64,000 nucleotides of DNA from Pedobacter mucosus. GTDB lineage: Bacteria > Bacteroidota > Bacteroidia > Sphingobacteriales > Sphingobacteriaceae. Below the pieces are notes generated by a model. It saw only the letters and a list, made by a program, of their open reading frames with translations. It was not told the origin of the DNA and made no database searches. Of the stretch, positions 1-64,000 are shown piece by piece; the stretch's first letter is position 1, and every line of letters begins with the position of its first letter. The DNA lies in contig NZ_CP087585.1 of the NCBI RefSeq assembly GCF_022200785.1, forward strand, positions 3,720,001 through 3,784,000, written 5' to 3'. The position numbers and the translations under genes are program-made.

Positions 1-50
1 ATTATCGATACATATTAGTTTTTTATTTTCCTTTCCTTTCTATTTGCGTC

Positions 51-1118
51 ATGAATAAAAATGTAGGCTTTCAAATTCTAATTCAAATAATTGCAGCAAT
101 ATTCATTCTTACTCTTCCGCTATTTATAATTTCTGGGCAAGATTTGGCACACATTCTATCTTTTGATATACTCTTTCCCTACTTAATATTTTGCTCATTT
201 TTTATTGGCATTTACTTGCTACATACTTACATTTTATTGCCAAAACTTTATAAAAAAAAGAATTATGTATCTTACTTTTTAAGCCTGATCCTAATTTTAT
301 CATTACTGGTTACAACCAGGCCATTTGATCGATTTATTTTCAAAAAAGGAATGAGGCCTGATCAACGAGAGATGCCCAAACCACCAGATCAATTTCGAAG
401 GGGAAACCCTCCTCATCGTGAAGAACCTGGAATTGATATTGTGAGTATATTTCTTTTACTAATCATTATTGTAATTAGTATTATTAAAGAAACAAATAAG
501 CAGTTACAGGAAACTACGAAAAGAGCGTTACAAGCTGAGGCAGAAAAGGCGCAGGCTGATTTATCGTTTTTAAAAGCACAGGTAAACCCACATTTTTTAT
601 TTAATACCCTCAACAACATTTATACTTTAGCCATTATAAAAGATGATCATACTGGACCATCGATTTTAAAATTATCAAATATTATGCGCTACATCACCGA
701 CGAAGCGAATAATGATTTCGTAAATCTGCAAAATGAAGTTGATTGTATTACTGATTTTATAAGTATTCAAAAACTACGTTTAACAAAAAAAACCACATTA
801 GAATATAACCTTGAAGGCACTTTTGAGCGGCAAAAAATTGCCCCCTTAATTTTAATGGCCTTTGTAGAAAATGTTTTTAAATATGGAATAAGCAATCACA
901 ATAACGGAAAATTGATTGTTGGGATTACACTCTTAAGTACATCTATAAATTTTTACAGTAAAAATGCAATCTACCCAGATAAAAAACATACGGAAAGAAC
1001 AGGTATAGGAATTGAAAATACAAAAAAACGTTTACAGCATACTTATCCGAACAAACACATCCTAAATATTAAGGATGATGATGGCTTTTTTACCGTAAAC
1101 CTAACCATCCATCTATAA
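51..1118 (+). CDS. LytS-type sensor histidine kinase
   Basis: Membrane histidine kinase of the His_kinase (LytS/YehU) family that should phosphorylate the LytTR regulator encoded immediately downstream. The N-terminal ~150 residues hold about four hydrophobic segments (roughly 8-30, 42-64, 76-95, 127-147). A short coiled coil (~150-175) follows, then the family phospho-acceptor motif QVNPHFLFNTLNN with His181. The C-terminal part holds an HATPase-like region with ENVFKYG and a GIGIENTKKRL glycine box. There is no recognisable periplasmic ligand domain; a basic, proline-rich loop (~105-125) separates the last two membrane segments. The stop codon shares one base with the next start (TAATG), indicating translational coupling. 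The signal is unknown. Confidence 0.93.
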   Translation: MNKNVGFQILIQIIAAIFILTLPLFIISGQDLAHILSFDILFPYLIFCSFFIGIYLLHTYILLPKLYKKKNYVSYFLSLILILSLLVTTRPFDRFIFKKGMRPDQREMPKPPDQFRRGNPPHREEPGIDIVSIFLLLIIIVISIIKETNKQLQETTKRALQAEAEKAQADLSFLKAQVNPHFLFNTLNNIYTLAIIKDDHTGPSILKLSNIMRYITDEANNDFVNLQNEVDCITDFISIQKLRLTKKTTLEYNLEGTFERQKIAPLILMAFVENVFKYGISNHNNGKLIVGITLLSTSINFYSKNAIYPDKKHTERTGIGIENTKKRLQHTYPNKHILNIKDDDGFFTVNLTIHL

Positions 1119-1837
1119 TGAGTACACCTTTAAAGTGCATTGCGATTGATGATGAGCCTTTGGCTTTATCTCTTATAAAAAGCTATATTCTTGCCACAGA
1201 AGGCTTGGAATTAATACAGGTTTTTGAGGATGCAATAGCAGCATCAGAATATTTGAACCATGTAAATGTTGATTTGTTATTTCTTGATATTAATATGCCC
1301 GATATTACAGGCATTGATTTATTCAAGTCACTGAAAAACAAGCCGATGGTAATTTTTACCACGGCTTATAAAAATTTTGCTTACGAAGGTTTTGAGCTTA
1401 ATGCAATTGATTACCTTTTAAAACCAATTGATTATGTACGTTTTAAAAGAGCGATAAATAAAACCTTGGATTACTATAATCATCAGCATGTAAAACAGCA
1501 AGGCATTGTTGAGCAAAGTATTTTTGTGCATTCTGAATATAAACTGATTAAAATAGAACTGAAAGATATATTATACATAGAAAGTTTGGAAGATTATGTG
1601 AAAATACATATCCAGAACAGCAAAATGATTTTGACGCTAATGCCCTTAAAAAGATTACTAGAAAAACTTCCTGAAGATAAATTTAAGCGTATTCATCGCA
1701 GTTATATAGTGCCTGTAAATAAAGTAAAATCAATATTAAATCGCAAAGCCGAGCTCTTAAATGGAGAGATTCTTCCCATCAGTAATACTTATGCTTCCTT
1801 TATAGATGAGTGGCAATCTCTGTCGAAACCAAAATAA
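1118..1837 (+). CDS. LytTR-family response regulator
   Basis: Two-domain response regulator: receiver domain (~residues 5-120) with phospho-acceptor Asp57 in LDINMPD, a conserved TTAYKNFA switch region and the KPI lysine, then a LytTR DNA-binding domain (~135-235, FKRIHRSYIVPVNKV). It partners the overlapping upstream LytS-type kinase. LytTR regulators bind direct repeats upstream of their targets. The intradiol-dioxygenase-like gene ~120 bp downstream could be a target, but no direct-repeat operator was identified. Length (239 aa) is normal for the family. Confidence 0.95.
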   Translation: MSTPLKCIAIDDEPLALSLIKSYILATEGLELIQVFEDAIAASEYLNHVNVDLLFLDINMPDITGIDLFKSLKNKPMVIFTTAYKNFAYEGFELNAIDYLLKPIDYVRFKRAINKTLDYYNHQHVKQQGIVEQSIFVHSEYKLIKIELKDILYIESLEDYVKIHIQNSKMILTLMPLKRLLEKLPEDKFKRIHRSYIVPVNKVKSILNRKAELLNGEILPISNTYASFIDEWQSLSKPK

Positions 1838-1959
1838 ATAATTTAACAATTTTAACATCTTTTAAACTAACCGACACATACGCATCACTAATCGAGACAC
1901 CTTTGTTTAATGGTTTTTATTTGAAGAATTTTAATCATTAATAATAAGATAATCAGGTT

Positions 1960-2688
1960 ATGGAAAGAAAAAATTTTATCAGGAGTTTGATGATTGGTGC
2001 AATATCTACTCCAGTAATTATCGAGGCTTGTAAAAAACAAAGTGTTAGTGATGGGTCTACTACAGGATCAGGAACTGCCGGCACTAAAGCCAGTACCAAT
2101 GGAAATTGTACCGTTGCACCAACCGAAACTGAAGGTCCGTTTCCTACCAAAGTACCGGCTTCCTATGTTCGAAGTGATATCACTGATGGCAAAGCTGGTT
2201 ACAATCTGACAGCAAAAATTACTATTGGCAATTTAAACAATAACTGTACTGTTTTAGCTGGAGCAATTGTTGATATCTGGCATTGTGATGCAGAAGGAAA
2301 CTATTCTGAATATGGTGGATCAGGAATGCAAAGCACCAACTATCAATCGGTTCATTTTCTACGTGGCCGCCAAATTACTGATGCCAGCGGCATTGTAACC
2401 TTCACTTCAATATTTCCTGGTTGGTATAACGGAAGGGCAACACATATTCATGTACACGTTTATAGCGCAGCAGGAAATTCGCTTTGCGTAACCCAAATTG
2501 CTTTCCCAGAAGGCGCTGGCACTTCCTTAGCTTTAGTAAACGGCTATACCAAAGGCTTATCGGGTTATACTTATAATAATGCAGACAATGTTTTTAGTGA
2601 TGATACCAGTGGTGTAGAAATTGCAGCGGTTAGTGGTACCATTGCTGCTGGGTTTAATTTAACTTTTATGGTTAACGTTAAAGCTTAA
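1960..2688 (+). CDS. intradiol ring-cleavage dioxygenase-like lipoprotein
   Basis: Resembles the catalytic domain of protocatechuate/catechol intradiol dioxygenases, non-haem Fe(III) enzymes that cleave catechols between the hydroxyls. The likely iron ligands are visible: a Tyr in GNYSEY, a Tyr in FPGWYNGR and two His in HIHVH, with the family TEGPFP motif near the start of the domain. The N-terminus looks like a lipoprotein signal ending in IIEAC (Cys24), so the enzyme is probably anchored outside the cytoplasm, unlike classical cytoplasmic aromatic-degradation enzymes. No other aromatic-catabolism genes are nearby. The substrate cannot be told from sequence. Confidence 0.85.
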   Translation: MERKNFIRSLMIGAISTPVIIEACKKQSVSDGSTTGSGTAGTKASTNGNCTVAPTETEGPFPTKVPASYVRSDITDGKAGYNLTAKITIGNLNNNCTVLAGAIVDIWHCDAEGNYSEYGGSGMQSTNYQSVHFLRGRQITDASGIVTFTSIFPGWYNGRATHIHVHVYSAAGNSLCVTQIAFPEGAGTSLALVNGYTKGLSGYTYNNADNVFSDDTSGVEIAAVSGTIAAGFNLTFMVNVKA

Positions 2689-2753
2689 TTCCATAAAAAA
2701 ATTTAATTTTATATGCGTGTTAAGGAATTTGAAACTCAATTTAAACTGATGCT

Positions 2754-3254
2754 ATGGCTAAAAAAATAATCACCTTATGTTATCGAAAAATTATAGACAT
2801 TACCAACCCTAACCTTTGGGATAAATTGGTGCATGAAGACAGTTTTATTGAGTTTAAAATGCAATCACAATTCTACAATCAGGAAAATAAATATACAACT
2901 TTCGCTGAATTAAACTCGAATGTTGCTGGTTCAGAGAAATTACATTTCTTGGTTAGCGCCTCAATAACTGGATATTTACGTCAGTTAAATGGAATTATCC
3001 CTGATGTATTGGATAATTTAGGGAGAAGATTTTTAGCTTTTCAAAACTTTAAATTTGAATTGGTGAATTCAGATATAAACGATATTGAGAAACATAAAGT
3101 AGCCATTAACTTTTTCTCAGATCCTATAACTTGGCATGATACCATCGATAATCATTTACTGATATCTCAGTTTAAGGAAACTAAGGACGATGAGATTTTT
3201 ACCAATCTTTTTCAAATTCAGCCGTTTGTAAGTATACACTCTATCAAATTTTAA
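2754..3254 (+). CDS. hypothetical protein, 166 aa
   Basis: Not recognised. A soluble protein of 166 residues with no signal peptide, membrane segment or obvious catalytic motif. Composition is ordinary for this genome and the reading frame is clean, so it looks like a real gene. It lies 65 bp after the intradiol-dioxygenase gene and 6 bp before the pirin-like gene, so it is probably co-transcribed with the latter. The start ATG at 2754 has no Shine-Dalgarno sequence. Confidence 0.7.
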   Translation: MAKKIITLCYRKIIDITNPNLWDKLVHEDSFIEFKMQSQFYNQENKYTTFAELNSNVAGSEKLHFLVSASITGYLRQLNGIIPDVLDNLGRRFLAFQNFKFELVNSDINDIEKHKVAINFFSDPITWHDTIDNHLLISQFKETKDDEIFTNLFQIQPFVSIHSIKF

Positions 3255-3260
3255 TTAAAA

Positions 3261-3965
3261 ATGGAGCTTACGCCAGGAAAAATATATTTAGCAGATGAGA
3301 GAGCTTTAACGGAAACAACAATTTTTAGCAGACACAGTACTTTCAATTTTGACAAACATTATAACGAACATAAAGCTGCCTTTGGTAATTTGTTTATTTG
3401 CAATGATGAATCTATTATTGGTGGTAAACTAAATTTTTTTCTTTCGAAGGAAGACTCCTTACAAATTTTTATACCCATTACCGGGGGCATCGATATCGTT
3501 TCAAATGTGAAAGAGTTTTCTATAGATATTGGTCAGGCGCAGGTTTTAAATTTAGGCATTGGTGAAGTTTTAGAAATTAGCAATCCTTACCCAAATGATA
3601 TTGTTAATTATATTCAGCTTGGCATAAAAACGGACTTATTTTTAATGAGACAAAGCGAAATGGGCTTCAGCTTTGATTTCGAAAAAAATCCTAATCAATT
3701 AATTGATGTTATTTCAAATCCTAAATTACCTTTTAAATTAAGCACAGGAATTTTTGCCGGAAGAACAGAAGTTCAATATAAAATGCAAAATCCGAACAAT
3801 CATTTTTTTACTTTTATAATCGATGGTGCTTTTGAAGTTGAAGGCAGATTGCTGCACCAAAGAGACGGACTAGCACTCTGGGATTTAGAGAATGTAGCAA
3901 TTGAAGCACTCAGTGAGAACGCGATATTGCTGTTTCTTGAGCTTTTCCCTACTGATCAATATTAG
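3261..3965 (+). CDS. pirin-like cupin protein
   Basis: The N-terminus (IYLADERALTE, RHSTFNF, AFGNLFICND) follows the start of pirin/YhhW bicupin proteins, which bind iron or oxidise quercetin-like flavonoids. In canonical pirins the stretch after the glycine contains an HPH metal-binding motif. Here it reads GGKLNFFLSKEDSLQIFIP, without histidines, so the first-cupin metal site appears lost. Length (234 aa) is normal. It follows the 166-aa gene by 6 bp, suggesting an operon. It could be a non-enzymatic cupin. The family assignment rests on pattern only and is moderate. Confidence 0.6.
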   Translation: MELTPGKIYLADERALTETTIFSRHSTFNFDKHYNEHKAAFGNLFICNDESIIGGKLNFFLSKEDSLQIFIPITGGIDIVSNVKEFSIDIGQAQVLNLGIGEVLEISNPYPNDIVNYIQLGIKTDLFLMRQSEMGFSFDFEKNPNQLIDVISNPKLPFKLSTGIFAGRTEVQYKMQNPNNHFFTFIIDGAFEVEGRLLHQRDGLALWDLENVAIEALSENAILLFLELFPTDQY

Positions 3966-4380
3966 TCGATTATACTGGTATTTACTCATTACAAACGAGC
4001 GCAAGTTGATTTTAAAAACGTTGAAATTAGGGCATCAATTAATAAAGCCGTTTTACTAATTCTTGAATTACTTTCAATCTTTTAACTGAAACTGGGTTTC
4101 CCGCTTTGCATGAACGGTGGGTTTTGCGTTAGGGATTGTAAAGGTTTAGTGCCAATTTTTTATTGGCACCGGAGCGAAGCGAAGCCTTGAAAAGCCCGAC
4201 CCATTTCCGATTTTATCGGAAATGGGAAACGCCCATATCAATGTACTAATTTGGTATCAACCTGCAATTCTACATTTACCTTTCAAAGTCAGTCTTTTCG
4301 ACACACTCCCAAAAATGACACCCCGCTTAAATTAATTCAAAATCAAACTTTTATCTTCGATAATTCGTTAATACAAGCAC
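3966..4380. repeat. intergenic region with hairpin-bearing dispersed repeat
   Basis: No gene in this 415-bp gap. Positions ~4091-4232 hold a structured element: an inverted repeat GTGCCAA/TTGGCAC (4149-4168), the purine-rich GAGCGAAGCGAAGCC, the sequence AAAAGCCCGACCC, and a second inverted repeat around CCATTTCCGAT/ATCGGAAATGG (4201-4224). The AAAGC-CCGAC motif and alternating hairpins recur in other gaps of the window (near 24800, 27000, 40650-40800, 42760, 49970). A -7-like sequence TATCTTCG at 4352-4359 may serve the VWA operon. Confidence 0.6.
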
Positions 4381-5478
4381 ATGAGAGGTTTTCGTTTTTC
4401 TGATTATAAGCCAGGTGATAAACCAAAGGGCGGGTTCGATGAGTTGCTGAAATTATTCAGTGAATTACTAAATTATACATCTGGTGATGCAGCTGAAGCA
4501 TTAAGTTGGCTAAATGAACTTGATAAACAATATAAATTAACTAATAATGATTACGGCATTGGTAATTTTATCGACAACTTAAAAGATAAAGGTTACCTCA
4601 CGGAGGATAACAAATCTGGGGAATTCAAAATTACTGCCAAAACTGAACAAACCATTCGTAAATCTGCTTTAGATGAAATTTTTGGGAAATTAAAAAAATC
4701 CGGAAGGGGAAATCACAATAGCAATCAATCTGGCATTGGAGAAGAGAAAAATGCGGATAGACGTGAGTACACATTTGGCGATAGTTTAGATCAAATCGAC
4801 ATGACTGCCTCGATCCAAAATGCGCAGATAAATCACGGAATTGGCGATTTTACTTTAACCGATCGGGATTTAGAAGTGGAAGAAAAGGATTTTAAAACCC
4901 TGACTTCTACAGTTTTGATGATTGATATTTCTCATTCTATGATTTTATACGGTGAAGATAGAATTACACCCGCAAAAAAAGTAGCAATGGCTTTAGCTGA
5001 ACTTATAAAAACAAAATATCCTAAAGATACCCTAGATATTGTTGTTTTTGGTAATGATGCTTGGCCAATTTCGGTTAAAGATTTGCCGTATTTACAAGTT
5101 GGTCCATACCATACCAATACTTATGCGGGTTTAGAATTGGCTGCAGATTTATTACGCAGAAGAAAAACCCATAACAAACAAATTTTCATGATTACAGATG
5201 GTAAACCAACCTGTTTGAAAGAAAATGGAAAATACTACAAAAATAGTATGGGTTTGGATAGAAAGGTGATTAATAAAACCTTAAATATGGCGGCCCAATG
5301 TAAGCGATTAAAAATTCCAATCACCACATTTATGATTGCCAAAGATCCTTACTTACAACAATTTGTTCGTCAGTTTACTGAGATAAACGGTGGTAGAGCT
5401 TTTTATAGTTCATTAAACGGTTTGGGCGAATATATTTTTGAAGATTATATAAAGAATAGAAGAAAAACAGTGAAGTAG
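4381..5478 (+). CDS. VWA-domain protein, partner of MoxR-like AAA ATPase
   Basis: Soluble protein of 365 aa with a C-terminal von Willebrand factor A domain (~residues 172-350). The metal-ion-dependent adhesion site is intact: DISHS (Asp182, Ser184, Ser186), a Thr in NTYAGLE and ITDGK (Asp273). The N-terminal 170 residues are charged and carry no known domain. VWA proteins encoded beside MoxR/Mg-chelatase-like ATPases are usually partners in metal insertion or chaperone-like remodelling. Here it heads a three-gene operon (gaps 17 and 21 bp) ending at the terminator at 7318-7368. The client is unknown. Confidence 0.88.
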   Translation: MRGFRFSDYKPGDKPKGGFDELLKLFSELLNYTSGDAAEALSWLNELDKQYKLTNNDYGIGNFIDNLKDKGYLTEDNKSGEFKITAKTEQTIRKSALDEIFGKLKKSGRGNHNSNQSGIGEEKNADRREYTFGDSLDQIDMTASIQNAQINHGIGDFTLTDRDLEVEEKDFKTLTSTVLMIDISHSMILYGEDRITPAKKVAMALAELIKTKYPKDTLDIVVFGNDAWPISVKDLPYLQVGPYHTNTYAGLELAADLLRRRKTHNKQIFMITDGKPTCLKENGKYYKNSMGLDRKVINKTLNMAAQCKRLKIPITTFMIAKDPYLQQFVRQFTEINGGRAFYSSLNGLGEYIFEDYIKNRRKTVK

Positions 5479-5495
5479 GCAGGTTAAGCGTTAAA

Positions 5496-5789
5496 ATGGG
5501 AAAACGAACAAATAAATATAAGTTAACATTAGAAGAGTTAGCTTTAGCAAAAGAGGATGATATTATTGGTGAACCGTTGGTATTAGTGTTTGATAATCAC
5601 GATAGCATCTTCAACATTATTAAAGCCATTAAAAGTAAAAACATTTTCGAGGATGAAAATCAAAGTACAGAATTTGCCATCGGTTTGAAAATGTTTACTG
5701 AAGTGATATTAAAAAATAGAGATAACGAACTTTTCAAAGAATTGCAACCCGCAATTGGTGAGTTTATGAAAAAACTGAAAAGTAAATAA
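5496..5789 (+). CDS. hypothetical protein in VWA-AAA operon, 97 aa
   Basis: Not recognised. A small soluble, acidic/lysine-rich and probably helical protein with no signal or membrane segment. It sits between the VWA gene (17 bp upstream) and the AAA ATPase gene (21 bp downstream) on the same strand, so it is almost certainly co-transcribed and may be a third subunit or adaptor. No motif supports a more precise function. Confidence 0.75.
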   Translation: MGKRTNKYKLTLEELALAKEDDIIGEPLVLVFDNHDSIFNIIKAIKSKNIFEDENQSTEFAIGLKMFTEVILKNRDNELFKELQPAIGEFMKKLKSK

Positions 5790-5810
5790 CGAGCAGAACA
5801 AATTCTATAT

Positions 5811-7295
5811 ATGCAAAACACAACATTAGGCAAATTAAAAGCTACAAATTATAAACCAAGAAGTGTTAAAGATGAGTTACGAGAAAACTTAATTAAGCAA
5901 CTTCAAGGAGACAAGGCAGAATTTGAAGGTATTATCGGTTACGATGAAACGGTGATTCCTGAGTTACAAACAGCAATTTTATCTAGACATAATATTTTAT
6001 TATTGGGTTTACGTGGACAAGCGAAAACGCGTATTGCCCGTTTAATGGTAAATTTACTTGATGAATATGTGCCTTACGTGGCAGGCAGCGAGATTTTTGA
6101 CGACCCATTAAACCCGATTTCTTGGTACGCCAAAAATGAAATTGCTACCAAAGGTGATGAAACTGAAATTGCATGGTTACACCGCAGTGAGCGCTACACA
6201 GAAAAGTTAGCAACGCCAGATGTTACCGTTGCCGATTTAATTGGCGATGTTGATCCGATAAAAGCGGCGACTTTAAAATTGACTTATAACGATGAGCGTG
6301 TAATCCACTTCGGATTAATTCCTCGTGCCCACAGAAGTATTTTTGTGATCAATGAATTGCCAGATTTACAAGCCAGGATTCAGGTTGCATTGTTTAATAT
6401 GCTGCAAGAAAAAGATATTCAAATTCGTGGTTTTAAATTGCGTTTACCTTTGGATATTCAATTTGTGTTTACAGCAAATCCGGAAGATTATACCAATCGT
6501 GGAAGTATTGTTACGCCTTTAAAAGATCGTATTGAAAGTCAGATTTTGACACATTATCCAAAAAGCATTGAAATTTCCAGAAAAATTACTTTCCAGGAAG
6601 CGAAGTTAACAGCTGATCAAAAAGCAAATATTGAGGCAGATGGATTAGTAAAAGATTTGGTAGAACAAATTGCTTTTGAAGCCCGTAAAAGCGAATATAT
6701 AGATCAAAAATCAGGTGTTTCGGCAAGGTTAACCATTTCAGCTTATGAAAATTTAATCAGCACAGCTGAACGAAGAATGATCATTGCTAAAGAAAAAAAC
6801 ACCTTTGTTCGTTTGTCGGATTTGGCAGGAATTATCCCAGCGATTACCGGTAAAATAGAATTGGTTTATGAAGGCGAATTGGAAGGTCCGGCGCATGTTG
6901 CTACAACATTAATTGGCAAGGCGACTAAAACCTTATTCTCGCGGTATTTTCCTGATCCTGAAAAAGCAAAAAAAAGCAAGTCTGCTAATCCATATGCTGA
7001 AATCACAGAATGGTTTACAGAAGGAAATAACATCGATGTAACAGATACTTTAACAAACGCACAATATAAAAAGGCGTTAATGTTGGTGCCAAGTCTTTAC
7101 GATTTGGTAAAAAAATTCCATCCAAAATTAAGTGAAAACCAAACCTTGCTTTTAATGGAGTTTGTATTGCATGGCCTAGCCGAGTATTCTCAATTAAGCA
7201 AAAACTTTTTAAATGGTGGTTTCGGCTTTTCTGATATGTTCGGTAGTTTATTTAATGCTGAGTTTGATGAGGAAGATGAAGACGATTTTAGATAA
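5811..7295 (+). CDS. MoxR/Mg-chelatase-like AAA+ ATPase
   Basis: AAA+ ATPase of the MoxR/ChlI kind, expected to work with the VWA protein two genes upstream. The Walker A region reads GLRGQAKT (residues 66-73), with Ala where the usual GKT motif has Gly. The Walker B region reads IFVINEL with Asn181-Glu182 instead of Asp-Glu. A sensor-1-like FVFTANPEDY follows, and an arginine-bearing RGSIVTPLKDRI. The C-terminal ~100 residues are extra and end in a very acidic tail. Both nucleotide-binding motifs are therefore slightly non-canonical, but the key Lys72 and Glu182 remain, so ATP hydrolysis is still plausible. Confidence 0.88.
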   Translation: MQNTTLGKLKATNYKPRSVKDELRENLIKQLQGDKAEFEGIIGYDETVIPELQTAILSRHNILLLGLRGQAKTRIARLMVNLLDEYVPYVAGSEIFDDPLNPISWYAKNEIATKGDETEIAWLHRSERYTEKLATPDVTVADLIGDVDPIKAATLKLTYNDERVIHFGLIPRAHRSIFVINELPDLQARIQVALFNMLQEKDIQIRGFKLRLPLDIQFVFTANPEDYTNRGSIVTPLKDRIESQILTHYPKSIEISRKITFQEAKLTADQKANIEADGLVKDLVEQIAFEARKSEYIDQKSGVSARLTISAYENLISTAERRMIIAKEKNTFVRLSDLAGIIPAITGKIELVYEGELEGPAHVATTLIGKATKTLFSRYFPDPEKAKKSKSANPYAEITEWFTEGNNIDVTDTLTNAQYKKALMLVPSLYDLVKKFHPKLSENQTLLLMEFVLHGLAEYSQLSKNFLNGGFGFSDMFGSLFNAEFDEEDEDDFR

Positions 7296-7317
7296 TAATC
7301 AATAGCACATTTTTTTT

Positions 7318-7368
7318 AGCTTTGACAACTTTCTTTCCATTGGCAAGGAAGTTGTCAAAGCTTTTTTA
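7318..7368 (+). terminator. intrinsic terminator of the VWA-AAA operon
   Basis: Perfect 14-bp stem AGCTTTGACAACTT (7318-7331) with AAGTTGTCAAAGCT (7349-7362), a 17-nt loop and a following T-run. It lies 22 bp after the AAA ATPase stop codon. Confidence 0.88.
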
Positions 7369-7384
7369 TTTATCATAATTTTAC

Positions 7385-8653
7385 ATGGGAAGATTGCCTT
7401 TCATTATAGTTGCCTGTATTTTAATTTTATTATTTGATATTTACTGCTATAAAGCCCTTACTGCTATTTTTAGAAATTGGAAACCGAGAACGAAAAAAGT
7501 TTTTGGAATCTTATACTGGAGCTACAGCATTCTTTTAATTATTGGTGTTTTCGCTGGAATTTATTTAAATCTTTTTCTTACGTTAAGAGCCATTATACTA
7601 GTCGCTTTTTTCTTAACCGTAGCCTGTAAATTGGCCATGTTGCCGTTCTTAATATTGGATGATTTACGTCGCCTGTTGGTTAAAATCTTCAAGAAGAAAG
7701 CGGTAATTAAGGATCAACCGCTAACTGAAGCTGAACCGATTTCAAGATCAGAATTTTTAGTAAAAGCAGGCCTAGTTGCTGCAGCCGTTCCGCTTACTTC
7801 TTTAAGTTGGGGAATCATATCTGGCGCTTACGACTACCAAATTAGAAAAGTGGATTTAATTTTACCGAATTTACCAAGAGCATTCGATGGCATTACAATG
7901 GGTCAGATTTCTGATATTCACTCCGGAAGTTTTTATAACAAAACCGCAGTAAAAGGTGGTGTAGAAATGCTATTGGCAGAGAAACCAGATTTTATATTTT
8001 TTACTGGAGATTTGGTCAATAACTTAACCAATGAAGTAAATGAATACCAGGATATCTTTTCGAAAGTAAAAGCGCCACTTGGTGTATTTTCTACGCTTGG
8101 AAACCATGATTATGGCGATTATTTTTACGGGAAAGAATCTTCACCTGCTAAGGTAAAAAACCTGAAAGATATGGTCGATGTACATAAATTAATGGGTTAC
8201 GATTTGCTAATGAACGAAAATCGCAGGTTAAAAGTTGATGGTGAAGAAATTGGAATTTTAGGGATCGAAAATTGGGGAATGGGTCGTTTCCCTAAATATG
8301 GAAAAATGGAATTGGCCGTAAAAGATACCGATGATTTGCCTGTTAAACTTTTGCTAAGTCATGATCCCTCACACTGGCGTGGGGAAGTTCTTCCAAAATA
8401 CCCGCAAATAGATGCCATGTTTAGCGGCCACACACACGGAATGCAATTTGGTGTTCGATTAAAAGAATATCAATGGAGTCCGGTACAATACATCTACAAA
8501 GAGTGGGCAGGTTTATATCAGGAGCAGAAGCAACAACTTTATGTTAACGTTGGTTATGGCTTTTTAGGATACCCAGGCAGGGTTGGAGTTTTACCTGAGA
8601 TAACGATTTTTACGCTAAAGAGGGGGCCTATCCCTTCTCAAGGAACTACTTAG
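7385..8653 (+). CDS. membrane-associated metallophosphoesterase (YkuE-like)
   Basis: Calcineurin-like metallophosphoesterase of 422 aa. Three or four hydrophobic segments occupy the first ~105 residues, and another hydrophobic stretch (~131-146) precedes the catalytic domain. The dimetal motifs are all present: DIHSG, GDLVNN, GNHDYGD, SHDP and SGHTHGMQFG. This layout matches YkuE-type membrane phosphoesterases, some of which act on lipid or nucleotide substrates; the substrate here is unknown. The ATG at 7385 is two bases after TAATTTTA, a near match to the -7 promoter box, and just after the upstream terminator, so the gene probably has its own promoter. Confidence 0.9.
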   Translation: MGRLPFIIVACILILLFDIYCYKALTAIFRNWKPRTKKVFGILYWSYSILLIIGVFAGIYLNLFLTLRAIILVAFFLTVACKLAMLPFLILDDLRRLLVKIFKKKAVIKDQPLTEAEPISRSEFLVKAGLVAAAVPLTSLSWGIISGAYDYQIRKVDLILPNLPRAFDGITMGQISDIHSGSFYNKTAVKGGVEMLLAEKPDFIFFTGDLVNNLTNEVNEYQDIFSKVKAPLGVFSTLGNHDYGDYFYGKESSPAKVKNLKDMVDVHKLMGYDLLMNENRRLKVDGEEIGILGIENWGMGRFPKYGKMELAVKDTDDLPVKLLLSHDPSHWRGEVLPKYPQIDAMFSGHTHGMQFGVRLKEYQWSPVQYIYKEWAGLYQEQKQQLYVNVGYGFLGYPGRVGVLPEITIFTLKRGPIPSQGTT

Positions 8654-8985
8654 GGAAGTACAGTAAGCCCTTTCCAAAGGAAAGGGAAACAACGGCTTAT
8701 CCCTTTGAAAGCTTCTGCTTGGACAAATTTAATACAGTCCCTTTCCAAAGGAAAGGGAAACCGAGTAGTTGCTTTTAACCTAATATTTTAAGGGCAAATT
8801 ATTGTGCATTTTAGTTTTAATTACTGCACTTCAAAACCCTATCCTTGGGAGAGGGCGTAACAAAACCCAAGTTTTATTTCTAACTTTAATTGGGAGAGGC
8901 CACTTGTCTGCTAAACCCTCTCCTTTGGAGAGGGCAGAACAGAAACATTATTTTACTACCTACTTTAACTGGGAGAGGCTCCCCA
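8654..8985. repeat. convergent intergenic region with palindromic repeats
   Basis: No credible gene. Two identical palindromic units with core CCCTTTCCAAAGGAAAGGG lie at about 8668-8690 and 8739-8761. Two related units follow at ~8837-8857 (CCCTATCCTTGGGAGAGGG) and ~8916-8937 (CCCTCTCCTTTGGAGAGGG). The sequence (T)GGGAGAGGC also repeats at ~8891 and ~8970. The region lies between convergent genes, and the hairpins may act as terminators in both directions. A 65-codon reading frame at 8802-8999 is made of the repeats and is not a gene. Confidence 0.7.
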
Positions 8986-9675
8986 TTACCCCGCATTAAA
9001 TCGATAACCTACACCACGTACCGTTTGCAATAACTGAGGATTATCAGGATTTAACTCTATTTTCTTACGTAAACGAACGATATGCATATCAAGAGTTCTA
9101 GTATTTACATCAGAGTTATAACCCCAAACCACAAGCATTAATTCATCACGGTTAATTACCTTACCAGGATTGCGTAGAAAATATAGCAAAATGCGATTCT
9201 CTAGAATTGTTAATTCGATTTTTTTGCCTTCTCTAAACAAAGTATGGATGTTTGGATGGTGCTCCATATTACCAAAACGATGTATTTCGGCCATATCCTT
9301 ATTTACTATAAACTTTACTTTACTTTCTAACATGGCTACCAAAACGTCCATATTAAAAGGTTTGGTTATGTAATCAGATGCACCAAAGTTATAAGCATCA
9401 ATTTTATCAACATCCTGCGCTTTGGCAGTCATCATGATAATTAAATTTTCGAATCCTTTTCCACGAACGTTTTCACAAACTTCAGCACCTTGCTTTCCTG
9501 GCAACATCCAATCCAACATCACAATATCAGGTTGATCAGCCAAAATCATTCGTTCTCCAGCATCTCCATCATTTGCCTCAAGTACATTATAACCTTCAGC
9601 TTTTAAACGGTGGGCAACTAAAAAGCGAAGATTCTCATCGTCTTCTACAATTAATATTTTTACTTCTTTAGACAT
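8986..9675 (-). CDS. OmpR-family response regulator
   Basis: Response regulator with an N-terminal receiver domain (acidic EDD near residues 11-13, phospho-acceptor Asp55 in MLDWMLPG, switch Thr in MMTAK, KPF lysine) and a C-terminal winged-helix OmpR/PhoB domain ending in RGVGYRF. I chose the ATG at 9675 (MSKEVKIL) because the open frame upstream to 9744 only adds an atypical 23-residue leader. It is the last gene of a minus-strand operon behind a histidine kinase and an S9-like lipoprotein and should be phosphorylated by that kinase. Confidence 0.93.
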   Translation of the reverse strand: MSKEVKILIVEDDENLRFLVAHRLKAEGYNVLEANDGDAGERMILADQPDIVMLDWMLPGKQGAEVCENVRGKGFENLIIMMTAKAQDVDKIDAYNFGASDYITKPFNMDVLVAMLESKVKFIVNKDMAEIHRFGNMEHHPNIHTLFREGKKIELTILENRILLYFLRNPGKVINRDELMLVVWGYNSDVNTRTLDMHIVRLRKKIELNPDNPQLLQTVRGVGYRFNAG

Positions 9676-9759
9676 TTGTATGTTGTTATATCGTGGTTTA
9701 ATCCTATCATATATTGCTAGTTTAAAAGCTATACGATTTGGCAATTAACATTTAAATTC

Positions 9760-11433
9760 TCAATTATTATAAGGAAGTACAATTTTAAACTCCGTGCCGC
9801 TACCTACTTTACTTTTAACTGATATTTCTCCCTCCATAAAGTTAACCAGTTCTTTACAAAAAGCCAAACCTAAGCCCACACTTCCCATCTGATTATATTC
9901 ATTTTGAATTCTAAAAAACTTTTTAAAAATATTATTTAATTCAGATGCTGGAATGCCTATTCCTTTATCCGCAAAGCGAAAAACTAAAACGCCTTTTATC
10001 AGCTTTGCACTAATGTTTAAATTTTTACTTTCAGGTCTGGAATATTTGTATGCATTTTCGGCCAAATTATCGAACAGGCTACCCAATAAAACCGGATCAG
10101 TAATAAACGTTTTAAAGCCGACCACCTCATAAGTCATTTTGAAATTTGGGTGTTTTAAGGTATGCGATTCAATTGTGCTTTCTATAAAATCGATAATGTT
10201 TACTTCTTCCTGGTTCAGCTTTATTGCTTTATTTTCGATTTGTGTGAAGGCCAACAATTTATTCATTAAACCATTTAACTTATCGGCCTCTTCATCCAAA
10301 ATTCTACCATAAAGATTTAACTCTTTCTCTGATAAACTAACTGCGCTTTTAATATTATTCCCTGCGATTTTTATTACACTTACTGGCGTTTTAAACTCGT
10401 GGGTTAGGTTATTAACAAAATCATATTGAAGTTTAAACATTTTGCTATTGATATTTAAATTTCGATATATTAAAAATGCAACTAATAGCAAAACGCCATA
10501 TACCAATAGTAAAACAAGGGCAATAGGCATAAAGTATATAAAAATTTCTTTTTTTATGTACGATTTTGAAGAAGTGAAATAGAGCTTGAAATTTGAAAAT
10601 GCACCCGGGAGCGCAATTTCTGTCACAATATTTTCTTCAGATGTATCTATCGGATCATAAGTTAAAGGTTCTACTTTTATACTTTGATACAATAGCGGCC
10701 GCGTATTTTCAACTTTCAATTTAGCAGCATCCAGCTGAAAAACCAACATATCCTGCTGGTAAACAGGAGAAGGATTTAGCCTTCCCTGCATCATATCTTT
10801 ATAAATTTTGAGATCTTCTCTACGCGGGATATTTAAATACGTTATCTTATTATCATTTGAGGAAACGACGGAAAAATTAGTAAACAACTCTTCTTGTGTA
10901 GGCACATCTACAGTATCTAAACGATCAACAAAGGTGACTAATTTATAAGCCATTGCATTAAAATCATCTCCAACTTTAAACGAACGTGTATCATCCTCTG
11001 AAAATAATTTGATGGAATCTGGCTGTATATTTTTACCAAATTGAAAAATGGATTTTGGTCCGATAGATAAACGACCAACATTCATCCCATCTTTAACCGG
11101 TGAATTTTTTACTTCCGTATCGTAAAAAGTAACTTTTGAAATAAACGGATATTTAATAATTACGGTATCAACAAATTTAGATGCAGTTGCAGAATCGAGA
11201 AAGCCGTTGTAGTAAGAAATTTCAGGCATTTTGTTCTGAAAAAAATCGTTATAAGGCTTAATACTTTGCTCTAAAACATTTACCTTTTCAGATACGAATT
11301 CGTTTTCAATTGATTTTTTACTAAAATTAAAAGCTAGAAATAGCGATAAAATAAATAAAATGGAAATAAGAACAATAAAGGTAATGCCGAGAGAGGAATT
11401 TTTACGGTAGCCACTTTTTTTATCTAAAGTCAT
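9760..11433 (-). CDS. membrane sensor histidine kinase
   Basis: Classical HK of 557 aa. TM1 (~17-36) and TM2 (~298-322) enclose a ~260-residue periplasmic domain with no recognised fold. A HisKA domain follows with NLTHEFKTPVSV (His345), then HATPase_c with the N box ENAYKY, the G1 box DKGIGIP, FKKFFR and the G2 box GLGLAFCKELV. It starts 3 bp after the stop of the S9-like gene and is followed by its OmpR regulator, so the three form one operon. The large periplasmic domain next to a co-encoded extracytoplasmic lipoprotein suggests a sensing partnership, which is inference. Confidence 0.94.
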   Translation of the reverse strand: MTLDKKSGYRKNSSLGITFIVLISILFILSLFLAFNFSKKSIENEFVSEKVNVLEQSIKPYNDFFQNKMPEISYYNGFLDSATASKFVDTVIIKYPFISKVTFYDTEVKNSPVKDGMNVGRLSIGPKSIFQFGKNIQPDSIKLFSEDDTRSFKVGDDFNAMAYKLVTFVDRLDTVDVPTQEELFTNFSVVSSNDNKITYLNIPRREDLKIYKDMMQGRLNPSPVYQQDMLVFQLDAAKLKVENTRPLLYQSIKVEPLTYDPIDTSEENIVTEIALPGAFSNFKLYFTSSKSYIKKEIFIYFMPIALVLLLVYGVLLLVAFLIYRNLNINSKMFKLQYDFVNNLTHEFKTPVSVIKIAGNNIKSAVSLSEKELNLYGRILDEEADKLNGLMNKLLAFTQIENKAIKLNQEEVNIIDFIESTIESHTLKHPNFKMTYEVVGFKTFITDPVLLGSLFDNLAENAYKYSRPESKNLNISAKLIKGVLVFRFADKGIGIPASELNNIFKKFFRIQNEYNQMGSVGLGLAFCKELVNFMEGEISVKSKVGSGTEFKIVLPYNN

Positions 11434-11436
11434 AAC

Positions 11437-13323
11437 CTATTTCTTATTTAGGTTTTTCTGTAAAAATTCTTCCAATGCTTTATAAAGTGCTGTTCTACCC
11501 TGCTGGCGCATGATAGGATTTGGACCTTCTTCTTTCTCTATATAAGTTACAGGCACATTTCGCTTTTTTAGTTCCTTAATAAATTGCACACCCTCTGCCA
11601 CATTTACTTGAGGATCTTTAGGATTTTGAGCAATAAATACAGGAGCTTTAAACCGATCCGCATGGAATACAGGCGATGCAAAACGCATATAATCAGTATC
11701 CGTTATCGGATTGCCAACAATTTCGTAATACATCTGTAAATTCGATTTCTGAAACGGTGGAATTGTTTTCAAATAGCTAAATAAATTAATAACGCCAGAA
11801 TTTGATCCGCCGCAATTGTAAAGATCCGGATTTTTATACAAACAATTTAATGCAATATATCCTCCAAAACCATTACCATAAATGGCCACTTTTTTTGGAT
11901 TGGCAATTTTATTTTTGATCAGCCATTTTACACCGTCATTAACATCTTCCTGTATTTTATCACTCCACTCTTTAAAACCTGCGGCATAAAAAGATTTGCC
12001 ATAACCTGTAGATCCCCTGTAATTAACCTGCAAAACAGCGAAACCTCTATTAGCCAAAAACTGTACTTCAGCGTTATAACCCCAACTATTTCTTAATCCT
12101 GGTCCATTATGTGGCAATACCACAACCGGTAAATTTGTTGCTTTTTTGTTTTTAGGTAACGTTAAATAGCCGTTTATAATTAAGCTATCCTTGCTTTTAT
12201 AACAAATCGGTTTCATCTCACACATTTCATCTTCTTTGATTGATGAATTGATGTCGGTAAGTTTTTTCAGCTTATGCCCATTTGATGAATATAAATAATA
12301 CGATCCCGGATTCTTATCCGTAAATGTTCTAACGATAAAAACGTTATCTGCCTTATCCTTATCCATAATTCGCCATTCCGTTCCCGGCAAAAGGCGATCT
12401 ATTTTTGAATAAGTATTTTTCGTACTATCATCCAAATAATATTTGTTTTTTTTCCAAGTTTCGCAAGTTACGAAGATCATTTTTTTCTTCGTTTTAGAAA
12501 ATTTTGCATCCACAACATTTAAAGTATCATTTGCAAAAAGCACTTGTTTTTCCTTTCCTGTTTTTAAATCCAAGGCAACAAGCGCATTCTTATCACGATT
12601 AACGTTAGAAATTACATATAAAACATTTGGTTGATCTTCTGAAAAGGCAATCGGCTGTAATGTAGTTTCAAAATTATTGGTAATAACTGGAGCAAAAGCC
12701 TGATTTTCATTTTCCCTATACATCAAGGTTTCATTTACGCCATCACTTGCCACCGCGATTTTTAAAACACCTTTACTGTCTGTCATCCATTCGGTAATAT
12801 TACCTGGGTTTTTAGCGGCTATATTCATTTTCCCATTACGAACATTTAGCCGGTAAACGTCAAAAACCGTAGAATCACGCTTATTAGAAGCAACTATTAT
12901 GTATTTATCATCAATTAATTGATCTTCTATAACCCTGATTTTTGTTTCCTCGTTATTGCTTAATTGAACCTGCTTCGTCCCGTCTTTATTAATAACAAAA
13001 AGATCTGATTTTCGCTCTTTCGAACCATCCTCCGTATAATATATCAATTCGTTATTGCTTGTCCAGAAATAAAAACTTATATTTTTTTCGGTTAAATGGG
13101 TAAGCTGAACACTGTTTCCTGTAGCCAAATCTTCAACAAAAAGATCAAGTTTCTTATCCTGAAGTTTTAGGTATGAAAAACTTTTTCCATCTGGAGAAAT
13201 TCGGTAAAAAGCTTTGTCTTGCGTTTTAAAAAAATCGTCAACAGGAATAGTTTCCTCATTTTTAAAGCCTTTACAGGCACAAAACAAGGCGACTAAAACC
13301 AATATTAAAATTCTTTTTATCAT
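11437..13323 (-). CDS. S9 prolyl-oligopeptidase-like lipoprotein, catalytically degenerate
   Basis: 628-aa protein with lipoprotein signal LFCACKG, an N-terminal beta-propeller-like region (~25-370, repeated SPDG/DLATG-type strands) and a C-terminal alpha/beta-hydrolase domain like S9 dipeptidyl-aminopeptidases (VLPHNGPG, YRGSTGYGKSF). The nucleophile elbow reads GNGFGGY with Gly485 where the family has Ser. The catalytic Asp570 (KDPQV) is kept, but the His position in EEGPNP is Pro601. Two of three triad residues are lost, so peptidase activity is unlikely. It is the first gene of an operon with a histidine kinase and response regulator, suggesting a binding or sensory role. Confidence 0.88.
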   Translation of the reverse strand: MIKRILILVLVALFCACKGFKNEETIPVDDFFKTQDKAFYRISPDGKSFSYLKLQDKKLDLFVEDLATGNSVQLTHLTEKNISFYFWTSNNELIYYTEDGSKERKSDLFVINKDGTKQVQLSNNEETKIRVIEDQLIDDKYIIVASNKRDSTVFDVYRLNVRNGKMNIAAKNPGNITEWMTDSKGVLKIAVASDGVNETLMYRENENQAFAPVITNNFETTLQPIAFSEDQPNVLYVISNVNRDKNALVALDLKTGKEKQVLFANDTLNVVDAKFSKTKKKMIFVTCETWKKNKYYLDDSTKNTYSKIDRLLPGTEWRIMDKDKADNVFIVRTFTDKNPGSYYLYSSNGHKLKKLTDINSSIKEDEMCEMKPICYKSKDSLIINGYLTLPKNKKATNLPVVVLPHNGPGLRNSWGYNAEVQFLANRGFAVLQVNYRGSTGYGKSFYAAGFKEWSDKIQEDVNDGVKWLIKNKIANPKKVAIYGNGFGGYIALNCLYKNPDLYNCGGSNSGVINLFSYLKTIPPFQKSNLQMYYEIVGNPITDTDYMRFASPVFHADRFKAPVFIAQNPKDPQVNVAEGVQFIKELKKRNVPVTYIEKEEGPNPIMRQQGRTALYKALEEFLQKNLNKK

Positions 13324-13533
13324 ACAAATATCAAACGGGATAACAAAAGTAAATAACCGAATAACTTAACCAAGACATTCACTAACAATGTTACTTACCT
13401 AATTCTTGTTAGTTATGGTTCAATTTAGTCTTTATAAAATACCTGTAAACAAAATACGAGTAACATTTAAAATACGTTTTATATACGCTTTGGCTTTAGC
13501 TAAAGAGGTATTAAAATGTTACATTTAAACTTA

Positions 13534-13541
13534 TAATTTTG
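13534..13541 (+). promoter_or_regulatory. -7 promoter element of TPR gene
   Basis: TAATTTTG matches the Bacteroidota -7 consensus TAnnTTTG and ends 4 bases before the ATG at 13546. No clear TTTG -33 box at the usual spacing. Confidence 0.5.
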
Positions 13542-13545
13542 GTTT

Positions 13546-15369
13546 ATGACCCGTCTGATTTGCATTATCTTTTTATTATTATCCATTGGAACGAAGGCAC
13601 AAATCCTTCGTCCGAACCAACAGTTGGCTTCAGATGAAAGTGCATTAGCAATCCAATATTATCAGGAAGGAGATTATGAAAAAGCTGCTGTTTTACTAGA
13701 AAAACTATTCTCAATACCAAATAACGAAGCTTATTTTGATTTATACTTTAATGCATTACTAAAATTGAAAAGGTATGATGTTGCCGAAAAAATGGTGAAA
13801 AAAGCAGTAAAGCAAAACCCATCGGTTGATATATATGCTATTGCCTTAGGCAAACTTTATCAAGAAAAAGGTGATGTTCAGGCAGCTAATAAAATTTTTA
13901 CCGAAGTGATTAATAGTCTTCCGAAGGATGAATTTAAAATCAGAATGCTTGCTAACAATTTTTATCGATTTGAGAATTATGATTATGCTGTGCAAACCTT
14001 TAAGCAAGGAAGAAAAATATTAAATAATAATGAACTTTTTACTTTCGAGCTCTTAAATATTTATCGATTTAAAAAAGATAAACCAATGCTAATGCAAGAG
14101 TATATTGATGTATTGGGAACCATGCCTCAATTATTAGCTCAAGCAGAAGCTGTGCTGCCTATAATTTTTGAAGACAAAAAAGATTACGAAATTTTTCAAT
14201 CTGCCATATTAAAAAAAATACAAAAAGAACCAGATGCAGAGATCTACATTCAACTACTAACATGGAATTATATTCAACAGCAAGAATTTGATATGGCTTT
14301 ACGCCAACTTATTGCTTTTGATAAGCGGACAAAAGCCGATGGCGGAACATTATTTAATACAATTAATATTTTCACAGATAACGGTGCATTTGAAACTGCA
14401 TTGAAAGCATATGAGTATCTGCTTACAAAAGGAAAGGAAAATCCTTATTATTTACCTTCTAAAATTGAATCGCTTAACACGAAATATAACCTACAAACAA
14501 CTGGCAAATATGAGGTTGCTAATCTTAGTTTACTCGCAAATGATTACCAGACTTTAATAGACGAGAATGGAAAAAATATTACAACTTTATTTGCAATAAA
14601 GAGATTAGCCAATTTGCATGCATATTATCTGAATCAAGCGCCGAAAGCAGAAAAAGGGTTAGAAGAAGCCCTACAAATCCCTGGAATAAATACGATGGAG
14701 GTTGGCCAAATTAAATTGAATTTAGGAGACGTTTATATTTTAACTAATCAACCGTGGGAAGCTTTTTTGATTTATGAACAAGTAAGTAAGCAATTTGAAG
14801 GACAATCGATTGGTAATGAAGCCCGTTACCGCAGCGCCAAACTTTCTTTTTACCAAGGTAATTTCGAGTATAGCAATAGTCAATGCTTAGTTTTAAAAGC
14901 CGCTACTTCACAATTAATAGCTAACGACGCTTTAAATTTAAGCTTGCTAATTACTGATAATATTCAAACGCCAATAGATAGCAATGCCCTAAAAATGTAT
15001 GCAGATGCAGAGATGCTTTTATTTAGAAACTTGCCTTTGCTTGCTATTAAAAAAATGGACAGCATCGCAATTGCATATCCACAAAATAGCCTAATGGATG
15101 CTGTAATGATGAGTAAAGCGAAGATATTTATTAAGTCAAACGATTTTCAGAAAGCTGCAGATATTCTTAAAAAAGTGACGGAAGAATTTAAAGATGGCAT
15201 CTGGACGGACGATGCCCTATTTACTTTAGGAGATCTTTATGAGAAAAAATTAAATGATATTGCGCAAGCAAAAATCTATTTTCAAAAGTTAATTACTGAC
15301 TACCCAGGAAGTATGTTTAGCGCCGAAGCCCGCAAAAGATTTAGAAATTTACGAGGCGATGGCGTTTAA
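13546..15369 (+). CDS. secreted TPR-repeat protein
   Basis: 607-aa protein with a signal peptide (MTRLICIIFLLLSIGTKAQ) followed by multiple tetratricopeptide-like helical repeats across the whole length (for example QYYQEGDYEKAAVLLEKLF, and KIYFQKLITDYPGSMFSAEA at the C-terminus). TPR proteins are protein-interaction scaffolds; C-terminal repeats of this kind resemble YbgF/BamD-like periplasmic TPRs. No catalytic domain. Monocistronic or paired with the downstream DUF4286 gene. Specific partners unknown. Confidence 0.85.
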   Translation: MTRLICIIFLLLSIGTKAQILRPNQQLASDESALAIQYYQEGDYEKAAVLLEKLFSIPNNEAYFDLYFNALLKLKRYDVAEKMVKKAVKQNPSVDIYAIALGKLYQEKGDVQAANKIFTEVINSLPKDEFKIRMLANNFYRFENYDYAVQTFKQGRKILNNNELFTFELLNIYRFKKDKPMLMQEYIDVLGTMPQLLAQAEAVLPIIFEDKKDYEIFQSAILKKIQKEPDAEIYIQLLTWNYIQQQEFDMALRQLIAFDKRTKADGGTLFNTINIFTDNGAFETALKAYEYLLTKGKENPYYLPSKIESLNTKYNLQTTGKYEVANLSLLANDYQTLIDENGKNITTLFAIKRLANLHAYYLNQAPKAEKGLEEALQIPGINTMEVGQIKLNLGDVYILTNQPWEAFLIYEQVSKQFEGQSIGNEARYRSAKLSFYQGNFEYSNSQCLVLKAATSQLIANDALNLSLLITDNIQTPIDSNALKMYADAEMLLFRNLPLLAIKKMDSIAIAYPQNSLMDAVMMSKAKIFIKSNDFQKAADILKKVTEEFKDGIWTDDALFTLGDLYEKKLNDIAQAKIYFQKLITDYPGSMFSAEARKRFRNLRGDGV

Positions 15370-15411
15370 AATTTTATAATGCCCTTTTTACTGTCAGTTT
15401 TTGTTATTTAC

Positions 15412-15419
15412 TATCTTTG
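15412..15419 (+). promoter_or_regulatory. -7 promoter element of DUF4286 gene
   Basis: TATCTTTG is a full match to TAnnTTTG and lies 3 bases before the ATG at 15423, so the transcript may be nearly leaderless. Confidence 0.55.
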
Positions 15420-15422
15420 TCC

Positions 15423-15722
15423 ATGCTTTTATACAATGTTACCTTAATTTTAGAAGAATCTGTTGCCGAAGAATGGTTGCAATGGATGCAAGAAACACAT
15501 ATTCCACAAGTTATGGCTACAGGGATGTTCGTATCAAATAGATTATTGAAAGTGGTTGATTCTCCAAACGAAGGCGTAACTTATTGTTCGCAATATGTTG
15601 CCGAAACCCAAGAAAATTATGAGCAATATTTAACTGTCTATGCGCCAGCATTACAACAGGATTTAAACGATCGTTTTGAAAATCGTTTTGTTGCTTACCG
15701 CACTTTAATGGAATTTGTTTAA
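15423..15722 (+). CDS. DUF4286 family protein
   Basis: Small soluble protein (99 aa) typical of Bacteroidota, starting MLLYNVTLILEES and containing EEWLQWMQETHIP. The family has a ferredoxin-like/antibiotic-monooxygenase-like look but no assigned function. I chose the ATG at 15423; an upstream in-frame TTG at 15417 overlaps the promoter-like TATCTTTG. The stop codon runs straight into the first unit of the 110-bp tandem repeat. Confidence 0.8.
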   Translation: MLLYNVTLILEESVAEEWLQWMQETHIPQVMATGMFVSNRLLKVVDSPNEGVTYCSQYVAETQENYEQYLTVYAPALQQDLNDRFENRFVAYRTLMEFV

Positions 15723-16035
15723 ACCCCCAACCCCCTGAAGGGGGCTTTTGAAAGGCTCAAATAACTATACTAGTTTAAATGTTTTGCTTATTAAATTATC
15801 ACTTTGATTGAGCTTAAAGACAAGTAGTTTAAACTCCAACCCCCTAAAGGGGGCTTTTGAAAGGCTCAAATAACTATATTAGTTTAAATATTTTGCTTAT
15901 TAAATTATCACTTTGATTTAAGCTTAAAGACAAATAGTTTAAACTCCAACCCCCTAAAGGGGGCTTTTGAAAGGCTCAAATAACTACACTAGTTTAAATG
16001 TTTTGCTTATTAAATTATCACTTTGATTTGAGCTT
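15721..16035. repeat. three tandem copies of a 110-bp repeat
   Basis: Three nearly identical units start at about 15721, 15831 and 15941; the third is truncated after GAGCTT near 16035. Each begins with an AACCCC(C)-type run and the self-complementary core CCCCCTAAAGGGGG (CTGAAG in unit 1), continues through GAAAGGCTCAAATAACTA and ends in TTATTAAATTATCACTTTG. A related but inverted CCCCTTTAGGGG lies at ~16063-16074. The gap from 15723 to 16076 contains no gene. Confidence 0.9.
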
Positions 16036-16076
16036 GCTTTAAAAACGGTAGAAAGGCAAAGTCCCCTTTAGGGGAT

Positions 16077-16406
16077 TTAGGGGTTAATCTTCCTGTTATT
16101 TTTATGCCGATCAGCGTCCCTGATACTTTTTTTGATTAAATTCTTTTCAAAAGCTTCAGTTAAATTTATTCCGGTTTGATTTGCCAGACAAATTAATACA
16201 AACATTACATCAGCCATTTCTTCTCCAAGATTTACTTCTTCATCGCTCTTTTTAAAAGATTGCTCACCATATTTCCGCGACATTATTCTGGCAACTTCAC
16301 CAACCTCTTCCATTAAAATTGCGGTATTTGTGAGTTCGTTGAAGTAACGAATTCCGGTCGAGGTTATCCATTTATCTACAGTTTGTTGTGCTTCCTCAAT
16401 TGTCAT
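16077..16406 (-). CDS. MazG-like nucleotide pyrophosphohydrolase
   Basis: 109-aa all-alpha NTP pyrophosphohydrolase. The MazG metal-binding acidic motifs are present: EEVGE (in LMEEVGEVAR) and EEMAD (in LGEEMADVMFVL). Such enzymes remove non-canonical (d)NTPs. The start overlaps the end of the GT39 gene by 11 bp, so it is the third gene of a dtd-GT39-MazG operon. Its stop codon TAA falls inside the CCCCTAAA sequence of the flanking repeat, so the repeat supplies the last residues. Confidence 0.9.
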   Translation of the reverse strand: MTIEEAQQTVDKWITSTGIRYFNELTNTAILMEEVGEVARIMSRKYGEQSFKKSDEEVNLGEEMADVMFVLICLANQTGINLTEAFEKNLIKKSIRDADRHKNNRKINP

Positions 16407-17976
16407 GTTTTGCTTCTTTAATTTCTGATTTTATCCTACTGTTGATATCAATATTAGCATCTTCCAATAAAAAGACACTTGTTCCTTTTTCACGAGCATA
16501 AGGTGCTTTAACTTCACCAATTTTTGTAATTTTTCTAAAATACGGCTGTTCTTTTTTCCGCTGCGGATCTTCTTCACCAAATTCCCTAATTAAGATTAAA
16601 TGCTTTATGGGTTTATCCAATTTAAACCAGTTTAAATAATCGGCATTATAGGCAACTGCATTTATATTTTTAAATCTTGAGTAATAATTTATAGCTCCAG
16701 CTTCTCCATAATTATCAGCCCGAACAAGTACAGCTGATTTATCTTTAACCCCTTCATAAGCGATATCCGTTAGTGTGGCAATTTCTTTCCAACCTTGCAT
16801 ATCTGCAAAATCTTGTGGTAAATCGTGTTGTTTGCCGTCTTCCCACCGTAATAAACCAATGTTTGAAAACTTTTCATGCCGTTCAATAATTTGTTGCGGA
16901 CTTAATATCGGATACGCAAATTTTAGGGTTAAACTAAATAATCCAATGGGAAGAATTATGAGTAAAATCTTCAGATATTTTTTCCAGCCTATCGTTAGGG
17001 CAAAGTCGAAATAAACACAACCTGCAGCAATGATTACAGGATATAAGCCAGCTGCATAATATGCTTTAGCCCTAAACCAGGTAAAAAATGCCAATGAGAT
17101 AAAAAAGCCAATAATTATCCAACGATAATTTTTAAAAGTTTTATGAAAAATTAAAGTTATTATTCCAGCTGAAACAATAAAAATTACGCAGATGAAATAC
17201 AGTAACTGTTCTTTTAGAAAATCAATTCTATCGATCTTATCCAGTTGCGTTTTGGCTAACTCTTTCATATGCCAAACCACTGGGAAATCATTGTAATATT
17301 GCCACAATAAATTAGGTAACATAATTAATAACGCGACCAAACCGGCAAAGTACAAATGCTTATTTTTAAAGATAAGCCGCTGATTTGAAACTAATAAACC
17401 GGGGATTAAACCAACAATCAAAAACGAAATGCTATATTTATTTAAGAAACCAATGCCTAAAGCAACGGCTGTTAAATACAGAAACCTATTTGATTTTGTA
17501 TTAAAATATTTAATTAGGAAAAAATAAATAGCCGTCCAGCTTAATATATCAAAGGCATTTGGCTGAAAAAGTAAATCCAAACGCCCAATTGCACAACAAA
17601 TTAAAGCAACTGCTGATAAAACTTTGGCATACAAATCACCTTTAAGTTCTTCTACAATCTTCCATGTAAAAATTAAAGTTGTTGCTCCAATGGCTGCTGA
17701 AACTAAACGGACTACGACTTCACATCCGCCTAAAAATTTAATTAACAAAGCAAAAATAGAGGTTACCGGCGGAACAGATTGAAATCCCCAAGCTAAGTGA
17801 TTTGCCTGGTCTAAATGTAGAAACTCATCCCGGTGTAATTCATAAATCGAGTTTACTAAAAAGAACGGTAAAATGAGTTTCAAAACCACAAAGAAACTCA
17901 TTAGTCCTAAATCTTTAGAAAAGAAATTTGATTGATCAACCTGCAAACCAGGATAATTTGATTTCTTACTATTCAT
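16396..17976 (-). CDS. GT39/ArnT-like membrane glycosyltransferase
   Basis: 526-aa integral membrane protein with about ten hydrophobic segments. After the first one comes the HRDEFLHLDQ motif, matching the catalytic acidic loop of GT39/GT-C enzymes (PMT_2, ArnT-like) that use polyprenyl-phosphate sugars, and then GFQSVPPVTS. The C-terminal ~120 residues are soluble and probably periplasmic. The acceptor (lipid A, protein or glycan) cannot be inferred. Located between dtd and the MazG gene on the same strand. Confidence 0.87.
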   Translation of the reverse strand: MNSKKSNYPGLQVDQSNFFSKDLGLMSFFVVLKLILPFFLVNSIYELHRDEFLHLDQANHLAWGFQSVPPVTSIFALLIKFLGGCEVVVRLVSAAIGATTLIFTWKIVEELKGDLYAKVLSAVALICCAIGRLDLLFQPNAFDILSWTAIYFFLIKYFNTKSNRFLYLTAVALGIGFLNKYSISFLIVGLIPGLLVSNQRLIFKNKHLYFAGLVALLIMLPNLLWQYYNDFPVVWHMKELAKTQLDKIDRIDFLKEQLLYFICVIFIVSAGIITLIFHKTFKNYRWIIIGFFISLAFFTWFRAKAYYAAGLYPVIIAAGCVYFDFALTIGWKKYLKILLIILPIGLFSLTLKFAYPILSPQQIIERHEKFSNIGLLRWEDGKQHDLPQDFADMQGWKEIATLTDIAYEGVKDKSAVLVRADNYGEAGAINYYSRFKNINAVAYNADYLNWFKLDKPIKHLILIREFGEEDPQRKKEQPYFRKITKIGEVKAPYAREKGTSVFLLEDANIDINSRIKSEIKEAKHDN

Positions 17977-18026
17977 CCGATTTCGTAAAATAAAATCTTT
18001 ACCATAAACTATTTTTAGGCATTCAG

Positions 18027-18479
18027 TTATTCTTTGTTTTTGGTATCAATGATAATGGTAACAGGACCATCATTTATTAGAGCAATTTTCATATCAGCTC
18101 CAAAAATTCCGGTTTCCACCTTTTTCTCTAGCAATGCTGATAATTTTTCAATCATCATTTCATATAAAGGGATTGCAATATCGGGCTTTGCAGCTTTTGT
18201 AAATCCTGGCCGATTGCCTTTCTTCGTTGCGGCAAATAATGTAAACTGACTAATTAATAAGATATCGCCATTTACATCTGCAAGCGCCTTATTCATCATT
18301 TCATTTTCATCACTAAAAACTCGCATCCCCGAAATTTTTTGAGCGAGCCAATTTAAATCCTCCATTGTGTCGGCATCTTCTATCCCCAAAAGCACTAAAA
18401 AACCTTGTTTAATTTGGCCTGTAATTTTGCCATCAACGGTGCAACTAGCCTCTGAAACTCTTTGTAAAACTGCTCGCAT
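18027..18479 (-). CDS. dtd: D-aminoacyl-tRNA deacylase
   Basis: 150-aa DTD, which hydrolyses D-amino acids mischarged on tRNA. Both active-site signatures are present: SQFTLFA and the Gly-cisPro-containing motif NDGPVTI. The start MRAVLQRVSEASC is the conserved family N-terminus. Length is normal. It leads the minus-strand group dtd-GT39-MazG. Confidence 0.96.
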   Translation of the reverse strand: MRAVLQRVSEASCTVDGKITGQIKQGFLVLLGIEDADTMEDLNWLAQKISGMRVFSDENEMMNKALADVNGDILLISQFTLFAATKKGNRPGFTKAAKPDIAIPLYEMMIEKLSALLEKKVETGIFGADMKIALINDGPVTIIIDTKNKE

Positions 18480-18566
18480 TTTTATCCTACTAGTAATTAC
18501 TTAATGCGGCAAGATAAGAATTTTAGTTATTTCTAGATTTCATCATTCAACATAAAAAAGTTTAAA

Positions 18567-20153
18567 CTAAGATACGATAAGCATGTTGCGCACCTGTTGC
18601 AACTCATCATTTTGCAAACGGGCATAATATACGCCAGGCCCATAATTTTGATTTTCGAAATTGATACTATAATTCCCTTGTTCTTTAACAGCATCAACAA
18701 CAGTCGCCATTAACCGCCCCATGGTATTAAAGATCTGAATTAAAACGTGACCGCCTTTTGAATAATATTTAATGGTTGTAGTGCTTGTAAAAGGATTTGG
18801 GTAATTTGTAATTAATGATTCGCCACTTAAATGATTGGCCTGAGCCAAACTTGTAGACATGCAATTGGTACTTGCCTGAATAATTGGAAGAGATTGAAAA
18901 TCTTTAAGCATTACGTTCGAAAGCGTTGTTTTATCTACACAAAACCATTTTTCCAGTAACGTAGCATAAACAGATCTAAAATCATATTGCATTGGAATAT
19001 TATCATTAACCGATGTTGTTGCACTAATGGTAGGATTTTTGCCTAAAACACCACCCTGAATGGCATCACCAAAAACAATAAGTGGTGCTGCTGCACCGTG
19101 ATCGGTCCCGTTACTGGCGTTCGATTTTATCCGCCGACCGAATTCTGAGAAAGTCATTCCAGCTACTCTTTTTGACGCACCTAAAGTTTTCAAATCATCC
19201 ATAAAAGCCTTAATGGCATCGCTTACTTTCTGAAGTAAGACAGCATGTGCTCCTGTTTCCGTAGAACCCGTAATTACCTGAGCCGCATGGGTGTCAAAAG
19301 AGCCGATATTTACCATATACAGCCTGGTTTTTAACCCACCAGCAACTAATCTTGCTACTACTTTTAATTGATCTGCTAAGGAATTATTTGTAGGATAAAC
19401 ACCTTGTTTAGTTACTTTACCCGCAGCTGTTTTAATAACGGATGAATATTGTTGCGTTTGTTGTGCAACCTGCCTTACATAGGTTAATTCCTTGCCCGCA
19501 TTGGTATTCGGAGCAGGAGATTGTATTCCGTTAATTAAGTTGTAAAAATTTACCGGATCTGAAATCGCCATTCCCATATTTACAGCTGGCCCTTGGAATG
19601 CGGGTGAAATAAATGAACCTATTTGAATAGCCAACGGATCTGGCATAACCGTATTTGGATAGCCTATCGGGAAGTTGGTATATTCTTCAGCTAAATATCG
19701 CCCTGCCCAACCGCTATTTACAACTTGATCAGATTCTGAGGCAGAAAGCCAAATATCTGTTGCCCTAAAATGACTGAAATTTGGTTGTGGATAACCAACA
19801 GATTGTATAACCTGGACCTTTCCGGCATCATATAAATTTGCCAAGCCAGACATAGATGGATGAATGCCCGTATTATAACCACTGAGCGTGATGATTTTAT
19901 TTTTTGGAAGGATAATATTCGGTCGAGCAAGCGTTAAATTATCATATTGATCCAAAGGAAGAATCATATTTAAACCATCGTTACCGCCATTTAATTGGAT
20001 AATAACCAAAACATGATCGGTTTCTGTATTCGCAGCGGTGATGGCAGATAACAAACTTGAAGCTCCAAAAGCCTTTAATGAAAAGCCGCCAATTAATGAT
20101 GGAATTAACACGCCTGCAGGCATGGCTTTGGTTAAAAAATCTCGCCTTTTCAT
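18567..20153 (-). CDS. DUF1501 protein with Tat signal and T9SS sorting domain
   Basis: 528-aa protein starting with a twin-arginine-type signal (MKRRDFLTKA followed by a hydrophobic stretch). A DUF1501 domain follows, a sulfatase/alkaline-phosphatase-like fold (IQLNGGNDGLNM, SFDTHAAQ, FSEFGRR, TDHG). A C-terminal type IX secretion sorting domain covers ~455-528 (NYPNPFTSTTTIKYY, IFNTMGRLM, GVYYARL). DUF1501 genes are routinely paired with DUF1800 genes, as here: the start overlaps the DUF1800 stop as ATGA. It is probably exported to the cell surface through T9SS; substrate unknown. Confidence 0.9.
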   Translation of the reverse strand: MKRRDFLTKAMPAGVLIPSLIGGFSLKAFGASSLLSAITAANTETDHVLVIIQLNGGNDGLNMILPLDQYDNLTLARPNIILPKNKIITLSGYNTGIHPSMSGLANLYDAGKVQVIQSVGYPQPNFSHFRATDIWLSASESDQVVNSGWAGRYLAEEYTNFPIGYPNTVMPDPLAIQIGSFISPAFQGPAVNMGMAISDPVNFYNLINGIQSPAPNTNAGKELTYVRQVAQQTQQYSSVIKTAAGKVTKQGVYPTNNSLADQLKVVARLVAGGLKTRLYMVNIGSFDTHAAQVITGSTETGAHAVLLQKVSDAIKAFMDDLKTLGASKRVAGMTFSEFGRRIKSNASNGTDHGAAAPLIVFGDAIQGGVLGKNPTISATTSVNDNIPMQYDFRSVYATLLEKWFCVDKTTLSNVMLKDFQSLPIIQASTNCMSTSLAQANHLSGESLITNYPNPFTSTTTIKYYSKGGHVLIQIFNTMGRLMATVVDAVKEQGNYSINFENQNYGPGVYYARLQNDELQQVRNMLIVS

Positions 20154-21718
20154 GATAATTGATATTCTTCGAGGTTCATAATATATTTATAAAACTCTTG
20201 TAAACGAGTTAAAACAATGGTGGTTTTCATGGTAGTAGGCGCCGTTTTGTAATCTAGCCAAGCTGTAGTCCAATAGCTATCATTTACTTGATTACTTAGC
20301 AGAATACTTTTTAAGAACGCTCTAACTTCTGGACTAACATCAATGGTATATAAATGCGTTAATGCCTCATCAACCAATATATTTGGGTCTTCTGGTTTAC
20401 TAAACTTCGCAGTATAAGCAATGGCATCAATCGCGATTTTTTTCGCATTTCGGGTATAACCTGTGCCAATAAATCGATCTGTAAAAACGTTTCTTTTTGG
20501 TAAGGTATCTGAGTTTACCCAAAGCTCGTAAAATTGAGGAATCTGATAATATGCAGGCCAACCAGAAACATTCGGTGGATCTCCGAGATTTTGTTGCAAA
20601 TTAGATGCCGTTACCCGCAAATAATCCCACATGTAATAAGCGTTTACATAATCGTTAGGATCAGGAAAAACAAGCTCAAATTCTTTAGCTAAACCAATAA
20701 CAAAATCTATTGGCGCTTTAATATTACACGATCTATTTTGGGCCAAAAAGAAATGACTGCTTGTAAATAGCGCTTTAAGCACAGGTTTGATTTCGTAATT
20801 ATTAGCTCTAAAAATATCTGCTAATGGTACGATAATATTAGCTTCAACATCTGCAGTGATGTTATAATAAACAAAAAAGCGATAAATTCTTCTGCAAATG
20901 TATTTACTCAATTCTACCTGAGCAAAAAGCATATCAAGTAAATCATCCACTTCTTTTGCTCCGTCAACTCCTGTTCTCGCTTTAATTATCTTGTTATTAT
21001 AAAACGCAGAAAATTGTTTATCAGCAACATCATGTCTGGTTGCATCAAAAATAGATGTTATTGCAATTGCATCTAATTTATATCCAGTTAAAACCCTCGC
21101 TGCAGCTTTTACATCTGCTTCTGTATATTTTGAATCGGGGCCTTTGCCCATGGTAAAAAGTTCTTGCAGTTCTCTACCATAATTTTCATCTGGAGCTGTT
21201 TTTGTACTCACATATCCATTTAAATATTTAAGCATAGCAGGATCAATTGTTACCTGCTTAACCAATGTTTTAAAATTCCCTAAAGCTAAACTCCTAAGTA
21301 AATTATTATGCTTGTAAATGTAACGGGCATCATCAACAGTATCTGCTTCAGTTGCAAAATGATTATGCCAAAATAAAGTGAGTTTTTCAGTTATTGATAT
21401 AGGCTGAGATAGCATTTGACTAACCCACCATGCCTTAAATGAAGTTACACGTCGACTATTGGCAGTTCCATCGGTATAAATAGCATTTACCCAAGTTTGG
21501 CCAGCTGCAACATTTGCATCGGTATAACTGGCATCATTATAATTATTTATTGGTGGATTTGGAAGACTAATAGTTTTTAAAAGTAAATCGACAACCTGCG
21601 TTACAGATTGCCCTGCAAGATTATTAAGATCACTTCTTTTAACGCCAAATAAAGTGCGTTTTAGTAAGTGATTAAGTTCTTTTACCCCAAAACTTCCAGT
21701 GTAAACGTCTATAGCCAT
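20150..21718 (-). CDS. DUF1800 family protein
   Basis: 522-aa DUF1800 protein with family features HLLKRTLFG near the N-terminus, LFWHNHFA, GRELQELFTMG (family signature), the AARVLTGY block, and PPNVSGWPAYYQ. The ATG at 21718 (MAIDVYTGSFG) is preferred; the longer frame to 21745 adds nine unlikely residues. No clear signal peptide, in contrast to its DUF1501 partner. The function of the DUF1800-DUF1501 pair is not established. Translationally coupled to the next gene. Confidence 0.9.
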   Translation of the reverse strand: MAIDVYTGSFGVKELNHLLKRTLFGVKRSDLNNLAGQSVTQVVDLLLKTISLPNPPINNYNDASYTDANVAAGQTWVNAIYTDGTANSRRVTSFKAWWVSQMLSQPISITEKLTLFWHNHFATEADTVDDARYIYKHNNLLRSLALGNFKTLVKQVTIDPAMLKYLNGYVSTKTAPDENYGRELQELFTMGKGPDSKYTEADVKAAARVLTGYKLDAIAITSIFDATRHDVADKQFSAFYNNKIIKARTGVDGAKEVDDLLDMLFAQVELSKYICRRIYRFFVYYNITADVEANIIVPLADIFRANNYEIKPVLKALFTSSHFFLAQNRSCNIKAPIDFVIGLAKEFELVFPDPNDYVNAYYMWDYLRVTASNLQQNLGDPPNVSGWPAYYQIPQFYELWVNSDTLPKRNVFTDRFIGTGYTRNAKKIAIDAIAYTAKFSKPEDPNILVDEALTHLYTIDVSPEVRAFLKSILLSNQVNDSYWTTAWLDYKTAPTTMKTTIVLTRLQEFYKYIMNLEEYQLS

Positions 21719-21808
21719 AATCCTTTTGTAACAAAAATAAAACAAAGTTTAAATTACTGATTTTCAGTTAAACTAACTATTTTATTTTTAGCCAAGATTA
21801 TTAAACTT

Positions 21809-22855
21809 TTACCACCTGATTAAAGCACTTGCCCAAGTAAAACCAGAACCAAATGCCGCAAGACAAACCAAATCACCATCTTTTATTTTCCCAGCTTCCC
21901 ATGCCTCACATAAGGCAATTGGAACAGATGCGGCGGTAGTATTTCCGTATTTTTGTATATTATTAAAAACCTGATCATCACTTAAACCCAATAAATTTTG
22001 AACGTACTGACTTATACGCAAATTTGCCTGATGTGGAACCAGCATATCAATATCTTTCTCTGTTAAATTGTTGGCGGCTAGTGCTTCTTTAATTACCTCT
22101 GGAAATTTTACAACGGCCTTTTTAAAAACTGCTGGGCCATCCATATAAGGTAAAGCCGCATTGCTATCTAAAATTTCTTGTGTCATAAATAGTCCACCTA
22201 ATTCCTGATCAGGAAAAGCAGGCTTATCTTTTAACCATTTATTGGCATGTGAACCTGGATAATACATCGCTAAAATCTCTGCATCTGCACCATCACTATG
22301 TAAATGTGTACTTAAAATCCCTTTGCCGGGTTCATCAGTTGGTTGCAAAACTACCGCTCCCGCACCATCACCAAAAATTACAGAAACGTTGCGACTACGG
22401 GTTTCAAAGTCCATAGCAAACGAATGTTTCTCGCTTCCCACAACCAAAACGTTTTTGTACATGCCTGTTTTTACAAACTGATCTGCTACAGAAAGTGCAT
22501 AAACGAAGCCAGAACATTGATTGCGAATATCTAAAGCACCAATCTCGCCCATTCCCATTTCTCGTTGCAATAAAACACCACAGCCAGGGAAATAATAATC
22601 CGGACTTAAGGTTGCAAAAACAATAAAATCAACTTCCTTGGCAGTTATTCCGGCTCTTTCAATCGCAATTTTAGCCGCTTCAATTCCCATTGTGGTCGTT
22701 GTTTCCTCATTTCTATCTGCAAAACGACGCTCTTTAATTCCAGTTCTCTCCTGAATCCATTCATCGTTTGTTTCCATAAAACGACTCAAATCATCATTGG
22801 TATATATATTTTTCGGAACATAATATCCAATTCCGGCTATCTTCGATTGGTGCAT
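21809..22855 (-). CDS. 3-oxoacyl-ACP synthase III (FabH-like paralog)
   Basis: 348-aa ketoacyl synthase III with intact Cys-His-Asn triad: Cys114 (NQCSGFVYA), His275 (VPHQANLRI) and Asn305 (YGNTTAASVP). It condenses an acyl-CoA with malonyl-ACP. A second KAS III (31122-32120) sits in the fatty-acid cluster and is the more likely housekeeping FabH, so this copy may have another primer specificity or a specialised pathway. It stands alone, upstream of the DUF1800 gene on the same strand. Confidence 0.92.
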   Translation of the reverse strand: MHQSKIAGIGYYVPKNIYTNDDLSRFMETNDEWIQERTGIKERRFADRNEETTTTMGIEAAKIAIERAGITAKEVDFIVFATLSPDYYFPGCGVLLQREMGMGEIGALDIRNQCSGFVYALSVADQFVKTGMYKNVLVVGSEKHSFAMDFETRSRNVSVIFGDGAGAVVLQPTDEPGKGILSTHLHSDGADAEILAMYYPGSHANKWLKDKPAFPDQELGGLFMTQEILDSNAALPYMDGPAVFKKAVVKFPEVIKEALAANNLTEKDIDMLVPHQANLRISQYVQNLLGLSDDQVFNNIQKYGNTTAASVPIALCEAWEAGKIKDGDLVCLAAFGSGFTWASALIRW

Positions 22856-22962
22856 ACTATTAATTTTGGTTATTCAAAGTTAATCATTTATTGCCTAAGC
22901 TATTATTATAGTGTAAGGAACAAAATCTTGATAGTTGATACAAAAAACTTAATACTAATGTT

Positions 22963-22970
22963 TATTTTTG
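22963..22970 (+). promoter_or_regulatory. -7 promoter element of clpS
   Basis: TATTTTTG fits TAnnTTTG and ends 4 bases before the clpS ATG at 22975; a near-leaderless mRNA is implied. Confidence 0.5.
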
Positions 22971-22974
22971 CAGC

Positions 22975-23256
22975 ATGTCAACAGAAATTAAAGAAGAGAC
23001 CTTTACGCTAGAAGAAATTTTAACTTCAATTAAAACCGTACATCGCCTTATTTTGTGGAATGATGATATAAATACTTTTGATCACGTAATTTATTGCATG
23101 ATGAAATATTTGGATTATGGCGAATCTCAGGCAGAAAAGATTGCATCTAAAGTGCATAATGATGGGAAATGCCCTGTGCTAGAAGGATCGTTTACAGAGA
23201 TGGAAGTTTATAGAAAAATTTTACAGCAAGAAGGATTGACGGTCTCAGTAGAATAG
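22975..23256 (+). CDS. clpS: ATP-dependent Clp protease adaptor ClpS
   Basis: 93-aa N-end-rule adaptor that delivers substrates to ClpAP/ClpCP. Core motifs are visible: LILWNDDINTFDHVI (substrate-pocket region), the helix with CMMKYL, then GESQAEKIASKVHNDGK. Length and order match the family. A promoter-like TATTTTTG lies 4 bases before the ATG. Confidence 0.94.
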   Translation: MSTEIKEETFTLEEILTSIKTVHRLILWNDDINTFDHVIYCMMKYLDYGESQAEKIASKVHNDGKCPVLEGSFTEMEVYRKILQQEGLTVSVE

Positions 23257-23365
23257 CACATATATGATAAATATCTTTTTAATTCGATACTAATACTGCT
23301 GAAAGAACCTTGAAATTAAACAGATATTCAATAGTCGAGATCTAACATATACCCCCTAACCAAAA

Positions 23366-23923
23366 ATGAAAAGTATTGACAAAAAAAGTTTAGAAAAAGC
23401 TTTTCAATTATTTGAGACTGAAAAAACACATTCTATAGAGATTGGTACAACAAAAGGATTAAGAGGCATACATAAGTATTTGTTTATTGATTTATATGAT
23501 TTTGCCGGCAAAATACGAACATTAAACATTTCAAAAGGTGGCTTTAGGTTTGCAACAGCTTTGTATTTAAACGAGATTTTAGCAAAATTAGAGCAAATGC
23601 CTGAAAATACTTTTGATGAAATTATTGCTAAATACGTTGAGATGAATATTGCGCATCCTTTTATGGAAGGTAATGGCAGAACAATGCGAATTTGGCTAGA
23701 TATGATGCTAAAAAAGAGAATAAATAGGCTAGTAAATTGGCAATTTGTAGATAAAAACCTTTACCTACAAGCTATGGAACGTAGCCCAATAAATGATTTG
23801 GAATTAAAAACTTTGCTTTTAGCTAATTTAACTGATGATGTAAATAATCGTGAGATTATTTTTAAGGGTATAGAACAATCTTATTATTATGAAGGCTATG
23901 AAAAAGAAGGTGATGACAATTAA
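23366..23923 (+). CDS. class III Fic protein (AMP-transferase)
   Basis: 185-aa single-domain Fic enzyme that transfers AMP (or a related nucleotide) to target hydroxyls. The active-site motif [12 protein letters not shown] is complete (His97 to Arg105 and beyond). The C-terminal helix carries the class III inhibitory motif SYYYEG (Ser172 to Glu176), which auto-inhibits ATP binding. From memory the whole sequence closely follows the Neisseria meningitidis Fic protein ([50 protein letters not shown]), which regulates itself by oligomerisation. No FicA-type antitoxin is needed or seen. Horizontal transfer is plausible. Confidence 0.93.
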
Positions 23924-23930
23924 ATTGACA

Positions 23931-24530
23931 TTATTTTTCTAACGCTGTAAAAAGTACATTTAACGCTGCTTGTGTGTGTTGCGTTTTATCCTTTGCATAC
24001 CAACCATGAAGTTTTTCGGCTAAAACTGGCATTTCAGTGGTTTCTTTCCGCCACTCTTTTAACAATTCTTGCAAAATATGCGGTCTTGGACCCCAGGTAG
24101 CAAGAACCTGATCTCCTGATTCGTTTAACACGATTAAAACCGGAATTGCTCTACCGCCATTTGTTAGATGTGCATCAATTAATGGCAAATTCTGATCTCG
24201 AAGCACAAATTTTAATTCGAATTTATCTGGTGAGGCCAATGCTATTTTATTAAATACAGGAACAATTTGCGCTGCATCGCCACACCAACCTTCCGTAATA
24301 ACCAATAATTTATATTTACCTTTTAAGTGATGGATTGTTTCCAACAAATCAGAATTTAGTGTTGCGGTTTTATCAACCCTTGTCATTCTTTGCACGTTCA
24401 TTTTTGTGTAGTGCAAATCATAAGTTACATCGCCGGTAGCCTTTCCTTCCAACAAAAGTTGATCAACAAGTGTACGATAGGTATGATAATCCATTCCTTG
24501 TTCGTTAAAAATTTCGATATAATTAACCAT
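23931..24530 (-). CDS. thioredoxin-family protein with WCGDA motif
   Basis: 199-aa cytoplasmic thioredoxin-fold protein. The active-site position reads EGWCGDAAQ with a single Cys83 and no resolving Cys, followed by the conserved cis-Pro strand (RAIPVLIVL). A Bacteroidota-type family of such proteins with WCGDA is commonly annotated as thioredoxin family. Without CxxC it is unlikely to be a classical disulfide reductase and may act through one cysteine. Convergent with the Fic gene (7 bp apart). Confidence 0.82.
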   Translation of the reverse strand: MVNYIEIFNEQGMDYHTYRTLVDQLLLEGKATGDVTYDLHYTKMNVQRMTRVDKTATLNSDLLETIHHLKGKYKLLVITEGWCGDAAQIVPVFNKIALASPDKFELKFVLRDQNLPLIDAHLTNGGRAIPVLIVLNESGDQVLATWGPRPHILQELLKEWRKETTEMPVLAEKLHGWYAKDKTQHTQAALNVLFTALEK

Positions 24531-24906
24531 GATATTTCAAATTATATTGTAAAGGAAGGGAGAAAACCAATGAAATTGATCATTAATTTGCAAGAAAACG
24601 TTAATCAAATTGGATATTAATAAATGCCTGCTTGCGCTCGTTTCTAACGAGTGCATGATTAGCGTTACGATTGTATCGTAAATATGATCAGCTATTTGAA
24701 CGCTCTTTAAAACGAACGTTAAAAATGAGTTACTGAATTGTTTAATTCGAGAGCTATGAATGCATTATGCAGCTTAAGTTTCTTGCAGTATTTTTATAAA
24801 TTAAACCCGATTGAACTGTAAAGCCCACAGCGTAGCGAGGACTTGAAATGAAAAGCGGGACTTCAGAAACCAAAAGGTACAGGAACCTGCTTTCCAAATA
24901 AAAAGT
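24531..24906. repeat. intergenic region with dispersed repeat unit
   Basis: No credible gene in this 376-bp gap. Positions ~24804-24896 hold a copy of the dispersed repeat: AAACCCGATTGAA, an internal variable part, GAAAAGCGGGACTTC, and GGAACCTGCTTTCCA. A near-copy in the opposite orientation is at 26963-27050. The sequence upstream (24620-24720) has short direct repeats of GCG/AACG type without clear structure. Confidence 0.65.
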
Positions 24907-25686
24907 TTAGACTAAAGAACTTACATGCTGCGTTAGCGCAACAAAATCTGCAACAGTTAACTGTTCCGCCCGCTTCTCAAAATAAATATGATTATCCATT
25001 TTATCCCTTGGCATTACGGCAGATAAAGCATTGCGTAGTGTTTTTCTCCGTTGATTAAAACCAGCTTTAACAACACGCCAGAATAATTTTTCATCGCAAT
25101 CCAACTGTTCTACATCATTCCTAGTTAAGCGGATTACCGCAGAATTAACTTTAGGCGGCGGGTTAAACGTACCTGGTTTTACAGTAAATAAATATTCAAT
25201 TTTATAATATGCCTGAAGAAAAACACTTAAAATTCCATATTCTTTTGTTCCGGCTGGCGATGCACAACGTTGCGCAACTTCCTTCTGAAACATGCCCACC
25301 ATTTCTACCACTTTACTACGGTGCTCTAATATTTTAAATAAAATTTGGGAAGAAATATTGTAAGGAAAATTGCCAATAATGGCGAAACGATCTAAGAAAA
25401 TTGAATCGAAATCAAGCTTTAAAAAATCGCCATTGATTAACCGTTCTCCAACTTCAGGATATTTTTCATTTAGAAAGTTAAAAGACTCTGTATCAATATC
25501 AATCATATAAGTCTGCAAATCAGTTCGCTGCAACAAAAAATCTGATAGGATCCCCATTCCAGGTCCAACTTCTAAAACCTGATTGTATTTATCGGTATTT
25601 ACCAAACTGTCTACAATGCGTTTGGCAATTCCTTTATCCGTTAAAAAATGTTGACCTAAATGTTTCTTCGCTTTTACTAAACTCAT
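24907..25686 (-). CDS. rsmA: 16S rRNA dimethyladenosine transferase (KsgA/RsmA)
   Basis: 259-aa SAM-dependent methyltransferase that dimethylates two adjacent adenosines near the 3' end of 16S rRNA. Motifs: KKHLGQHFLTD, LEVGPGMGILS (SAM motif I), GNFPYNISSQI (NPPY-type catalytic motif), FNPPPKVNSAVIRL and FNQRRKTLRN. Length is normal. A consensus promoter is located at 25727-25755. Divergent from pdxA, as often found. Confidence 0.97.
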   Translation of the reverse strand: MSLVKAKKHLGQHFLTDKGIAKRIVDSLVNTDKYNQVLEVGPGMGILSDFLLQRTDLQTYMIDIDTESFNFLNEKYPEVGERLINGDFLKLDFDSIFLDRFAIIGNFPYNISSQILFKILEHRSKVVEMVGMFQKEVAQRCASPAGTKEYGILSVFLQAYYKIEYLFTVKPGTFNPPPKVNSAVIRLTRNDVEQLDCDEKLFWRVVKAGFNQRRKTLRNALSAVMPRDKMDNHIYFEKRAEQLTVADFVALTQHVSSLV

Positions 25687-25726
25687 ACTTTAACCCAAAT
25701 AAGGGCTTCTAATTAAATTATTATTG

Positions 25727-25755
25727 CAAAGATAACCTTATTATTCCTTTGCAAA
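25727..25755 (-). promoter_or_regulatory. Bacteroidota-type promoter of rsmA
   Basis: On the minus strand: TTTG (25755-25752), 17-bp spacer, TATCTTTG (25734-25727), 41 bp before the ATG at 25686. Full match to TTTG-n17/20-TAnnTTTG. Confidence 0.8.
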
Positions 25756-25837
25756 TAACTTGACGAAGTTGCGATTTAACTTTTTTTAGCGTGTTTAATC
25801 GAAAATCTGTAATTTGCGCTAAAATTTTCTAGTAATT

Positions 25838-26917
25838 ATGGGCGATAAACTTAAAATTGGCATTAGTATAGGCGACGTGAACGGTATAGGTTTAGAGGTA
25901 ATTATTAAAACGCTATCTAATCCTGCTATTTTAAACTATTGTACACCAATTGTTTACGGCCACACCAAAGTTTCATCTTTCCATAGAAAAGCAAATAATC
26001 TGGGTGATTTTAGTTTTAATGTGATTAATCATGCCAACCAAGCTCTGGATAAAAAAGCTAACATGATTAATTGCTGGGAAGAAGATGTGAAAATTGAACT
26101 TGGTCAAATCACAGCAACTGGCGGAAAATACGCACTTTTATCTCTAGAAAAAGCAACTGCCGATTTAGTAAATGGCGATATTGATGCACTGGTAACCGCT
26201 CCAATTAACAAACATAATATCCAGTCCGAAACGTTTTCTTTTCCTGGTCATACCGAATATTTACAAGAAAAAAGTGGCAGTAAAGATGTTTTAATGTTTC
26301 TTATCAGCGAAAATTTACGCGTTGGTGTAGTAACCGGACATATTCCTGTAAAAGATGTGGCAACGTCTATTACTAAAGAAAAAATTCTGAATAAAATTAA
26401 GCTAATAAACGAAAGCTTAAAGAAAGATTTTTGGATCGAAAAACCAAAAATCGCTGTTTTAGGTTTAAATCCGCATGCCAGTGATAATGGTTTATTAGGT
26501 ACAGAAGAAGCGGAAATTATTACGCCAGCCATTCAAGAAGCATATGATAAAGGTATTGTTTGTTTCGGTCCCTACCCTGCTGATGGCTTTTTTGGCAATG
26601 GAAGCTATAAGAAATTTGACGCTGTTTTAGCAATGTATCATGATCAGGGTTTAATTCCTTTCAAAACTTTAGCCTTTCATAACGGTGTAAATTATACCGC
26701 CGGATTAAATTTTGTTCGTACCTCACCAGATCATGGTACGGGTTATGATATTGCTGGAAAAAATTTGGCAGATTCTACCTCCTTTACCGAAGCTTTATTT
26801 TCGGCAATTCATATTGTAAAAAACCGTAGAGAGCAAGAAGATTTGATAAAAAATCAATTACGCGGTGGTGGAAAATTGGTAGAGACGCAGTTTGACATTA
26901 AAGATGATGCTTCATAA
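25838..26917 (+). CDS. pdxA: 4-hydroxythreonine-4-phosphate dehydrogenase
   Basis: 359-aa PdxA, the NAD-dependent dehydrogenase of the DXP-dependent pyridoxal-phosphate pathway. Signatures: GISIGDVNGIGLEVI at the N-terminus, TAPINKHN, PGHTEYL, GLNPHA, GPYPADGFF, MYHDQGLIPFK (metal-binding His) and RTSPDHGTGYDIAG. Length is normal. Divergent from rsmA; a near match to the -7 box (GTAATTTG) precedes it by ~15 bp. Confidence 0.97.
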   Translation: MGDKLKIGISIGDVNGIGLEVIIKTLSNPAILNYCTPIVYGHTKVSSFHRKANNLGDFSFNVINHANQALDKKANMINCWEEDVKIELGQITATGGKYALLSLEKATADLVNGDIDALVTAPINKHNIQSETFSFPGHTEYLQEKSGSKDVLMFLISENLRVGVVTGHIPVKDVATSITKEKILNKIKLINESLKKDFWIEKPKIAVLGLNPHASDNGLLGTEEAEIITPAIQEAYDKGIVCFGPYPADGFFGNGSYKKFDAVLAMYHDQGLIPFKTLAFHNGVNYTAGLNFVRTSPDHGTGYDIAGKNLADSTSFTEALFSAIHIVKNRREQEDLIKNQLRGGGKLVETQFDIKDDAS

Positions 26918-26962
26918 AGTGATTACCACTGACAAAGTGTAATAAGTTTGTTTTGATTTTTT

Positions 26963-27050
26963 TTGGAAAGCAAGGTTCTGTGTTTCATCGGTTCCGAAAG
27001 TCCTGCTTTACCTACGGCCAATAAAAAAAATTGGCCTTCGTTCAATCAGG
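26963..27050 (-). repeat. dispersed intergenic repeat copy (inverted orientation)
   Basis: Read on the minus strand: CCTGATTGAACG, an inverted repeat GGCCAA/TTGGCC around a T-run, AAAGCAGGACTTTCGGAACC and GAACCTTGCTTTCCA. It shares both ends with the unit at 24804-24896 while the centre differs. Confidence 0.7.
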
Positions 27051-27087
27051 TTTATTTTAGCTAGAATTATGCAATAAACTTAAAATA

Positions 27088-28272
27088 ATGACTAGCGATC
27101 GCCATTCAAAATTAATACTGCCAATTATTGTTATGGCGCAATTTCTTTGCACCTCATTATGGTTTGCAGGCAATGCTGTTTTGCCAGATATTACGAAAAA
27201 TTTTCCCCTAGTATTAAACCTGTTAGCCAACCTAACCAGCATGGTTCAATTTGGCTTTATCAGCGGGACGCTAGTTTTTGCCATACTATCAATAGCAGAT
27301 CGGTTCTCACCATCTAAAATTTTCTTTTTATGTGCAGTTGCGGCGGCTATTTTTAATCTTGGCATTTGTTTAGAAAATAGTAATGTTAATTTACTGCTGC
27401 TATTTCGCTTTCTTACAGGCTTTATGTTAGCTGGCATTTATCCGGTTGGGATGAAAATAGCTTCTGATTATTTTAAAGATGGATTAGGTAAATCATTAGG
27501 ATTTTTGGTTGGCGCATTGGTTTTAGGCACTGCATTTCCGCACCTATTAAAAACCCTAACTACTAATTTTCCTTGGAAATATGTAATCTATTCAACCTCT
27601 GGATTATCATTAATAGGCGGCTTACTGATGTTAATTTTAGTACCAAACGGGCCTCTCAGAAAGGTTGGACAAAAACTAAAAAGCGGTTCATTTTTAAGTG
27701 GTTTCAAAAGCCCATCATTTAGATCAGTTACATTTGGTTACTTCGGCCACATGTGGGAGCTATATACATTTTGGGCATTTCTACCCATCATACTCTTAGC
27801 GCACAATAAAATACATCCTAACGCAGAAATAAACACTTCATTAATTACATTCCTAATCATCGCCTCTGGAGGCTTATCATGCATGATTGGAGGCTTACTC
27901 TCCGAAAAATTTGGAGCAAAGAAAATCGCAACAATCGCATTATTTTCGTCGGGATTATGTTGCCTGCTTTCCCCAATTTTTCTTTTTACTGGTTCAGTTT
28001 ATACCTTATTAATCTTTTTATTTATCTGGGGTTTATTTATCACCGCCGATTCTCCTTTACTTTCCTCATTAGTGGCAAAGCATGCTCCTGAAACTTCAAG
28101 AGGAACTTCACTAACCATAGTAAATAGTATTGGTTTCGCCATTACAATCATCAGTATTCAGGTGATCAATATTTTATCAAAAGAAATGAATTCGCATTAC
28201 CTTTATACAGTATTAGCCATCGGACCAATATTGGGAGTATGGGCCTTGCAGAAAAAATCATCCATTAATTAA
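27088..28272 (+). CDS. MFS transporter
   Basis: 394-aa major facilitator with about 12 hydrophobic segments. The N-terminal half (MAQFLCTSLWFAGNAVLPD; RFLTGFMLAGIYPVGMKIA) matches nitrate/cyanate-type and sugar-phosphate-type MFS permeases. A loop with charged residues divides the halves (~190-210). Substrate cannot be assigned. The next gene (sulfurtransferase) starts 18 bp downstream, so they are likely co-transcribed, which may hint at a sulfur-related substrate. Confidence 0.88.
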   Translation: MTSDRHSKLILPIIVMAQFLCTSLWFAGNAVLPDITKNFPLVLNLLANLTSMVQFGFISGTLVFAILSIADRFSPSKIFFLCAVAAAIFNLGICLENSNVNLLLLFRFLTGFMLAGIYPVGMKIASDYFKDGLGKSLGFLVGALVLGTAFPHLLKTLTTNFPWKYVIYSTSGLSLIGGLLMLILVPNGPLRKVGQKLKSGSFLSGFKSPSFRSVTFGYFGHMWELYTFWAFLPIILLAHNKIHPNAEINTSLITFLIIASGGLSCMIGGLLSEKFGAKKIATIALFSSGLCCLLSPIFLFTGSVYTLLIFLFIWGLFITADSPLLSSLVAKHAPETSRGTSLTIVNSIGFAITIISIQVINILSKEMNSHYLYTVLAIGPILGVWALQKKSSIN

Positions 28273-28290
28273 TCGAGAAATAATTTACTG

Positions 28291-29133
28291 ATGAACATAA
28301 AACAATCACCAATCATCAATCCAGAAGATTTAATTATACTAAATCAAACTGAAGAAATCGTACTTATTGATGCAAGCGCAGGTTCGAAAACAAAATATGA
28401 AACCATCCATCTAGAAGGAGCGCTTTATATCGACTTAGATTCTGATTTGGCGGATATTAAAGATTTCGCCATTGGCGGAAGGCATCCACTGCCTACATTT
28501 GAGCAATTTGCATCTGTTTTACGTCGCTTTGGAATTGCTAAAAATAGTTATGTTATTGTGTACGATGATAAAAATGCTGGAAATGCCGCTGCTAGATTTT
28601 GGTGGATGTTGAGAGCAATCGGACATGAAAAAGTTCAGGTAATAAACGGAGGTTTCGACGCGGCAATTACGGCAGGTTTTCCAACGAGTGCAAAAATTGA
28701 AACTTCAAAAACCGTTGAACCTTATGAAATTTTAGCTTGGAATTTACCATTAGCAAATATCACTGAAGTTGAAAAAGTAGCAAAAACAGATGATCACATT
28801 GTGATTGATGTTCGTGATGCGAAACGTTTTGCTGGCCTAACAGAGCCAATTGATACAATTGCGGGGCACATTCCTGGCGCTATTAACATTCCATTTACAG
28901 AAAATTTAGATGCAAATGGACTTTTCTTATCACCAGCATTATTAAAAGAAAAATATACAGATGCATTGGCAAATGTGAAATCAGAAAATGTAATTGTTCA
29001 CTGCGGTTCGGGGGTAACTGCTTGTCATACACTTTTGGCTATGGATTATGCCGGCTTAGAGATTCCAAAGCTTTATGTTGGGTCGTGGAGCGAATGGAGC
29101 AGAAATAATAAAGAGATGGTTTTAAATAAATAG
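28291..29133 (+). CDS. thiosulfate/3-mercaptopyruvate sulfurtransferase
   Basis: 280-aa protein with two rhodanese domains. The N-terminal one (~1-130; GGRHPLP, YDDKNAGNAARFWWML) is inactive-type, and the C-terminal one carries the catalytic Cys238 in HCGSGVTAC. The CGSGVTA loop is the type found in 3-mercaptopyruvate sulfurtransferases/SseA-like proteins. It transfers sulfane sulfur to an acceptor such as cyanide or a thiol. Encoded just behind an MFS transporter. Confidence 0.92.
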   Translation: MNIKQSPIINPEDLIILNQTEEIVLIDASAGSKTKYETIHLEGALYIDLDSDLADIKDFAIGGRHPLPTFEQFASVLRRFGIAKNSYVIVYDDKNAGNAAARFWWMLRAIGHEKVQVINGGFDAAITAGFPTSAKIETSKTVEPYEILAWNLPLANITEVEKVAKTDDHIVIDVRDAKRFAGLTEPIDTIAGHIPGAINIPFTENLDANGLFLSPALLKEKYTDALANVKSENVIVHCGSGVTACHTLLAMDYAGLEIPKLYVGSWSEWSRNNKEMVLNK

Positions 29134-29276
29134 GCCATCAATTTGCGAAGTCTCTAACCCGAAAAGCGTAGCAAAATTTCGAAAGTTTTTGTTAATAACT
29201 TAAGGAGTTATCATTATTCACATCCGAGTAGAACATATAAGTCACTTTCGCACAGCAAATACTTTTTATAAAAACA

Positions 29277-29307
29277 TTTTAATTCTAATTATTTATCCCT
29301 ACATTTG
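29277..29307 (+). promoter_or_regulatory. promoter of the yceD-rpmF-plsX-fabH cluster
   Basis: TACATTTG at 29300-29307 is a full match to the -7 box. TTTT at 29277-29280 occupies the -33 position with 19-bp spacing. The start codon lies 21 bp after the -7 box. Confidence 0.6.
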
Positions 29308-29328
29308 CAGGCTAAAATTTTACAGTAA

Positions 29329-29859
29329 TTGAACCCACTAAAGCAATATTCGGTACCCTTTACAGGATTAAAATTAGGAACTCATCAGTTTGAATATCAA
29401 TTAGATGACACTTTTTTTAATGCTTTTGAGTATTCTTTAATAAAAAGTGGAAATTTGAAAGTTGAGCTGGATCTTGAAAAACAGGAGACAATGATGCTTT
29501 TAAAATTTAAAATTGTTGGAGAAGTAAATTTAGATTGCGATACCTGTTTAGCAGAGTTTCCATTACCAATTAATTTGTACGAAAGGCAAATTGTAAAGTT
29601 CGCTGAAGCTGAAATGGAAAGTGATGATGATGAAATTATTTCCTTAGGTAGAAAAGAAACTGAGATTGATATATCAGGACCTTTATATGAAATGATTAAT
29701 GTTGCAGTTCCTTATATCAAAAATTGTGAGCAGGCTGGAAAAGAGTGCGACCAGGAAATGATTGATCGATTGAGAAAGTTATCAATTGATCAGCAGCACG
29801 AAGAAAATGAACAAAATAGCGACCCACGTTGGGAAGCACTTAATAAGTTAAAAAAATAA
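29329..29859 (+). CDS. DUF177/YceD-like protein upstream of rpmF
   Basis: 176-aa member of the YceD/DUF177 family, encoded before rpmF in most bacteria; the E. coli homolog is implicated in 23S rRNA/large-subunit assembly. Seen here: LDCDTCLAEF and a second pair of cysteines (NCEQAGKEC), suggestive of metal binding. The only start matching the conserved N-terminus (NPLKQYSVPFTGLK) is a TTG at 29329. First gene of the ribosome/fatty-acid cluster; rpmF follows after 13 bp. Confidence 0.88.
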   Translation: MNPLKQYSVPFTGLKLGTHQFEYQLDDTFFNAFEYSLIKSGNLKVELDLEKQETMMLLKFKIVGEVNLDCDTCLAEFPLPINLYERQIVKFAEAEMESDDDEIISLGRKETEIDISGPLYEMINVAVPYIKNCEQAGKECDQEMIDRLRKLSIDQQHEENEQNSDPRWEALNKLKK

Positions 29860-29872
29860 TTATAATACACCA

Positions 29873-30064
29873 ATGGCACATCCAAAACGGAAAATCTCGA
29901 AACAGAGAAAAAATAAAAGAAGAACTCACTATAAAGCTGTGACTCCTTCTTTCGCAACATGCTCGGCAACAGGTGCTATCCACGTACCTCACCGTGCTTA
30001 CAACGTTGATGGTAACCTATACTATAACGGTAAATTGGTTATCGAAAATACTCAAATCGGGTAA
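29873..30064 (+). CDS. rpmF: 50S ribosomal protein bL32
   Basis: 63-aa ribosomal protein L32 with the conserved start MAHPKRKISKQRKNKRR and THYKAVTP. The usual zinc-binding cysteines are mostly absent, with a single Cys in FATCSATGA followed by HVPHRAY, typical of Bacteroidota L32. In the conserved yceD-rpmF-plsX-fabH order. Confidence 0.96.
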   Translation: MAHPKRKISKQRKNKRRTHYKAVTPSFATCSATGAIHVPHRAYNVDGNLYYNGKLVIENTQIG

Positions 30065-30163
30065 TTTTCTTAAAAAATTGTTTGTGTTTTCAGCGGCTTT
30101 AATTATACCTTAGTCGATTGAAATCAGGATTACACCTGAGCAAACACAAACAGATTTTTTTCT

Positions 30164-31102
30164 ATGAAAATAGGCCTCGACATAATGGGCGGAGACTATG
30201 CTCCCAAAGCAATTGTTTTGGGAGCAATAGCAGCTCATCCATCGCTAAACGCTGGTGAACATCTTGTTCTTATCGGCGATACCGAACAGATTAAACCAAT
30301 TCTATTAGAAGAGGGTTTCAATCCAGATCATTTTGAATACGTTCATACTGATGAAGTAATTGGTATGGGCGAACATCCCACTAAAGCAATTGTTCAAAAA
30401 CCAAATTCTAGTATTTCCGTAGGCTTTAAACTTTTAAAGGAAGGAAAGCTCGATTCATTTGCGAGCGCCGGGAACTCAGGCGCAATGCTTGTTGGAGCTG
30501 TTTTTAGTGTAAAAACTATTCCAGGCATTATTCGCCCCTGCTTATGTACAATTCTTCCAAAAATTAAAGGCGGCACAGGCTTACTTCTTGATGTTGGTGC
30601 AAATGCCGACTGTAAACCTGATATTCTGCTTCAATTTGGCGTTTTAGGTAGCTTATACGCAGAAAATTTATTGCAAATAAATAACCCAAAAGTTGCGTTA
30701 ATAAATATTGGCGAAGAGGACGAAAAAGGAAATATGCTTAGTATGGCCACTTTTCCTTTGATGAAAGATACCGACTTATTTAATTTTGTTGGTAACGTAG
30801 AAGGAAGAGATTTATTTAATGAAAAGGCAGATGTTATTGTTTGTGATGGTTTTACTGGAAATGTAATGCTTAAATTAGCTGAATCATTTTATGTACTTAC
30901 CATAAAAAAAGGATTGAAAGATGATTTTTTTGATCGTTTTAATTATGAGCAATATGGCGGTAGTCCGGTTTTAGGTGTTAATGCTCCTGTAATTATTGGA
31001 CATGGAATTTCTAGTCCTAGGGCAGTAAAAAACATGGTGATGCAATCCAGAGAAATGATCACTACTGGGTTGATAGAAAAAATTAGAGTAGCATTTAAAT
31101 AA
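30164..31102 (+). CDS. plsX: phosphate acyltransferase PlsX
   Basis: 312-aa PlsX converts acyl-ACP to acyl-phosphate, the first step of phospholipid synthesis by PlsX/PlsY. Signatures: KIGLDIMGGDYAPKA at the N-terminus, EHPTKA, SAGNSGAML, LLDVGAN, INIGEEDEKG, and VCDGFTGNVMLK. Length is normal. Lies between rpmF and fabH. Confidence 0.97.
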   Translation: MKIGLDIMGGDYAPKAIVLGAIAAHPSLNAGEHLVLIGDTEQIKPILLEEGFNPDHFEYVHTDEVIGMGEHPTKAIVQKPNSSISVGFKLLKEGKLDSFASAGNSGAMLVGAVFSVKTIPGIIRPCLCTILPKIKGGTGLLLDVGANADCKPDILLQFGVLGSLYAENLLQINNPKVALINIGEEDEKGNMLSMATFPLMKDTDLFNFVGNVEGRDLFNEKADVIVCDGFTGNVMLKLAESFYVLTIKKGLKDDFFDRFNYEQYGGSPVLGVNAPVIIGHGISSPRAVKNMVMQSREMITTGLIEKIRVAFK

Positions 31103-31121
31103 ATTATCAAATTAATTTAAA

Positions 31122-32120
31122 ATGAGTAAAATTCACGCTGCAATTACTGCAGTAAATGGTTACGTTCCCGATTATGTGCTTACAAACGCAGAATTAGAAA
31201 CCATGGTTGATACTTCTGATGATTGGATTACCAGTAGAACCGGCATAAAAGAACGTAGAATTTTAAAGGGTGAAGGTTTAGGAACATCAGATTTAGCTGT
31301 TCATGCAGTTAATGGCCTTTTAAAAAAACGAGGAATTGATGCAAAAGAAATTGAATTAATTATTTTCTGTACCACTACTCCAGATTTCACTTTTCCTGCA
31401 ACGGCAAACGTTTTGGCTGATAAAATTGGCGCAACAAATGCTTGGGGTTATGATTTACAAGCGGCCTGTTCAGGTTTCATTTTCGGCCTATCTACAGGTG
31501 CAGCATTTATAGAATCAGGTAAGCATAAAAAAGTATTAGTTGTTGGTGGCGATAAAATGTCATCTATCATTAATTATGAAGATCGTACTACCTGTATTAT
31601 TTTTGGTGATGGTTGCGGATGTGCTTTGCTCGAACCTAATGAAGAAGGCTTAGGGATTTTAGATTCAATATTGAGAACTGATGGTTCTGGTCGTGATTAC
31701 TTAGGCATGAAAGGTGGAGGTTCCGTTCAACCAGCTACACACGAAAGTATTGATGCAAGATTACATTATGCACACCAAGCAGGACCTGTTGTTTTCAAAT
31801 TTGCCGTGACTAATATGGCAGATGTTGCCGCAGAAATAATGGAACGCAACAGTTTAACTTCTGATGATGTTGCATGGTTAGTTCCTCACCAAGCCAATAA
31901 ACGCATTATTGATGCTACCGCAAATAGAATGGGCGTTACTACTGATAAGGTTATGATTAACATTGAGCGTTACGGAAATACCACCAATGGAACCATTCCG
32001 CTTTGTTTATGGGAATGGGAAAGCAGGTTAAAAAAAGGTGATAATATTGTTCTGGCAGCTTTTGGTGGAGGTTTCACATGGGGTTCTATTTACTTAAAAT
32101 GGGCATACGATTCAAATTAA
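31122..32120 (+). CDS. fabH: 3-oxoacyl-ACP synthase III
   Basis: 332-aa KAS III initiating fatty-acid synthesis by condensing acyl-CoA with malonyl-ACP. Catalytic triad: Cys116 ([10 protein letters not shown]), His256 (VPHQANKRI), Asn286 ([10 protein letters not shown]). 19 bp after plsX, in the conserved plsX-fabH-accB-accC cluster; therefore the housekeeping copy, as opposed to the paralog at 21809-22855. Confidence 0.96.
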
Positions 32121-32311
32121 ATTGGAAATAGATTAAGAAGGAAATAGAAAATAGATTAGAAAAGAGAAGGCGATCTAGTGAAAAATACAATTGTCTATTA
32201 TTAGTTACCTATTTCCTATTACCCATTTTCAATTCCATATAATAAATAATATAAAAAAGTATAACTTAGTTAATTCATTTAACACTATTTTTTACATAAC
32301 AAGCTTAAAAA

Positions 32312-32788
32312 ATGGATATCAAACAAATACAGGAACTGATTAAATTTGTTTCTCGTTCTGGTGTAAACGAAGTTGCTATAGAGCAAGAAAACTTTAAAAT
32401 CACCATTAAAACAAATCAGGCGCCAACAATTGTGCATTCAACAATGCAACAAGCACCGCTTTTACAAGCTGCAGCACCAGTTGCAACAGCTCCGACAGCA
32501 CCAATCGGCGATACGCCAGCTGTTCCAGCTGCTGAAGATACATCAAAATATATTACGGTAAAATCGCCGATGATTGGTACATTTTACCGTTCAGCAAGTC
32601 CAGACAAACCAATGTTCATTAACGTAGGTGATGAAATTGCAGTTGGTAAAGTAGTTTGTATCATTGAAGCAATGAAATTATTTAATGAAATTGAAAGTGA
32701 AATTTCAGGGCGTGTTGTTAAAATCTTAGTTGATAACGCTTCACCAGTGGAATATGATCAACCATTGTTTTTAGTAGAACCTATTTAA
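32312..32788 (+). CDS. accB: biotin carboxyl carrier protein of acetyl-CoA carboxylase
   Basis: 158-aa BCCP. The N-terminal domain (~1-35) is followed by an Ala/Pro-rich linker (~45-75) and the C-terminal biotinyl domain with the biotinylation motif EAMKL (Lys122). Partner of AccC, encoded 109 bp downstream. The unusually long accB-accC gap contains an inserted repeat element (32802-32865). Confidence 0.96.
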   Translation: MDIKQIQELIKFVSRSGVNEVAIEQENFKITIKTNQAPTIVHSTMQQAPLLQAAAPVATAPTAPIGDTPAVPAAEDTSKYITVKSPMIGTFYRSASPDKPMFINVGDEIAVGKVVCIIEAMKLFNEIESEISGRVVKILVDNASPVEYDQPLFLVEPI

Positions 32789-32801
32789 TTTAAAATATTG
32801 A

Positions 32802-32865
32802 CGTCACCCTGAACTCATTTCAGGGTCTTCTTTTAAATAGACGCTGAAATAAATTCAGCATGACG
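32802..32865. repeat. 64-bp palindromic repeat between accB and accC
   Basis: The two ends are imperfect inverted repeats: CGTCACCCTGAA at the left, TTCAGCATGACG at the right. Inside are two hairpins, CCCTGA/TCAGGG (32807-32825) and GCTGAA/TTCAGC (32843-32859). The right half recurs at 42839-42863. The layout is that of a small MITE-like element. Confidence 0.75.
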
Positions 32866-32897
32866 ACTTTTTAAGATAAGGACGATAAAGAAATATT

Positions 32898-34241
32898 ATG
32901 TTTAAAAAAATACTAATTGCCAACAGGGGAGAAATTGCTTTGCGAATAATCCGTACCTGTAAGGAAATGGGCATCAAAACGGTTGCTGTTTATTCTACCG
33001 CAGATCGCGAGAGTTTACATGTACGTTTTGCTGATGAGGCCGTTTGTATTGGTCCACCTCCAAGTAAAGATTCTTACCTAAATATTCCAAATATTATTTC
33101 TGCAGCAGAGTTAACAAACGCTGATGCTATCCATCCAGGATATGGTTTTTTATCAGAAAATGCTAAGTTTTCTAATATTTGCCGTGAATATAATATCAAA
33201 TTTATTGGCGCAACCCCAGAACAAATTAATGGTATGGGCGATAAAGCTTCGGCCAAAGAAACCATGAAAATTGCTGGCGTACCAACTATACCAGGTTCTG
33301 AAGGTTTGTTAACCAGCTTTAAAGAAGGTATTAAAATCGCCAATGAAATGGGCTATCCAATTATACTTAAAGCAACTGCCGGTGGTGGTGGTCGTGGTAT
33401 GCGGGTAGTTTGGAAAGATGAAGATTTTGAAAATGCATGGGACAGTGCCCGTCAGGAATCTGGAGCTGCATTTGGAAATGATGGGTTATATTTGGAAAAA
33501 TATATCGAGGATCCTCGTCACATTGAAATTCAAATTATTGGCGATCAATTTGGTAGAGCTTGTCATTTATCAGAACGCGATTGTTCTATTCAACGTCGCC
33601 ATCAAAAATTAGTAGAAGAATCTCCTTCTCCTTTTATGACGGATGAACTCCGCGTTAGAATGGGCGAAGCTGCCATTAAAGGTGCTATGGCTGTAAGTTA
33701 TGAAGGTGCAGGTACAATCGAATTTTTGGTTGATAAACATCGCAACTTTTACTTCATGGAAATGAATACGCGTATTCAGGTGGAGCATCCTGTTACAGAA
33801 GAGGTTATTAACTTTGATTTAATTAAGGAACAAATTAAAGTTGCCGCTGGGATCCCGATCTCAGGTAAGAATTATTTCCCAGATATGCATGCGATCGAAT
33901 GCCGTATAAATGCTGAAGATCCATTTAACAACTTCCGCCCATCACCAGGAAGAATTACTAATTTTCACTCTCCAGGCGGTCATGGTGTACGTGTTGATAC
34001 TCATGTTTATGCAGGATATTTAATTCCATCAAATTACGACTCGATGATTGCAAAACTTATCTGCGTTGCACAAACACGAGAAGAAGCAATTTGTACAATG
34101 GAACGAGCTTTAGGTGAATTTGTAATTGAAGGTGTTAAAACCACAATTCCTTTCCATTTACAGTTGATGAAAGATCCGAACTTTAGGGCCGGAAACTTCA
34201 CCACAAAATTTATGGAAACCTTCGAATTTTCGGAACAATAA
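32898..34241 (+). CDS. accC: biotin carboxylase subunit of acetyl-CoA carboxylase
   Basis: 447-aa biotin carboxylase. N-terminal pre-ATP-grasp ([20 protein letters not shown]), ATP-grasp glycine loop ([12 protein letters not shown]), [27 protein letters not shown] and a C-terminal biotin-carboxylase domain ([14 protein letters not shown]). It carboxylates biotin on AccB using bicarbonate and ATP. Last gene of the fatty-acid cluster; intrinsic terminator at 34261-34295. Confidence 0.97.
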
Positions 34242-34260
34242 CCAGTTATCATAAATTACA

Positions 34261-34295
34261 AAAGCCACAATCGCATATGCAATTGTGGCTTTTTG
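34261..34295 (+). terminator. intrinsic terminator after accC
   Basis: 10-bp stem AAAGCCACAA (34261-34270) with TTGTGGCTTT (34283-34292) and continuing T-run; lies in the convergent gap and may work in both directions. Confidence 0.8.
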
Positions 34296-34321
34296 CTTAT
34301 CAGCCTTAACGGTTTATTATC

Positions 34322-36331
34322 TTAAAACTTTTCTCTGACTTTGATACTATTATTAATCTTTTTATCTATTATTAATTCATTTGGTGTTAAACTTCTGAAA
34401 CCAGTTTTATCCATTTTTGTGGTAATAATTATTGCACCACTTTTAGCCTTTAAGCCATATACACTAATTGCAGATTGATCTTTAAGCACGGAAATGGATT
34501 CAATATTATTAGGATTGATTGTATTCATTAAAGTATTATCAGCTAACCTAACACCATCTAATACAATAACACCCTTAAAATTGTCGCCAAAGTTTGTAGC
34601 TCCTACTTTTCCTATTGAAACGTTAACTTGATCTAATCCACTTGATTTGATAATAACAGTGGCTTTTTTATCTATTGGCTTATCGTTTAATGAGAAGTTA
34701 ACATTGATGTTGTACTTAACCCTTACCGCTTTTCCTGCAATAAGCCCAGGATTCCATTTTGGAGATTCTTTTAAAACCCTAATTGCTTCTTCATCTGCAC
34801 CGCTTCCCAAACCACGAGTTATCTGTACATCAGTTAAGGTACCATCCTCTTCTACCACAAAACTCGCAAAAACCTTACCTTGTACGTTGTTTTCTTTAGC
34901 CGCCTCTGGATATTTTATGCTTTTTCCTAAATATTCATAGAATTCCCTAATCCCCCCAGGGAATTCAGGTTGCTTCTCAACACTCACAAAATCGAAAATC
35001 TTTTTGCCTTCACTACTTGTAATTACATTTTGTGATTTGTATCCGATAATAACAATTGGAGATAAATTTTTATAACCATTTACTGCGGCAATACCTTTAT
35101 TTTTTGATATTGAGTTTGAGCCCGAAAGCTGAAAAACAACCTTGATTGCATAGTTACCATCTTCACTCTTTTTAAAATTTTTGTAGGATAAAATGGCTTT
35201 CATCACCTCTTCGTCGCAACCTGAACCTAAACTAACATGATTAATAAGGTTATTTATTTTACCATTTTTTATGATGAATTTTATTTGAGTACTTCCTTGC
35301 AAATCCTGACCAAAAGCTTCTTCAGGATATTTTATAGAACGACCTAAAAATTGATAGAAATCTTTCCACACTCCTTCAGCTTTTACTTTTATTAAAGATT
35401 TAGATTTTAAAACGGTGACACTATCAACTGGTTTCAAAACGATTTCAGTAACCAAATCAAGCGGTTTATTTAGTGGTAATTCTTCAGAGAAGGTGATTAG
35501 ATTTTTATTTTTTCGTACTGTTGCAGAGGATAGAATAATAAAAATTGCAAATAAGGGAATGAAAACGCCATATTTTAAAACAGCTCTTTTCCTCGATCGT
35601 TCTCTATTAAGCATATATATTCTTTTTTTTATTAATGATTTATCAAAGAATCCATTTGTTAAAGTACTTGGCGAAATACCAAAAGATTGGCTTAAAATTA
35701 ATAATGCATAATCTGCTTTGTTACCTTGAAATTTAGCAGCATCCTCATCAGCAAGATACTCGTGAATATTTTTTATTGCTTTTTTATAAAAATAAATCAC
35801 TGGGTTTAACCAAGTAATTATCCCAACAATTTCGAAAAACAAGATATCTAACGTATGTAATTGCTTAATATGTGCATCTTCATGAACATTGATAATCTCC
35901 ATTTGGGGTAAACTATAGTCAATTACTTTCTTACTTAAAAAAGAAAAAGCTGTACCCGTGTTGGTCGTTTTAAGTAATCGCTTTACCATAAAAAGATTAA
36001 ATATCAACTTACCTAAAAAAAACAAGGCACCACCACAATAAATATAGACAACCCATGTACCTAAATTATTACCAGAGCTATTTTCGGTTACACTTGTGGC
36101 TTGCTGTAAAACAGTATCCCAACTTACGGTTGTATATACATGCTGAGCTGCTTTTTGCTCGGTTAGCCATTCTAAACGAATAAACGGAATTCCTAATGAT
36201 AAGGCACCAGCAGCGACCAAATAACCGCGATTGAGTGTAAAATATGTTTCTTTATCTAATAATAATTTATAGAAACCATAAAAAATGATTAAGTATAAAT
36301 TGACTTGTAAAAGGTAGTGCGCAAAGGTCAT
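34322..36331 (-). CDS. BlaR1/MecR1-like M56 metallopeptidase fused to TonB C-terminal and plug-like domains
   Basis: 669-aa membrane protein. Several N-terminal membrane segments flank an M56 peptidase core with HEDAH (His150, Glu151, His154) and the downstream EYLADEDAA acid (Glu191). A further segment lies at ~247-265. Two TonB C-terminal-like domains follow (~325-400, KYPEEAFGQDLQGS; ~455-550, KYPEAAKENNVQGK). Last is a TonB-receptor plug-like segment (~585-640: VIVLDGV, NIESISVLKDQSA, YGLKAKSGAIIITT). In BlaR1 the peptidase relays a periplasmic signal to a BlaI repressor, here encoded upstream with an ATGA overlap. The doubled TonB domains and the plug-like end are unusual. Confidence 0.9.
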   Translation of the reverse strand: MTFAHYLLQVNLYLIIFYGFYKLLLDKETYFTLNRGYLVAAGALSLGIPFIRLEWLTEQKAAQHVYTTVSWDTVLQQATSVTENSSGNNLGTWVVYIYCGGALFFLGKLIFNLFMVKRLLKTTNTGTAFSFLSKKVIDYSLPQMEIINVHEDAHIKQLHTLDILFFEIVGIITWLNPVIYFYKKAIKNIHEYLADEDAAKFQGNKADYALLILSQSFGISPSTLTNGFFDKSLIKKRIYMLNRERSRKRAVLKYGVFIPLFAIFIILSSATVRKNKNLITFSEELPLNKPLDLVTEIVLKPVDSVTVLKSKSLIKVKAEGVWKDFYQFLGRSIKYPEEAFGQDLQGSTQIKFIIKNGKINNLINHVSLGSGCDEEVMKAILSYKNFKKSEDGNYAIKVVFQLSGSNSISKNKGIAAVNGYKNLSPIVIIGYKSQNVITSSEGKKIFDFVSVEKQPEFPGGIREFYEYLGKSIKYPEAAKENNVQGKVFASFVVEEDGTLTDVQITRGLGSGADEEAIRVLKESPKWNPGLIAGKAVRVKYNINVNFSLNDKPIDKKATVIIKSSGLDQVNVSIGKVGATNFGDNFKGVIVLDGVRLADNTLMNTINPNNIESISVLKDQSAISVYGLKAKSGAIIITTKMDKTGFRSLTPNELIIDKKINNSIKVREKF

Positions 36332-36705
36332 TTCGGTCTATGTTTAATATCATTAATCATTTTTAATATTTCATCAACATCACTTAAATCAAGCTTTTCT
36401 TCCTTTACAAAAAAAGAAAACATACTCTCTACAGAATTTTCAAAATAATTTCCCAATAATTTTTCCGTTGCATGTCGCTTATATTCCTCCTTGCTAATAA
36501 TTGGGTGGTATTGATGCGCTTTACCAAACGCCTCATGACCAATAAAACCTTTGGTTTCTAAAATTCTAATAATTGTAGAAACGGTGTTATAAGCGGGCTT
36601 GGGTAAGGGCAATTCATCAATTACATCTTTAACAAATGCTTTTTCCAACTGCCACAATACTTGCATAATCTGCTCTTCAGCTTTAGTTAAATCTTTTATT
36701 TTCAT
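36328..36705 (-). CDS. BlaI/MecI/CopY-type transcriptional repressor
   Basis: 125-aa winged-helix repressor of the BlaI/MecI (Penicillinase_R) family. Features: LTKAEEQIMQVLWQLEKAFVKDVIDEL and the recognition helix AYNTVSTIIRILETKGFIGHEAFGKAHQYHP. The C-terminal helices dimerise. Its 3' end overlaps the start of the M56 peptidase by 4 bp, the expected repressor-sensor pairing, in which the peptidase leads to repressor cleavage. The operator was not identified. Confidence 0.94.
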   Translation of the reverse strand: MKIKDLTKAEEQIMQVLWQLEKAFVKDVIDELPLPKPAYNTVSTIIRILETKGFIGHEAFGKAHQYHPIISKEEYKRHATEKLLGNYFENSVESMFSFFVKEEKLDLSDVDEILKMINDIKHRPK

Positions 36706-36888
36706 AACTGTAATATTAAAATGTCGACAATATTATTGTCTAATTAAAGTTAAAACTAATTATTTAGTTTTACAATTATTTTTTGAATTATATTCTCGAA
36801 AACTCAATAAGAGAGAAATATTTTATTTGGGCTTTCGAAGTATTCTCAAAAGGAATATTCACGTATATTTACCAATGAATCGGAATTT

Positions 36889-37569
36889 ATGAGTTTTTCA
36901 GATAATCAACAGAAAATAAATGACAGCATTGCCCAGATTGCTTTAATTTCTAGCAGCATTCCTGGCGTTGTTTTATTACACGATATCAAAAATGGGTCAG
37001 TTGTTTGGATGTCTGAATTAGGATTAAAACAGCTTAACATCACTTTAGCAGACATAACCAAACTTACAGCAGAGGAATATTATTTCAAATTTTTTAACAG
37101 TGAGGATGCTAAAGATTATGTTCCCAAAATTCTTAACCTAATTGAAAACAACAATGATGAGGAAATCTGTACATATTTTCAACAGGTTCGTCTATTAAGC
37201 GGAGCAGATTATACTTGGCACATGGCTAGTACAAAAATATTTCTAAGGGATGATAAACATCAGCCGTTGTTAACAATAACAATAGCATTTCCCATTGATG
37301 CGATGCACCATATGGCTGTGAAAGCATCTAGATTATTGGAGGAAAATAACTTTTTAAGAAGAAACTCAGCGATATTTTCAAGCTTAAGCTTAAGAGAACG
37401 AGAAATACTTAAATTATTGGCATTAGGCAAAAGTTCTGGTGAAACTGCAAATCAACTCTTTATTGCTCCCCAAACCGTAGAAACTCATAGGAAAAATATT
37501 AAACAAAAATTAAAAACGAGCTCATACTATGAGCTTTGTGAATATGCAAGAGCATTTGATCTAATTTAA
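36889..37569 (+). CDS. PAS-LuxR transcriptional regulator
   Basis: 226-aa regulator: an N-terminal PAS-like sensory domain (~15-135; SSIPGVVLLHDIKNGSVVWMS) and a C-terminal LuxR/GerE helix-turn-helix (~160-222; LSLREREILKLLALGKSSGETA followed by TVETHRKNI). No receiver domain, so it probably senses a small ligand or a partner directly. The small gene downstream (37647-38096) starts 77 bp later on the same strand. Confidence 0.88.
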   Translation: MSFSDNQQKINDSIAQIALISSSIPGVVLLHDIKNGSVVWMSELGLKQLNITLADITKLTAEEYYFKFFNSEDAKDYVPKILNLIENNNDEEICTYFQQVRLLSGADYTWHMASTKIFLRDDKHQPLLTITIAFPIDAMHHMAVKASRLLEENNFLRRNSAIFSSLSLREREILKLLALGKSSGETANQLFIAPQTVETHRKNIKQKLKTSSYYELCEYARAFDLI

Positions 37570-37646
37570 AATTGGCCAAATACCCACTTTTAGGGATTGT
37601 TTTATATCTTATTAAAACCTTGTTTTGCTCCATTAAACAAGTAATA

Positions 37647-38096
37647 ATGAAATTTATAATCGCATTGAATTTATTGTTTATTATCTTCCTTACCTTATTA
37701 AAAATTTCATCTTTTAATAGTCTTGGTCGTAAAAACGAAAAGATTGTAATCTATGGTTTAGTTCATAAAATACAATTTGGCTCTGAGGCAGCATTTAAAT
37801 GGTCGTACCAAATTGTAAGTGCAAGTGCTGAATTGAATGCAATTAAAAAGATGAAAGCTAACTTAAAGGATGAAAATCCAAACTCATCCTGGATAAAAGT
37901 TAGTTCTTCAAAATATGATTATAACTCAGGTGCTGAAGCCATGTGTATTATTAAATATTATAAAAAAGTTGGTTCATGCAGTTATTCAGGCTTTATTATT
38001 GATTTCGGTAAAACTAAAAAAGAGGCGGTAGAAAGTGCTACTAAACTCCAAAAACAATGGATAAACTTTGAAATAAAATCTCAAATCAAGTTTTAA
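37647..38096 (+). CDS. hypothetical secreted or membrane-anchored protein, 149 aa
   Basis: Not recognised. I start at ATG 37647 (MKFIIALNLLFIIFLTLLK), which gives an N-terminal signal/anchor segment; the frame is open further upstream only from a TTG at 37572. The rest is a lysine-rich globular part with two cysteines (AMCIIKYY, GSCSYSGF). A distant SPOR- or DUF-like family is possible, but nothing specific can be read. Confidence 0.6.
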   Translation: MKFIIALNLLFIIFLTLLKISSFNSLGRKNEKIVIYGLVHKIQFGSEAAFKWSYQIVSASAELNAIKKMKANLKDENPNSSWIKVSSSKYDYNSGAEAMCIIKYYKKVGSCSYSGFIIDFGKTKKEAVESATKLQKQWINFEIKSQIKF

Positions 38097-38254
38097 TGCA
38101 ATTCCTAATTCAGACTTATTTGCCTTACTATATTTTTTGCTAAAATCTAAATAGTTATAAATTAACGCTTTCCTATTCTAAATTCATCATCTCAAAATTC
38201 CTATTAAAATGTTTATAAAATCATGATTAGCTTTGCTCAAATAAATATTTCTAT

Positions 38255-40546
38255 ATGCTGGCGCATCATAAACTAATTGCAACTGAATTAAAAATTTCTG
38301 AAAAACAGGTAACTGCTACGTTAAATTTATTAGATGATGGCGCCACCATACCTTTTATCTCGCGGTATCGAAAAGAGCTAACGGGAAGTTTGGATGAGGT
38401 TCAAGTTGCTGCAATAAGAGACCGGGTGTTACAATTACGGGATTTAGATAAACGCCGCGAAGCGATTTTAAAATCTATGACTGAGCTTGGTAAGTTAACT
38501 CCAGAGTTAGAAAAGCTAATTAACACTGCCGAAACAATTTCCTTATTAGAAGATATTTATTTGCCCTATAAGCCTAAACGCAAAACCCGGGCATCAATTG
38601 CGAAAGAAAAAGGTTTAGAACCTTTGGCCAACCAAATTTTTGAACAAAAAAATATTGATTTAAATACCATTGCTCAATCCTTTATCAACATAGAAAAAGG
38701 CGTTAATTCTTTAGATGAAGCTTTAGCTGGCTCAAGAGATATTATAGCAGAGCTGATTTCGGAAAACGCAGAGATACGAACTAAAATGCGTCATTACTAT
38801 CAAGAAAAAGCTATTTTCAAAGCAGAAGTAATCAAAGGAAAAGAAGAAGAAGGCATAAAATATAAAGATTATTTCGACTGGAGTGAATCAGTAAAAACCG
38901 CTGCCTCTCATCGCGTATTGGCCATGCGCCGTGGCGAAAAAGAACTTATCTTAAGGTTAGATGCTTTGCCTCCCGCGGAAGATGCAATTGCGATTCTAGA
39001 AAAACAATTTATTTTGAGCAACAATGCCTCATCAAAGCAGGTACAGCAAGCTTTAGAAGATGGATACAAGCGTTTATTGGAGCCTGCAATGGAAACAGAA
39101 CTCCGCGTTTTAACAAAGCAAAAGGCTGATGTAGAAGCAATAAAAGTTTTTGTAGAAAATGCTCGTCAATTACTATTGGCCGCACCAATGGGCCAAAAAA
39201 ATGTTTTAGCCATTGATCCAGGTTTTCGTACAGGTTGCAAAGTTGTTTGTTTAGATAAGCAAGGACAGCTTTTAAAAGACACTGTTATTTACCCGCACAC
39301 CGGACAAGGAAACATAAAAAATGCAGCCGATATTATTCAACAGCTTTGTAAAAAATATAAAATTGAAGCCATTGCTATCGGTAACGGAACCGCAGGAAGG
39401 GAAACAGAATCGTTTATACGCGGACTAAATTTACCTGATGTTACCATTGTGATGGTGAATGAAAGCGGTGCATCAATTTATTCGGCATCTGATGTGGCGA
39501 GAGCAGAATTTCCAACGCAAGATATTACGGTTCGTGGGGCAGTTTCTATCGGTCGCCGGTTAATGGATCCTTTAGCCGAATTGGTAAAAATCGATCCAAA
39601 ATCAATCGGTGTTGGTCAATATCAACATGATGTTGATCAAAATAAATTACAGGCAAGTTTGGATGATACCGTAATGAGCGCTGTAAACGCTGTTGGAGTA
39701 GAATTAAATACCGCTTCTAAACAAATTTTAGCATACGTTTCTGGCCTAGGACCTACTTTAGCACAAAACATCGTTGATTATAGAAATACCAATGGCGCTT
39801 TCAAAAATCGAGAAAGTTTAAGAAAGGTGCCTCGTTTGGGGGACAAAGCTTATGAACAAGCTGCAGGTTTTTTGCGCATTCGCAATGCTGAAAATATTTT
39901 GGATTCCAGCGGCGTTCACCCTGAACGTTATGATTTGGTTGATAAAATGGCGAAAGATTTAGGCCAAACATTATCAGCTTTAATTAAGGATCCGCAAGTG
40001 CAAAAGCAGATTAATTTGCATCAATACGTTAATCAAGAGATTGGCTTGCCTACTTTAACAGATATCTTGAAGGAGCTCGCTAAACCAGGTCGTGATCCTC
40101 GTGAAGCATTTGAAAATTTCAGCTTTGCAGAGGGCGTAAATGCCATTTCTGATTTAAGAACAGGTATGAAATTAAGCGGCATTGTAACTAATATTACAAA
40201 TTTTGGTGCTTTTGTAGATATCGGCGTTCATCAAGATGGATTGGTTCATACCAGTCAATTGGCAAATCGTTTTGTTGCTAATCCGAATGATATCGTTAAG
40301 GTTCATCAAAAAGTAGAAGTTACAGTAATGGAGATTGATGAAGTGCGAAAGAGAATATCGCTTTCTATGAAAACTGAAGCTAGTCCTAAGTCGGAAGTCC
40401 AGAGTCGTGAGCCAAAAGCAGATAAACCGAAACCGGATTATAAGCCTAATAATAATAAGCCTAATTTTAAACCAAAACAAGAGCCAAAAATTGCTGATGG
40501 CGATTTGCAGGATAAATTAGCGAAACTAAAAGGTATATTTAAATAA
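38255..40546 (+). CDS. tex: Tex-family RNA-binding transcription accessory protein
   Basis: 763-aa Tex protein. The N-terminal helical domain (IPFISRYRKELTGSLDE) leads into a YqgF/RNase-H-like fold (VLAIDPGFRTGCK), helix-hairpin-helix repeats (ILAYVSGLGPTLAQNIVDYR; LRKVPRLGDKAYEQ) and an S1 RNA-binding domain (~640-710; GMKLSGIVTNITNFGAFVDIGVHQDGLVH). A disordered Lys/Pro/Asn-rich tail follows, ending in LAKLKGIFK. Binds RNA and affects transcription. Confidence 0.96.
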   Translation: MLAHHKLIATELKISEKQVTATLNLLDDGATIPFISRYRKELTGSLDEVQVAAIRDRVLQLRDLDKRREAILKSMTELGKLTPELEKLINTAETISLLEDIYLPYKPKRKTRASIAKEKGLEPLANQIFEQKNIDLNTIAQSFINIEKGVNSLDEALAGSRDIIAELISENAEIRTKMRHYYQEKAIFKAEVIKGKEEEGIKYKDYFDWSESVKTAASHRVLAMRRGEKELILRLDALPPAEDAIAILEKQFILSNNASSKQVQQALEDGYKRLLEPAMETELRVLTKQKADVEAIKVFVENARQLLLAAPMGQKNVLAIDPGFRTGCKVVCLDKQGQLLKDTVIYPHTGQGNIKNAADIIQQLCKKYKIEAIAIGNGTAGRETESFIRGLNLPDVTIVMVNESGASIYSASDVARAEFPTQDITVRGAVSIGRRLMDPLAELVKIDPKSIGVGQYQHDVDQNKLQASLDDTVMSAVNAVGVELNTASKQILAYVSGLGPTLAQNIVDYRNTNGAFKNRESLRKVPRLGDKAYEQAAGFLRIRNAENILDSSGVHPERYDLVDKMAKDLGQTLSALIKDPQVQKQINLHQYVNQEIGLPTLTDILKELAKPGRDPREAFENFSFAEGVNAISDLRTGMKLSGIVTNITNFGAFVDIGVHQDGLVHTSQLANRFVANPNDIVKVHQKVEVTVMEIDEVRKRISLSMKTEASPKSEVQSREPKADKPKPDYKPNNNKPNFKPKQEPKIADGDLQDKLAKLKGIFK

Positions 40547-40858
40547 TCATCATAATGGCATAAAATAGTACAATGGTTAATTAAACAATGTGGGCGTTTT
40601 AACACGCTTTCCACTATATCTTTTTGCCAGAAAAAGGCAAAAAGGATGTCGCTTCAATCGTTAACGCAAATGAAAATCTACAATTTTAACCGATTAAACT
40701 GAAACCTAAATAGTAGCATTATACAATCCTTTTAGACCCGATTGAAGCGATATCCATTTCATTTTTCTTGAAATGATTTAGCGTAAAGCGGGAAGAAACT
40801 TTGTTTATTGCAGGAAGATGCTCTTCTTAAAATTTAATTAAAACTTAGCCGCTAATGC
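40547..40858. repeat. intergenic region with an inverted pair of dispersed repeats
   Basis: No gene. Two units of the dispersed repeat lie in opposite orientation: one on the minus strand at ~40590-40660, with CGATTGAAGCGACATCC and the hairpin TGCC/GGCA, and one on the plus strand at 40737-40800, with CCCGATTGAAGCGATATCC, an inverted repeat ATTTCA/TGAAAT and AGCGTAAAGCGGGAAG. The arrangement resembles BIMEs made from paired REP elements. Confidence 0.75.
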
Positions 40859-41938
40859 TTAAAGATTTGCAAACTTATCTTTAAATTCCAATCTGGCTTT
40901 TGGCAAACTTTCTGGATAATTCGTTTGAATAAAAGTGATCATCGCTTCACGAACAATACAGCGTAAATCGAAAGCCCGGGATGAATTAGAAGCGCTCATC
41001 AAAAAACGAATTTCAATTGAACCATCTCTATTGGTATCCGTAACCTGAACCACATTAACTCTTTTATCCCAAAGGGGATTATTGGTTAAAAGACGGGTTA
41101 ATTCTTGGCGCAAAGGCTCAATAGGAATGGTATAATCCATATAGAGAAAAACGGTACCAAGTAATTCTGCTGAGACCCTGGTCCAGTTTTGGAAAGGCTT
41201 TTCGATGAAATACGTAATGGGAAGGATCAATCTACGCTGATCCCAAATACTTATCACCACATAAGTTAGTGTGATTTCCTCTACCCTGCCCCATTCACCT
41301 TCCACAATTAAAACATCATCGATACGAATAGGTTGCGTAAATGCAATTTGAAATCCTGCTAATAAGTTACCAAGAGATTTTTGAGCGGCGAAACCAATAA
41401 TAATTCCACCAATACCAACGCCGGTTAATAACCCTGCCCCTATTCTCCGCATACTTTCAAAACTTAATAAAATAATGGCAGCTGTGATTACAATAATTAA
41501 TGCAACTATAAACTTTTTTACAAATTGTAATTGAGTGCGTATTTTACGTTCCTTTAAATTATCTTCTTTATTAAGATCGTATTTTAGGTAAAAATAGTCT
41601 TCGAGAACACTTATCACCCTAATTAAGATTAGCGCAAAAGTTGCTGTTAATGCAATTTCTAATGTTTTTGATATTGAATAACTATTAGTTGCACTGATAT
41701 CCATTAAGGAAATGGAAAAATCAAGCAGTGCTAATGGTATAAAAATACCCACAGGATTCTGCAAATGTTTTATAGTTGATTTAATGATAATGAAATTCCA
41801 CCATCGGGAAAACAATAAAAAACTCTTATGAATAATATACTTAATTAGAATACCAATTAAAATTGCAGCTAAGCCAATAATTAAATTTTTTAAAAATAAA
41901 GGAATAGGATATCCAAAGATATGGTCGAGATACTGCAT
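40859..41938 (-). CDS. MscS-family mechanosensitive ion channel
   Basis: 359-aa channel with about four to five membrane segments. The pore-lining helix/beta-domain region is recognisable: AGLLTGVGIGGIIIGFAAQKSLGNLLAGFQIAFTQPIRIDD, then VEEITLTYVVISIWDQRRLILP and a C-terminal alpha/beta cytoplasmic domain. It would release solutes on hypo-osmotic shock. Monocistronic. Confidence 0.92.
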   Translation of the reverse strand: MQYLDHIFGYPIPLFLKNLIIGLAAILIGILIKYIIHKSFLLFSRWWNFIIIKSTIKHLQNPVGIFIPLALLDFSISLMDISATNSYSISKTLEIALTATFALILIRVISVLEDYFYLKYDLNKEDNLKERKIRTQLQFVKKFIVALIIVITAAIILLSFESMRRIGAGLLTGVGIGGIIIGFAAQKSLGNLLAGFQIAFTQPIRIDDVLIVEGEWGRVEEITLTYVVISIWDQRRLILPITYFIEKPFQNWTRVSAELLGTVFLYMDYTIPIEPLRQELTRLLTNNPLWDKRVNVVQVTDTNRDGSIEIRFLMSASNSSRAFDLRCIVREAMITFIQTNYPESLPKARLEFKDKFANL

Positions 41939-42074
41939 AGCAATTTGTTGGTTTATTTAAGAAAATTGACTCCTCTTAGCTATAATTAACAAAAGGTTTA
42001 AAGGATTGTTTGAAAAAGAAAACTGCAGGCCAGTTCAAATGTTTGTTGTATATTGATTTAAATCTAACAATGAT

Positions 42075-42614
42075 ATGACAGCTAAAGAAACGCTTTCTAT
42101 CATCCCTGAAAATATATTAATTAATAAAATTTATGAAATCCGTGGCTTTAAAGTTATGCTGGATAGCGATTTAGCTGAACTTTATGGTGTAGAAACGAAA
42201 AGATTAAACGAACAAATCAAAAGAAATATTGAAAGATTCCCAGAAGATTTCATGTTTCAGCTTACAGAAATTGAGTGGCAATCTTTGAGGTCGCAAATTG
42301 CGACCTCAAAGATTGCGAGAGGAGGAAGAAAATATTTACCAAATGTTTTTACGGAACATGGCGTACTTATGCTTTCAAGTGTTTTAAATAGTCAGCAAGC
42401 TATCCAGGTTAACATTCAAATTGTTAGAATATTTTCGAGAATAAGGCAATGGCTAAGTGAAAATGGCGAATTGAAATACGATGTTGAAGAAATTAAAAGA
42501 AAGCTCAATAATCAAGATAAAAATATAGAGCTTGTTTTTAGCTATTTAGATCAATTAATGGAAAAGAAAAATGAGCCTAGGAAACAGATTGGTTTTAAGC
42601 CAGATGATTTGTAG
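42075..42614 (+). CDS. ORF6N-domain protein
   Basis: 179-aa protein with an N-terminal ORF6N domain (~15-105: YEIRGFKVMLDSDLAELYGVETKRLNEQIKRNIERFPEDFMF followed by FTEHGVLMLSSVLNSQQAI), a DNA-binding domain found in phage and mobile-element proteins. A helical, probably coiled-coil tail follows. Commonly a solitary accessory gene in Bacteroidota; no phage gene is nearby. Target unknown. Confidence 0.88.
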   Translation: MTAKETLSIIPENILINKIYEIRGFKVMLDSDLAELYGVETKRLNEQIKRNIERFPEDFMFQLTEIEWQSLRSQIATSKIARGGRKYLPNVFTEHGVLMLSSVLNSQQAIQVNIQIVRIFSRIRQWLSENGELKYDVEEIKRKLNNQDKNIELVFSYLDQLMEKKNEPRKQIGFKPDDL

Positions 42615-42989
42615 CTATCGCGAATTAAACATTTTTAGCATTACAAACCAAGCCTGCTAAACGGGATAAAAGCAGTATCCTTTTATTGGTTTTAAAATTT
42701 ACTAACTCTGATAAACAAAACGCTTGTTAGCGTTAGTAACTTTACCAATAAAGATTTAGCGAAAAGCCCGACCGAAATCAGCCGAAGAATAACTGATTTT
42801 GCTTTCCAACCCTAAAAATCCTCCTTTAAAAAGTAGATGCTGAAATAAATTCAGCATGACGACCGACTTAAACTGTATTTAATCCAAATTTTTCTCTTCA
42901 ACTATTTGATCATAAAAGTATTCTGCCTATCTTTGCAGTCCCAAATTTAATGGGAATAAATAATTGTTTAATAAATTAAATACAAGCAA
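42615..42989. repeat. intergenic region upstream of rplM with repeat fragments and promoter
   Basis: No gene. Contains a copy of the AAAGCCCGACC-type repeat with inverted repeat AAATCAG/CTGATTT (~42752-42810), then a copy of the right half of the accB-accC element (42839-42863, GCTGAA/TTCAGC and CATGACGAC). The promoter of rplM is at 42905-42935. Confidence 0.65.
42905..42935 (+). promoter_or_regulatory. Bacteroidota-type promoter of rplM
   Basis: TTTG (42905-42908), 19-bp spacer and TATCTTTG (42928-42935), a full consensus match. The GTG start at 42990 leaves a leader of roughly 45-50 nt, in line with ribosomal-protein operon regulation. Confidence 0.85.
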
Positions 42990-43433
42990 GTGAATACGTT
43001 AAGTTACAAAACTGTCTCTGCCAATGCCAAAACTGTTAACAAACAGTGGGTTGTTGTTGACGCACAAGGCGAGATTTTGGGGCGCTTGTCATCGAAGATC
43101 GCAATGATCATCCGTGGTAAAAACAAGCCTGAGTACACCCCACACGTAGATTGCGGAGATAACGTTATTGTTATCAATGCAGACAAGGTTAAATTGACAG
43201 GAAACAAATTCAGCGAAAAGCAATATGTTTCTTATACTGGTTATCCAGGTGGTCAACGTTTTATCTCTCCGAAAGAGTTAATGGCGAAACATCCTCAACG
43301 TGTAATTGAAAAAGCAGTAAGAGGTATGTTACCGAAAACTAAATTGGGCAAGAAATTGTACACAAACCTTTTTGTTTATGCAGGTGAAACTCATCCGCAT
43401 TCGGCTCAATCTCCAACAACCATTAAACTTTAA
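42990..43433 (+). CDS. rplM: 50S ribosomal protein uL13
   Basis: 147-aa L13 with MNTLSYKTVSANAKTVNKQWVVVDAQGEILGRL, a start that is highly conserved in Bacteroidota and requires the GTG at 42990. Also GKNKPEYTPHVDCGD and KLYTNLFVYAGETHPH. Followed by rpsI after only 3 bp. Consensus promoter upstream. Confidence 0.97.
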   Translation: MNTLSYKTVSANAKTVNKQWVVVDAQGEILGRLSSKIAMIIRGKNKPEYTPHVDCGDNVIVINADKVKLTGNKFSEKQYVSYTGYPGGQRFISPKELMAKHPQRVIEKAVRGMLPKTKLGKKLYTNLFVYAGETHPHSAQSPTTIKL

Positions 43434-43436
43434 GAA

Positions 43437-43823
43437 ATGTCAGTTACTAACACTTCAGGAAGAAGAAAAACAGCTGTTGCACGCATCTACTTAAAAGATG
43501 GTGCTGGCGCAATTACCGTTAACGGTAAAGATCACAAAGTATATTTCCCAACTTTACCTTTGCAATACATCGTAAACCAAAGTTTAGAAGTTTCTGAACT
43601 TACTGGTCAATATGATATTACAGTAAACGTAAAAGGTGGTGGAGTAAAAGGACAAGCAGAAGCTGTTCGTTTAGCTATTGCTAAAGCGATTGTAGAACTA
43701 GATGCGGAGAAAAAACCAGCATTGCGTGCTAAAGGTTTAATGACTCGTGATAACCGTATGGTTGAGCGTAAAAAACCAGGACGTGCTAAAGCTCGTAAGA
43801 AATTCCAATTCAGTAAACGTTAA
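43437..43823 (+). CDS. rpsI: 30S ribosomal protein uS9
   Basis: 128-aa S9 with TSGRRKTAVARIYLK, GGGVKGQAEAVRLAIAKA and the conserved C-terminus KPGRAKARKKFQFSKR, whose terminal Arg reaches the P-site tRNA. Three bases after rplM; the usual L13-S9 pair, followed by rpsB. Confidence 0.98.
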   Translation: MSVTNTSGRRKTAVARIYLKDGAGAITVNGKDHKVYFPTLPLQYIVNQSLEVSELTGQYDITVNVKGGGVKGQAEAVRLAIAKAIVELDAEKKPALRAKGLMTRDNRMVERKKPGRAKARKKFQFSKR

Positions 43824-43827
43824 TCAC

Positions 43828-43833
43828 AGGAGG
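43828..43833 (+). promoter_or_regulatory. perfect Shine-Dalgarno AGGAGG before rpsB
   Basis: AGGAGG, 8 nt before the ATG at 43842. Bacteroidota genes generally lack SD sequences, and no other gene start that I examined closely in this window shows one. Confidence 0.8.
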
Positions 43834-43841
43834 CAAACACA

Positions 43842-44720
43842 ATGGCAAGAACTACTTATCAAGACTTATTGGATGCAGGTGTACATTTTGGTCACCTTAC
43901 CCGTAAATGGAATCCAAAAATGGCTCCTTACATTTTCATGGAGCGTAATGGAATTCACATTATAGATTTAAATAAAACTTTAACTAAAACTGAAGAAGCT
44001 GCGGCTGCGATTAAACAAATCGTAAAATCAGGACGTAAAGTATTATTTGTTTCAACAAAAAAACAAGCAAAAGGAATCGTAGCTGAGCAAGCGAAAAAAG
44101 TAAATATGCCTTTCGTAACCGAACGGTGGTTAGGTGGTATGTTAACTAACTTTCAAACTGTTCGTAAGTCAATTAAAAAGATGGTTACCATCGATAAAAT
44201 GACTAAAGATGGTACTTATGCTATTCTTTCGAAAAAAGAGCGTTTAATGATTCAACGTGAACGTATTAAATTAGAATCACTTTTGGGTGGTATTGCTGAT
44301 TTAAATCGTTTACCTGCAGCTTTATTCTTAATTGATGTTAAGAAAGAACACATCGCGGTAACTGAAGCTTTAAAATTAAACATCCCAACTTTTGCGATGG
44401 TTGATACAAACTCTGATCCTTCTAACATCGATTTCCCTATTCCAGCGAATGATGATGCTACAAAATCAATTTCTTTAATTACTGATGTAATTATCAAAGC
44501 TATTGAAGAAGGTTTAGATGAACGCAAACGCGAAAAAGATGATGAAGCTGAAAAAGAGGCAGTAGCAGCGAAAGTTGCAGCTGATGCTCCTGAAGTTAAA
44601 GAACCTAGAGCGGCTGGCGAAAAAAGACCAACTAAAAAAGTAACTGCAGATGCTGAGGCAGCTGTAGCAGCAACCGAAGTTGAAGCACCTTCAACTGAAG
44701 AACCTAAAACAGAAGAATAA
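43842..44720 (+). CDS. rpsB: 30S ribosomal protein uS2
   Basis: 292-aa S2 with MARTTYQDLLDAGVHFGHLTRKWNPKMAPYIF, RWLGGMLTNFQTVRKSI and TNSDPSNIDFPIPANDDATKSI. The core ends near residue 235. A ~50-residue Ala/Glu/Lys-rich extension (AEKEAVAAKVAADAPEVKE...) follows, as in several Bacteroidota. Preceded by a rare perfect Shine-Dalgarno. Followed by tsf after ~100 bp containing weak hairpins. Confidence 0.98.
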   Translation: MARTTYQDLLDAGVHFGHLTRKWNPKMAPYIFMERNGIHIIDLNKTLTKTEEAAAAIKQIVKSGRKVLFVSTKKQAKGIVAEQAKKVNMPFVTERWLGGMLTNFQTVRKSIKKMVTIDKMTKDGTYAILSKKERLMIQRERIKLESLLGGIADLNRLPAALFLIDVKKEHIAVTEALKLNIPTFAMVDTNSDPSNIDFPIPANDDATKSISLITDVIIKAIEEGLDERKREKDDEAEKEAVAAKVAADAPEVKEPRAAGEKRPTKKVTADAEAAVAATEVEAPSTEEPKTEE

Positions 44721-44780
44721 TCCCAGTCCCGCTAAAGGGAGTAAAGGTTACAAATTCATATATTATTTAATCACTAGCAA

Positions 44781-44798
44781 GTCCCGTTTAATCGGGAT
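44781..44798 (+). promoter_or_regulatory. weak hairpin between rpsB and tsf
   Basis: GTCCCG pairs with CGGGAT (one G-T pair) around a 6-nt loop, followed by a short T-rich stretch. A similar TCCC/GGGA pair lies at 44721-44740. It could attenuate transcription between rpsB and tsf; weak evidence. Confidence 0.35.
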
Positions 44799-44819
44799 TT
44801 GTTTGTAAAAACTAAAAAA

Positions 44820-45659
44820 ATGTCTACAGTACAAATTTCTGCAGCAGATGTGAACAAATTGCGTCAACAAACTGGCGCTGGTATGATGGATTGCAAAAAA
44901 GCTTTAGTAGAAGCTAACGGCGATTTTGAAGCAGCTGTTGATTATTTACGTAAAAAAGGTGCTAAAGTAGCAGCGAGCCGTCAAGATCGCGAAAGCAATG
45001 AAGGCGTTGTTATTGCTAAAGCAACTGCTGATGGTAAACGTGGTATCGTTTTAGAACTAAACTGCGAAACTGATTTCGTTGCTAAAAATGCTGATTTCGT
45101 TGCTTTAGCTAACAAATTTGCTGATTTAGCTATCGACGCTAATCCTGCTGACTTAGAGGCTTTATTGGCTTTAGATTTAGATGGTGTTAAAGTATCAGAG
45201 GTTATTATTGATAACACAGGTAAAATTGGTGAAAAAATTGGTATCTCTAAATACGAAGTAGTAAATGGCGAAAAAGTTGTTCCTTACATCCACGGTAACT
45301 TCCGTTTAGGTGTTTTGGTTGCTTTAAGCCAGGATTTTGATGGCGCTGCTGAAGCCGGTAAAGATGTTGCAATGCAAATTGCTGCAATGAGCCCTGTTGC
45401 TTTAGATAAAGCTGATGTTGATCCTCGCACTATTGAGCGTGAGATTGAAATCGCTAAAGATGTAATTCGTGCTGAAGGTAAACCAGAAGAAATGGTTGAG
45501 AAGATTGCTGCCGGTAAATTGAATAAATTCTACAAAGACAGTACTTTATTAAACCAAGAGTTTGTTAAAGATGGTTCAGTAGATGTTCGTAAATTTTTAG
45601 ATAACACTTCTAAAGGTTTAACTGTTTCTGCTTTCAAACGCATTCAGTTAGGTGCATAA
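44820..45659 (+). CDS. tsf: translation elongation factor Ts
   Basis: 279-aa EF-Ts, the guanine-nucleotide exchange factor for EF-Tu. UBA-like N-terminus (ISAADVNKLRQQTGAGMMDCKKALVEANGDFEAAVDYLRKKG) and core with ELNCETDFVAKN. I start at ATG 44820 (MSTVQISAADV) rather than the upstream frame. Terminator follows at 45675-45714. Confidence 0.97.
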   Translation: MSTVQISAADVNKLRQQTGAGMMDCKKALVEANGDFEAAVDYLRKKGAKVAASRQDRESNEGVVIAKATADGKRGIVLELNCETDFVAKNADFVALANKFADLAIDANPADLEALLALDLDGVKVSEVIIDNTGKIGEKIGISKYEVVNGEKVVPYIHGNFRLGVLVALSQDFDGAAEAGKDVAMQIAAMSPVALDKADVDPRTIEREIEIAKDVIRAEGKPEEMVEKIAAGKLNKFYKDSTLLNQEFVKDGSVDVRKFLDNTSKGLTVSAFKRIQLGA

Positions 45660-45674
45660 GCATTTATAAAATTT

Positions 45675-45714
45675 AAAAAACTGGTTAGCTGAAAAGTTAA
45701 CCAGTTTTTTTTTG
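45675..45714 (+). terminator. intrinsic terminator after tsf
   Basis: 13-bp stem AAAAAACTGGTTA (45675-45687) with TAACCAGTTTTTT (45698-45710) and a T-run. Confidence 0.88.
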
Positions 45715-45750
45715 ACTAAAATTATCAAACAGAATTTAAAATTTTTGCTT

Positions 45751-45945
45751 GGTCTGTGTCCTCACAGATCGAAATGCTAACTTCTTCATTAATTCATAAA
45801 ATGGTCTGTGAGGACACAGACCATGGATATAACAAAATGAGTTTGCTTCGTCGTTCCTCTTCGCAATAGCGACCGCCTTCCCCTCGGTCTGTGTCATCAC
45901 AGACCGAAATTTAATCTCTGCTTTTATTCATAGATTGGTCTGCGG
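45751..45945. repeat. GGTCTGTG palindromic repeat cluster
   Basis: Hairpins built on GGTCTGTG/CACAGACC occur at 45751-45770 (imperfect), 45803-45822 (8-bp perfect arms, 4-nt loop) and 45886-45905, with a half-site at 45937. Two ~60-75-bp units of the form GGTCTGTG...CACAGAYCGAAAT...TTCATNNATTGGTCTG can be recognised. The rest of the 345-bp gap before nagA contains no gene. Confidence 0.7.
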
Positions 45946-45961
45946 CTTAATACGAAGCGCT

Positions 45962-45988
45962 TTTGTTTACCAAAACAATCTATATTTG
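45962..45988 (+). promoter_or_regulatory. promoter of nagA
   Basis: TTTG (45962-45965), 15-bp spacer (slightly short) and TATATTTG (45981-45988), 16 bp before the ATG at 46005. Confidence 0.6.
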
Positions 45989-46004
45989 CAATAAATTAGA
46001 TATT

Positions 46005-47117
46005 ATGATCGCCATAACCGATAGCCGTTTTTTTAGAGATAATCAATTAATTGCAAACCAAGCTATTTTGATTGATAACAAAAAAATAATCGCAATTACA
46101 GATGAAACAAGTTCAGATGGTTATCAGGTAATTGATGCAGAACAAAACTATTTAACTCCTGGGTTTATAGATCTTCAAATTTACGGCGCAGGAGATAGAT
46201 TGTTCTCAGCTGAACCAACAGTAGAATCATTAATCATACTGGAAGATGATTTATTAAAAAAAGGAACCACTGGATTCTTGGCCTGCATGGCTACAAATTC
46301 TACTGAAGTTTTTAATAGCTGCATTATGGCCGCTAAAGAACATCGACCACATGCCAGAAACTTTTTAGGTTTACACTTAGAAGGTCCATATTTAAATCCA
46401 AAACGTTTAGGTGCACATATCCCTGAATATGTTAAAAAGGCTACGCTTGATGAAATAAAGGAGTTATTAGATTTCGGCGATGGTGTAATCAAAATGATCA
46501 CAATTGCCCCCGAACTTCAAGATGACGAAGTTATCCAATACTTGCTAGATAATAATGTTGTCGTTTCATTAGGCCATAGCAACGCGACTTTTGCTGAGGC
46601 AACGGCTGCATATAATAAGGGTATCCAAACTACAACCCATCTTTTCAATGCGATGAGCCCGATACACCACCGCGATCCAGGAATTCCAACTGCTGTTTTT
46701 AATCATGAAAAAGCAATGGCTAGCATTATTGCCGATGGCCAACACATTGATTTTGCAGTGTTAAAATTTGCTCAAAAGTTAATGAACGAGCGATTATTTC
46801 TCATAACTGATGCCGTAACCGCATGTTCAAATGGACCGTATCAGCATCAATTAAGTGATAATAAATATGTGATGCCAAATGGAACCTTATCTGGCTCATC
46901 ATTAACGATGTTGCAAGCCGTTAAAAATTGTGTATCACATTGTGATATTGATTTAAATTCTGCTTTAAAAATGGCTGCAGCATATCCTGCAAAATTAATT
47001 GGCTTGGAAAAATTAACAGGTACAATAGAAATTGGCAAGCTAGCCAATTTGCTGATTTTAGATGAAAGCTTAAACCTCAAGGAAGTAATATTTAATGGTC
47101 AACGCTTATCCAACTAA
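46005..47117 (+). CDS. nagA: N-acetylglucosamine-6-phosphate deacetylase
   Basis: 370-aa amidohydrolase that deacetylates GlcNAc-6-P. Motifs: DLQIYGAGD, HLEGPYLNPKRLGAH (metal Glu), GHSNATF, TTHLFNAMSPIHHRDPG and the catalytic Asp in LITDAV. I start at ATG 46005 (MIAITDSRF); the upstream TTG at 45963 would place the promoter inside the coding region. Follows the tsf terminator and precedes pyrH. Confidence 0.94.
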   Translation: MIAITDSRFFRDNQLIANQAILIDNKKIIAITDETSSDGYQVIDAEQNYLTPGFIDLQIYGAGDRLFSAEPTVESLIILEDDLLKKGTTGFLACMATNSTEVFNSCIMAAKEHRPHARNFLGLHLEGPYLNPKRLGAHIPEYVKKATLDEIKELLDFGDGVIKMITIAPELQDDEVIQYLLDNNVVVSLGHSNATFAEATAAYNKGIQTTTHLFNAMSPIHHRDPGIPTAVFNHEKAMASIIADGQHIDFAVLKFAQKLMNERLFLITDAVTACSNGPYQHQLSDNKYVMPNGTLSGSSLTMLQAVKNCVSHCDIDLNSALKMAAAYPAKLIGLEKLTGTIEIGKLANLLILDESLNLKEVIFNGQRLSN

Positions 47118-47167
47118 ATATTTACATCTAATGTTAAATGAATAGCTAGGTATTAAAAAATTGTTAA

Positions 47168-47175
47168 TATTTTTG
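47168..47175 (+). promoter_or_regulatory. -7 promoter element of pyrH
   Basis: TATTTTTG fits TAnnTTTG, ending 5 bases before the ATG at 47181. Confidence 0.5.
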
Positions 47176-47180
47176 AAGTC

Positions 47181-47885
47181 ATGAAATACAAACGCATCCT
47201 ACTTAAGCTTAGCGGCGAATCGCTAATGGGCGAAAAACAATACGGTATTGATAATGAACGTGTTAGGCAATATGCCATCGATATTAAAGCGGTACACGAT
47301 AAAGGTCTGGAAATCGCTATTGTAATAGGTGGAGGAAATATTTTTAGAGGTTTAAGTGCAGAAAAAAGTGGAATGGACAGAGCCCAGGCAGATTATATGG
47401 GTATGTTAGCCACCGTTATTAATTCGATGGCCTTGCAAGATGCACTAGAAAAAGTAGGTATTAAAACTCGTTTACTTACAGCTATTAAAATGGAACAGAT
47501 TTGTGAACCATTTATTCGTAGAAGAGCTGTTCGCCATTTGGAGAAAGGCCGAGTGGTTATTTTTGGCGCTGGTACCGGAAACCCGTATTTCACAACTGAT
47601 TCTGCAGCAGCTTTAAGGGCTATCGAAATTAAAGCAGACGTTGTTTTAAAGGGAACTCGTGTTGATGGAATTTATACCGCTGATCCAGAAAAAGATCCTT
47701 TAGCAACTAAATATGAAGAAATTACGTTTAGAGAAGTTTATGATAAAGGCTTAAACGTAATGGATATGACTGCTTTTACGCTCTGTGAAGAAAATAAAGT
47801 TCCAATCATTGTTTTCGATATGAACAAACACGGAAATTTTATGAGGATTGCAAATGGTGATTCAATTGGAACCCTAGTTAGATAA
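47181..47885 (+). CDS. pyrH: UMP kinase
   Basis: 234-aa UMP kinase of the amino-acid-kinase fold, making UDP from UMP. Motifs: [48 protein letters not shown] and [12 protein letters not shown]. Commonly located beside tsf and frr, as here. A promoter-like TATTTTTG precedes the start by 5 bases. Confidence 0.97.
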
Positions 47886-47897
47886 ACTTTAAATTAT

Positions 47898-47905
47898 TAT
47901 TTTTG
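47898..47905 (+). promoter_or_regulatory. -7 promoter element of frr
   Basis: TATTTTTG fits TAnnTTTG and lies 17 bases before the ATG at 47923. Indicates possible separate transcription from pyrH. Confidence 0.45.
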
Positions 47906-47922
47906 TAGAAATACACACAAAT

Positions 47923-48486
47923 ATGAACGACCTGATACAATTACAATTACTTGATGCTGAATCTGCAATGGATAGGGCTATTGATCATTGTGAATCTGAA
48001 TTAACTAAAATTAGGGCTGGTAAAGCATCAGCAGGAATGTTAGATGGTATTTTCGTAGACTATTACGGAGCTTCCACTGCATTATCTCAAGTTTCGAGCA
48101 TAAATACTCCTGATGCAAGAACAATCGTAATTCAGCCTTGGGAAAAGTCTCTATTAGTACCTATTGAAAAGGCTATTCAAAATGCAAATATTGGTATCAA
48201 TCCTCAAAATGATGGTATCGTTATTCGCTTGGTAGTACCTCCATTAACTGAAGAACGAAGAAAAGATTTAGTAAAAAAAGTTAAGGAAGAAGCTGAAAGA
48301 GGTAGGATTACCATCCGAAATATACGTAAAGATGCCAATACAAAAATTCAAAAGCTAAAAGGTGAAAGTGTTTCAGACGATGAAATAAAAACAGGTGAAG
48401 GAGAAGTTCAGAAACTAACTGATGCCTATATCATTAAGGTTGATAAGCATGCAGAAGTGAAAGAAAAAGATGTTATGACCGTTTAA
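47923..48486 (+). CDS. frr: ribosome recycling factor
   Basis: 187-aa RRF, which splits post-termination ribosomes with EF-G. Motifs: LTKIRAGKASAGMLDGIFVDYYGA, IQPWEKSLLVPIEKAIQNANIGINPQNDG, and RNIRKDANTKIQKLKGE. 37 bp after pyrH. Terminator at 48508-48546. Confidence 0.97.
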   Translation: MNDLIQLQLLDAESAMDRAIDHCESELTKIRAGKASAGMLDGIFVDYYGASTALSQVSSINTPDARTIVIQPWEKSLLVPIEKAIQNANIGINPQNDGIVIRLVVPPLTEERRKDLVKKVKEEAERGRITIRNIRKDANTKIQKLKGESVSDDEIKTGEGEVQKLTDAYIIKVDKHAEVKEKDVMTV

Positions 48487-48507
48487 ATAAAGATTAAATG
48501 TTTATTG

Positions 48508-48546
48508 ATACCTAAAATTTTGTAATGAAGTTTTAGGTATTTTTTT
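48508..48546 (+). terminator. intrinsic terminator after frr
   Basis: 10-bp stem ATACCTAAAA (48508-48517) with TTTTAGGTAT (48531-48540) and T-run 48541-48546. Confidence 0.85.
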
Positions 48547-48621
48547 GTTCAAACTTAAAAGCATGGAATTAACTTATATCTACCCTTTTCGAACAATTTC
48601 TACCTTAATAATAAAGCAAAA

Positions 48622-48650
48622 AAAAAGCACATTTTCATGTGCTTTTTAAT
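48622..48650. terminator. second hairpin with A/T flanks
   Basis: Stem AAAAAGCACA (48622-48631) with TGTGCTTTTT (48638-48647). A-run on one side and T-run on the other, so it could work in either direction between frr and the minus-strand RNA genes. The rest of 48487-48828 holds no gene. Confidence 0.6.
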
Positions 48651-48765
48651 TTGTAGTTAAACACCGGGACGATGAGTACTTTCATTTCTAAAACCATTAC
48701 AAATATGTATAATTTTTTAGTTTAAGGTCTCGTTCATTTTATTCAAATAGCCTTTAAATGAAAAA

Positions 48766-48788
48766 GAGCAACCCATCCGGGATTGCTC
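48766..48788 (-). terminator. intrinsic terminator of the tRNA-like RNA unit
   Basis: Minus-strand hairpin GAGCAATCCC/GGGTTGCTC (one bulged base) followed by TTTTTC, located 40 bp after the 3' end of the second tRNA-like RNA. Confidence 0.7.
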
Positions 48789-48828
48789 AATTAACTAACT
48801 TATTATTCATAAAAAATGCTGTTGGGGA

Positions 48829-48962
48829 AGGAGTCGAACCTTCAAAGGGTAGTTAGCTACAGTTCAAAAAATTAATTGTGGTCAACCCAATAAACTGCGT
48901 TTGTCCCATTATTCCCCACCACCGAGACAAGGAGGCGTGTCTGCCAATTTCACCACCCAACA
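48829..48962 (-). ncRNA. tRNA-like RNA with giant variable region (distal copy)
   Basis: 134-nt RNA on the minus strand with a cloverleaf frame. The 7-bp acceptor is TGTTGGG (48962-48956) with CCCAACA (48836-48830). The D arm is Leu-like (GGTGAAATTGGCAGACAC, stem GTG/CAC). A central arm carries CCTCCTTGTCTCGG, and the T arm is GAAGG-TTCGACT-CCTTC. Between the central and T arms lie about 62 nt, containing nested hairpins such as CAGTT/AACTG, instead of the 4-24 nt of normal tRNAs. No CCA is encoded. If the central loop is 7 nt (TTGTCTC), the anticodon position reads GTC with U33 present but a pyrimidine at 37, so decoding is doubtful. I do not recognise a described family. Confidence 0.75.
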
Positions 48963-49043
48963 TTATTAACTAAGTTATAGGTGATACGATCTAAGTGGTA
49001 AGTTAACTTTTAACGTACAATTTAAAACTACTATAACTAAGTG

Positions 49044-49151
49044 CTGTAGGGGAAGGAATCGAACCTTCAAGGAGTAGTTAGCCATTACTGGTTTTCTAGA
49101 TTCTCCGCCACCGAGACAAGGAGGTGTGTCTGCCTGTTTCACCACCCTACA
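49044..49151 (-). ncRNA. tRNA-like RNA with large variable region (proximal copy)
   Basis: 108-nt homolog of the RNA at 48829-48962, encoded first in the unit. The acceptor TGTAGGG (49151-49145) pairs fully with CCCTACA (49051-49045); the fourth pair is A-U here and U-A in the other copy, a compensatory change. The D arm (GGTGAAACAGGCAGACAC), the central CCTCCTTGTCTCGGTGG and the T arm (GAAGG-TTCGATT-CCTTC) match. The variable region is ~36 nt, closed by GGAG/CTCC; the corresponding pairs in the other copy are GGGG/CCCT, again compensatory. Both end the variable region in GCTAACTAC. A promoter lies at 49201-49232. Confidence 0.78.
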
Positions 49152-49200
49152 ATATGTTAGCAATTTTAAAGAACGTTCCTTTTTTGTTAATTGCTTAATA

Positions 49201-49232
49201 CAAATGTAAAATAACATCCAATACCTTACAAA
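49201..49232 (-). promoter_or_regulatory. promoter of the tRNA-like RNA unit
   Basis: Minus strand: TTTG (49232-49229), 20-bp spacer, TACATTTG (49208-49201). Full consensus match, about 50 bp before the 5' end of the first tRNA-like RNA. Confidence 0.78.
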
Positions 49233-49305
49233 TTTTTTAAACATTTAATTTTATTTTTATAATATTGATAATTAATTGTAAATTCGCTTAACATAATTCA
49301 AAAAT

Positions 49306-49782
49306 ATGCTCAAAAAAGACAATTCCAATTTAGAAATTGACAACCTAGATATCGATATATTAAAGCAATTGATGCAGGATGCCACTAAACCGTATACAGA
49401 AATCGCTAAAGACCTTATTGTTTCTGGCGGAACCATTCATGTTAGAATGAAGAAATTGCAGGAAATGGGAATTATAAAGGGCTCGCATTTAATTATTGAT
49501 CCACAAAAGGCAGGCTATGATATTTGCGCTTTTCTTGGTATTTATCTAGAAAAAGGTATTCAATATAAAGATGCTGTTGCGCAGCTTAGTAAAATAAAAG
49601 AAGTTGTTGAGTTGCATTATACAACCGGATCTTACAGCATGTTCGCTAAAATTATTTGCAGAGATACGAATCATTTACGTCATGTTTTGAATGAGGAGAT
49701 TCAAGCCGTTAATGGAATTCAAAGGACCGAAACCTTAATTTCGTTGGAAGAAAGTATTAAAAGGCAAATTGAATTAGGGTAA
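49306..49782 (+). CDS. Lrp/AsnC-family transcriptional regulator
   Basis: 158-aa regulator with an N-terminal AsnC-type HTH (~10-65: LDIDILKQLMQDATKPYTEIAKDLIVSGGTIHVRMKKL) and a C-terminal RAM/ligand-binding domain (~75-150: GYDICAFLGIYLEKG, VELHYTTGSYSMFAKI). Binds amino acids or related ligands and controls metabolism. Divergent from the tRNA-like RNA unit, the two 5' ends being ~150 bp apart. Confidence 0.94.
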   Translation: MLKKDNSNLEIDNLDIDILKQLMQDATKPYTEIAKDLIVSGGTIHVRMKKLQEMGIIKGSHLIIDPQKAGYDICAFLGIYLEKGIQYKDAVAQLSKIKEVVELHYTTGSYSMFAKIICRDTNHLRHVLNEEIQAVNGIQRTETLISLEESIKRQIELG

Positions 49783-50096
49783 AAGTTTTAAGTTGTGGGT
49801 TGTAAGTTTTAAGTGAAATTAAACTAATAGCTTACAGAACACAGCGTTTTAATCCGTATTGATGAAGATTATGTTTATGAAAGGTAAATCCAAATGGGTA
49901 CCGCATAACTTGTTAAAACGACTGTGCTCAAATCATAAATAATTGCACAATCCTAATGCTAATAGCCCAGATTGAAGCGGCATCCCCCGATAGTTCATCG
50001 GGGATAGAGCGAAAAGCGGGAAGAAACTTTAATTCTTATGCTGAACTTGCGCTACTAAAAATTAGTGCTATACTTTATGGCTCTACAAATAAAAAA
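49783..50096. repeat. intergenic region with dispersed repeat unit
   Basis: No gene. 49786-49815 holds an AAGTTTTAAGTTGTGGGTTG-type direct repeat. 49965-50030 is a unit of the dispersed repeat: CCCAGATTGAAGCGGCATCC, hairpin CCCCGAT/ATCGGGG, and AGCGAAAAGCGGGAAGAAAC; it closely matches the unit at 40737-40800 at both ends. Confidence 0.7.
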
Positions 50097-52205
50097 CTAT
50101 TTCAATAACTGATAAGCAATCAATGCCGCAAAGTAAGCCATTGCTGTCATATACGCCAACTGAATAACTGGCCATTTCCAACCCTTAGTTTCCCGATAAA
50201 CAATGGCAACTGTGCTCATACATTGCATCGCAAAAGCATAAAAAAGCATCAAAGAAATGCCGGTTGCAAAAGTATAAACTGGCAAACCTGTTTTATTATT
50301 TACAGAAGACTCCATCCTTTGGCGGATAGTTGCACTATCCGCATCGCCACCATCAACGCTATAAATGGTTGCCATGGTTCCTACAAATGCCTCACGAGCG
50401 GCGAAAGAAGTTATTAAACCAATACCAATTTTCCAATCGTAACCTAAAGGGCGAATAGCAGGTTCTATAAAATGACCAAGAATGCCCACGTAAGAATTTT
50501 CTAACTTCTCGGTAGCAATTAGCGTTTGAGTATGGTCGGGATTTTTGGAAGGATCTGTTAGTGCGGTAGCATATTTTTGATCTATATTTTCAAATCGATT
50601 TCCTGGTCCGAATGAAGCCATTACCCATAAAATAATAGATATCGCAATAATTACTTTACCCGCTTCAAAAACGAAAGTGCGAGATTTTTCATACATGGTA
50701 TAAAATACATTTTTCCAACGAGGCATTCGATAAATAGGAAGTTCCATAATGAAATACGACCGTTCTTTTGTTTTAATAATTACCTTCATTACCCAGGCAA
50801 CCAATACCGCAGCAACAAAACTAATTAAATACATAATCATCAGCGCCATACCTTGCAGACTTATAATGCCTAAAATGGTTTTGGATGGAATAATTATAGA
50901 AATTAATAAGATATAAACTGGAAGCCTTGCTGAGCAACTTATTAATGGTGTTACCATAATGGTAATCATTCTATCTTTCCAGTTTTCGATATTTCTTGCA
51001 GCCATAATGGACGGAACTGCACATGCAAGTCCACCAATCATAGGTACAACTGATTTTCCGTTGAGGCCAACCTTACTCATAATCTTATCCATCATAAAAG
51101 TAACACGAGACATATAACCCGTATCTTCTAAAATGGATATAAAAGCAAAAAGTATGGCAATTTGAGGAATAAAAACAAATATCCCACCTAAACCTGCAAC
51201 CACTCCATCTAACAATAAATCAGTAAGCATACCTGCAGGCAAATGTTCATGGCCATAAGTTGTAACATAACCAAAAGCTTGTTCAATTAAATCCATTGGT
51301 ACAGATGACCAAGCAAAAATTGCATTGAAAATGACAAAAAGTATCAGCAGAAAAATTGTAAAACCCCAAATTTTGTGGGTTAAAATACCATCCAATTTAT
51401 CACTGAAAGAAAACTTATTGGCCGTTCCTTTATCAATTACAACATCAGATAAAATGGTGCTTAAATGCTTATATCTGGCAATTGTTTCTGCAGCTTGTAT
51501 TTTCGAAGATTCAAAATGATGTTTCTGTTCAATTTGTTCTATTTCGACCTGATCGTTTTCAGTAAAAAAAGTTAAATGCTCATGCTGGTGTAAAACCTGT
51601 AATGCATAATAATCATTATCTGCATTTAACCTTTGTTTAACCTCATTAATTGCTTCGGGAGCTAAAAAATTTACATCAACTGCAGTAAATTGTGTTGATA
51701 TTTTATTGGTATTCGTAACGGCTTGTCTCAATTTATCAAGCCCAATGTTATTTCTTGCAGAAATGGGAATAACTTGTACGCCAAGCCTTTCTGCAAGCTT
51801 ATCAATATGAATAAATATACCTTGCTTCTCGGAAAGATCGATCATATTCAATGCTAAAACCATTGGAATACCCAAATCCGCGACCTGAGAAAACAGCAAC
51901 ATATTCCGCTTTAAATTTGATGCATCAACGATTAAGATAATCACATCGGGGTAGCTACTATTATTTTTATCTGCAAGTACCTGAAAAACTATACTTTCAT
52001 CATTACTTTTCGGGTACAAACTATAAGTACCCGGCAAATCAATTACCGCTGCAGTTTTGCCATCAACAAGCTTTGTAAAACCTGTTTTCTTATCTACAGT
52101 AATACCAGGAAAGTTTCCTATTTTTTGATTTAACCCCGTTAAACGGTTAAAGAGAGTAGATTTACCTGTATTGGGATTCCCAACTAATGCAATTTTAATA
52201 TCCAA
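50097..52205 (-). CDS. feoB: ferrous iron transporter FeoB
   Basis: 702-aa Fe(II) transporter. N-terminal G domain with GNPNTGKS (residues 9-16), the switch region around GITVDKK, DLPGTYSL, NMIDLSE and an SARN motif. Helical GDI region, then about ten membrane segments containing the Gate motifs (ILEDTGYMSRVTFMMDKIM, GLNGKSVVPMIGG). Encoded 11 bp after feoA. Length is within the normal range. Confidence 0.97.
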   Translation of the reverse strand: MDIKIALVGNPNTGKSTLFNRLTGLNQKIGNFPGITVDKKTGFTKLVDGKTAAVIDLPGTYSLYPKSNDESIVFQVLADKNNSSYPDVIILIVDASNLKRNMLLFSQVADLGIPMVLALNMIDLSEKQGIFIHIDKLAERLGVQVIPISARNNIGLDKLRQAVTNTNKISTQFTAVDVNFLAPEAINEVKQRLNADNDYYALQVLHQHEHLTFFTENDQVEIEQIEQKHHFESSKIQAAETIARYKHLSTILSDVVIDKGTANKFSFSDKLDGILTHKIWGFTIFLLILFVIFNAIFAWSSVPMDLIEQAFGYVTTYGHEHLPAGMLTDLLLDGVVAGLGGIFVFIPQIAILFAFISILEDTGYMSRVTFMMDKIMSKVGLNGKSVVPMIGGLACAVPSIMAARNIENWKDRMITIMVTPLISCSARLPVYILLISIIIPSKTILGIISLQGMALMIMYLISFVAAVLVAWVMKVIIKTKERSYFIMELPIYRMPRWKNVFYTMYEKSRTFVFEAGKVIIAISIILWVMASFGPGNRFENIDQKYATALTDPSKNPDHTQTLIATEKLENSYVGILGHFIEPAIRPLGYDWKIGIGLITSFAAREAFVGTMATIYSVDGGDADSATIRQRMESSVNNKTGLPVYTFATGISLMLFYAFAMQCMSTVAIVYRETKGWKWPVIQLAYMTAMAYFAALIAYQLLK

Positions 52206-52216
52206 ACTCAGTTCTT

Positions 52217-52432
52217 TTATTGAATGATAATAACCTCTGCCTCACTTTTACGTAAGCAAAGCTGATAACCTGCAACTCGAATAGCCATTGGATCGCCAAG
52301 TGGCGCAAAACGCTCAACTTCTACAATTTCTCCTGGTAAACAGCCCATTTCCATTAACTTTACAGACATATCTAAATCTGTAAACGCCACGATTGTTCCT
52401 GTTTCTCCAACTTTTAAATGTGAAAGTTTCAT
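52217..52432 (-). CDS. feoA: ferrous iron transport protein FeoA
   Basis: 71-aa SH3-like FeoA with KLSHLKVGETGTIV, MEMGCLPGEIVEV and PMAIRVAGYQLCLRKSEAEVIIIQ. Helps FeoB; the two genes are adjacent on the minus strand. Confidence 0.95.
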   Translation of the reverse strand: MKLSHLKVGETGTIVAFTDLDMSVKLMEMGCLPGEIVEVERFAPLGDPMAIRVAGYQLCLRKSEAEVIIIQ

Positions 52433-52628
52433 TTGTCTGTATTAATTATAAATTCAGCTGGAGCTTATAAATGATGATCGAATAATTAAGAAGCAATTAT
52501 TTAAGCCAACATATCAACTTCACGCATCAATTTTAGCGCAAGTTAAACTTTCTTTAGATTTATTCCAAATAAGAAAGTCGTCGATTGAATGAATAAAAAA
52601 GGTTTTACGCAAAAATGATCTATAAAAT

Positions 52629-52659
52629 AAAAAAGGCCCGTTAAAAACGAGCCTTTTTT
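52629..52659 (-). terminator. intrinsic terminator of the outer-membrane barrel gene
   Basis: Stem AAAAAAGGC (52629-52637) with GCCTTTTTT (52651-52659), extended by CGTT/AACG after one mismatch. The minus-strand product ends in a U-run. It sits just after the 52676 gene stop. Confidence 0.8.
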
Positions 52660-52675
52660 ATTTATATTGAAGCTA

Positions 52676-55477
52676 TTACATCCTTTGGCGCTGGCCGCCT
52701 CCACCCTGTGATGGCATTTGCATTTCGCTACTCATGTTTCTTCCTGCTATGCGTGTTAACGAATAAGTGAAAGAAAGCATGTAATATCTTTTTAATACAT
52801 TATAATTTAAATCAGTAATTGAAGTACCCGTAGCGGTTCTGCTAATTCCTGTGTTCTGATTTAAAGCATCATTTACAGAAAATTTAAATGTGCCTCGGTT
52901 TTTAAAAAATTGGCGACTTAAATAAGGATTAAGGATTGTATATTCTTGATTAAATAAATCTCCTCCACCAAAATTTCTGAAATAATCAATATCTACTGCT
53001 ATTCTGAAATTACCTGGTAATACGTAACTCACATCAAAACTTGGGTTAACCGTATAAAATTGAGTATTTGATGTTGGTCTGGCAGAGAATGCAGAATGCG
53101 TATAGCTACCAGTGATACCGCCAGTTAAGTCAAATTTTTCAATATTTGTTACCAATTTATAACCATTAGAAATGGTATAGGTATTGGTTATATTTCGTTG
53201 TGCATCGTTAAAACCTGCTACCTCAATAAAATTCACGTTTCTATTGTAAGCGCCGTTTCCAGATATATTTAACGTTAGTTTACGCTCTGCCATTAAAGGT
53301 AAAGACCACGTTGCATTCGCATTACCAGCATAAACACCATCTACATTGATGTAAGTTACTTGCTGCTTACCGCCAGCTATTGGGATAATGCTTTGGCCAA
53401 TACTATTAAACGTTTGCGTGATATTTAATCCAGCAAAGAAAAACCTTCCATTTTCGATATTGAAGTTATTAAAGTTTACCCTTAATTGATTGTTAAAAGA
53501 TGGTTTCAATTCTGGATTACCAATAAATATTGTTTGTGCATTGGTATTATCTAAAATAGGCTGAATCTGATCTATACTTGGCTGTGTTGTAGAACCACGA
53601 TAGTTTACAAATAAGCGTTTTCTATTACTGAAGTTATATCTAAATTGAGCAGATGGCGTTAAATTAATGAAGTTTTGAATACGTTTAAAACCAGTTGTTA
53701 AATTAGTATTTACACGATTCGTTTGTTGCCCGGCAACGCCTATATTCCAGTTATACTTTTTCTCGGTCGATGTAAAACTTATACCTGCGGCATTGGTTAA
53801 TGTACGGTTATTATAGATGTTAGTATACAAACCATTTATTAAATCGTATTGCAAACTTGCTGGATTGTAGTCGTAAACATCACGCTGAGAATCGCTTTCT
53901 ATATATCCGTTCTGATAATTAAACTCTATACTTAAAGTTTTATTCAAAGGTTCTGTATATACAATTCGAGTAGAGTTATTAATGGAGTGACTACTGGTGT
54001 TATTTAATTGGTTGGTAATTGAATCTCTAACAACCGTGCCTGTAGTTCTTCTTTCGTTTATATTATTTAAGTTAGTACCTGAGTTGTCATTAATATTCGT
54101 ACTTACATTTAATGATAAAGTACGGCCACGGCGCTTGAAACTTTTACGAACAAGAATATTATTAGTAATGGCCGGTGTAGCAGCAGTTGTAGCATTTTGT
54201 TGTAATCCTCGGGTCAACGTAGTAATGTAATCCCTTGTATAATCAGTAATACTGTTTCCATCATTTTCTGTATAAGAAATATTTGGTTGTATTTTGATAG
54301 ATAGTGTTGGATCAATTTTAGTATCAATCATGAAATTAAAACGATGATTGATTTTATCGGTTACGCTATTTAAATTTTGATTAATATCAGTAATTGAGTT
54401 ACCTGATAAATTTTGGATATGCGACGTTTGAAGATTTTCAACCATCGATTTATTAAAGAAATAACTAGCCTGAAACTGCGTACCATCCTTATAAACATCA
54501 GCAAAATTTAAACCTGCTGCGTTTGTTGTTGTAATACCACCACCAGAACTTGCAGCATTACCGCCACCTCCGCCGCCGCCATTACGACCACCGCCGCCAC
54601 CAAAACCATTTCCAAGGCCACCACCTCCACCAAAGTTTTGTTTATTTACGTTATTAAACTGGCCAATGAAACTCAATTGCTGATCTTCATCAAATTTATT
54701 AACATTTAAACTTGCATCGTAACGATTATCTGAACCATAGCCAACTGTGCTATTTCCAAAATAACCGTGTTTCATACCATTTTTCGTGGTGATATTTAAT
54801 ATTTTATTTCTTGTTCCATCATCAATACCAGTAAATTGCGCTTGCTCAGAAAGCTCATCAATTACCTGAATTTTATCTACCATATCTGCTGGTAGATTTT
54901 TCGTAGCTAACAAAGGATCGTTTCCAAAAAACTCTTTTCCATCTACCTTTACTTTGGTAATGGTTTCTCCCTGAGCTTTTATACTTCCATCTTTAGCAAC
55001 TTCTATTCCTGGTACTTTCTTTAGTAAATCTTCAACTACCGCGTTTTCTCTAACCTTTATAGATTTGGCATCAAATTCTAACGTATCTTTTTTGACTACA
55101 ATAGGAATAGTCGCCGTTACATTTACGGTATTTAAATCAACGCCATCATCTGCCATTAAAATATCACCTGCGTTAACCGCTGCTTTTGCAATTTCTATAT
55201 CTTTTGTTGCTGTTTTTAATCCTAAAAAGGCTGCATAAACCCTGTATTTTCCTGGCGCTATCGATTTAAAACTAAAAGTTCCATCAGCGTTAGATTGTCC
55301 GGAGGCGACAACACTAGAGTCTTTTAAGCTTTTTATTGCAATTGTTGCAAAATCAACGGGTTTCTTATCTTTGTTATTAATAATTCTACCACTAACAGAG
55401 CCAGAATTTTGAGCTTGAGCTAAATATCCGCAAAAAATTAGAGCAATAAATATTGCTCTTTGAACGATCCTTTTCAT
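52676..55477 (-). CDS. outer-membrane beta-barrel protein with carboxypeptidase-regulatory-like and plug domains
   Basis: 933-aa protein: signal peptide (AIFIALIFCGYLAQAQ), carboxypeptidase-regulatory-like beta-sandwich (~24-110, SGRIINNKDKKPVDFATIAI), plug-like domain (~125-235, DLLKKVPGIEVAKDGSIKAQGETITKVKVDGKEFFG) and a large OMP beta-barrel (~240-933). A glycine-rich insert lies around residues 288-320, and the tail (SQGGGGQRQRM) is low-complexity. This is the Bacteroidota outer_membrane_beta-barrel (TonB-receptor-related) type. No SusD partner or regulator is adjacent, so the substrate is unknown; feoAB downstream on the same strand might hint at iron. Confidence 0.9.
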   Translation of the reverse strand: MKRIVQRAIFIALIFCGYLAQAQNSGSVSGRIINNKDKKPVDFATIAIKSLKDSSVVASGQSNADGTFSFKSIAPGKYRVYAAFLGLKTATKDIEIAKAAVNAGDILMADDGVDLNTVNVTATIPIVVKKDTLEFDAKSIKVRENAVVEDLLKKVPGIEVAKDGSIKAQGETITKVKVDGKEFFGNDPLLATKNLPADMVDKIQVIDELSEQAQFTGIDDGTRNKILNITTKNGMKHGYFGNSTVGYGSDNRYDASLNVNKFDEDQQLSFIGQFNNVNKQNFGGGGGLGNGFGGGGGRNGGGGGGGNAASSGGGITTTNAAGLNFADVYKDGTQFQASYFFNKSMVENLQTSHIQNLSGNSITDINQNLNSVTDKINHRFNFMIDTKIDPTLSIKIQPNISYTENDGNSITDYTRDYITTLTRGLQQNATTAATPAITNNILVRKSFKRRGRTLSLNVSTNINDNSGTNLNNINERRTTGTVVRDSITNQLNNTSSHSINNSTRIVYTEPLNKTLSIEFNYQNGYIESDSQRDVYDYNPASLQYDLINGLYTNIYNNRTLTNAAGISFTSTEKKYNWNIGVAGQQTNRVNTNLTTGFKRIQNFINLTPSAQFRYNFSNRKRLFVNYRGSTTQPSIDQIQPILDNTNAQTIFIGNPELKPSFNNQLRVNFNNFNIENGRFFFAGLNITQTFNSIGQSIIPIAGGKQQVTYINVDGVYAGNANATWSLPLMAERKLTLNISGNGAYNRNVNFIEVAGFNDAQRNITNTYTISNGYKLVTNIEKFDLTGGITGSYTHSAFSARPTSNTQFYTVNPSFDVSYVLPGNFRIAVDIDYFRNFGGGDLFNQEYTILNPYLSRQFFKNRGTFKFSVNDALNQNTGISRTATGTSITDLNYNVLKRYYMLSFTYSLTRIAGRNMSSEMQMPSQGGGGQRQRM

Positions 55478-55724
55478 TAAAAATTTTTAGAAAGTATATT
55501 GTATTTAGCTATCAGACTAGCTAAAAGCATAAAGGTTTGTTACAGGACAATAAAAGCAACGTAACATTTTAAATACAGCTAAAGAATGTTGATGTAGGCT
55601 TTAAACTATTGTAAATTATTTGTTTTGAGCAGGATAGCTTTTATAATAAACCTTCGGACAGTTGCAGCCTTTTTTAAAAATGCTACAACTACTTAAACTT
55701 ATAGTTAGTATTATACAGAAATAA

Positions 55725-56123
55725 CTAAACTTTCTTCTCATTGAAATTTAATTTATGTAGCAGAACATAACTGAATATTGCCATGGATGCACCTAGCATA
55801 TCGCAGCCAAAATCCCACCACTCTGCAGATCGATAAGTAAATACTTTCCACTGTAATAATTCTATACCTCCGCCAATTAAAATATTTATCAGCAGTACTT
55901 TAAAAATAGTTAGGGTTCTAAAGCCAAAGCTATGCTGATATTTAATTTTTCCATAAAATAAAAGTATAGAAAGCATAAAGAAAAACCCCATATGGGTCAT
56001 CTTATCAAAGCCCTTAAAAAAGAAACCTTCACTTTCAGTATCGGGCATTTTGGTGAAACAGAACACCAGGACAACTATCGTCCAAAAAATAGCCCATTTT
56101 TGCTGTTTGAATGTATCGTACAA
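55725..56123 (-). CDS. VanZ-like membrane protein
   Basis: 132-aa protein with about four hydrophobic segments and VanZ-family features (DKMTHMGFFFMLSILLFYG; GGGIELLQWKVFTYRSAEWWDFGCDMLGA). Function unproven; VanZ in enterococci gives low-level teicoplanin resistance. Begins at TTG 56123, as no ATG precedes it after the in-frame stop. 12 bp after gcvH on the same strand. Confidence 0.85.
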   Translation of the reverse strand: MYDTFKQQKWAIFWTIVVLVFCFTKMPDTESEGFFFKGFDKMTHMGFFFMLSILLFYGKIKYQHSFGFRTLTIFKVLLINILIGGGIELLQWKVFTYRSAEWWDFGCDMLGASMAIFSYVLLHKLNFNEKKV

Positions 56124-56135
56124 AATAAAGAGATT

Positions 56136-56516
56136 CTAAGCCCCAACTAATGCTTTATAAGCATCAGCAGTAAGTAAATCATCTACTTCTGCAACATCTG
56201 ATAACGAAATTTTAACTATCCAACCTTTTCCATAAGGATCCGAATTTACTAATTCCGGGCTAGCATCTAATTCTGGATTAAGCTCCAACACTGTTCCTGA
56301 AAGGGGCATAAATAAATCAGATACCGTTTTTACTGCTTCTACTGTTCCAAAAACTTCTTCTTTAGCCACTTCAGAATCAATAGAATTTATATCTACATAA
56401 ACAATATCACCTAATTCATGCTGAGCGAAATCAGTAATACCGATATAAGCTTCGTTACCTTCAACTTTAACCCACTCGTGGTCTTTTGTATACTTTAATT
56501 CTGATGGAAAATTCAT
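56136..56516 (-). CDS. gcvH: glycine cleavage system H protein
   Basis: 126-aa lipoyl carrier of the glycine cleavage system: [36 protein letters not shown] and the lipoylation Lys63 in [10 protein letters not shown]. Length is normal. The P and T proteins are elsewhere. The gcvH-sprA neighbourhood is common in Bacteroidota. Confidence 0.97.
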
Positions 56517-56626
56517 TTATTATATATTATTTGGACAAAGTTAATGAAATTTATGATCTCAATTTATCAGATTTTATGTTTTTTTGAATCAAGATGATAA
56601 ATAATTCATTTAATTAAATCTCTTTG

Positions 56627-59600
56627 TTAATTAAACGTAAACCTTAAGCTAAAACCAAAATTACTAAATGAAGTATTAAAAGTTTGTGAAGTATATGGTT
56701 TAGTGATATTGGAATCATAGAAGAACTTTACATTAAACTTTTGGTTTAGTACATAATCAACACTCGGTCTTAATGTAATATTTTTTGCTCCAGAAGAGAT
56801 CTCGGCTTCGGCAACATCGGCTCTATAAATAACTGTTTTATTATCTCTTACGGCTACATCAAGTTTAAAATCCATGTTGTTATCCATTTTCAAACTTTTA
56901 AACCATCCAAAAGGAAATCTAAATTTCGTTGTTCTATAACCTAAACCCAATACCAAATTGTTTTCAGACAATTGAGCAAGCTGACTATTTGATAAACTTA
57001 AACCCAATAATCTAGATCTATTCAATTCAAAAGTTGCGGTTAAATTGTTTTTAAACCTTGTATCTACACCAATCAAAGGCGAAAAGTATTCGGATACAGT
57101 TACCTGAGCAAATTGAAACTGAGGCAAGAAATTGTTATTTGCATCTCTATTAATTGAAGAACCATTACTTTCCTCATACCTTAATAAAGAGTTAAAGCCA
57201 TTAATATTATAAGCTGATCGGTAACCATGCCTTAAACTTATCGATGAAAGTTTATCGGCAATAAAAGGTATTTTAGTTAAACCATCGTAAGTAAGTGTCC
57301 AATTGGGCAGGGGAATTTTAGGGAACGAGTTCATTTTTGTTTTCCCAGGATCATGACCAGTATAAGCCGCCATAAATGCCGAAATAAGTACATCCTGACT
57401 TTCCTTACCATAACCATCAGCATAATTGCCAACCACACCAGAAGAATTTCGATTTTGAGCACCCAACCTTCGTGATATTATTATCCTATTGGCCATAAAC
57501 TGATTAAACAATACCGAAATCGTACTCGAATTACTTTCCTTAAATGCAGTTCCTAGAGCAATATAAGAAATGCTATAATCTCCGGTTGTTATTGCGCTTA
57601 AATTTTCAAATGAGGCAACGCTTGCTACGTATCTAAAATTGGTCGAAAAGTTTCTGGTTTGAGCTTTGCTGGCTCTTAAGGTTACCCTCAAATCTTTAAA
57701 AGGCTCTAACTGACCGGTAAATTGTAAATCTTCCCTTAAAGTATTAACATATAATTGTGTTTGCAAAGTATCGGTTGTTAACCAATTATTGCTCAAAGCC
57801 ATGTCTCTAATGTCACGCTGACTACCAAAAACAAAACCTAAACCAGGTGCACCGGCATCCATACCAAAGTATTTAGTTGTCGGTAGATATCCCGGCAAGA
57901 AAACACCTTTAGTTTGCGCATAGTTTATGTTTACATTCTTTAAGCTTGTTAGCAAATTGATGAAAAAACTTTTGAGCATATTTTCATCCTGATCATTTGT
58001 TGTATTTCTTATAAAACCAAATTTATTATAGAGGGTGGTTAAATTTAAAGTAGGATTTACCTGAAGGTTTCTACTGTTTTGAATCGTATTCCCTAAATCA
58101 ATAGTAGGATCATTAAGCGTAGCCAATGGTTCTGTTTCCCAATTAAAATTTGTTCCATAACGGGTTTTTACCGTAATCCAGTTTAATCCCGGAATTTTTT
58201 CAATCGGCAGATTATAGGTCACATTAAGGTTATGATTGTAATTGGTTGTTCTACCCAAACGCTTTAAATTCTCCCAAACAGTATCTCTTTTCAAACCTTC
58301 AATCTTCCCATCAGGTTCATCAATGATAGAATAATTGGTCGCGTTAAAATCTAGCTGTAATGATTTTGTTAAATTCCATGCAATTCCATAAACCCTGCTA
58401 ACGTTAAAGTTTTTGTTAAATGTGGTTCCATATCCACCCTTATAAACGCCAATGGTATTATTCGGATCATTATTTCTTAAGGTATTTTCTGAATATAAAC
58501 GATCTACATCTATTCTAAAATTGATGGAACTTGGTAAAATACTAAAATTAAAATCTCGTAAAAGCGCCAGTGTATTCGATTTTATAATCTTTTCAAAAGG
58601 TGCAAATGTTTTGGCTTCTTTTGAATAGTTGTACTGCAACGAGCCTCTGTAAGTATTCTGAAGGCTATTCTGATTTATAAAATCACGATGATTAAATTGC
58701 GTATAAGCGTAGCTGGCTGCAAAGTTTTCTATATCCCATAACCTAACCGGTTTTGCATTACTGGTTCGTTCTTTATGAACGTTGGTAAAATTGATACCTC
58801 TACGAACTGTATAATCCTGAGCGAAGTTTAAAATAGAATCCTTTTGCTCCTTTGTTGATTGATTAAGCGCATTTTTCAGTTCAATATCAGGTGTGCGTGG
58901 ATTATATTGTGGCGTAGATACCTGTTTTGAATAATTGATAAACATAGGTATTCTTATACCAGATTTCTGTGGGAGAAATTTACCCAATTCTACAGCAGAA
59001 GAGACATCTAATAACACATTATCAGCACGATTTCGTTCACTTACTTTTGAATCTATAGATCCAAAACCAATTGACGATTTACTTCCGGATAAATTTAAAT
59101 CTGCAAAATCTGCAAGTTTTAAATTCAACCTTGCTGTTGCTGCCCATCCTCCTTTTTCATCAAATTCAGTAAGCCTTAATTCATTAAACCACACTAGAAC
59201 ACTTTTCTCCAGGCCATCGTCTAATTCATCTGATATATTACGGATAGGATTTTTTATTCCAAGCATATAAACCCGAACTTTACTCATGTCAGGCTGCCCT
59301 TTTACAATAATGGTTCTGGTTCCATCAGAATAAGTGAATGGAACATTTATTGGCCACGATTGTCCATTGGCTAGTTTAGCAACGTTACGGGCAAGTTTAG
59401 CGTTCTGAAAAAGCGTTAAGTCAATGTCCATTCTATTGGCATCTGGCCAAATGGCATCCGGATCACTGGTGTTTGGCGCTGTTATTTTTAAGGGCATCAC
59501 ATATTCGTAATAGTTATCCTGATTATCTGTACCAATTCTTAAAAAAGCAGCAACATCATTATCACTTATTAACTGATTGTTTACGGCTTCTGCATGCACA

Positions 59601-62600
59601 AACATTTCTAAATGCTTATAAGATCTAAAATCACTATAAGCTGTTTTAAAAGCCGCCCTTCCATAACCATCTCTTAAAGTTTTTACTGTTACCGCTAACG
59701 ATTGTTCGTTCAATCTTGTATCGCCGCGGTAATTGCTATAATCTCTTTCTCGCAAAATGCCAGGAGGCGTAACGTAAGGTATCGGACTCCTTTTTCCATT
59801 TTCCTCTATATTTACAGTTGAAACTTCAATAGAAGAATTATCTGGTGTTAATGCAGGTAAAGATGGATCTACAATTACCTGTGCCGATCCATTAGTGGCA
59901 TTGTATTCTCGCCATTCGCCACGAATTAACTGCAGTTTAGCAAAACGCATAATTGCCGTATCTGCAAAATTCGTCATAAACATTCTGAAAAAACGTATGG
60001 ATTTGAAATCCTGAATTCCACCAACTTTTTGCTGATATTGACCAATTGGGATTCTGAACTGATACCAGGAAACGGCCTGTGCATTTCCATTTGCTAACCT
60101 TACTTGCGAGATAACTTTATCTGTAATAAAATTTTGCCCAACCACTAAATCAGCTGGTCTAACAGAAACTTTATATTGAAAGTATTCATCGCTCTGCGTC
60201 ATGTTATTGTCGCGATTAATATCTTCACCATCTGGTAAAGAAGTAGATGCAGAATTTTCCAAACCCAATTCTTCTTGAGATTGTTGAGCCGTTTTAGAAT
60301 TGCCTTCCGTACCGTTATATTTTTCGTATCGTTTTAAAATTCCTGCATTAATTTGATCCAATTCTGGTCCTCTGAAATAGGTATAATCATCAGATGCTGG
60401 ATCCGCATCAATTGCCGTGGCAGCCGTAGCATTTAATTGAGATTTAATCAAGTTTATCGCCGAAGCAAATTTTACCCGTTCATTCGCATCAGATAAACCA
60501 TCTAAACCAACATCTTGCGCTCTTCGAGAGGCCGGATCATTTGCAAAAGCCTGCACAACGGGCTGTAATTTTGGTACTCTTCCCCAATTTGTTTCATCAT
60601 ATTTTGTAGGATCATTGGTATCAGGTAAACCATTTTCTAAAGATTTTCTTCCATCCTTTAGAATGTCTTCTGATATATTTCCTAAATTAAAATACAAATC
60701 TCCACCAGTCGAATTTGGTTTATACAGAAAGGGATCCATCACCCAAAACTCTATAAAACCCACATTAAGTGCTTCAAAATCATTTGTTTCTATTCTTCGC
60801 TGAAAGCCACCCCAATTATTTTGCGGTTGTAGCAATGAGCCATCAGTTCTAAAACCAGACGTACGAAAATTATAAGGACCACGAACCGTTGGATAATAAG
60901 CCACATCAAGTGTGATCAGGTTTAAAGCCTGTCCGGTTGCCGTTTCTTTAAATGGGAAAACCTCCTGCTCAATAATTTCCCTTACATAATGATTAGACAA
61001 TTCATTTCTGTTGTTCCGGATATTTGATGGTGTAGTGGTTGATGCAGAATTATAAAATGTTGGATCTATGTTGTAAAAAGCAAATCTTGCCCGGTTATAA
61101 CCATAAGCTAAATTATCAATTAATTGTGATTCATTAAACATTTGTGGCGTTCCCGAAATCTGCCACGATATTGCGCTTTTTAAATCAATAACAGATCTCG
61201 ATGCTTCAAAATCATCTAAATAACTAACCCCATTTTTACTACCTGCAAAATTTAATGTCTTCGGGTGACCAGGAATTAACTGCGCATATTCTCCATAAAA
61301 GGTAACGTTAGATGGCGCTTTGGTTGATAAAAAAGGAAGCTTATCTACAAGTTTTGTTAAAAACCTGGATGGAGAACTATAGTTAATATCCGCTCCCCAA
61401 ATGGTATTTGATATCGGTTCTTCGCCAATATTAACTTTTTGTGTAAGGGGTTTTTCGGTAAGGTTCATTATTGTTCCACCCAGATTAAGCTTGCTATTTA
61501 CACGATAATCTAAACGAGTACCAAATAAAGACCGCTGCTGTAATCCGAAAAGTTCGTTGTTTTCTGTAGTAATTCTAATCGGCTGACCAGAAACTAAAAG
61601 CGCCTGATTAATGATACTCACCCGCCCTCCCTGATAATCAACCGTGAAATCAATCCCTTCGGTCAAAGGCATGGTACCAGCAAATACTTTTACAGATCCT
61701 TCTGGAACATTTATCGCATTTAAACTAAATTCAGAAGAAATTTCTGATTGGTAATTTCCTTTAATAAGGTATCTATTTTTATTCTGAAAAAGCTGTCTGG
61801 CGATAATCTGCGTAGAATCGTATAGCGCTGTAAATGTGTATTTATCAATTAAGGCTTGTTCGCTTGGCAGGAATCTGGCGGCTAAATCTTTTCCAAAAGG
61901 TTCAATAATTGGGAAAATAATTCTGCCATTAGTTGGGTCTATGGTTACATAGCCAGTATTGGTATTGTTAACCAATGATGAAATATTGGATGCAGAAAGA
62001 CTTGAATTAACATTAGCTCCTGCGGCAACGTAAGATCCAAATGCACCATTTACAGATACAAAATCAAAAACCCCATCCGGCCTTCGTTCATTTTGCTGAT
62101 TTAATCGATCAAATTCCGTTAAGGCTATCCATTGCCTGTTCGCCGTATTCTGCCCTTCAGTCATCACCGGACTTTCAACTCCGGTTTCATTATCAATCCT
62201 AAAAACATCCAACTTAAAATTAACATTGCTAATTTGATAGCCGCCAATAGAATAAATGTTTTTCATCATTAAATCCCAAGTTGGCAATGCTATTTTCGTT
62301 GTTTCATTTTTCAACAATTTCGCATAAAGAACCTTCGGATTATTAGGATCAAAAGAAATATCTGTCGAAAATTCCCCCACCTGATATTCTACTCCATTAT
62401 AAGTATAGCGGTAGGCAACAGCTAAAACCTCATCGGCATTTAGCGGATTGTTTAAGGAAACATAGCCCAATTGGGGCTGAAAAGTAAATTCACGTTCGGT
62501 TAATTTCCTTGCATAGGTAAGTTTTGCAAAATTATCTGTCCCACCATTAGATTGGAAAAACGATATGATATCATTCGAATTGGTTAGTCGCGAACCTGCC

Positions 62601-63787
62601 GGAAGCCTTGCTAATAAATTATTAGATTGCTGAGGAAATCCCGTTGCAGTTGTTCCTGCTGGTAAACCAGAAGTGCCCGGACTAAATAAAGCGGTGTTAA
62701 AGGGCTGATTTTCTCCAAGATCTAAAAAACCGATTACATCTCGTGAATCGGTTGTGCTTCCAGATTTATTCGTTATCCAAACTTCGATTTTTGTAATCTG
62801 GATTGGCGAAGTTATAATAGGTGCGTTTGCGAGGTTTTTGTTATAGGTATTTCTAAAATATTGAGATAAAAAATAATGCCTATTTACCTCGTAACTATCT
62901 GCGCTAATACTAAAAGTATTTTGCTGAGCGCCATTTGTTATTCTAATTTCTCTTGATTCTGACTTCTGTTGAGTATAAACACTGGTTACATTTAATTTAC
63001 CAAACTTAAGCTGTGTTTTTAAACCAAAAAGTGCCTGCGTACCTGTAATTAACGAAGTATTTAAAGGCATACTCACATTACCAGCTTCAATTTTCTGGAT
63101 AATTTCATCCTTTCCGCCAGTATAATCAAGCTTAATTTGATTCTCAAAATCAAACTGCGCTTCTGTATTATAATTTGTTTTGATTTTTAACTTCGTACCA
63201 ATATTCCCGACAAGATCCATCTGGATTCTTTGGTTAAAATCAAAATTGGTTTGTACCCTTTGTGCTTCGTTAAAAAGCGGATTTTCATTTTTATTTACTC
63301 TACCTAAAAAAGTAAGCTCTGCTTCTCCCCTTGGTTGAATATCAATGGTTGTACCTCCAAATAATTTTTCGAAAGATTTACTGTTTACTTGTATTTGAGG
63401 AATAATTCCGGTACTTCTGAAATCACTTACTTCAGTATTTGAAATACTACGCCAGTTACCGCGTTTTAGTTCACTGTTAACTAAACGTTGATACTGATCA
63501 ATTGTTAAATACTGTGTTTGAAGTACATACTTATCTCCAATTAATTCTTTAACAACATATCTTTTATTTACGGCATCGTATTCTACAACTCTTTTTAAAT
63601 TACTTGGAGCAGGAGAAAATGGATTGGAATTTCCGTTAATACCTAATCGTTGCTTCTCATTTAAACTGAAGTTATTTTTGGACGTAGCCGTATCTGCCTT
63701 ACCTATAACGACTTGTGAGAAGGAGTTTTGATAAGAAAATATAAAAAATAAAACAAATACAGATAGTAAAGTAGAGGTTTTCTTCAA
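56627..63787 (-). CDS. sprA: type IX secretion translocon protein SprA (SOV)
   Basis: 2386-aa giant outer-membrane protein that forms the T9SS translocon. It begins with a signal peptide (MKKTSTLLSVFVLFFIFSY, with a TTG start at 63787 because a stop precedes it and no ATG is available) and consists of repeated beta-strand-rich stretches typical of a 36-stranded barrel. Length and N-terminal residues such as RLVNSELKRGNWRS fit SprA. It lies between gcvH and ruvA as in other Bacteroidota. It would secrete proteins with C-terminal sorting domains such as the DUF1501 protein at 18567-20153. Confidence 0.95.
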   Translation of the reverse strand: MKKTSTLLSVFVLFFIFSYQNSFSQVVIGKADTATSKNNFSLNEKQRLGINGNSNPFSPAPSNLKRVVEYDAVNKRYVVKELIGDKYVLQTQYLTIDQYQRLVNSELKRGNWRSISNTEVSDFRSTGIIPQIQVNSKSFEKLFGGTTIDIQPRGEAELTFLGRVNKNENPLFNEAQRVQTNFDFNQRIQMDLVGNIGTKLKIKTNYNTEAQFDFENQIKLDYTGGKDEIIQKIEAGNVSMPLNTSLITGTQALFGLKTQLKFGKLNVTSVYTQQKSESREIRITNGAQQNTFSISADSYEVNRHYFLSQYFRNTYNKNLANAPIITSPIQITKIEVWITNKSGSTTDSRDVIGFLDLGENQPFNTALFSPGTSGLPAGTTATGFPQQSNNLLARLPAGSRLTNSNDIISFFQSNGGTDNFAKLTYARKLTEREFTFQPQLGYVSLNNPLNADEVLAVAYRYTYNGVEYQVGEFSTDISFDPNNPKVLYAKLLKNETTKIALPTWDLMMKNIYSIGGYQISNVNFKLDVFRIDNETGVESPVMTEGQNTANRQWIALTEFDRLNQQNERRPDGVFDFVSVNGAFGSYVAAGANVNSSLSASNISSLVNNTNTGYVTIDPTNGRIIFPIIEPFGKDLAARFLPSEQALIDKYTFTALYDSTQIIARQLFQNKNRYLIKGNYQSEISSEFSLNAINVPEGSVKVFAGTMPLTEGIDFTVDYQGGRVSIINQALLVSGQPIRITTENNELFGLQQRSLFGTRLDYRVNSKLNLGGTIMNLTEKPLTQKVNIGEEPISNTIWGADINYSSPSRFLTKLVDKLPFLSTKAPSNVTFYGEYAQLIPGHPKTLNFAGSKNGVSYLDDFEASRSVIDLKSAISWQISGTPQMFNESQLIDNLAYGYNRARFAFYNIDPTFYNSASTTTPSNIRNNRNELSNHYVREIIEQEVFPFKETATGQALNLITLDVAYYPTVRGPYNFRTSGFRTDGSLLQPQNNWGGFQRRIETNDFEALNVGFIEFWVMDPFLYKPNSTGGDLYFNLGNISEDILKDGRKSLENGLPDTNDPTKYDETNWGRVPKLQPVVQAFANDPASRRAQDVGLDGLSDANERVKFASAINLIKSQLNATAATAIDADPASDDYTYFRGPELDQINAGILKRYEKYNGTEGNSKTAQQSQEELGLENSASTSLPDGEDINRDNNMTQSDEYFQYKVSVRPADLVVGQNFITDKVISQVRLANGNAQAVSWYQFRIPIGQYQQKVGGIQDFKSIRFFRMFMTNFADTAIMRFAKLQLIRGEWREYNATNGSAQVIVDPSLPALTPDNSSIEVSTVNIEENGKRSPIPYVTPPGILRERDYSNYRGDTRLNEQSLAVTVKTLRDGYGRAAFKTAYSDFRSYKHLEMFVHAEAVNNQLISDNDVAAFLRIGTDNQDNYYEYVMPLKITAPNTSDPDAIWPDANRMDIDLTLFQNAKLARNVAKLANGQSWPINVPFTYSDGTRTIIVKGQPDMSKVRVYMLGIKNPIRNISDELDDGLEKSVLVWFNELRLTEFDEKGGWAATARLNLKLADFADLNLSGSKSSIGFGSIDSKVSERNRADNVLLDVSSAVELGKFLPQKSGIRIPMFINYSKQVSTPQYNPRTPDIELKNALNQSTKEQKDSILNFAQDYTVRRGINFTNVHKERTSNAKPVRLWDIENFAASYAYTQFNHRDFINQNSLQNTYRGSLQYNYSKEAKTFAPFEKIIKSNTLALLRDFNFSILPSSINFRIDVDRLYSENTLRNNDPNNTIGVYKGGYGTTFNKNFNVSRVYGIAWNLTKSLQLDFNATNYSIIDEPDGKIEGLKRDTVWENLKRLGRTTNYNHNLNVTYNLPIEKIPGLNWITVKTRYGTNFNWETEPLATLNDPTIDLGNTIQNSRNLQVNPTLNLTTLYNKFGFIRNTTNDQDENMLKSFFINLLTSLKNVNINYAQTKGVFLPGYLPTTKYFGMDAGAPGLGFVFGSQRDIRDMALSNNWLTTDTLQTQLYVNTLREDLQFTGQLEPFKDLRVTLRASKAQTRNFSTNFRYVASVASFENLSAITTGDYSISYIALGTAFKESNSSTISVLFNQFMANRIIISRRLGAQNRNSSGVVGNYADGYGKESQDVLISAFMAAYTGHDPGKTKMNSFPKIPLPNWTLTYDGLTKIPFIADKLSSISLRHGYRSAYNINGFNSLLRYEESNGSSINRDANNNFLPQFQFAQVTVSEYFSPLIGVDTRFKNNLTATFELNRSRLLGLSLSNSQLAQLSENNLVLGLGYRTTKFRFPFGWFKSLKMDNNMDFKLDVAVRDNKTVIYRADVAEAEISSGAKNITLRPSVDYVLNQKFNVKFFYDSNITKPYTSQTFNTSFSNFGFSLRFTFN

Positions 63788-63800
63788 AGGCTGTTTGGAT

Positions 63801-64000
63801 CTATAAATTCTTTAAAGCTTGTTTAATTAACTGCTCTACTGAAAGCGTGCCTTCAGTTACTTTCAAAATTTGATCAATGGTTTTTTCTGCGGTTTGTTTG
63901 GCGAAACCTAGCATCACTAATGCTGATAACGCTTCATCTTTAATAGTATTGTGTTGAGGCATAGAAATTAATGAATCTACCCCTTCTTTTTTTAATTTAT
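63801..64000 (-). CDS. ruvA: Holliday junction DNA helicase RuvA (C-terminal part)
   Basis: The window cuts this gene at its 5' side; only the last ~66 residues are visible. They read LKKEGVDSLISMPQHNTIKDEALSALVMLGF, then AKQTAEKTIDQILK and end LIKQALKNL, the domain III of RuvA that contacts RuvB. Stop codon TAG at 63803-63801. Located directly upstream of sprA with 13 bp between them. Confidence 0.85.
   Translation of the reverse strand, partial: KLKKEGVDSLISMPQHNTIKDEALSALVMLGFAKQTAEKTIDQILKVTEGTLSVEQLIKQALKNL

Follow-up and report, generated by a model that had tools for sequence, protein, structure and literature searches.

Two tRNA-like RNAs opposite an AsnC-like gene in Pedobacter mucosus belong to a conserved Bacteroidota family with a probable role in asparagine synthesis

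Between frr and a divergently transcribed regulator gene, the genome of Pedobacter mucosus encodes two RNAs that have the form of a tRNA, a GUC anticodon and an oversized variable (V) arm, raising the question as to what function a molecule with an aspartate anticodon on a leucine-like body could serve. The window analyzed here is the whole 64,000-nucleotide stretch of the P. mucosus genome in which the locus lies, and the features of the locus are as follows.

47923–48486: frr (PF01765), flanking the RNA pair on one side
48766–48788, minus strand: intrinsic terminator, 3' of RNA2, found by a terminator scan
48819–48962, minus strand: RNA2, a paralogue of RNA1, 144 nt, with a long V arm containing GGGUUGACCAC; U1 at 48962, A72 at 48820, G73 at 48819, encoded C74 at 48818
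49044–49151, minus strand: RNA1, tRNA-like, 108 nt from U1 to G73, with a short V arm; U1 at 49151, A72 at 49045, G73 at 49044, encoded C74 at 49043; loop UUGUCUC
49159–49195, minus strand: leader with the inverted repeat AGCAATT/AATTGCT, read directly in the sequence
49201–49232, minus strand: candidate promoter of the Bacteroidota type, with TTTG at 49232–49229 and TACATTTG at 49208–49201, read from the sequence
49306–49782, plus strand: gene for an AsnC-like regulator, divergent from the RNAs and 154 bp from RNA1

The initial annotation had described two homologous minus-strand tRNA-like RNAs at this position, and both are confirmed. Its length of 108 nt holds for RNA1, but RNA2 is 144 nt rather than 134 nt; the variable regions are oversized as claimed, but 39 nt (RNA1) and 75 nt (RNA2) separate the anticodon stem from the T stem, rather than ~36 and ~62 nt. 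Two base pair differences between the RNAs to which it drew attention, A-U versus U-A at acceptor pair 4 and A-U versus G-C in the V arm, are real in both sequences. The scan recovered the terminator that it had placed at 48766–48788, and in the congeners inspected downstream of RNA2 it is followed, as judged by eye, by similar hairpins and T runs. The proposed consensus promoter fared less evenly, as its elements are present in the sequence but a sigma-70 promoter scan of the window does not list 49201–49232 among its predictions. We take TTTG and TAnnTTTG to be the Bacteroidota promoter consensus. Of 27 homologous intergenic regions between AsnC gene and RNA, 22 contain TAnnTTTG on the RNA strand and 10 on the other strand; in 500 mononucleotide shuffles the mean is 3.6 of 27 regions and the highest 9. 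The inverted repeat in the leader is possibly an AsnC operator or a leader hairpin.

The initial annotation had also left room for a known tRNA isotype or Rfam family. ARAGORN calls no tRNA in the whole window, so that no isotype is assigned, and it calls no member RNA in 39 further loci; with Rfam 15 at gathering thresholds no family matches RNA1 or RNA2. The sole tRNA-type match at lax thresholds, tRNA-Sec (RF01852) to RNA1, was rejected, scoring 16 bits against a cut-off of 47. Homologs are readily found. A blastn search with RNA1 places it in 26 of 41 genomes, namely its own, 23 of 24 congeners (the genome of the missed one is 84% complete) and two more distant ones, and the RNA1–RNA2 tandem is found in P. 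mucosus and in all but one of the 23 congeners with the RNA. In the remaining congener, whose genome is 78% complete, the two are fused into one 169-nt unit, through recombination or an assembly error.

Covariation supports a tRNA-like fold. With a hand-specified cloverleaf plus V arm, 34 distinct sequences have 95.5% of cells paired and changes on both sides in 8 of 27 pairs, and none of 500 shuffled alignments reaches four of the five measures used, with 74 of 500 reaching the fifth (further pair types). An alignment of 54 members (53 distinct), fitted to a covariance model unlike the hand-specified one, has 98.3% of cells paired and both-sided changes in 18 of 27 pairs, amounting to 180 both-sided cells compared with 42.6 in shuffles, and none of 500 shuffles attains any of the five measures; selection on structure, which had been proposed from the two window RNAs, is thus supported in the family. 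Unguided, RNAalifold recovers four of the stems (acceptor, D, T and V) together with the greater part of the anticodon stem. Single-sequence folding energy is unremarkable and uninformative, with z scores of -0.51 and -0.31 for the window RNAs.

The consensus anatomy consists of an acceptor starting with UG, U8 and G9, a Leu-like D arm, a 5-bp anticodon stem with a 7-nt loop, a 4-bp V stem, a second 3-bp V helix, a variable hairpin, and a 5-bp T stem with a UUCRA T loop. The V arm has two forms, short and long, and the window carries one of each. A GACCAC motif of the GGGUUGACCAC type is present in the V arm of 21 of the 54 members in several families; four members (L079, L083, L084 and L093) have a D loop ~15–26 nt longer, and in one genome (G291) both V arms (L085, 7695–7831 and 8251–8399) carry related inverted-repeat inserts around CCCGATAGCTATCGGG. 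Pairing of the anticodon loop with the V arm, suggested by the minimum free energy fold of RNA2 (UUGUCUCG with UGGGACAA), is weak: complementary 5-mers occur in 27 of 54 members and in 19.0 +/- 3.4 in shuffles, and we regard the pairing as not supported because the V-arm partner, as judged by eye, varies without matching loop changes and because it overlaps the covarying V helix. A small open reading frame in the RNA2 V arm was likewise discarded, as by eye its frame shifts between congeners.

Of 295 genomes sampled from the class, 49 have a match above 69 bits to a covariance model (R1); the other matches listed are ~75–90 nt long and score at most 63.3 bits, and the filters are strict, with some members lost. 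The best hits fetched from 28 RNA-negative genomes are all called tRNA-Leu by ARAGORN (28/28). A second model (R2, at E 1e-14) has matches in 42 of 395 genomes of the phylum, 40 of them members; the other two are a tRNA-Leu by sequence (G640) and a remnant (G082, see below). Three of the 40 member genomes belong to one further class, in family f108, where two loci (L342 and L344) have three tandem copies with A33 and a third genome (G620, L345) has a single match. A plasmid or viral origin was rejected: a plasmid search gave no match, and one pattern searched in viral contigs gave none either.

Among the 54 aligned members, U1-A72, G2-C71, G73, C74, U35 and C36 are present in all, and G34 and C38 in 53 each, giving a GUC anticodon in 53; U33 is present in 43, and position 37 is U in 44, C in five, G in four and A in one (a pyrimidine in 49). 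In 22 further members, found with R2 outside its building set and after removal of a tRNA-Leu (L343), U1-A72, G2-C71, G73, C74, U35, C36, C38 and a pyrimidine at 37 are present in 22/22 and G34 in 20/22, with U33 in 13, A33 in seven and C33 in two; all seven members read from f108 have A33. The window RNAs themselves keep U33 and have U at position 37. The genome itself has 48 tRNA matches, one of them under the cut-off, and ARAGORN resolves 41 distinct sequences, every one with U33 and a purine at 37. Its single tRNA-Asp gene has G1-C72 and the loop CUGUCAC, and its tRNA-Asn has U1-A72.

According to PMC9976931, the determinants for aspartate are G73, G34, U35, C36 and C38, G1-C72 and G2-C71 are strictly conserved in bacterial tRNA-Asp, and amidation of Asp-tRNA is permitted by U1-A72 and prevented by G1-C72 (with U20a). 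The aspartate loop on a type II-like body that the initial annotation had read is therefore supported, as the determinants for aspartate charging are kept across the family and decoding ones dropped, and judged from its sequence the family joins the charging set of tRNA-Asp to the predicted amidation mark of tRNA-Asn (U1-A72). A73 and an initial G or A mark the four tRNA-Leu found in the genome, so the ends of the RNAs are not inherited from a Leu-type tRNA despite their Leu-like body. In their encoded N73-C74 end the RNAs resemble the tRNAs of this genome, and this points to 3' maturation and CCA addition as for any tRNA.

An unusual aspartate isoacceptor or suppressor that decodes on a type II body would account for the cloverleaf and for the GUC anticodon in 53 of 54 members, and the family does share G73 and C38 with tRNA-Asp. 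We consider it very unlikely, given that the genome contains a normal tRNA-Asp with G1-C72, that the RNA is not found in most sampled genomes, and that the family lacks G1-C72 (0/54 and 0/22), a consistent U33 (A33 being universal in the f108 members), a purine at 37 and recognition by ARAGORN.

We favor instead the reading, with a probability of roughly 0.7, that both RNAs are dedicated non-decoding tRNAs for the synthesis of asparagine by AspRS and GatCAB, from which asparagine is released under the control of AsnC. It is based on what is observed, namely the sequence, its structure and how both are conserved, the joint occurrence with GatB, the avoidance of AsnA and of canonical AsnB, and the linkage to AsnC; from these we infer expression, charging, amidation, release, exclusion from translation and regulation. 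The RNAs would be processed like a tRNA, with CCA added, and AspRS would charge them with aspartate because they carry G73, G34, U35, C36 and C38. GatCAB would then convert Asp-RNA to Asn-RNA, because the RNAs start with U1-A72 and not with the G1-C72 that blocks this step in tRNA-Asp. Asparagine would be freed, either spontaneously or by some hydrolase, and feed AsnRS and metabolism, with the RNA cycling. An Asn-tRNA with a GUC anticodon would put asparagine at aspartate codons, which would be why decoding features have been shed: without U33 and a purine at 37, and probably also through its oversized V arm, Asn-RNA(GUC) would stay off the ribosome. The divergent AsnC-like regulator would match the supply of RNA to asparagine, a role parallel to that of AsnC towards E. 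coli asnA. One point counts against this reading, as G1-C72 also helps the charging of tRNA-Asp (PMC9976931), and U1-A72 in the RNA should therefore cost some aspartylation.

A bacterial-type AspRS is present as one match in 78 of 80 genomes, with none found in one RNA-positive (G127) and one RNA-negative genome (G214). The AspRS of P. mucosus has the motif RDLGG, as does that of Thermus (1efw), and the Pseudomonas enzyme (4wj3, named Aspartate--tRNA(Asp/Asn) ligase) has RDHGG; this His/Leu residue is presumably what separates relaxed from discriminating AspRS. Among 30 AspRS loci read, the residue is L in 22, K in four, M in three and F in one, and never H, and it is alike in RNA-positive and RNA-negative genomes, with no contrast between them. 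If the enzyme is discriminating, as predicted, tRNA-Asn would not be a substrate for it, and the existence of a dedicated RNA would be explained.

The 80 genomes were picked by RNA state from the 295, comprising 42 of the 49 with the RNA and 38 of the 246 without it, and the RNA-negative choice favored complete genomes and relatives of RNA-positive ones, so that the frequencies given here are associations and not estimates. Of the RNA-positive genomes, six of less than 90% completeness (G204, G285, G118, G191, G091 and G247) and one with a short contig and a broken loop (G143) were left out. A sensitive search moved one genome (G253) to the RNA-positive set, giving a final 43 with and 37 without the RNA; the former include G212 (with C34), G184 (degenerate) and G308.

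GatB, by which GatCAB was judged, is present in 43/43 RNA-positive and 14/37 RNA-negative genomes. GlnRS was found in 49 of the 80, and these fall without remainder into 26 that have GatB and the RNA together and 23 that have neither (Fisher P 1.7e-14, uncorrected for relatedness). All 14 genomes with GatB and no RNA are without GlnRS, and GatCAB thus has its usual Gln-tRNA task there. AsnRS is present in 79 of the 80 genomes and in 49/49 of those with GlnRS. Canonical AsnB is found in 0/43 RNA-positive and 12/37 RNA-negative genomes, and AsnA in 1/43 (G212) and 8/37 respectively, one of the eight (G031) being just under the cut-off. The query for canonical AsnB was the E. coli-type protein L106 (NCBIfam name asparagine synthase B, 945 bits), which replaced TIGR01536, a model too broad for the purpose as it is over its cut-off in 70 of the 80 genomes. 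Long AsnB-like paralogues (TIGR01536) occur in most RNA-positive genomes and are below the cut-off in only four of the 43 (G025, G184, G266 and G314), so the RNA-positive genomes should not be described as devoid of all asparagine synthetases, and most may hold others in the form of these proteins. The association is also seen within families: in f1, genera g1 and g19 have the RNA and GatB, and g18 and g20 have neither and have AsnB, with similar contrasts in f2, f16 and f36.

We had predicted that 14 genomes with GatB but without a detected RNA, AsnA or canonical AsnB would hide a missed RNA, and this was true of one of the 14 (G253), in which the sensitive search found a 195-nt RNA scoring 114.7 bits. 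GlnRS, searched afterwards, is present in this genome and absent in the other 13. In its first form the prediction thus mostly failed, and the rule that GatB together with GlnRS means the RNA is post hoc. The 13 genomes with GatB and without GlnRS, AsnA, canonical AsnB and RNA are G026, G267, G214, G292, G068, G173, G028, G030, G034, G040, G043, G052 and G065. Nine genomes are without GatB, AsnA, canonical AsnB and RNA; absence of all known asparagine routes therefore does occur, and these nine, like the 13 just listed, weigh against the favored reading. In genus g56, the AsnA-containing G212 has C34 in place of G34, as does G662, and G082, also with AsnA, retains a remnant of 76 nt (L111) that has A34, lacks the V arm and is called tRNA-Asp by ARAGORN. 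These changes fit loss of RNA function once another asparagine route is present. RNAs with C34, A34 or U34 are seen in G212 (L091), G662 (L341), G082 (L111) and G599 (L234); CUC and UUC would be glutamate anticodons, and a switch to Glu/Gln or decay are both possible.

The RNAs could in principle be charged with serine by SerRS by way of their long variable arm and G73, both of which the genome's own Ser tRNAs share. SerRS does not read the anticodon, so this would leave the near-invariant G34, U35, C36 and C38 and the link with GatB unexplained, and we think it extremely improbable.

The regulator gene at 49306–49782, which the initial annotation took for Lrp, is better described as AsnC-like. 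Its product scores 133 bits against E. coli AsnC (2cg4) and 45 bits against Lrp (2gqq), and 180 bits against the NCBIfam AsnC model NF008384, where the next best model scores 72; by sequence it is closest to AsnC, though it falls under the NCBIfam cut-off of 227. Of 40 RNA loci, 27 (from 15 families) have an AsnC homologue transcribed divergently from the RNA, and of the 25 of these 27 neighbors that were aligned, 25 match NF008384 at E 0.001. The other 13 loci are without the AsnC cluster, although one of them (L090) has a diverged copy. No other gene cluster near the RNA loci spans more than three families. E. coli K-12 has asnC and asnA pointing away from each other across 151 bp, and according to PMC4482635 and PMC8707732 AsnC activates asnA there, with asparagine abolishing activation. 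The arrangement in P. mucosus is alike in having an AsnC-type regulator divergent across 154 bp, and differs in that the partner is an RNA gene and not asparagine synthetase A.

Among the best 80 of at least 594 AsnC loci, named by organism, 56 have the RNA alongside and 24 do not. The RNA is beside the AsnC gene in 24/24 Pedobacter, 22/22 Mucilaginibacter, 0/14 Sphingobacterium isolates and 0/3 Parapedobacter in this set, in which some contigs end near the gene; the regulator therefore persists in genera without the RNA. Relocation of AsnC beside asnA or asnB where the RNA is absent was not found in 20 regions of RNA-negative genomes and G212. These gaps in the linkage, together with the score under the NCBIfam cut-off, count against the favored reading.

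The identity elements, the association with GatB and the loss of decoding features would also be explained if the RNA were charged with aspartate and amidated and the Asn-RNA then served, as for tRNA-dependent ligases, as donor for a non-ribosomal transferase modifying lipid, peptide or cell wall rather than as a source of free asparagine, and no hydrolase is known that would release asparagine as the favored reading may require. However, transferase genes do not recur next to the RNA, where the AsnC-like gene is alone in being shared by more than three families, and avoidance of canonical AsnB and AsnA would have no explanation; we consider a donor role unlikely. To a similar degree we doubt that the RNA is a sensor or decoy, binding AspRS and/or GatCAB and reporting or tuning Asp/Asn charging without serving as a biosynthetic intermediate. 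Regulation of synthetases by tRNA mimics is known (PMC9976931), and the divergent AsnC-like gene would suit such a role, which leaves unexplained why GatB occurs only with the RNA in the 49 genomes with GlnRS and AsnRS, and why the encoded G73-C74 end is kept in 54/54 members. The initial annotation had proposed a non-decoding RNA that was either regulatory or a substrate; the second part is supported and the regulatory alternative is the less favored.

Asparagine synthesis on a dedicated RNA is the reading that we extend beyond P. mucosus, and we lean towards the view that a phylum-wide class of non-decoding RNAs acts as the cell's asparagine synthetase gene, its products receiving aspartate from AspRS, undergoing amidation by GatCAB and giving up the asparagine in free form, that it stands opposite asnC in the place of asnA, and that it is the reason why GatCAB is kept despite AsnRS and GlnRS. 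Synthesis of asparagine on tRNA-Asn by a non-discriminating AspRS and GatCAB is described for Bdellovibrio, Deinococcus and Thermus by PMC4206432, which also lists 18 genera, Bacteroidetes among them, with AsnRS, GlnRS and GatCAB and no asparagine synthetase, and supposes tRNA-Asn to be the carrier; the same paper reports that aspS together with gatCAB rescues an E. coli asparagine auxotroph. The system proposed here resembles that route in that aspartate on a U1-A72 RNA is predicted from sequence to be amidated by GatCAB, and in its occurrence in genomes with AsnRS and GlnRS, where canonical AsnB is lacking whenever the RNA is there, although long AsnB-like paralogues are present in most RNA-positive genomes. 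It differs in having as carrier an RNA of its own, to all appearances non-decoding and with GUC rather than the tRNA-Asn anticodon, from which asparagine would have to be released; with an aspartate anticodon on the carrier, no relaxed AspRS would be needed.

Dedicated non-decoding tRNAs are familiar from the staphylococcal peptidoglycan tRNA-Gly isoacceptors, which like the RNAs proposed here are withheld from translation and serve metabolism. The amino acid, the enzymes and the body of the RNA are different, and in the present case the RNA would be the site at which the amino acid itself is made. Bacteroidota tRNA-Leu share the D arm, T arm and type II body with the family, and differ in acceptor end, discriminator, anticodon loop and V arm length. 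We rate the chemistry as known and the dedicated RNA carrier as apparently new; a search of listings and opening lines of abstracts, covering few subscription papers and preprints, did not find the RNA family described. If the reading is right, it answers the question raised in PMC4206432 as to the role of GatCAB in bacteria with AsnRS and GlnRS and no asparagine synthetase. It would mean that a tRNA has evolved out of decoding into an amino-acid-making carrier, with an RNA gene standing in for a missing asparagine synthetase, from a family in a major phylum that is absent from Rfam 15, and it would bear on predictions of asparagine prototrophy for many Bacteroidota.

Other structured elements are present in the window. 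A perfect hairpin at 48622–48647, between frr and the RNAs, scores as terminator-like on both strands, and three Flavo-1 RNAs (RF01705) score above the gathering threshold, at 40730–40799 and 49960–50027 on the plus strand and at 40596–40672 on the minus strand.
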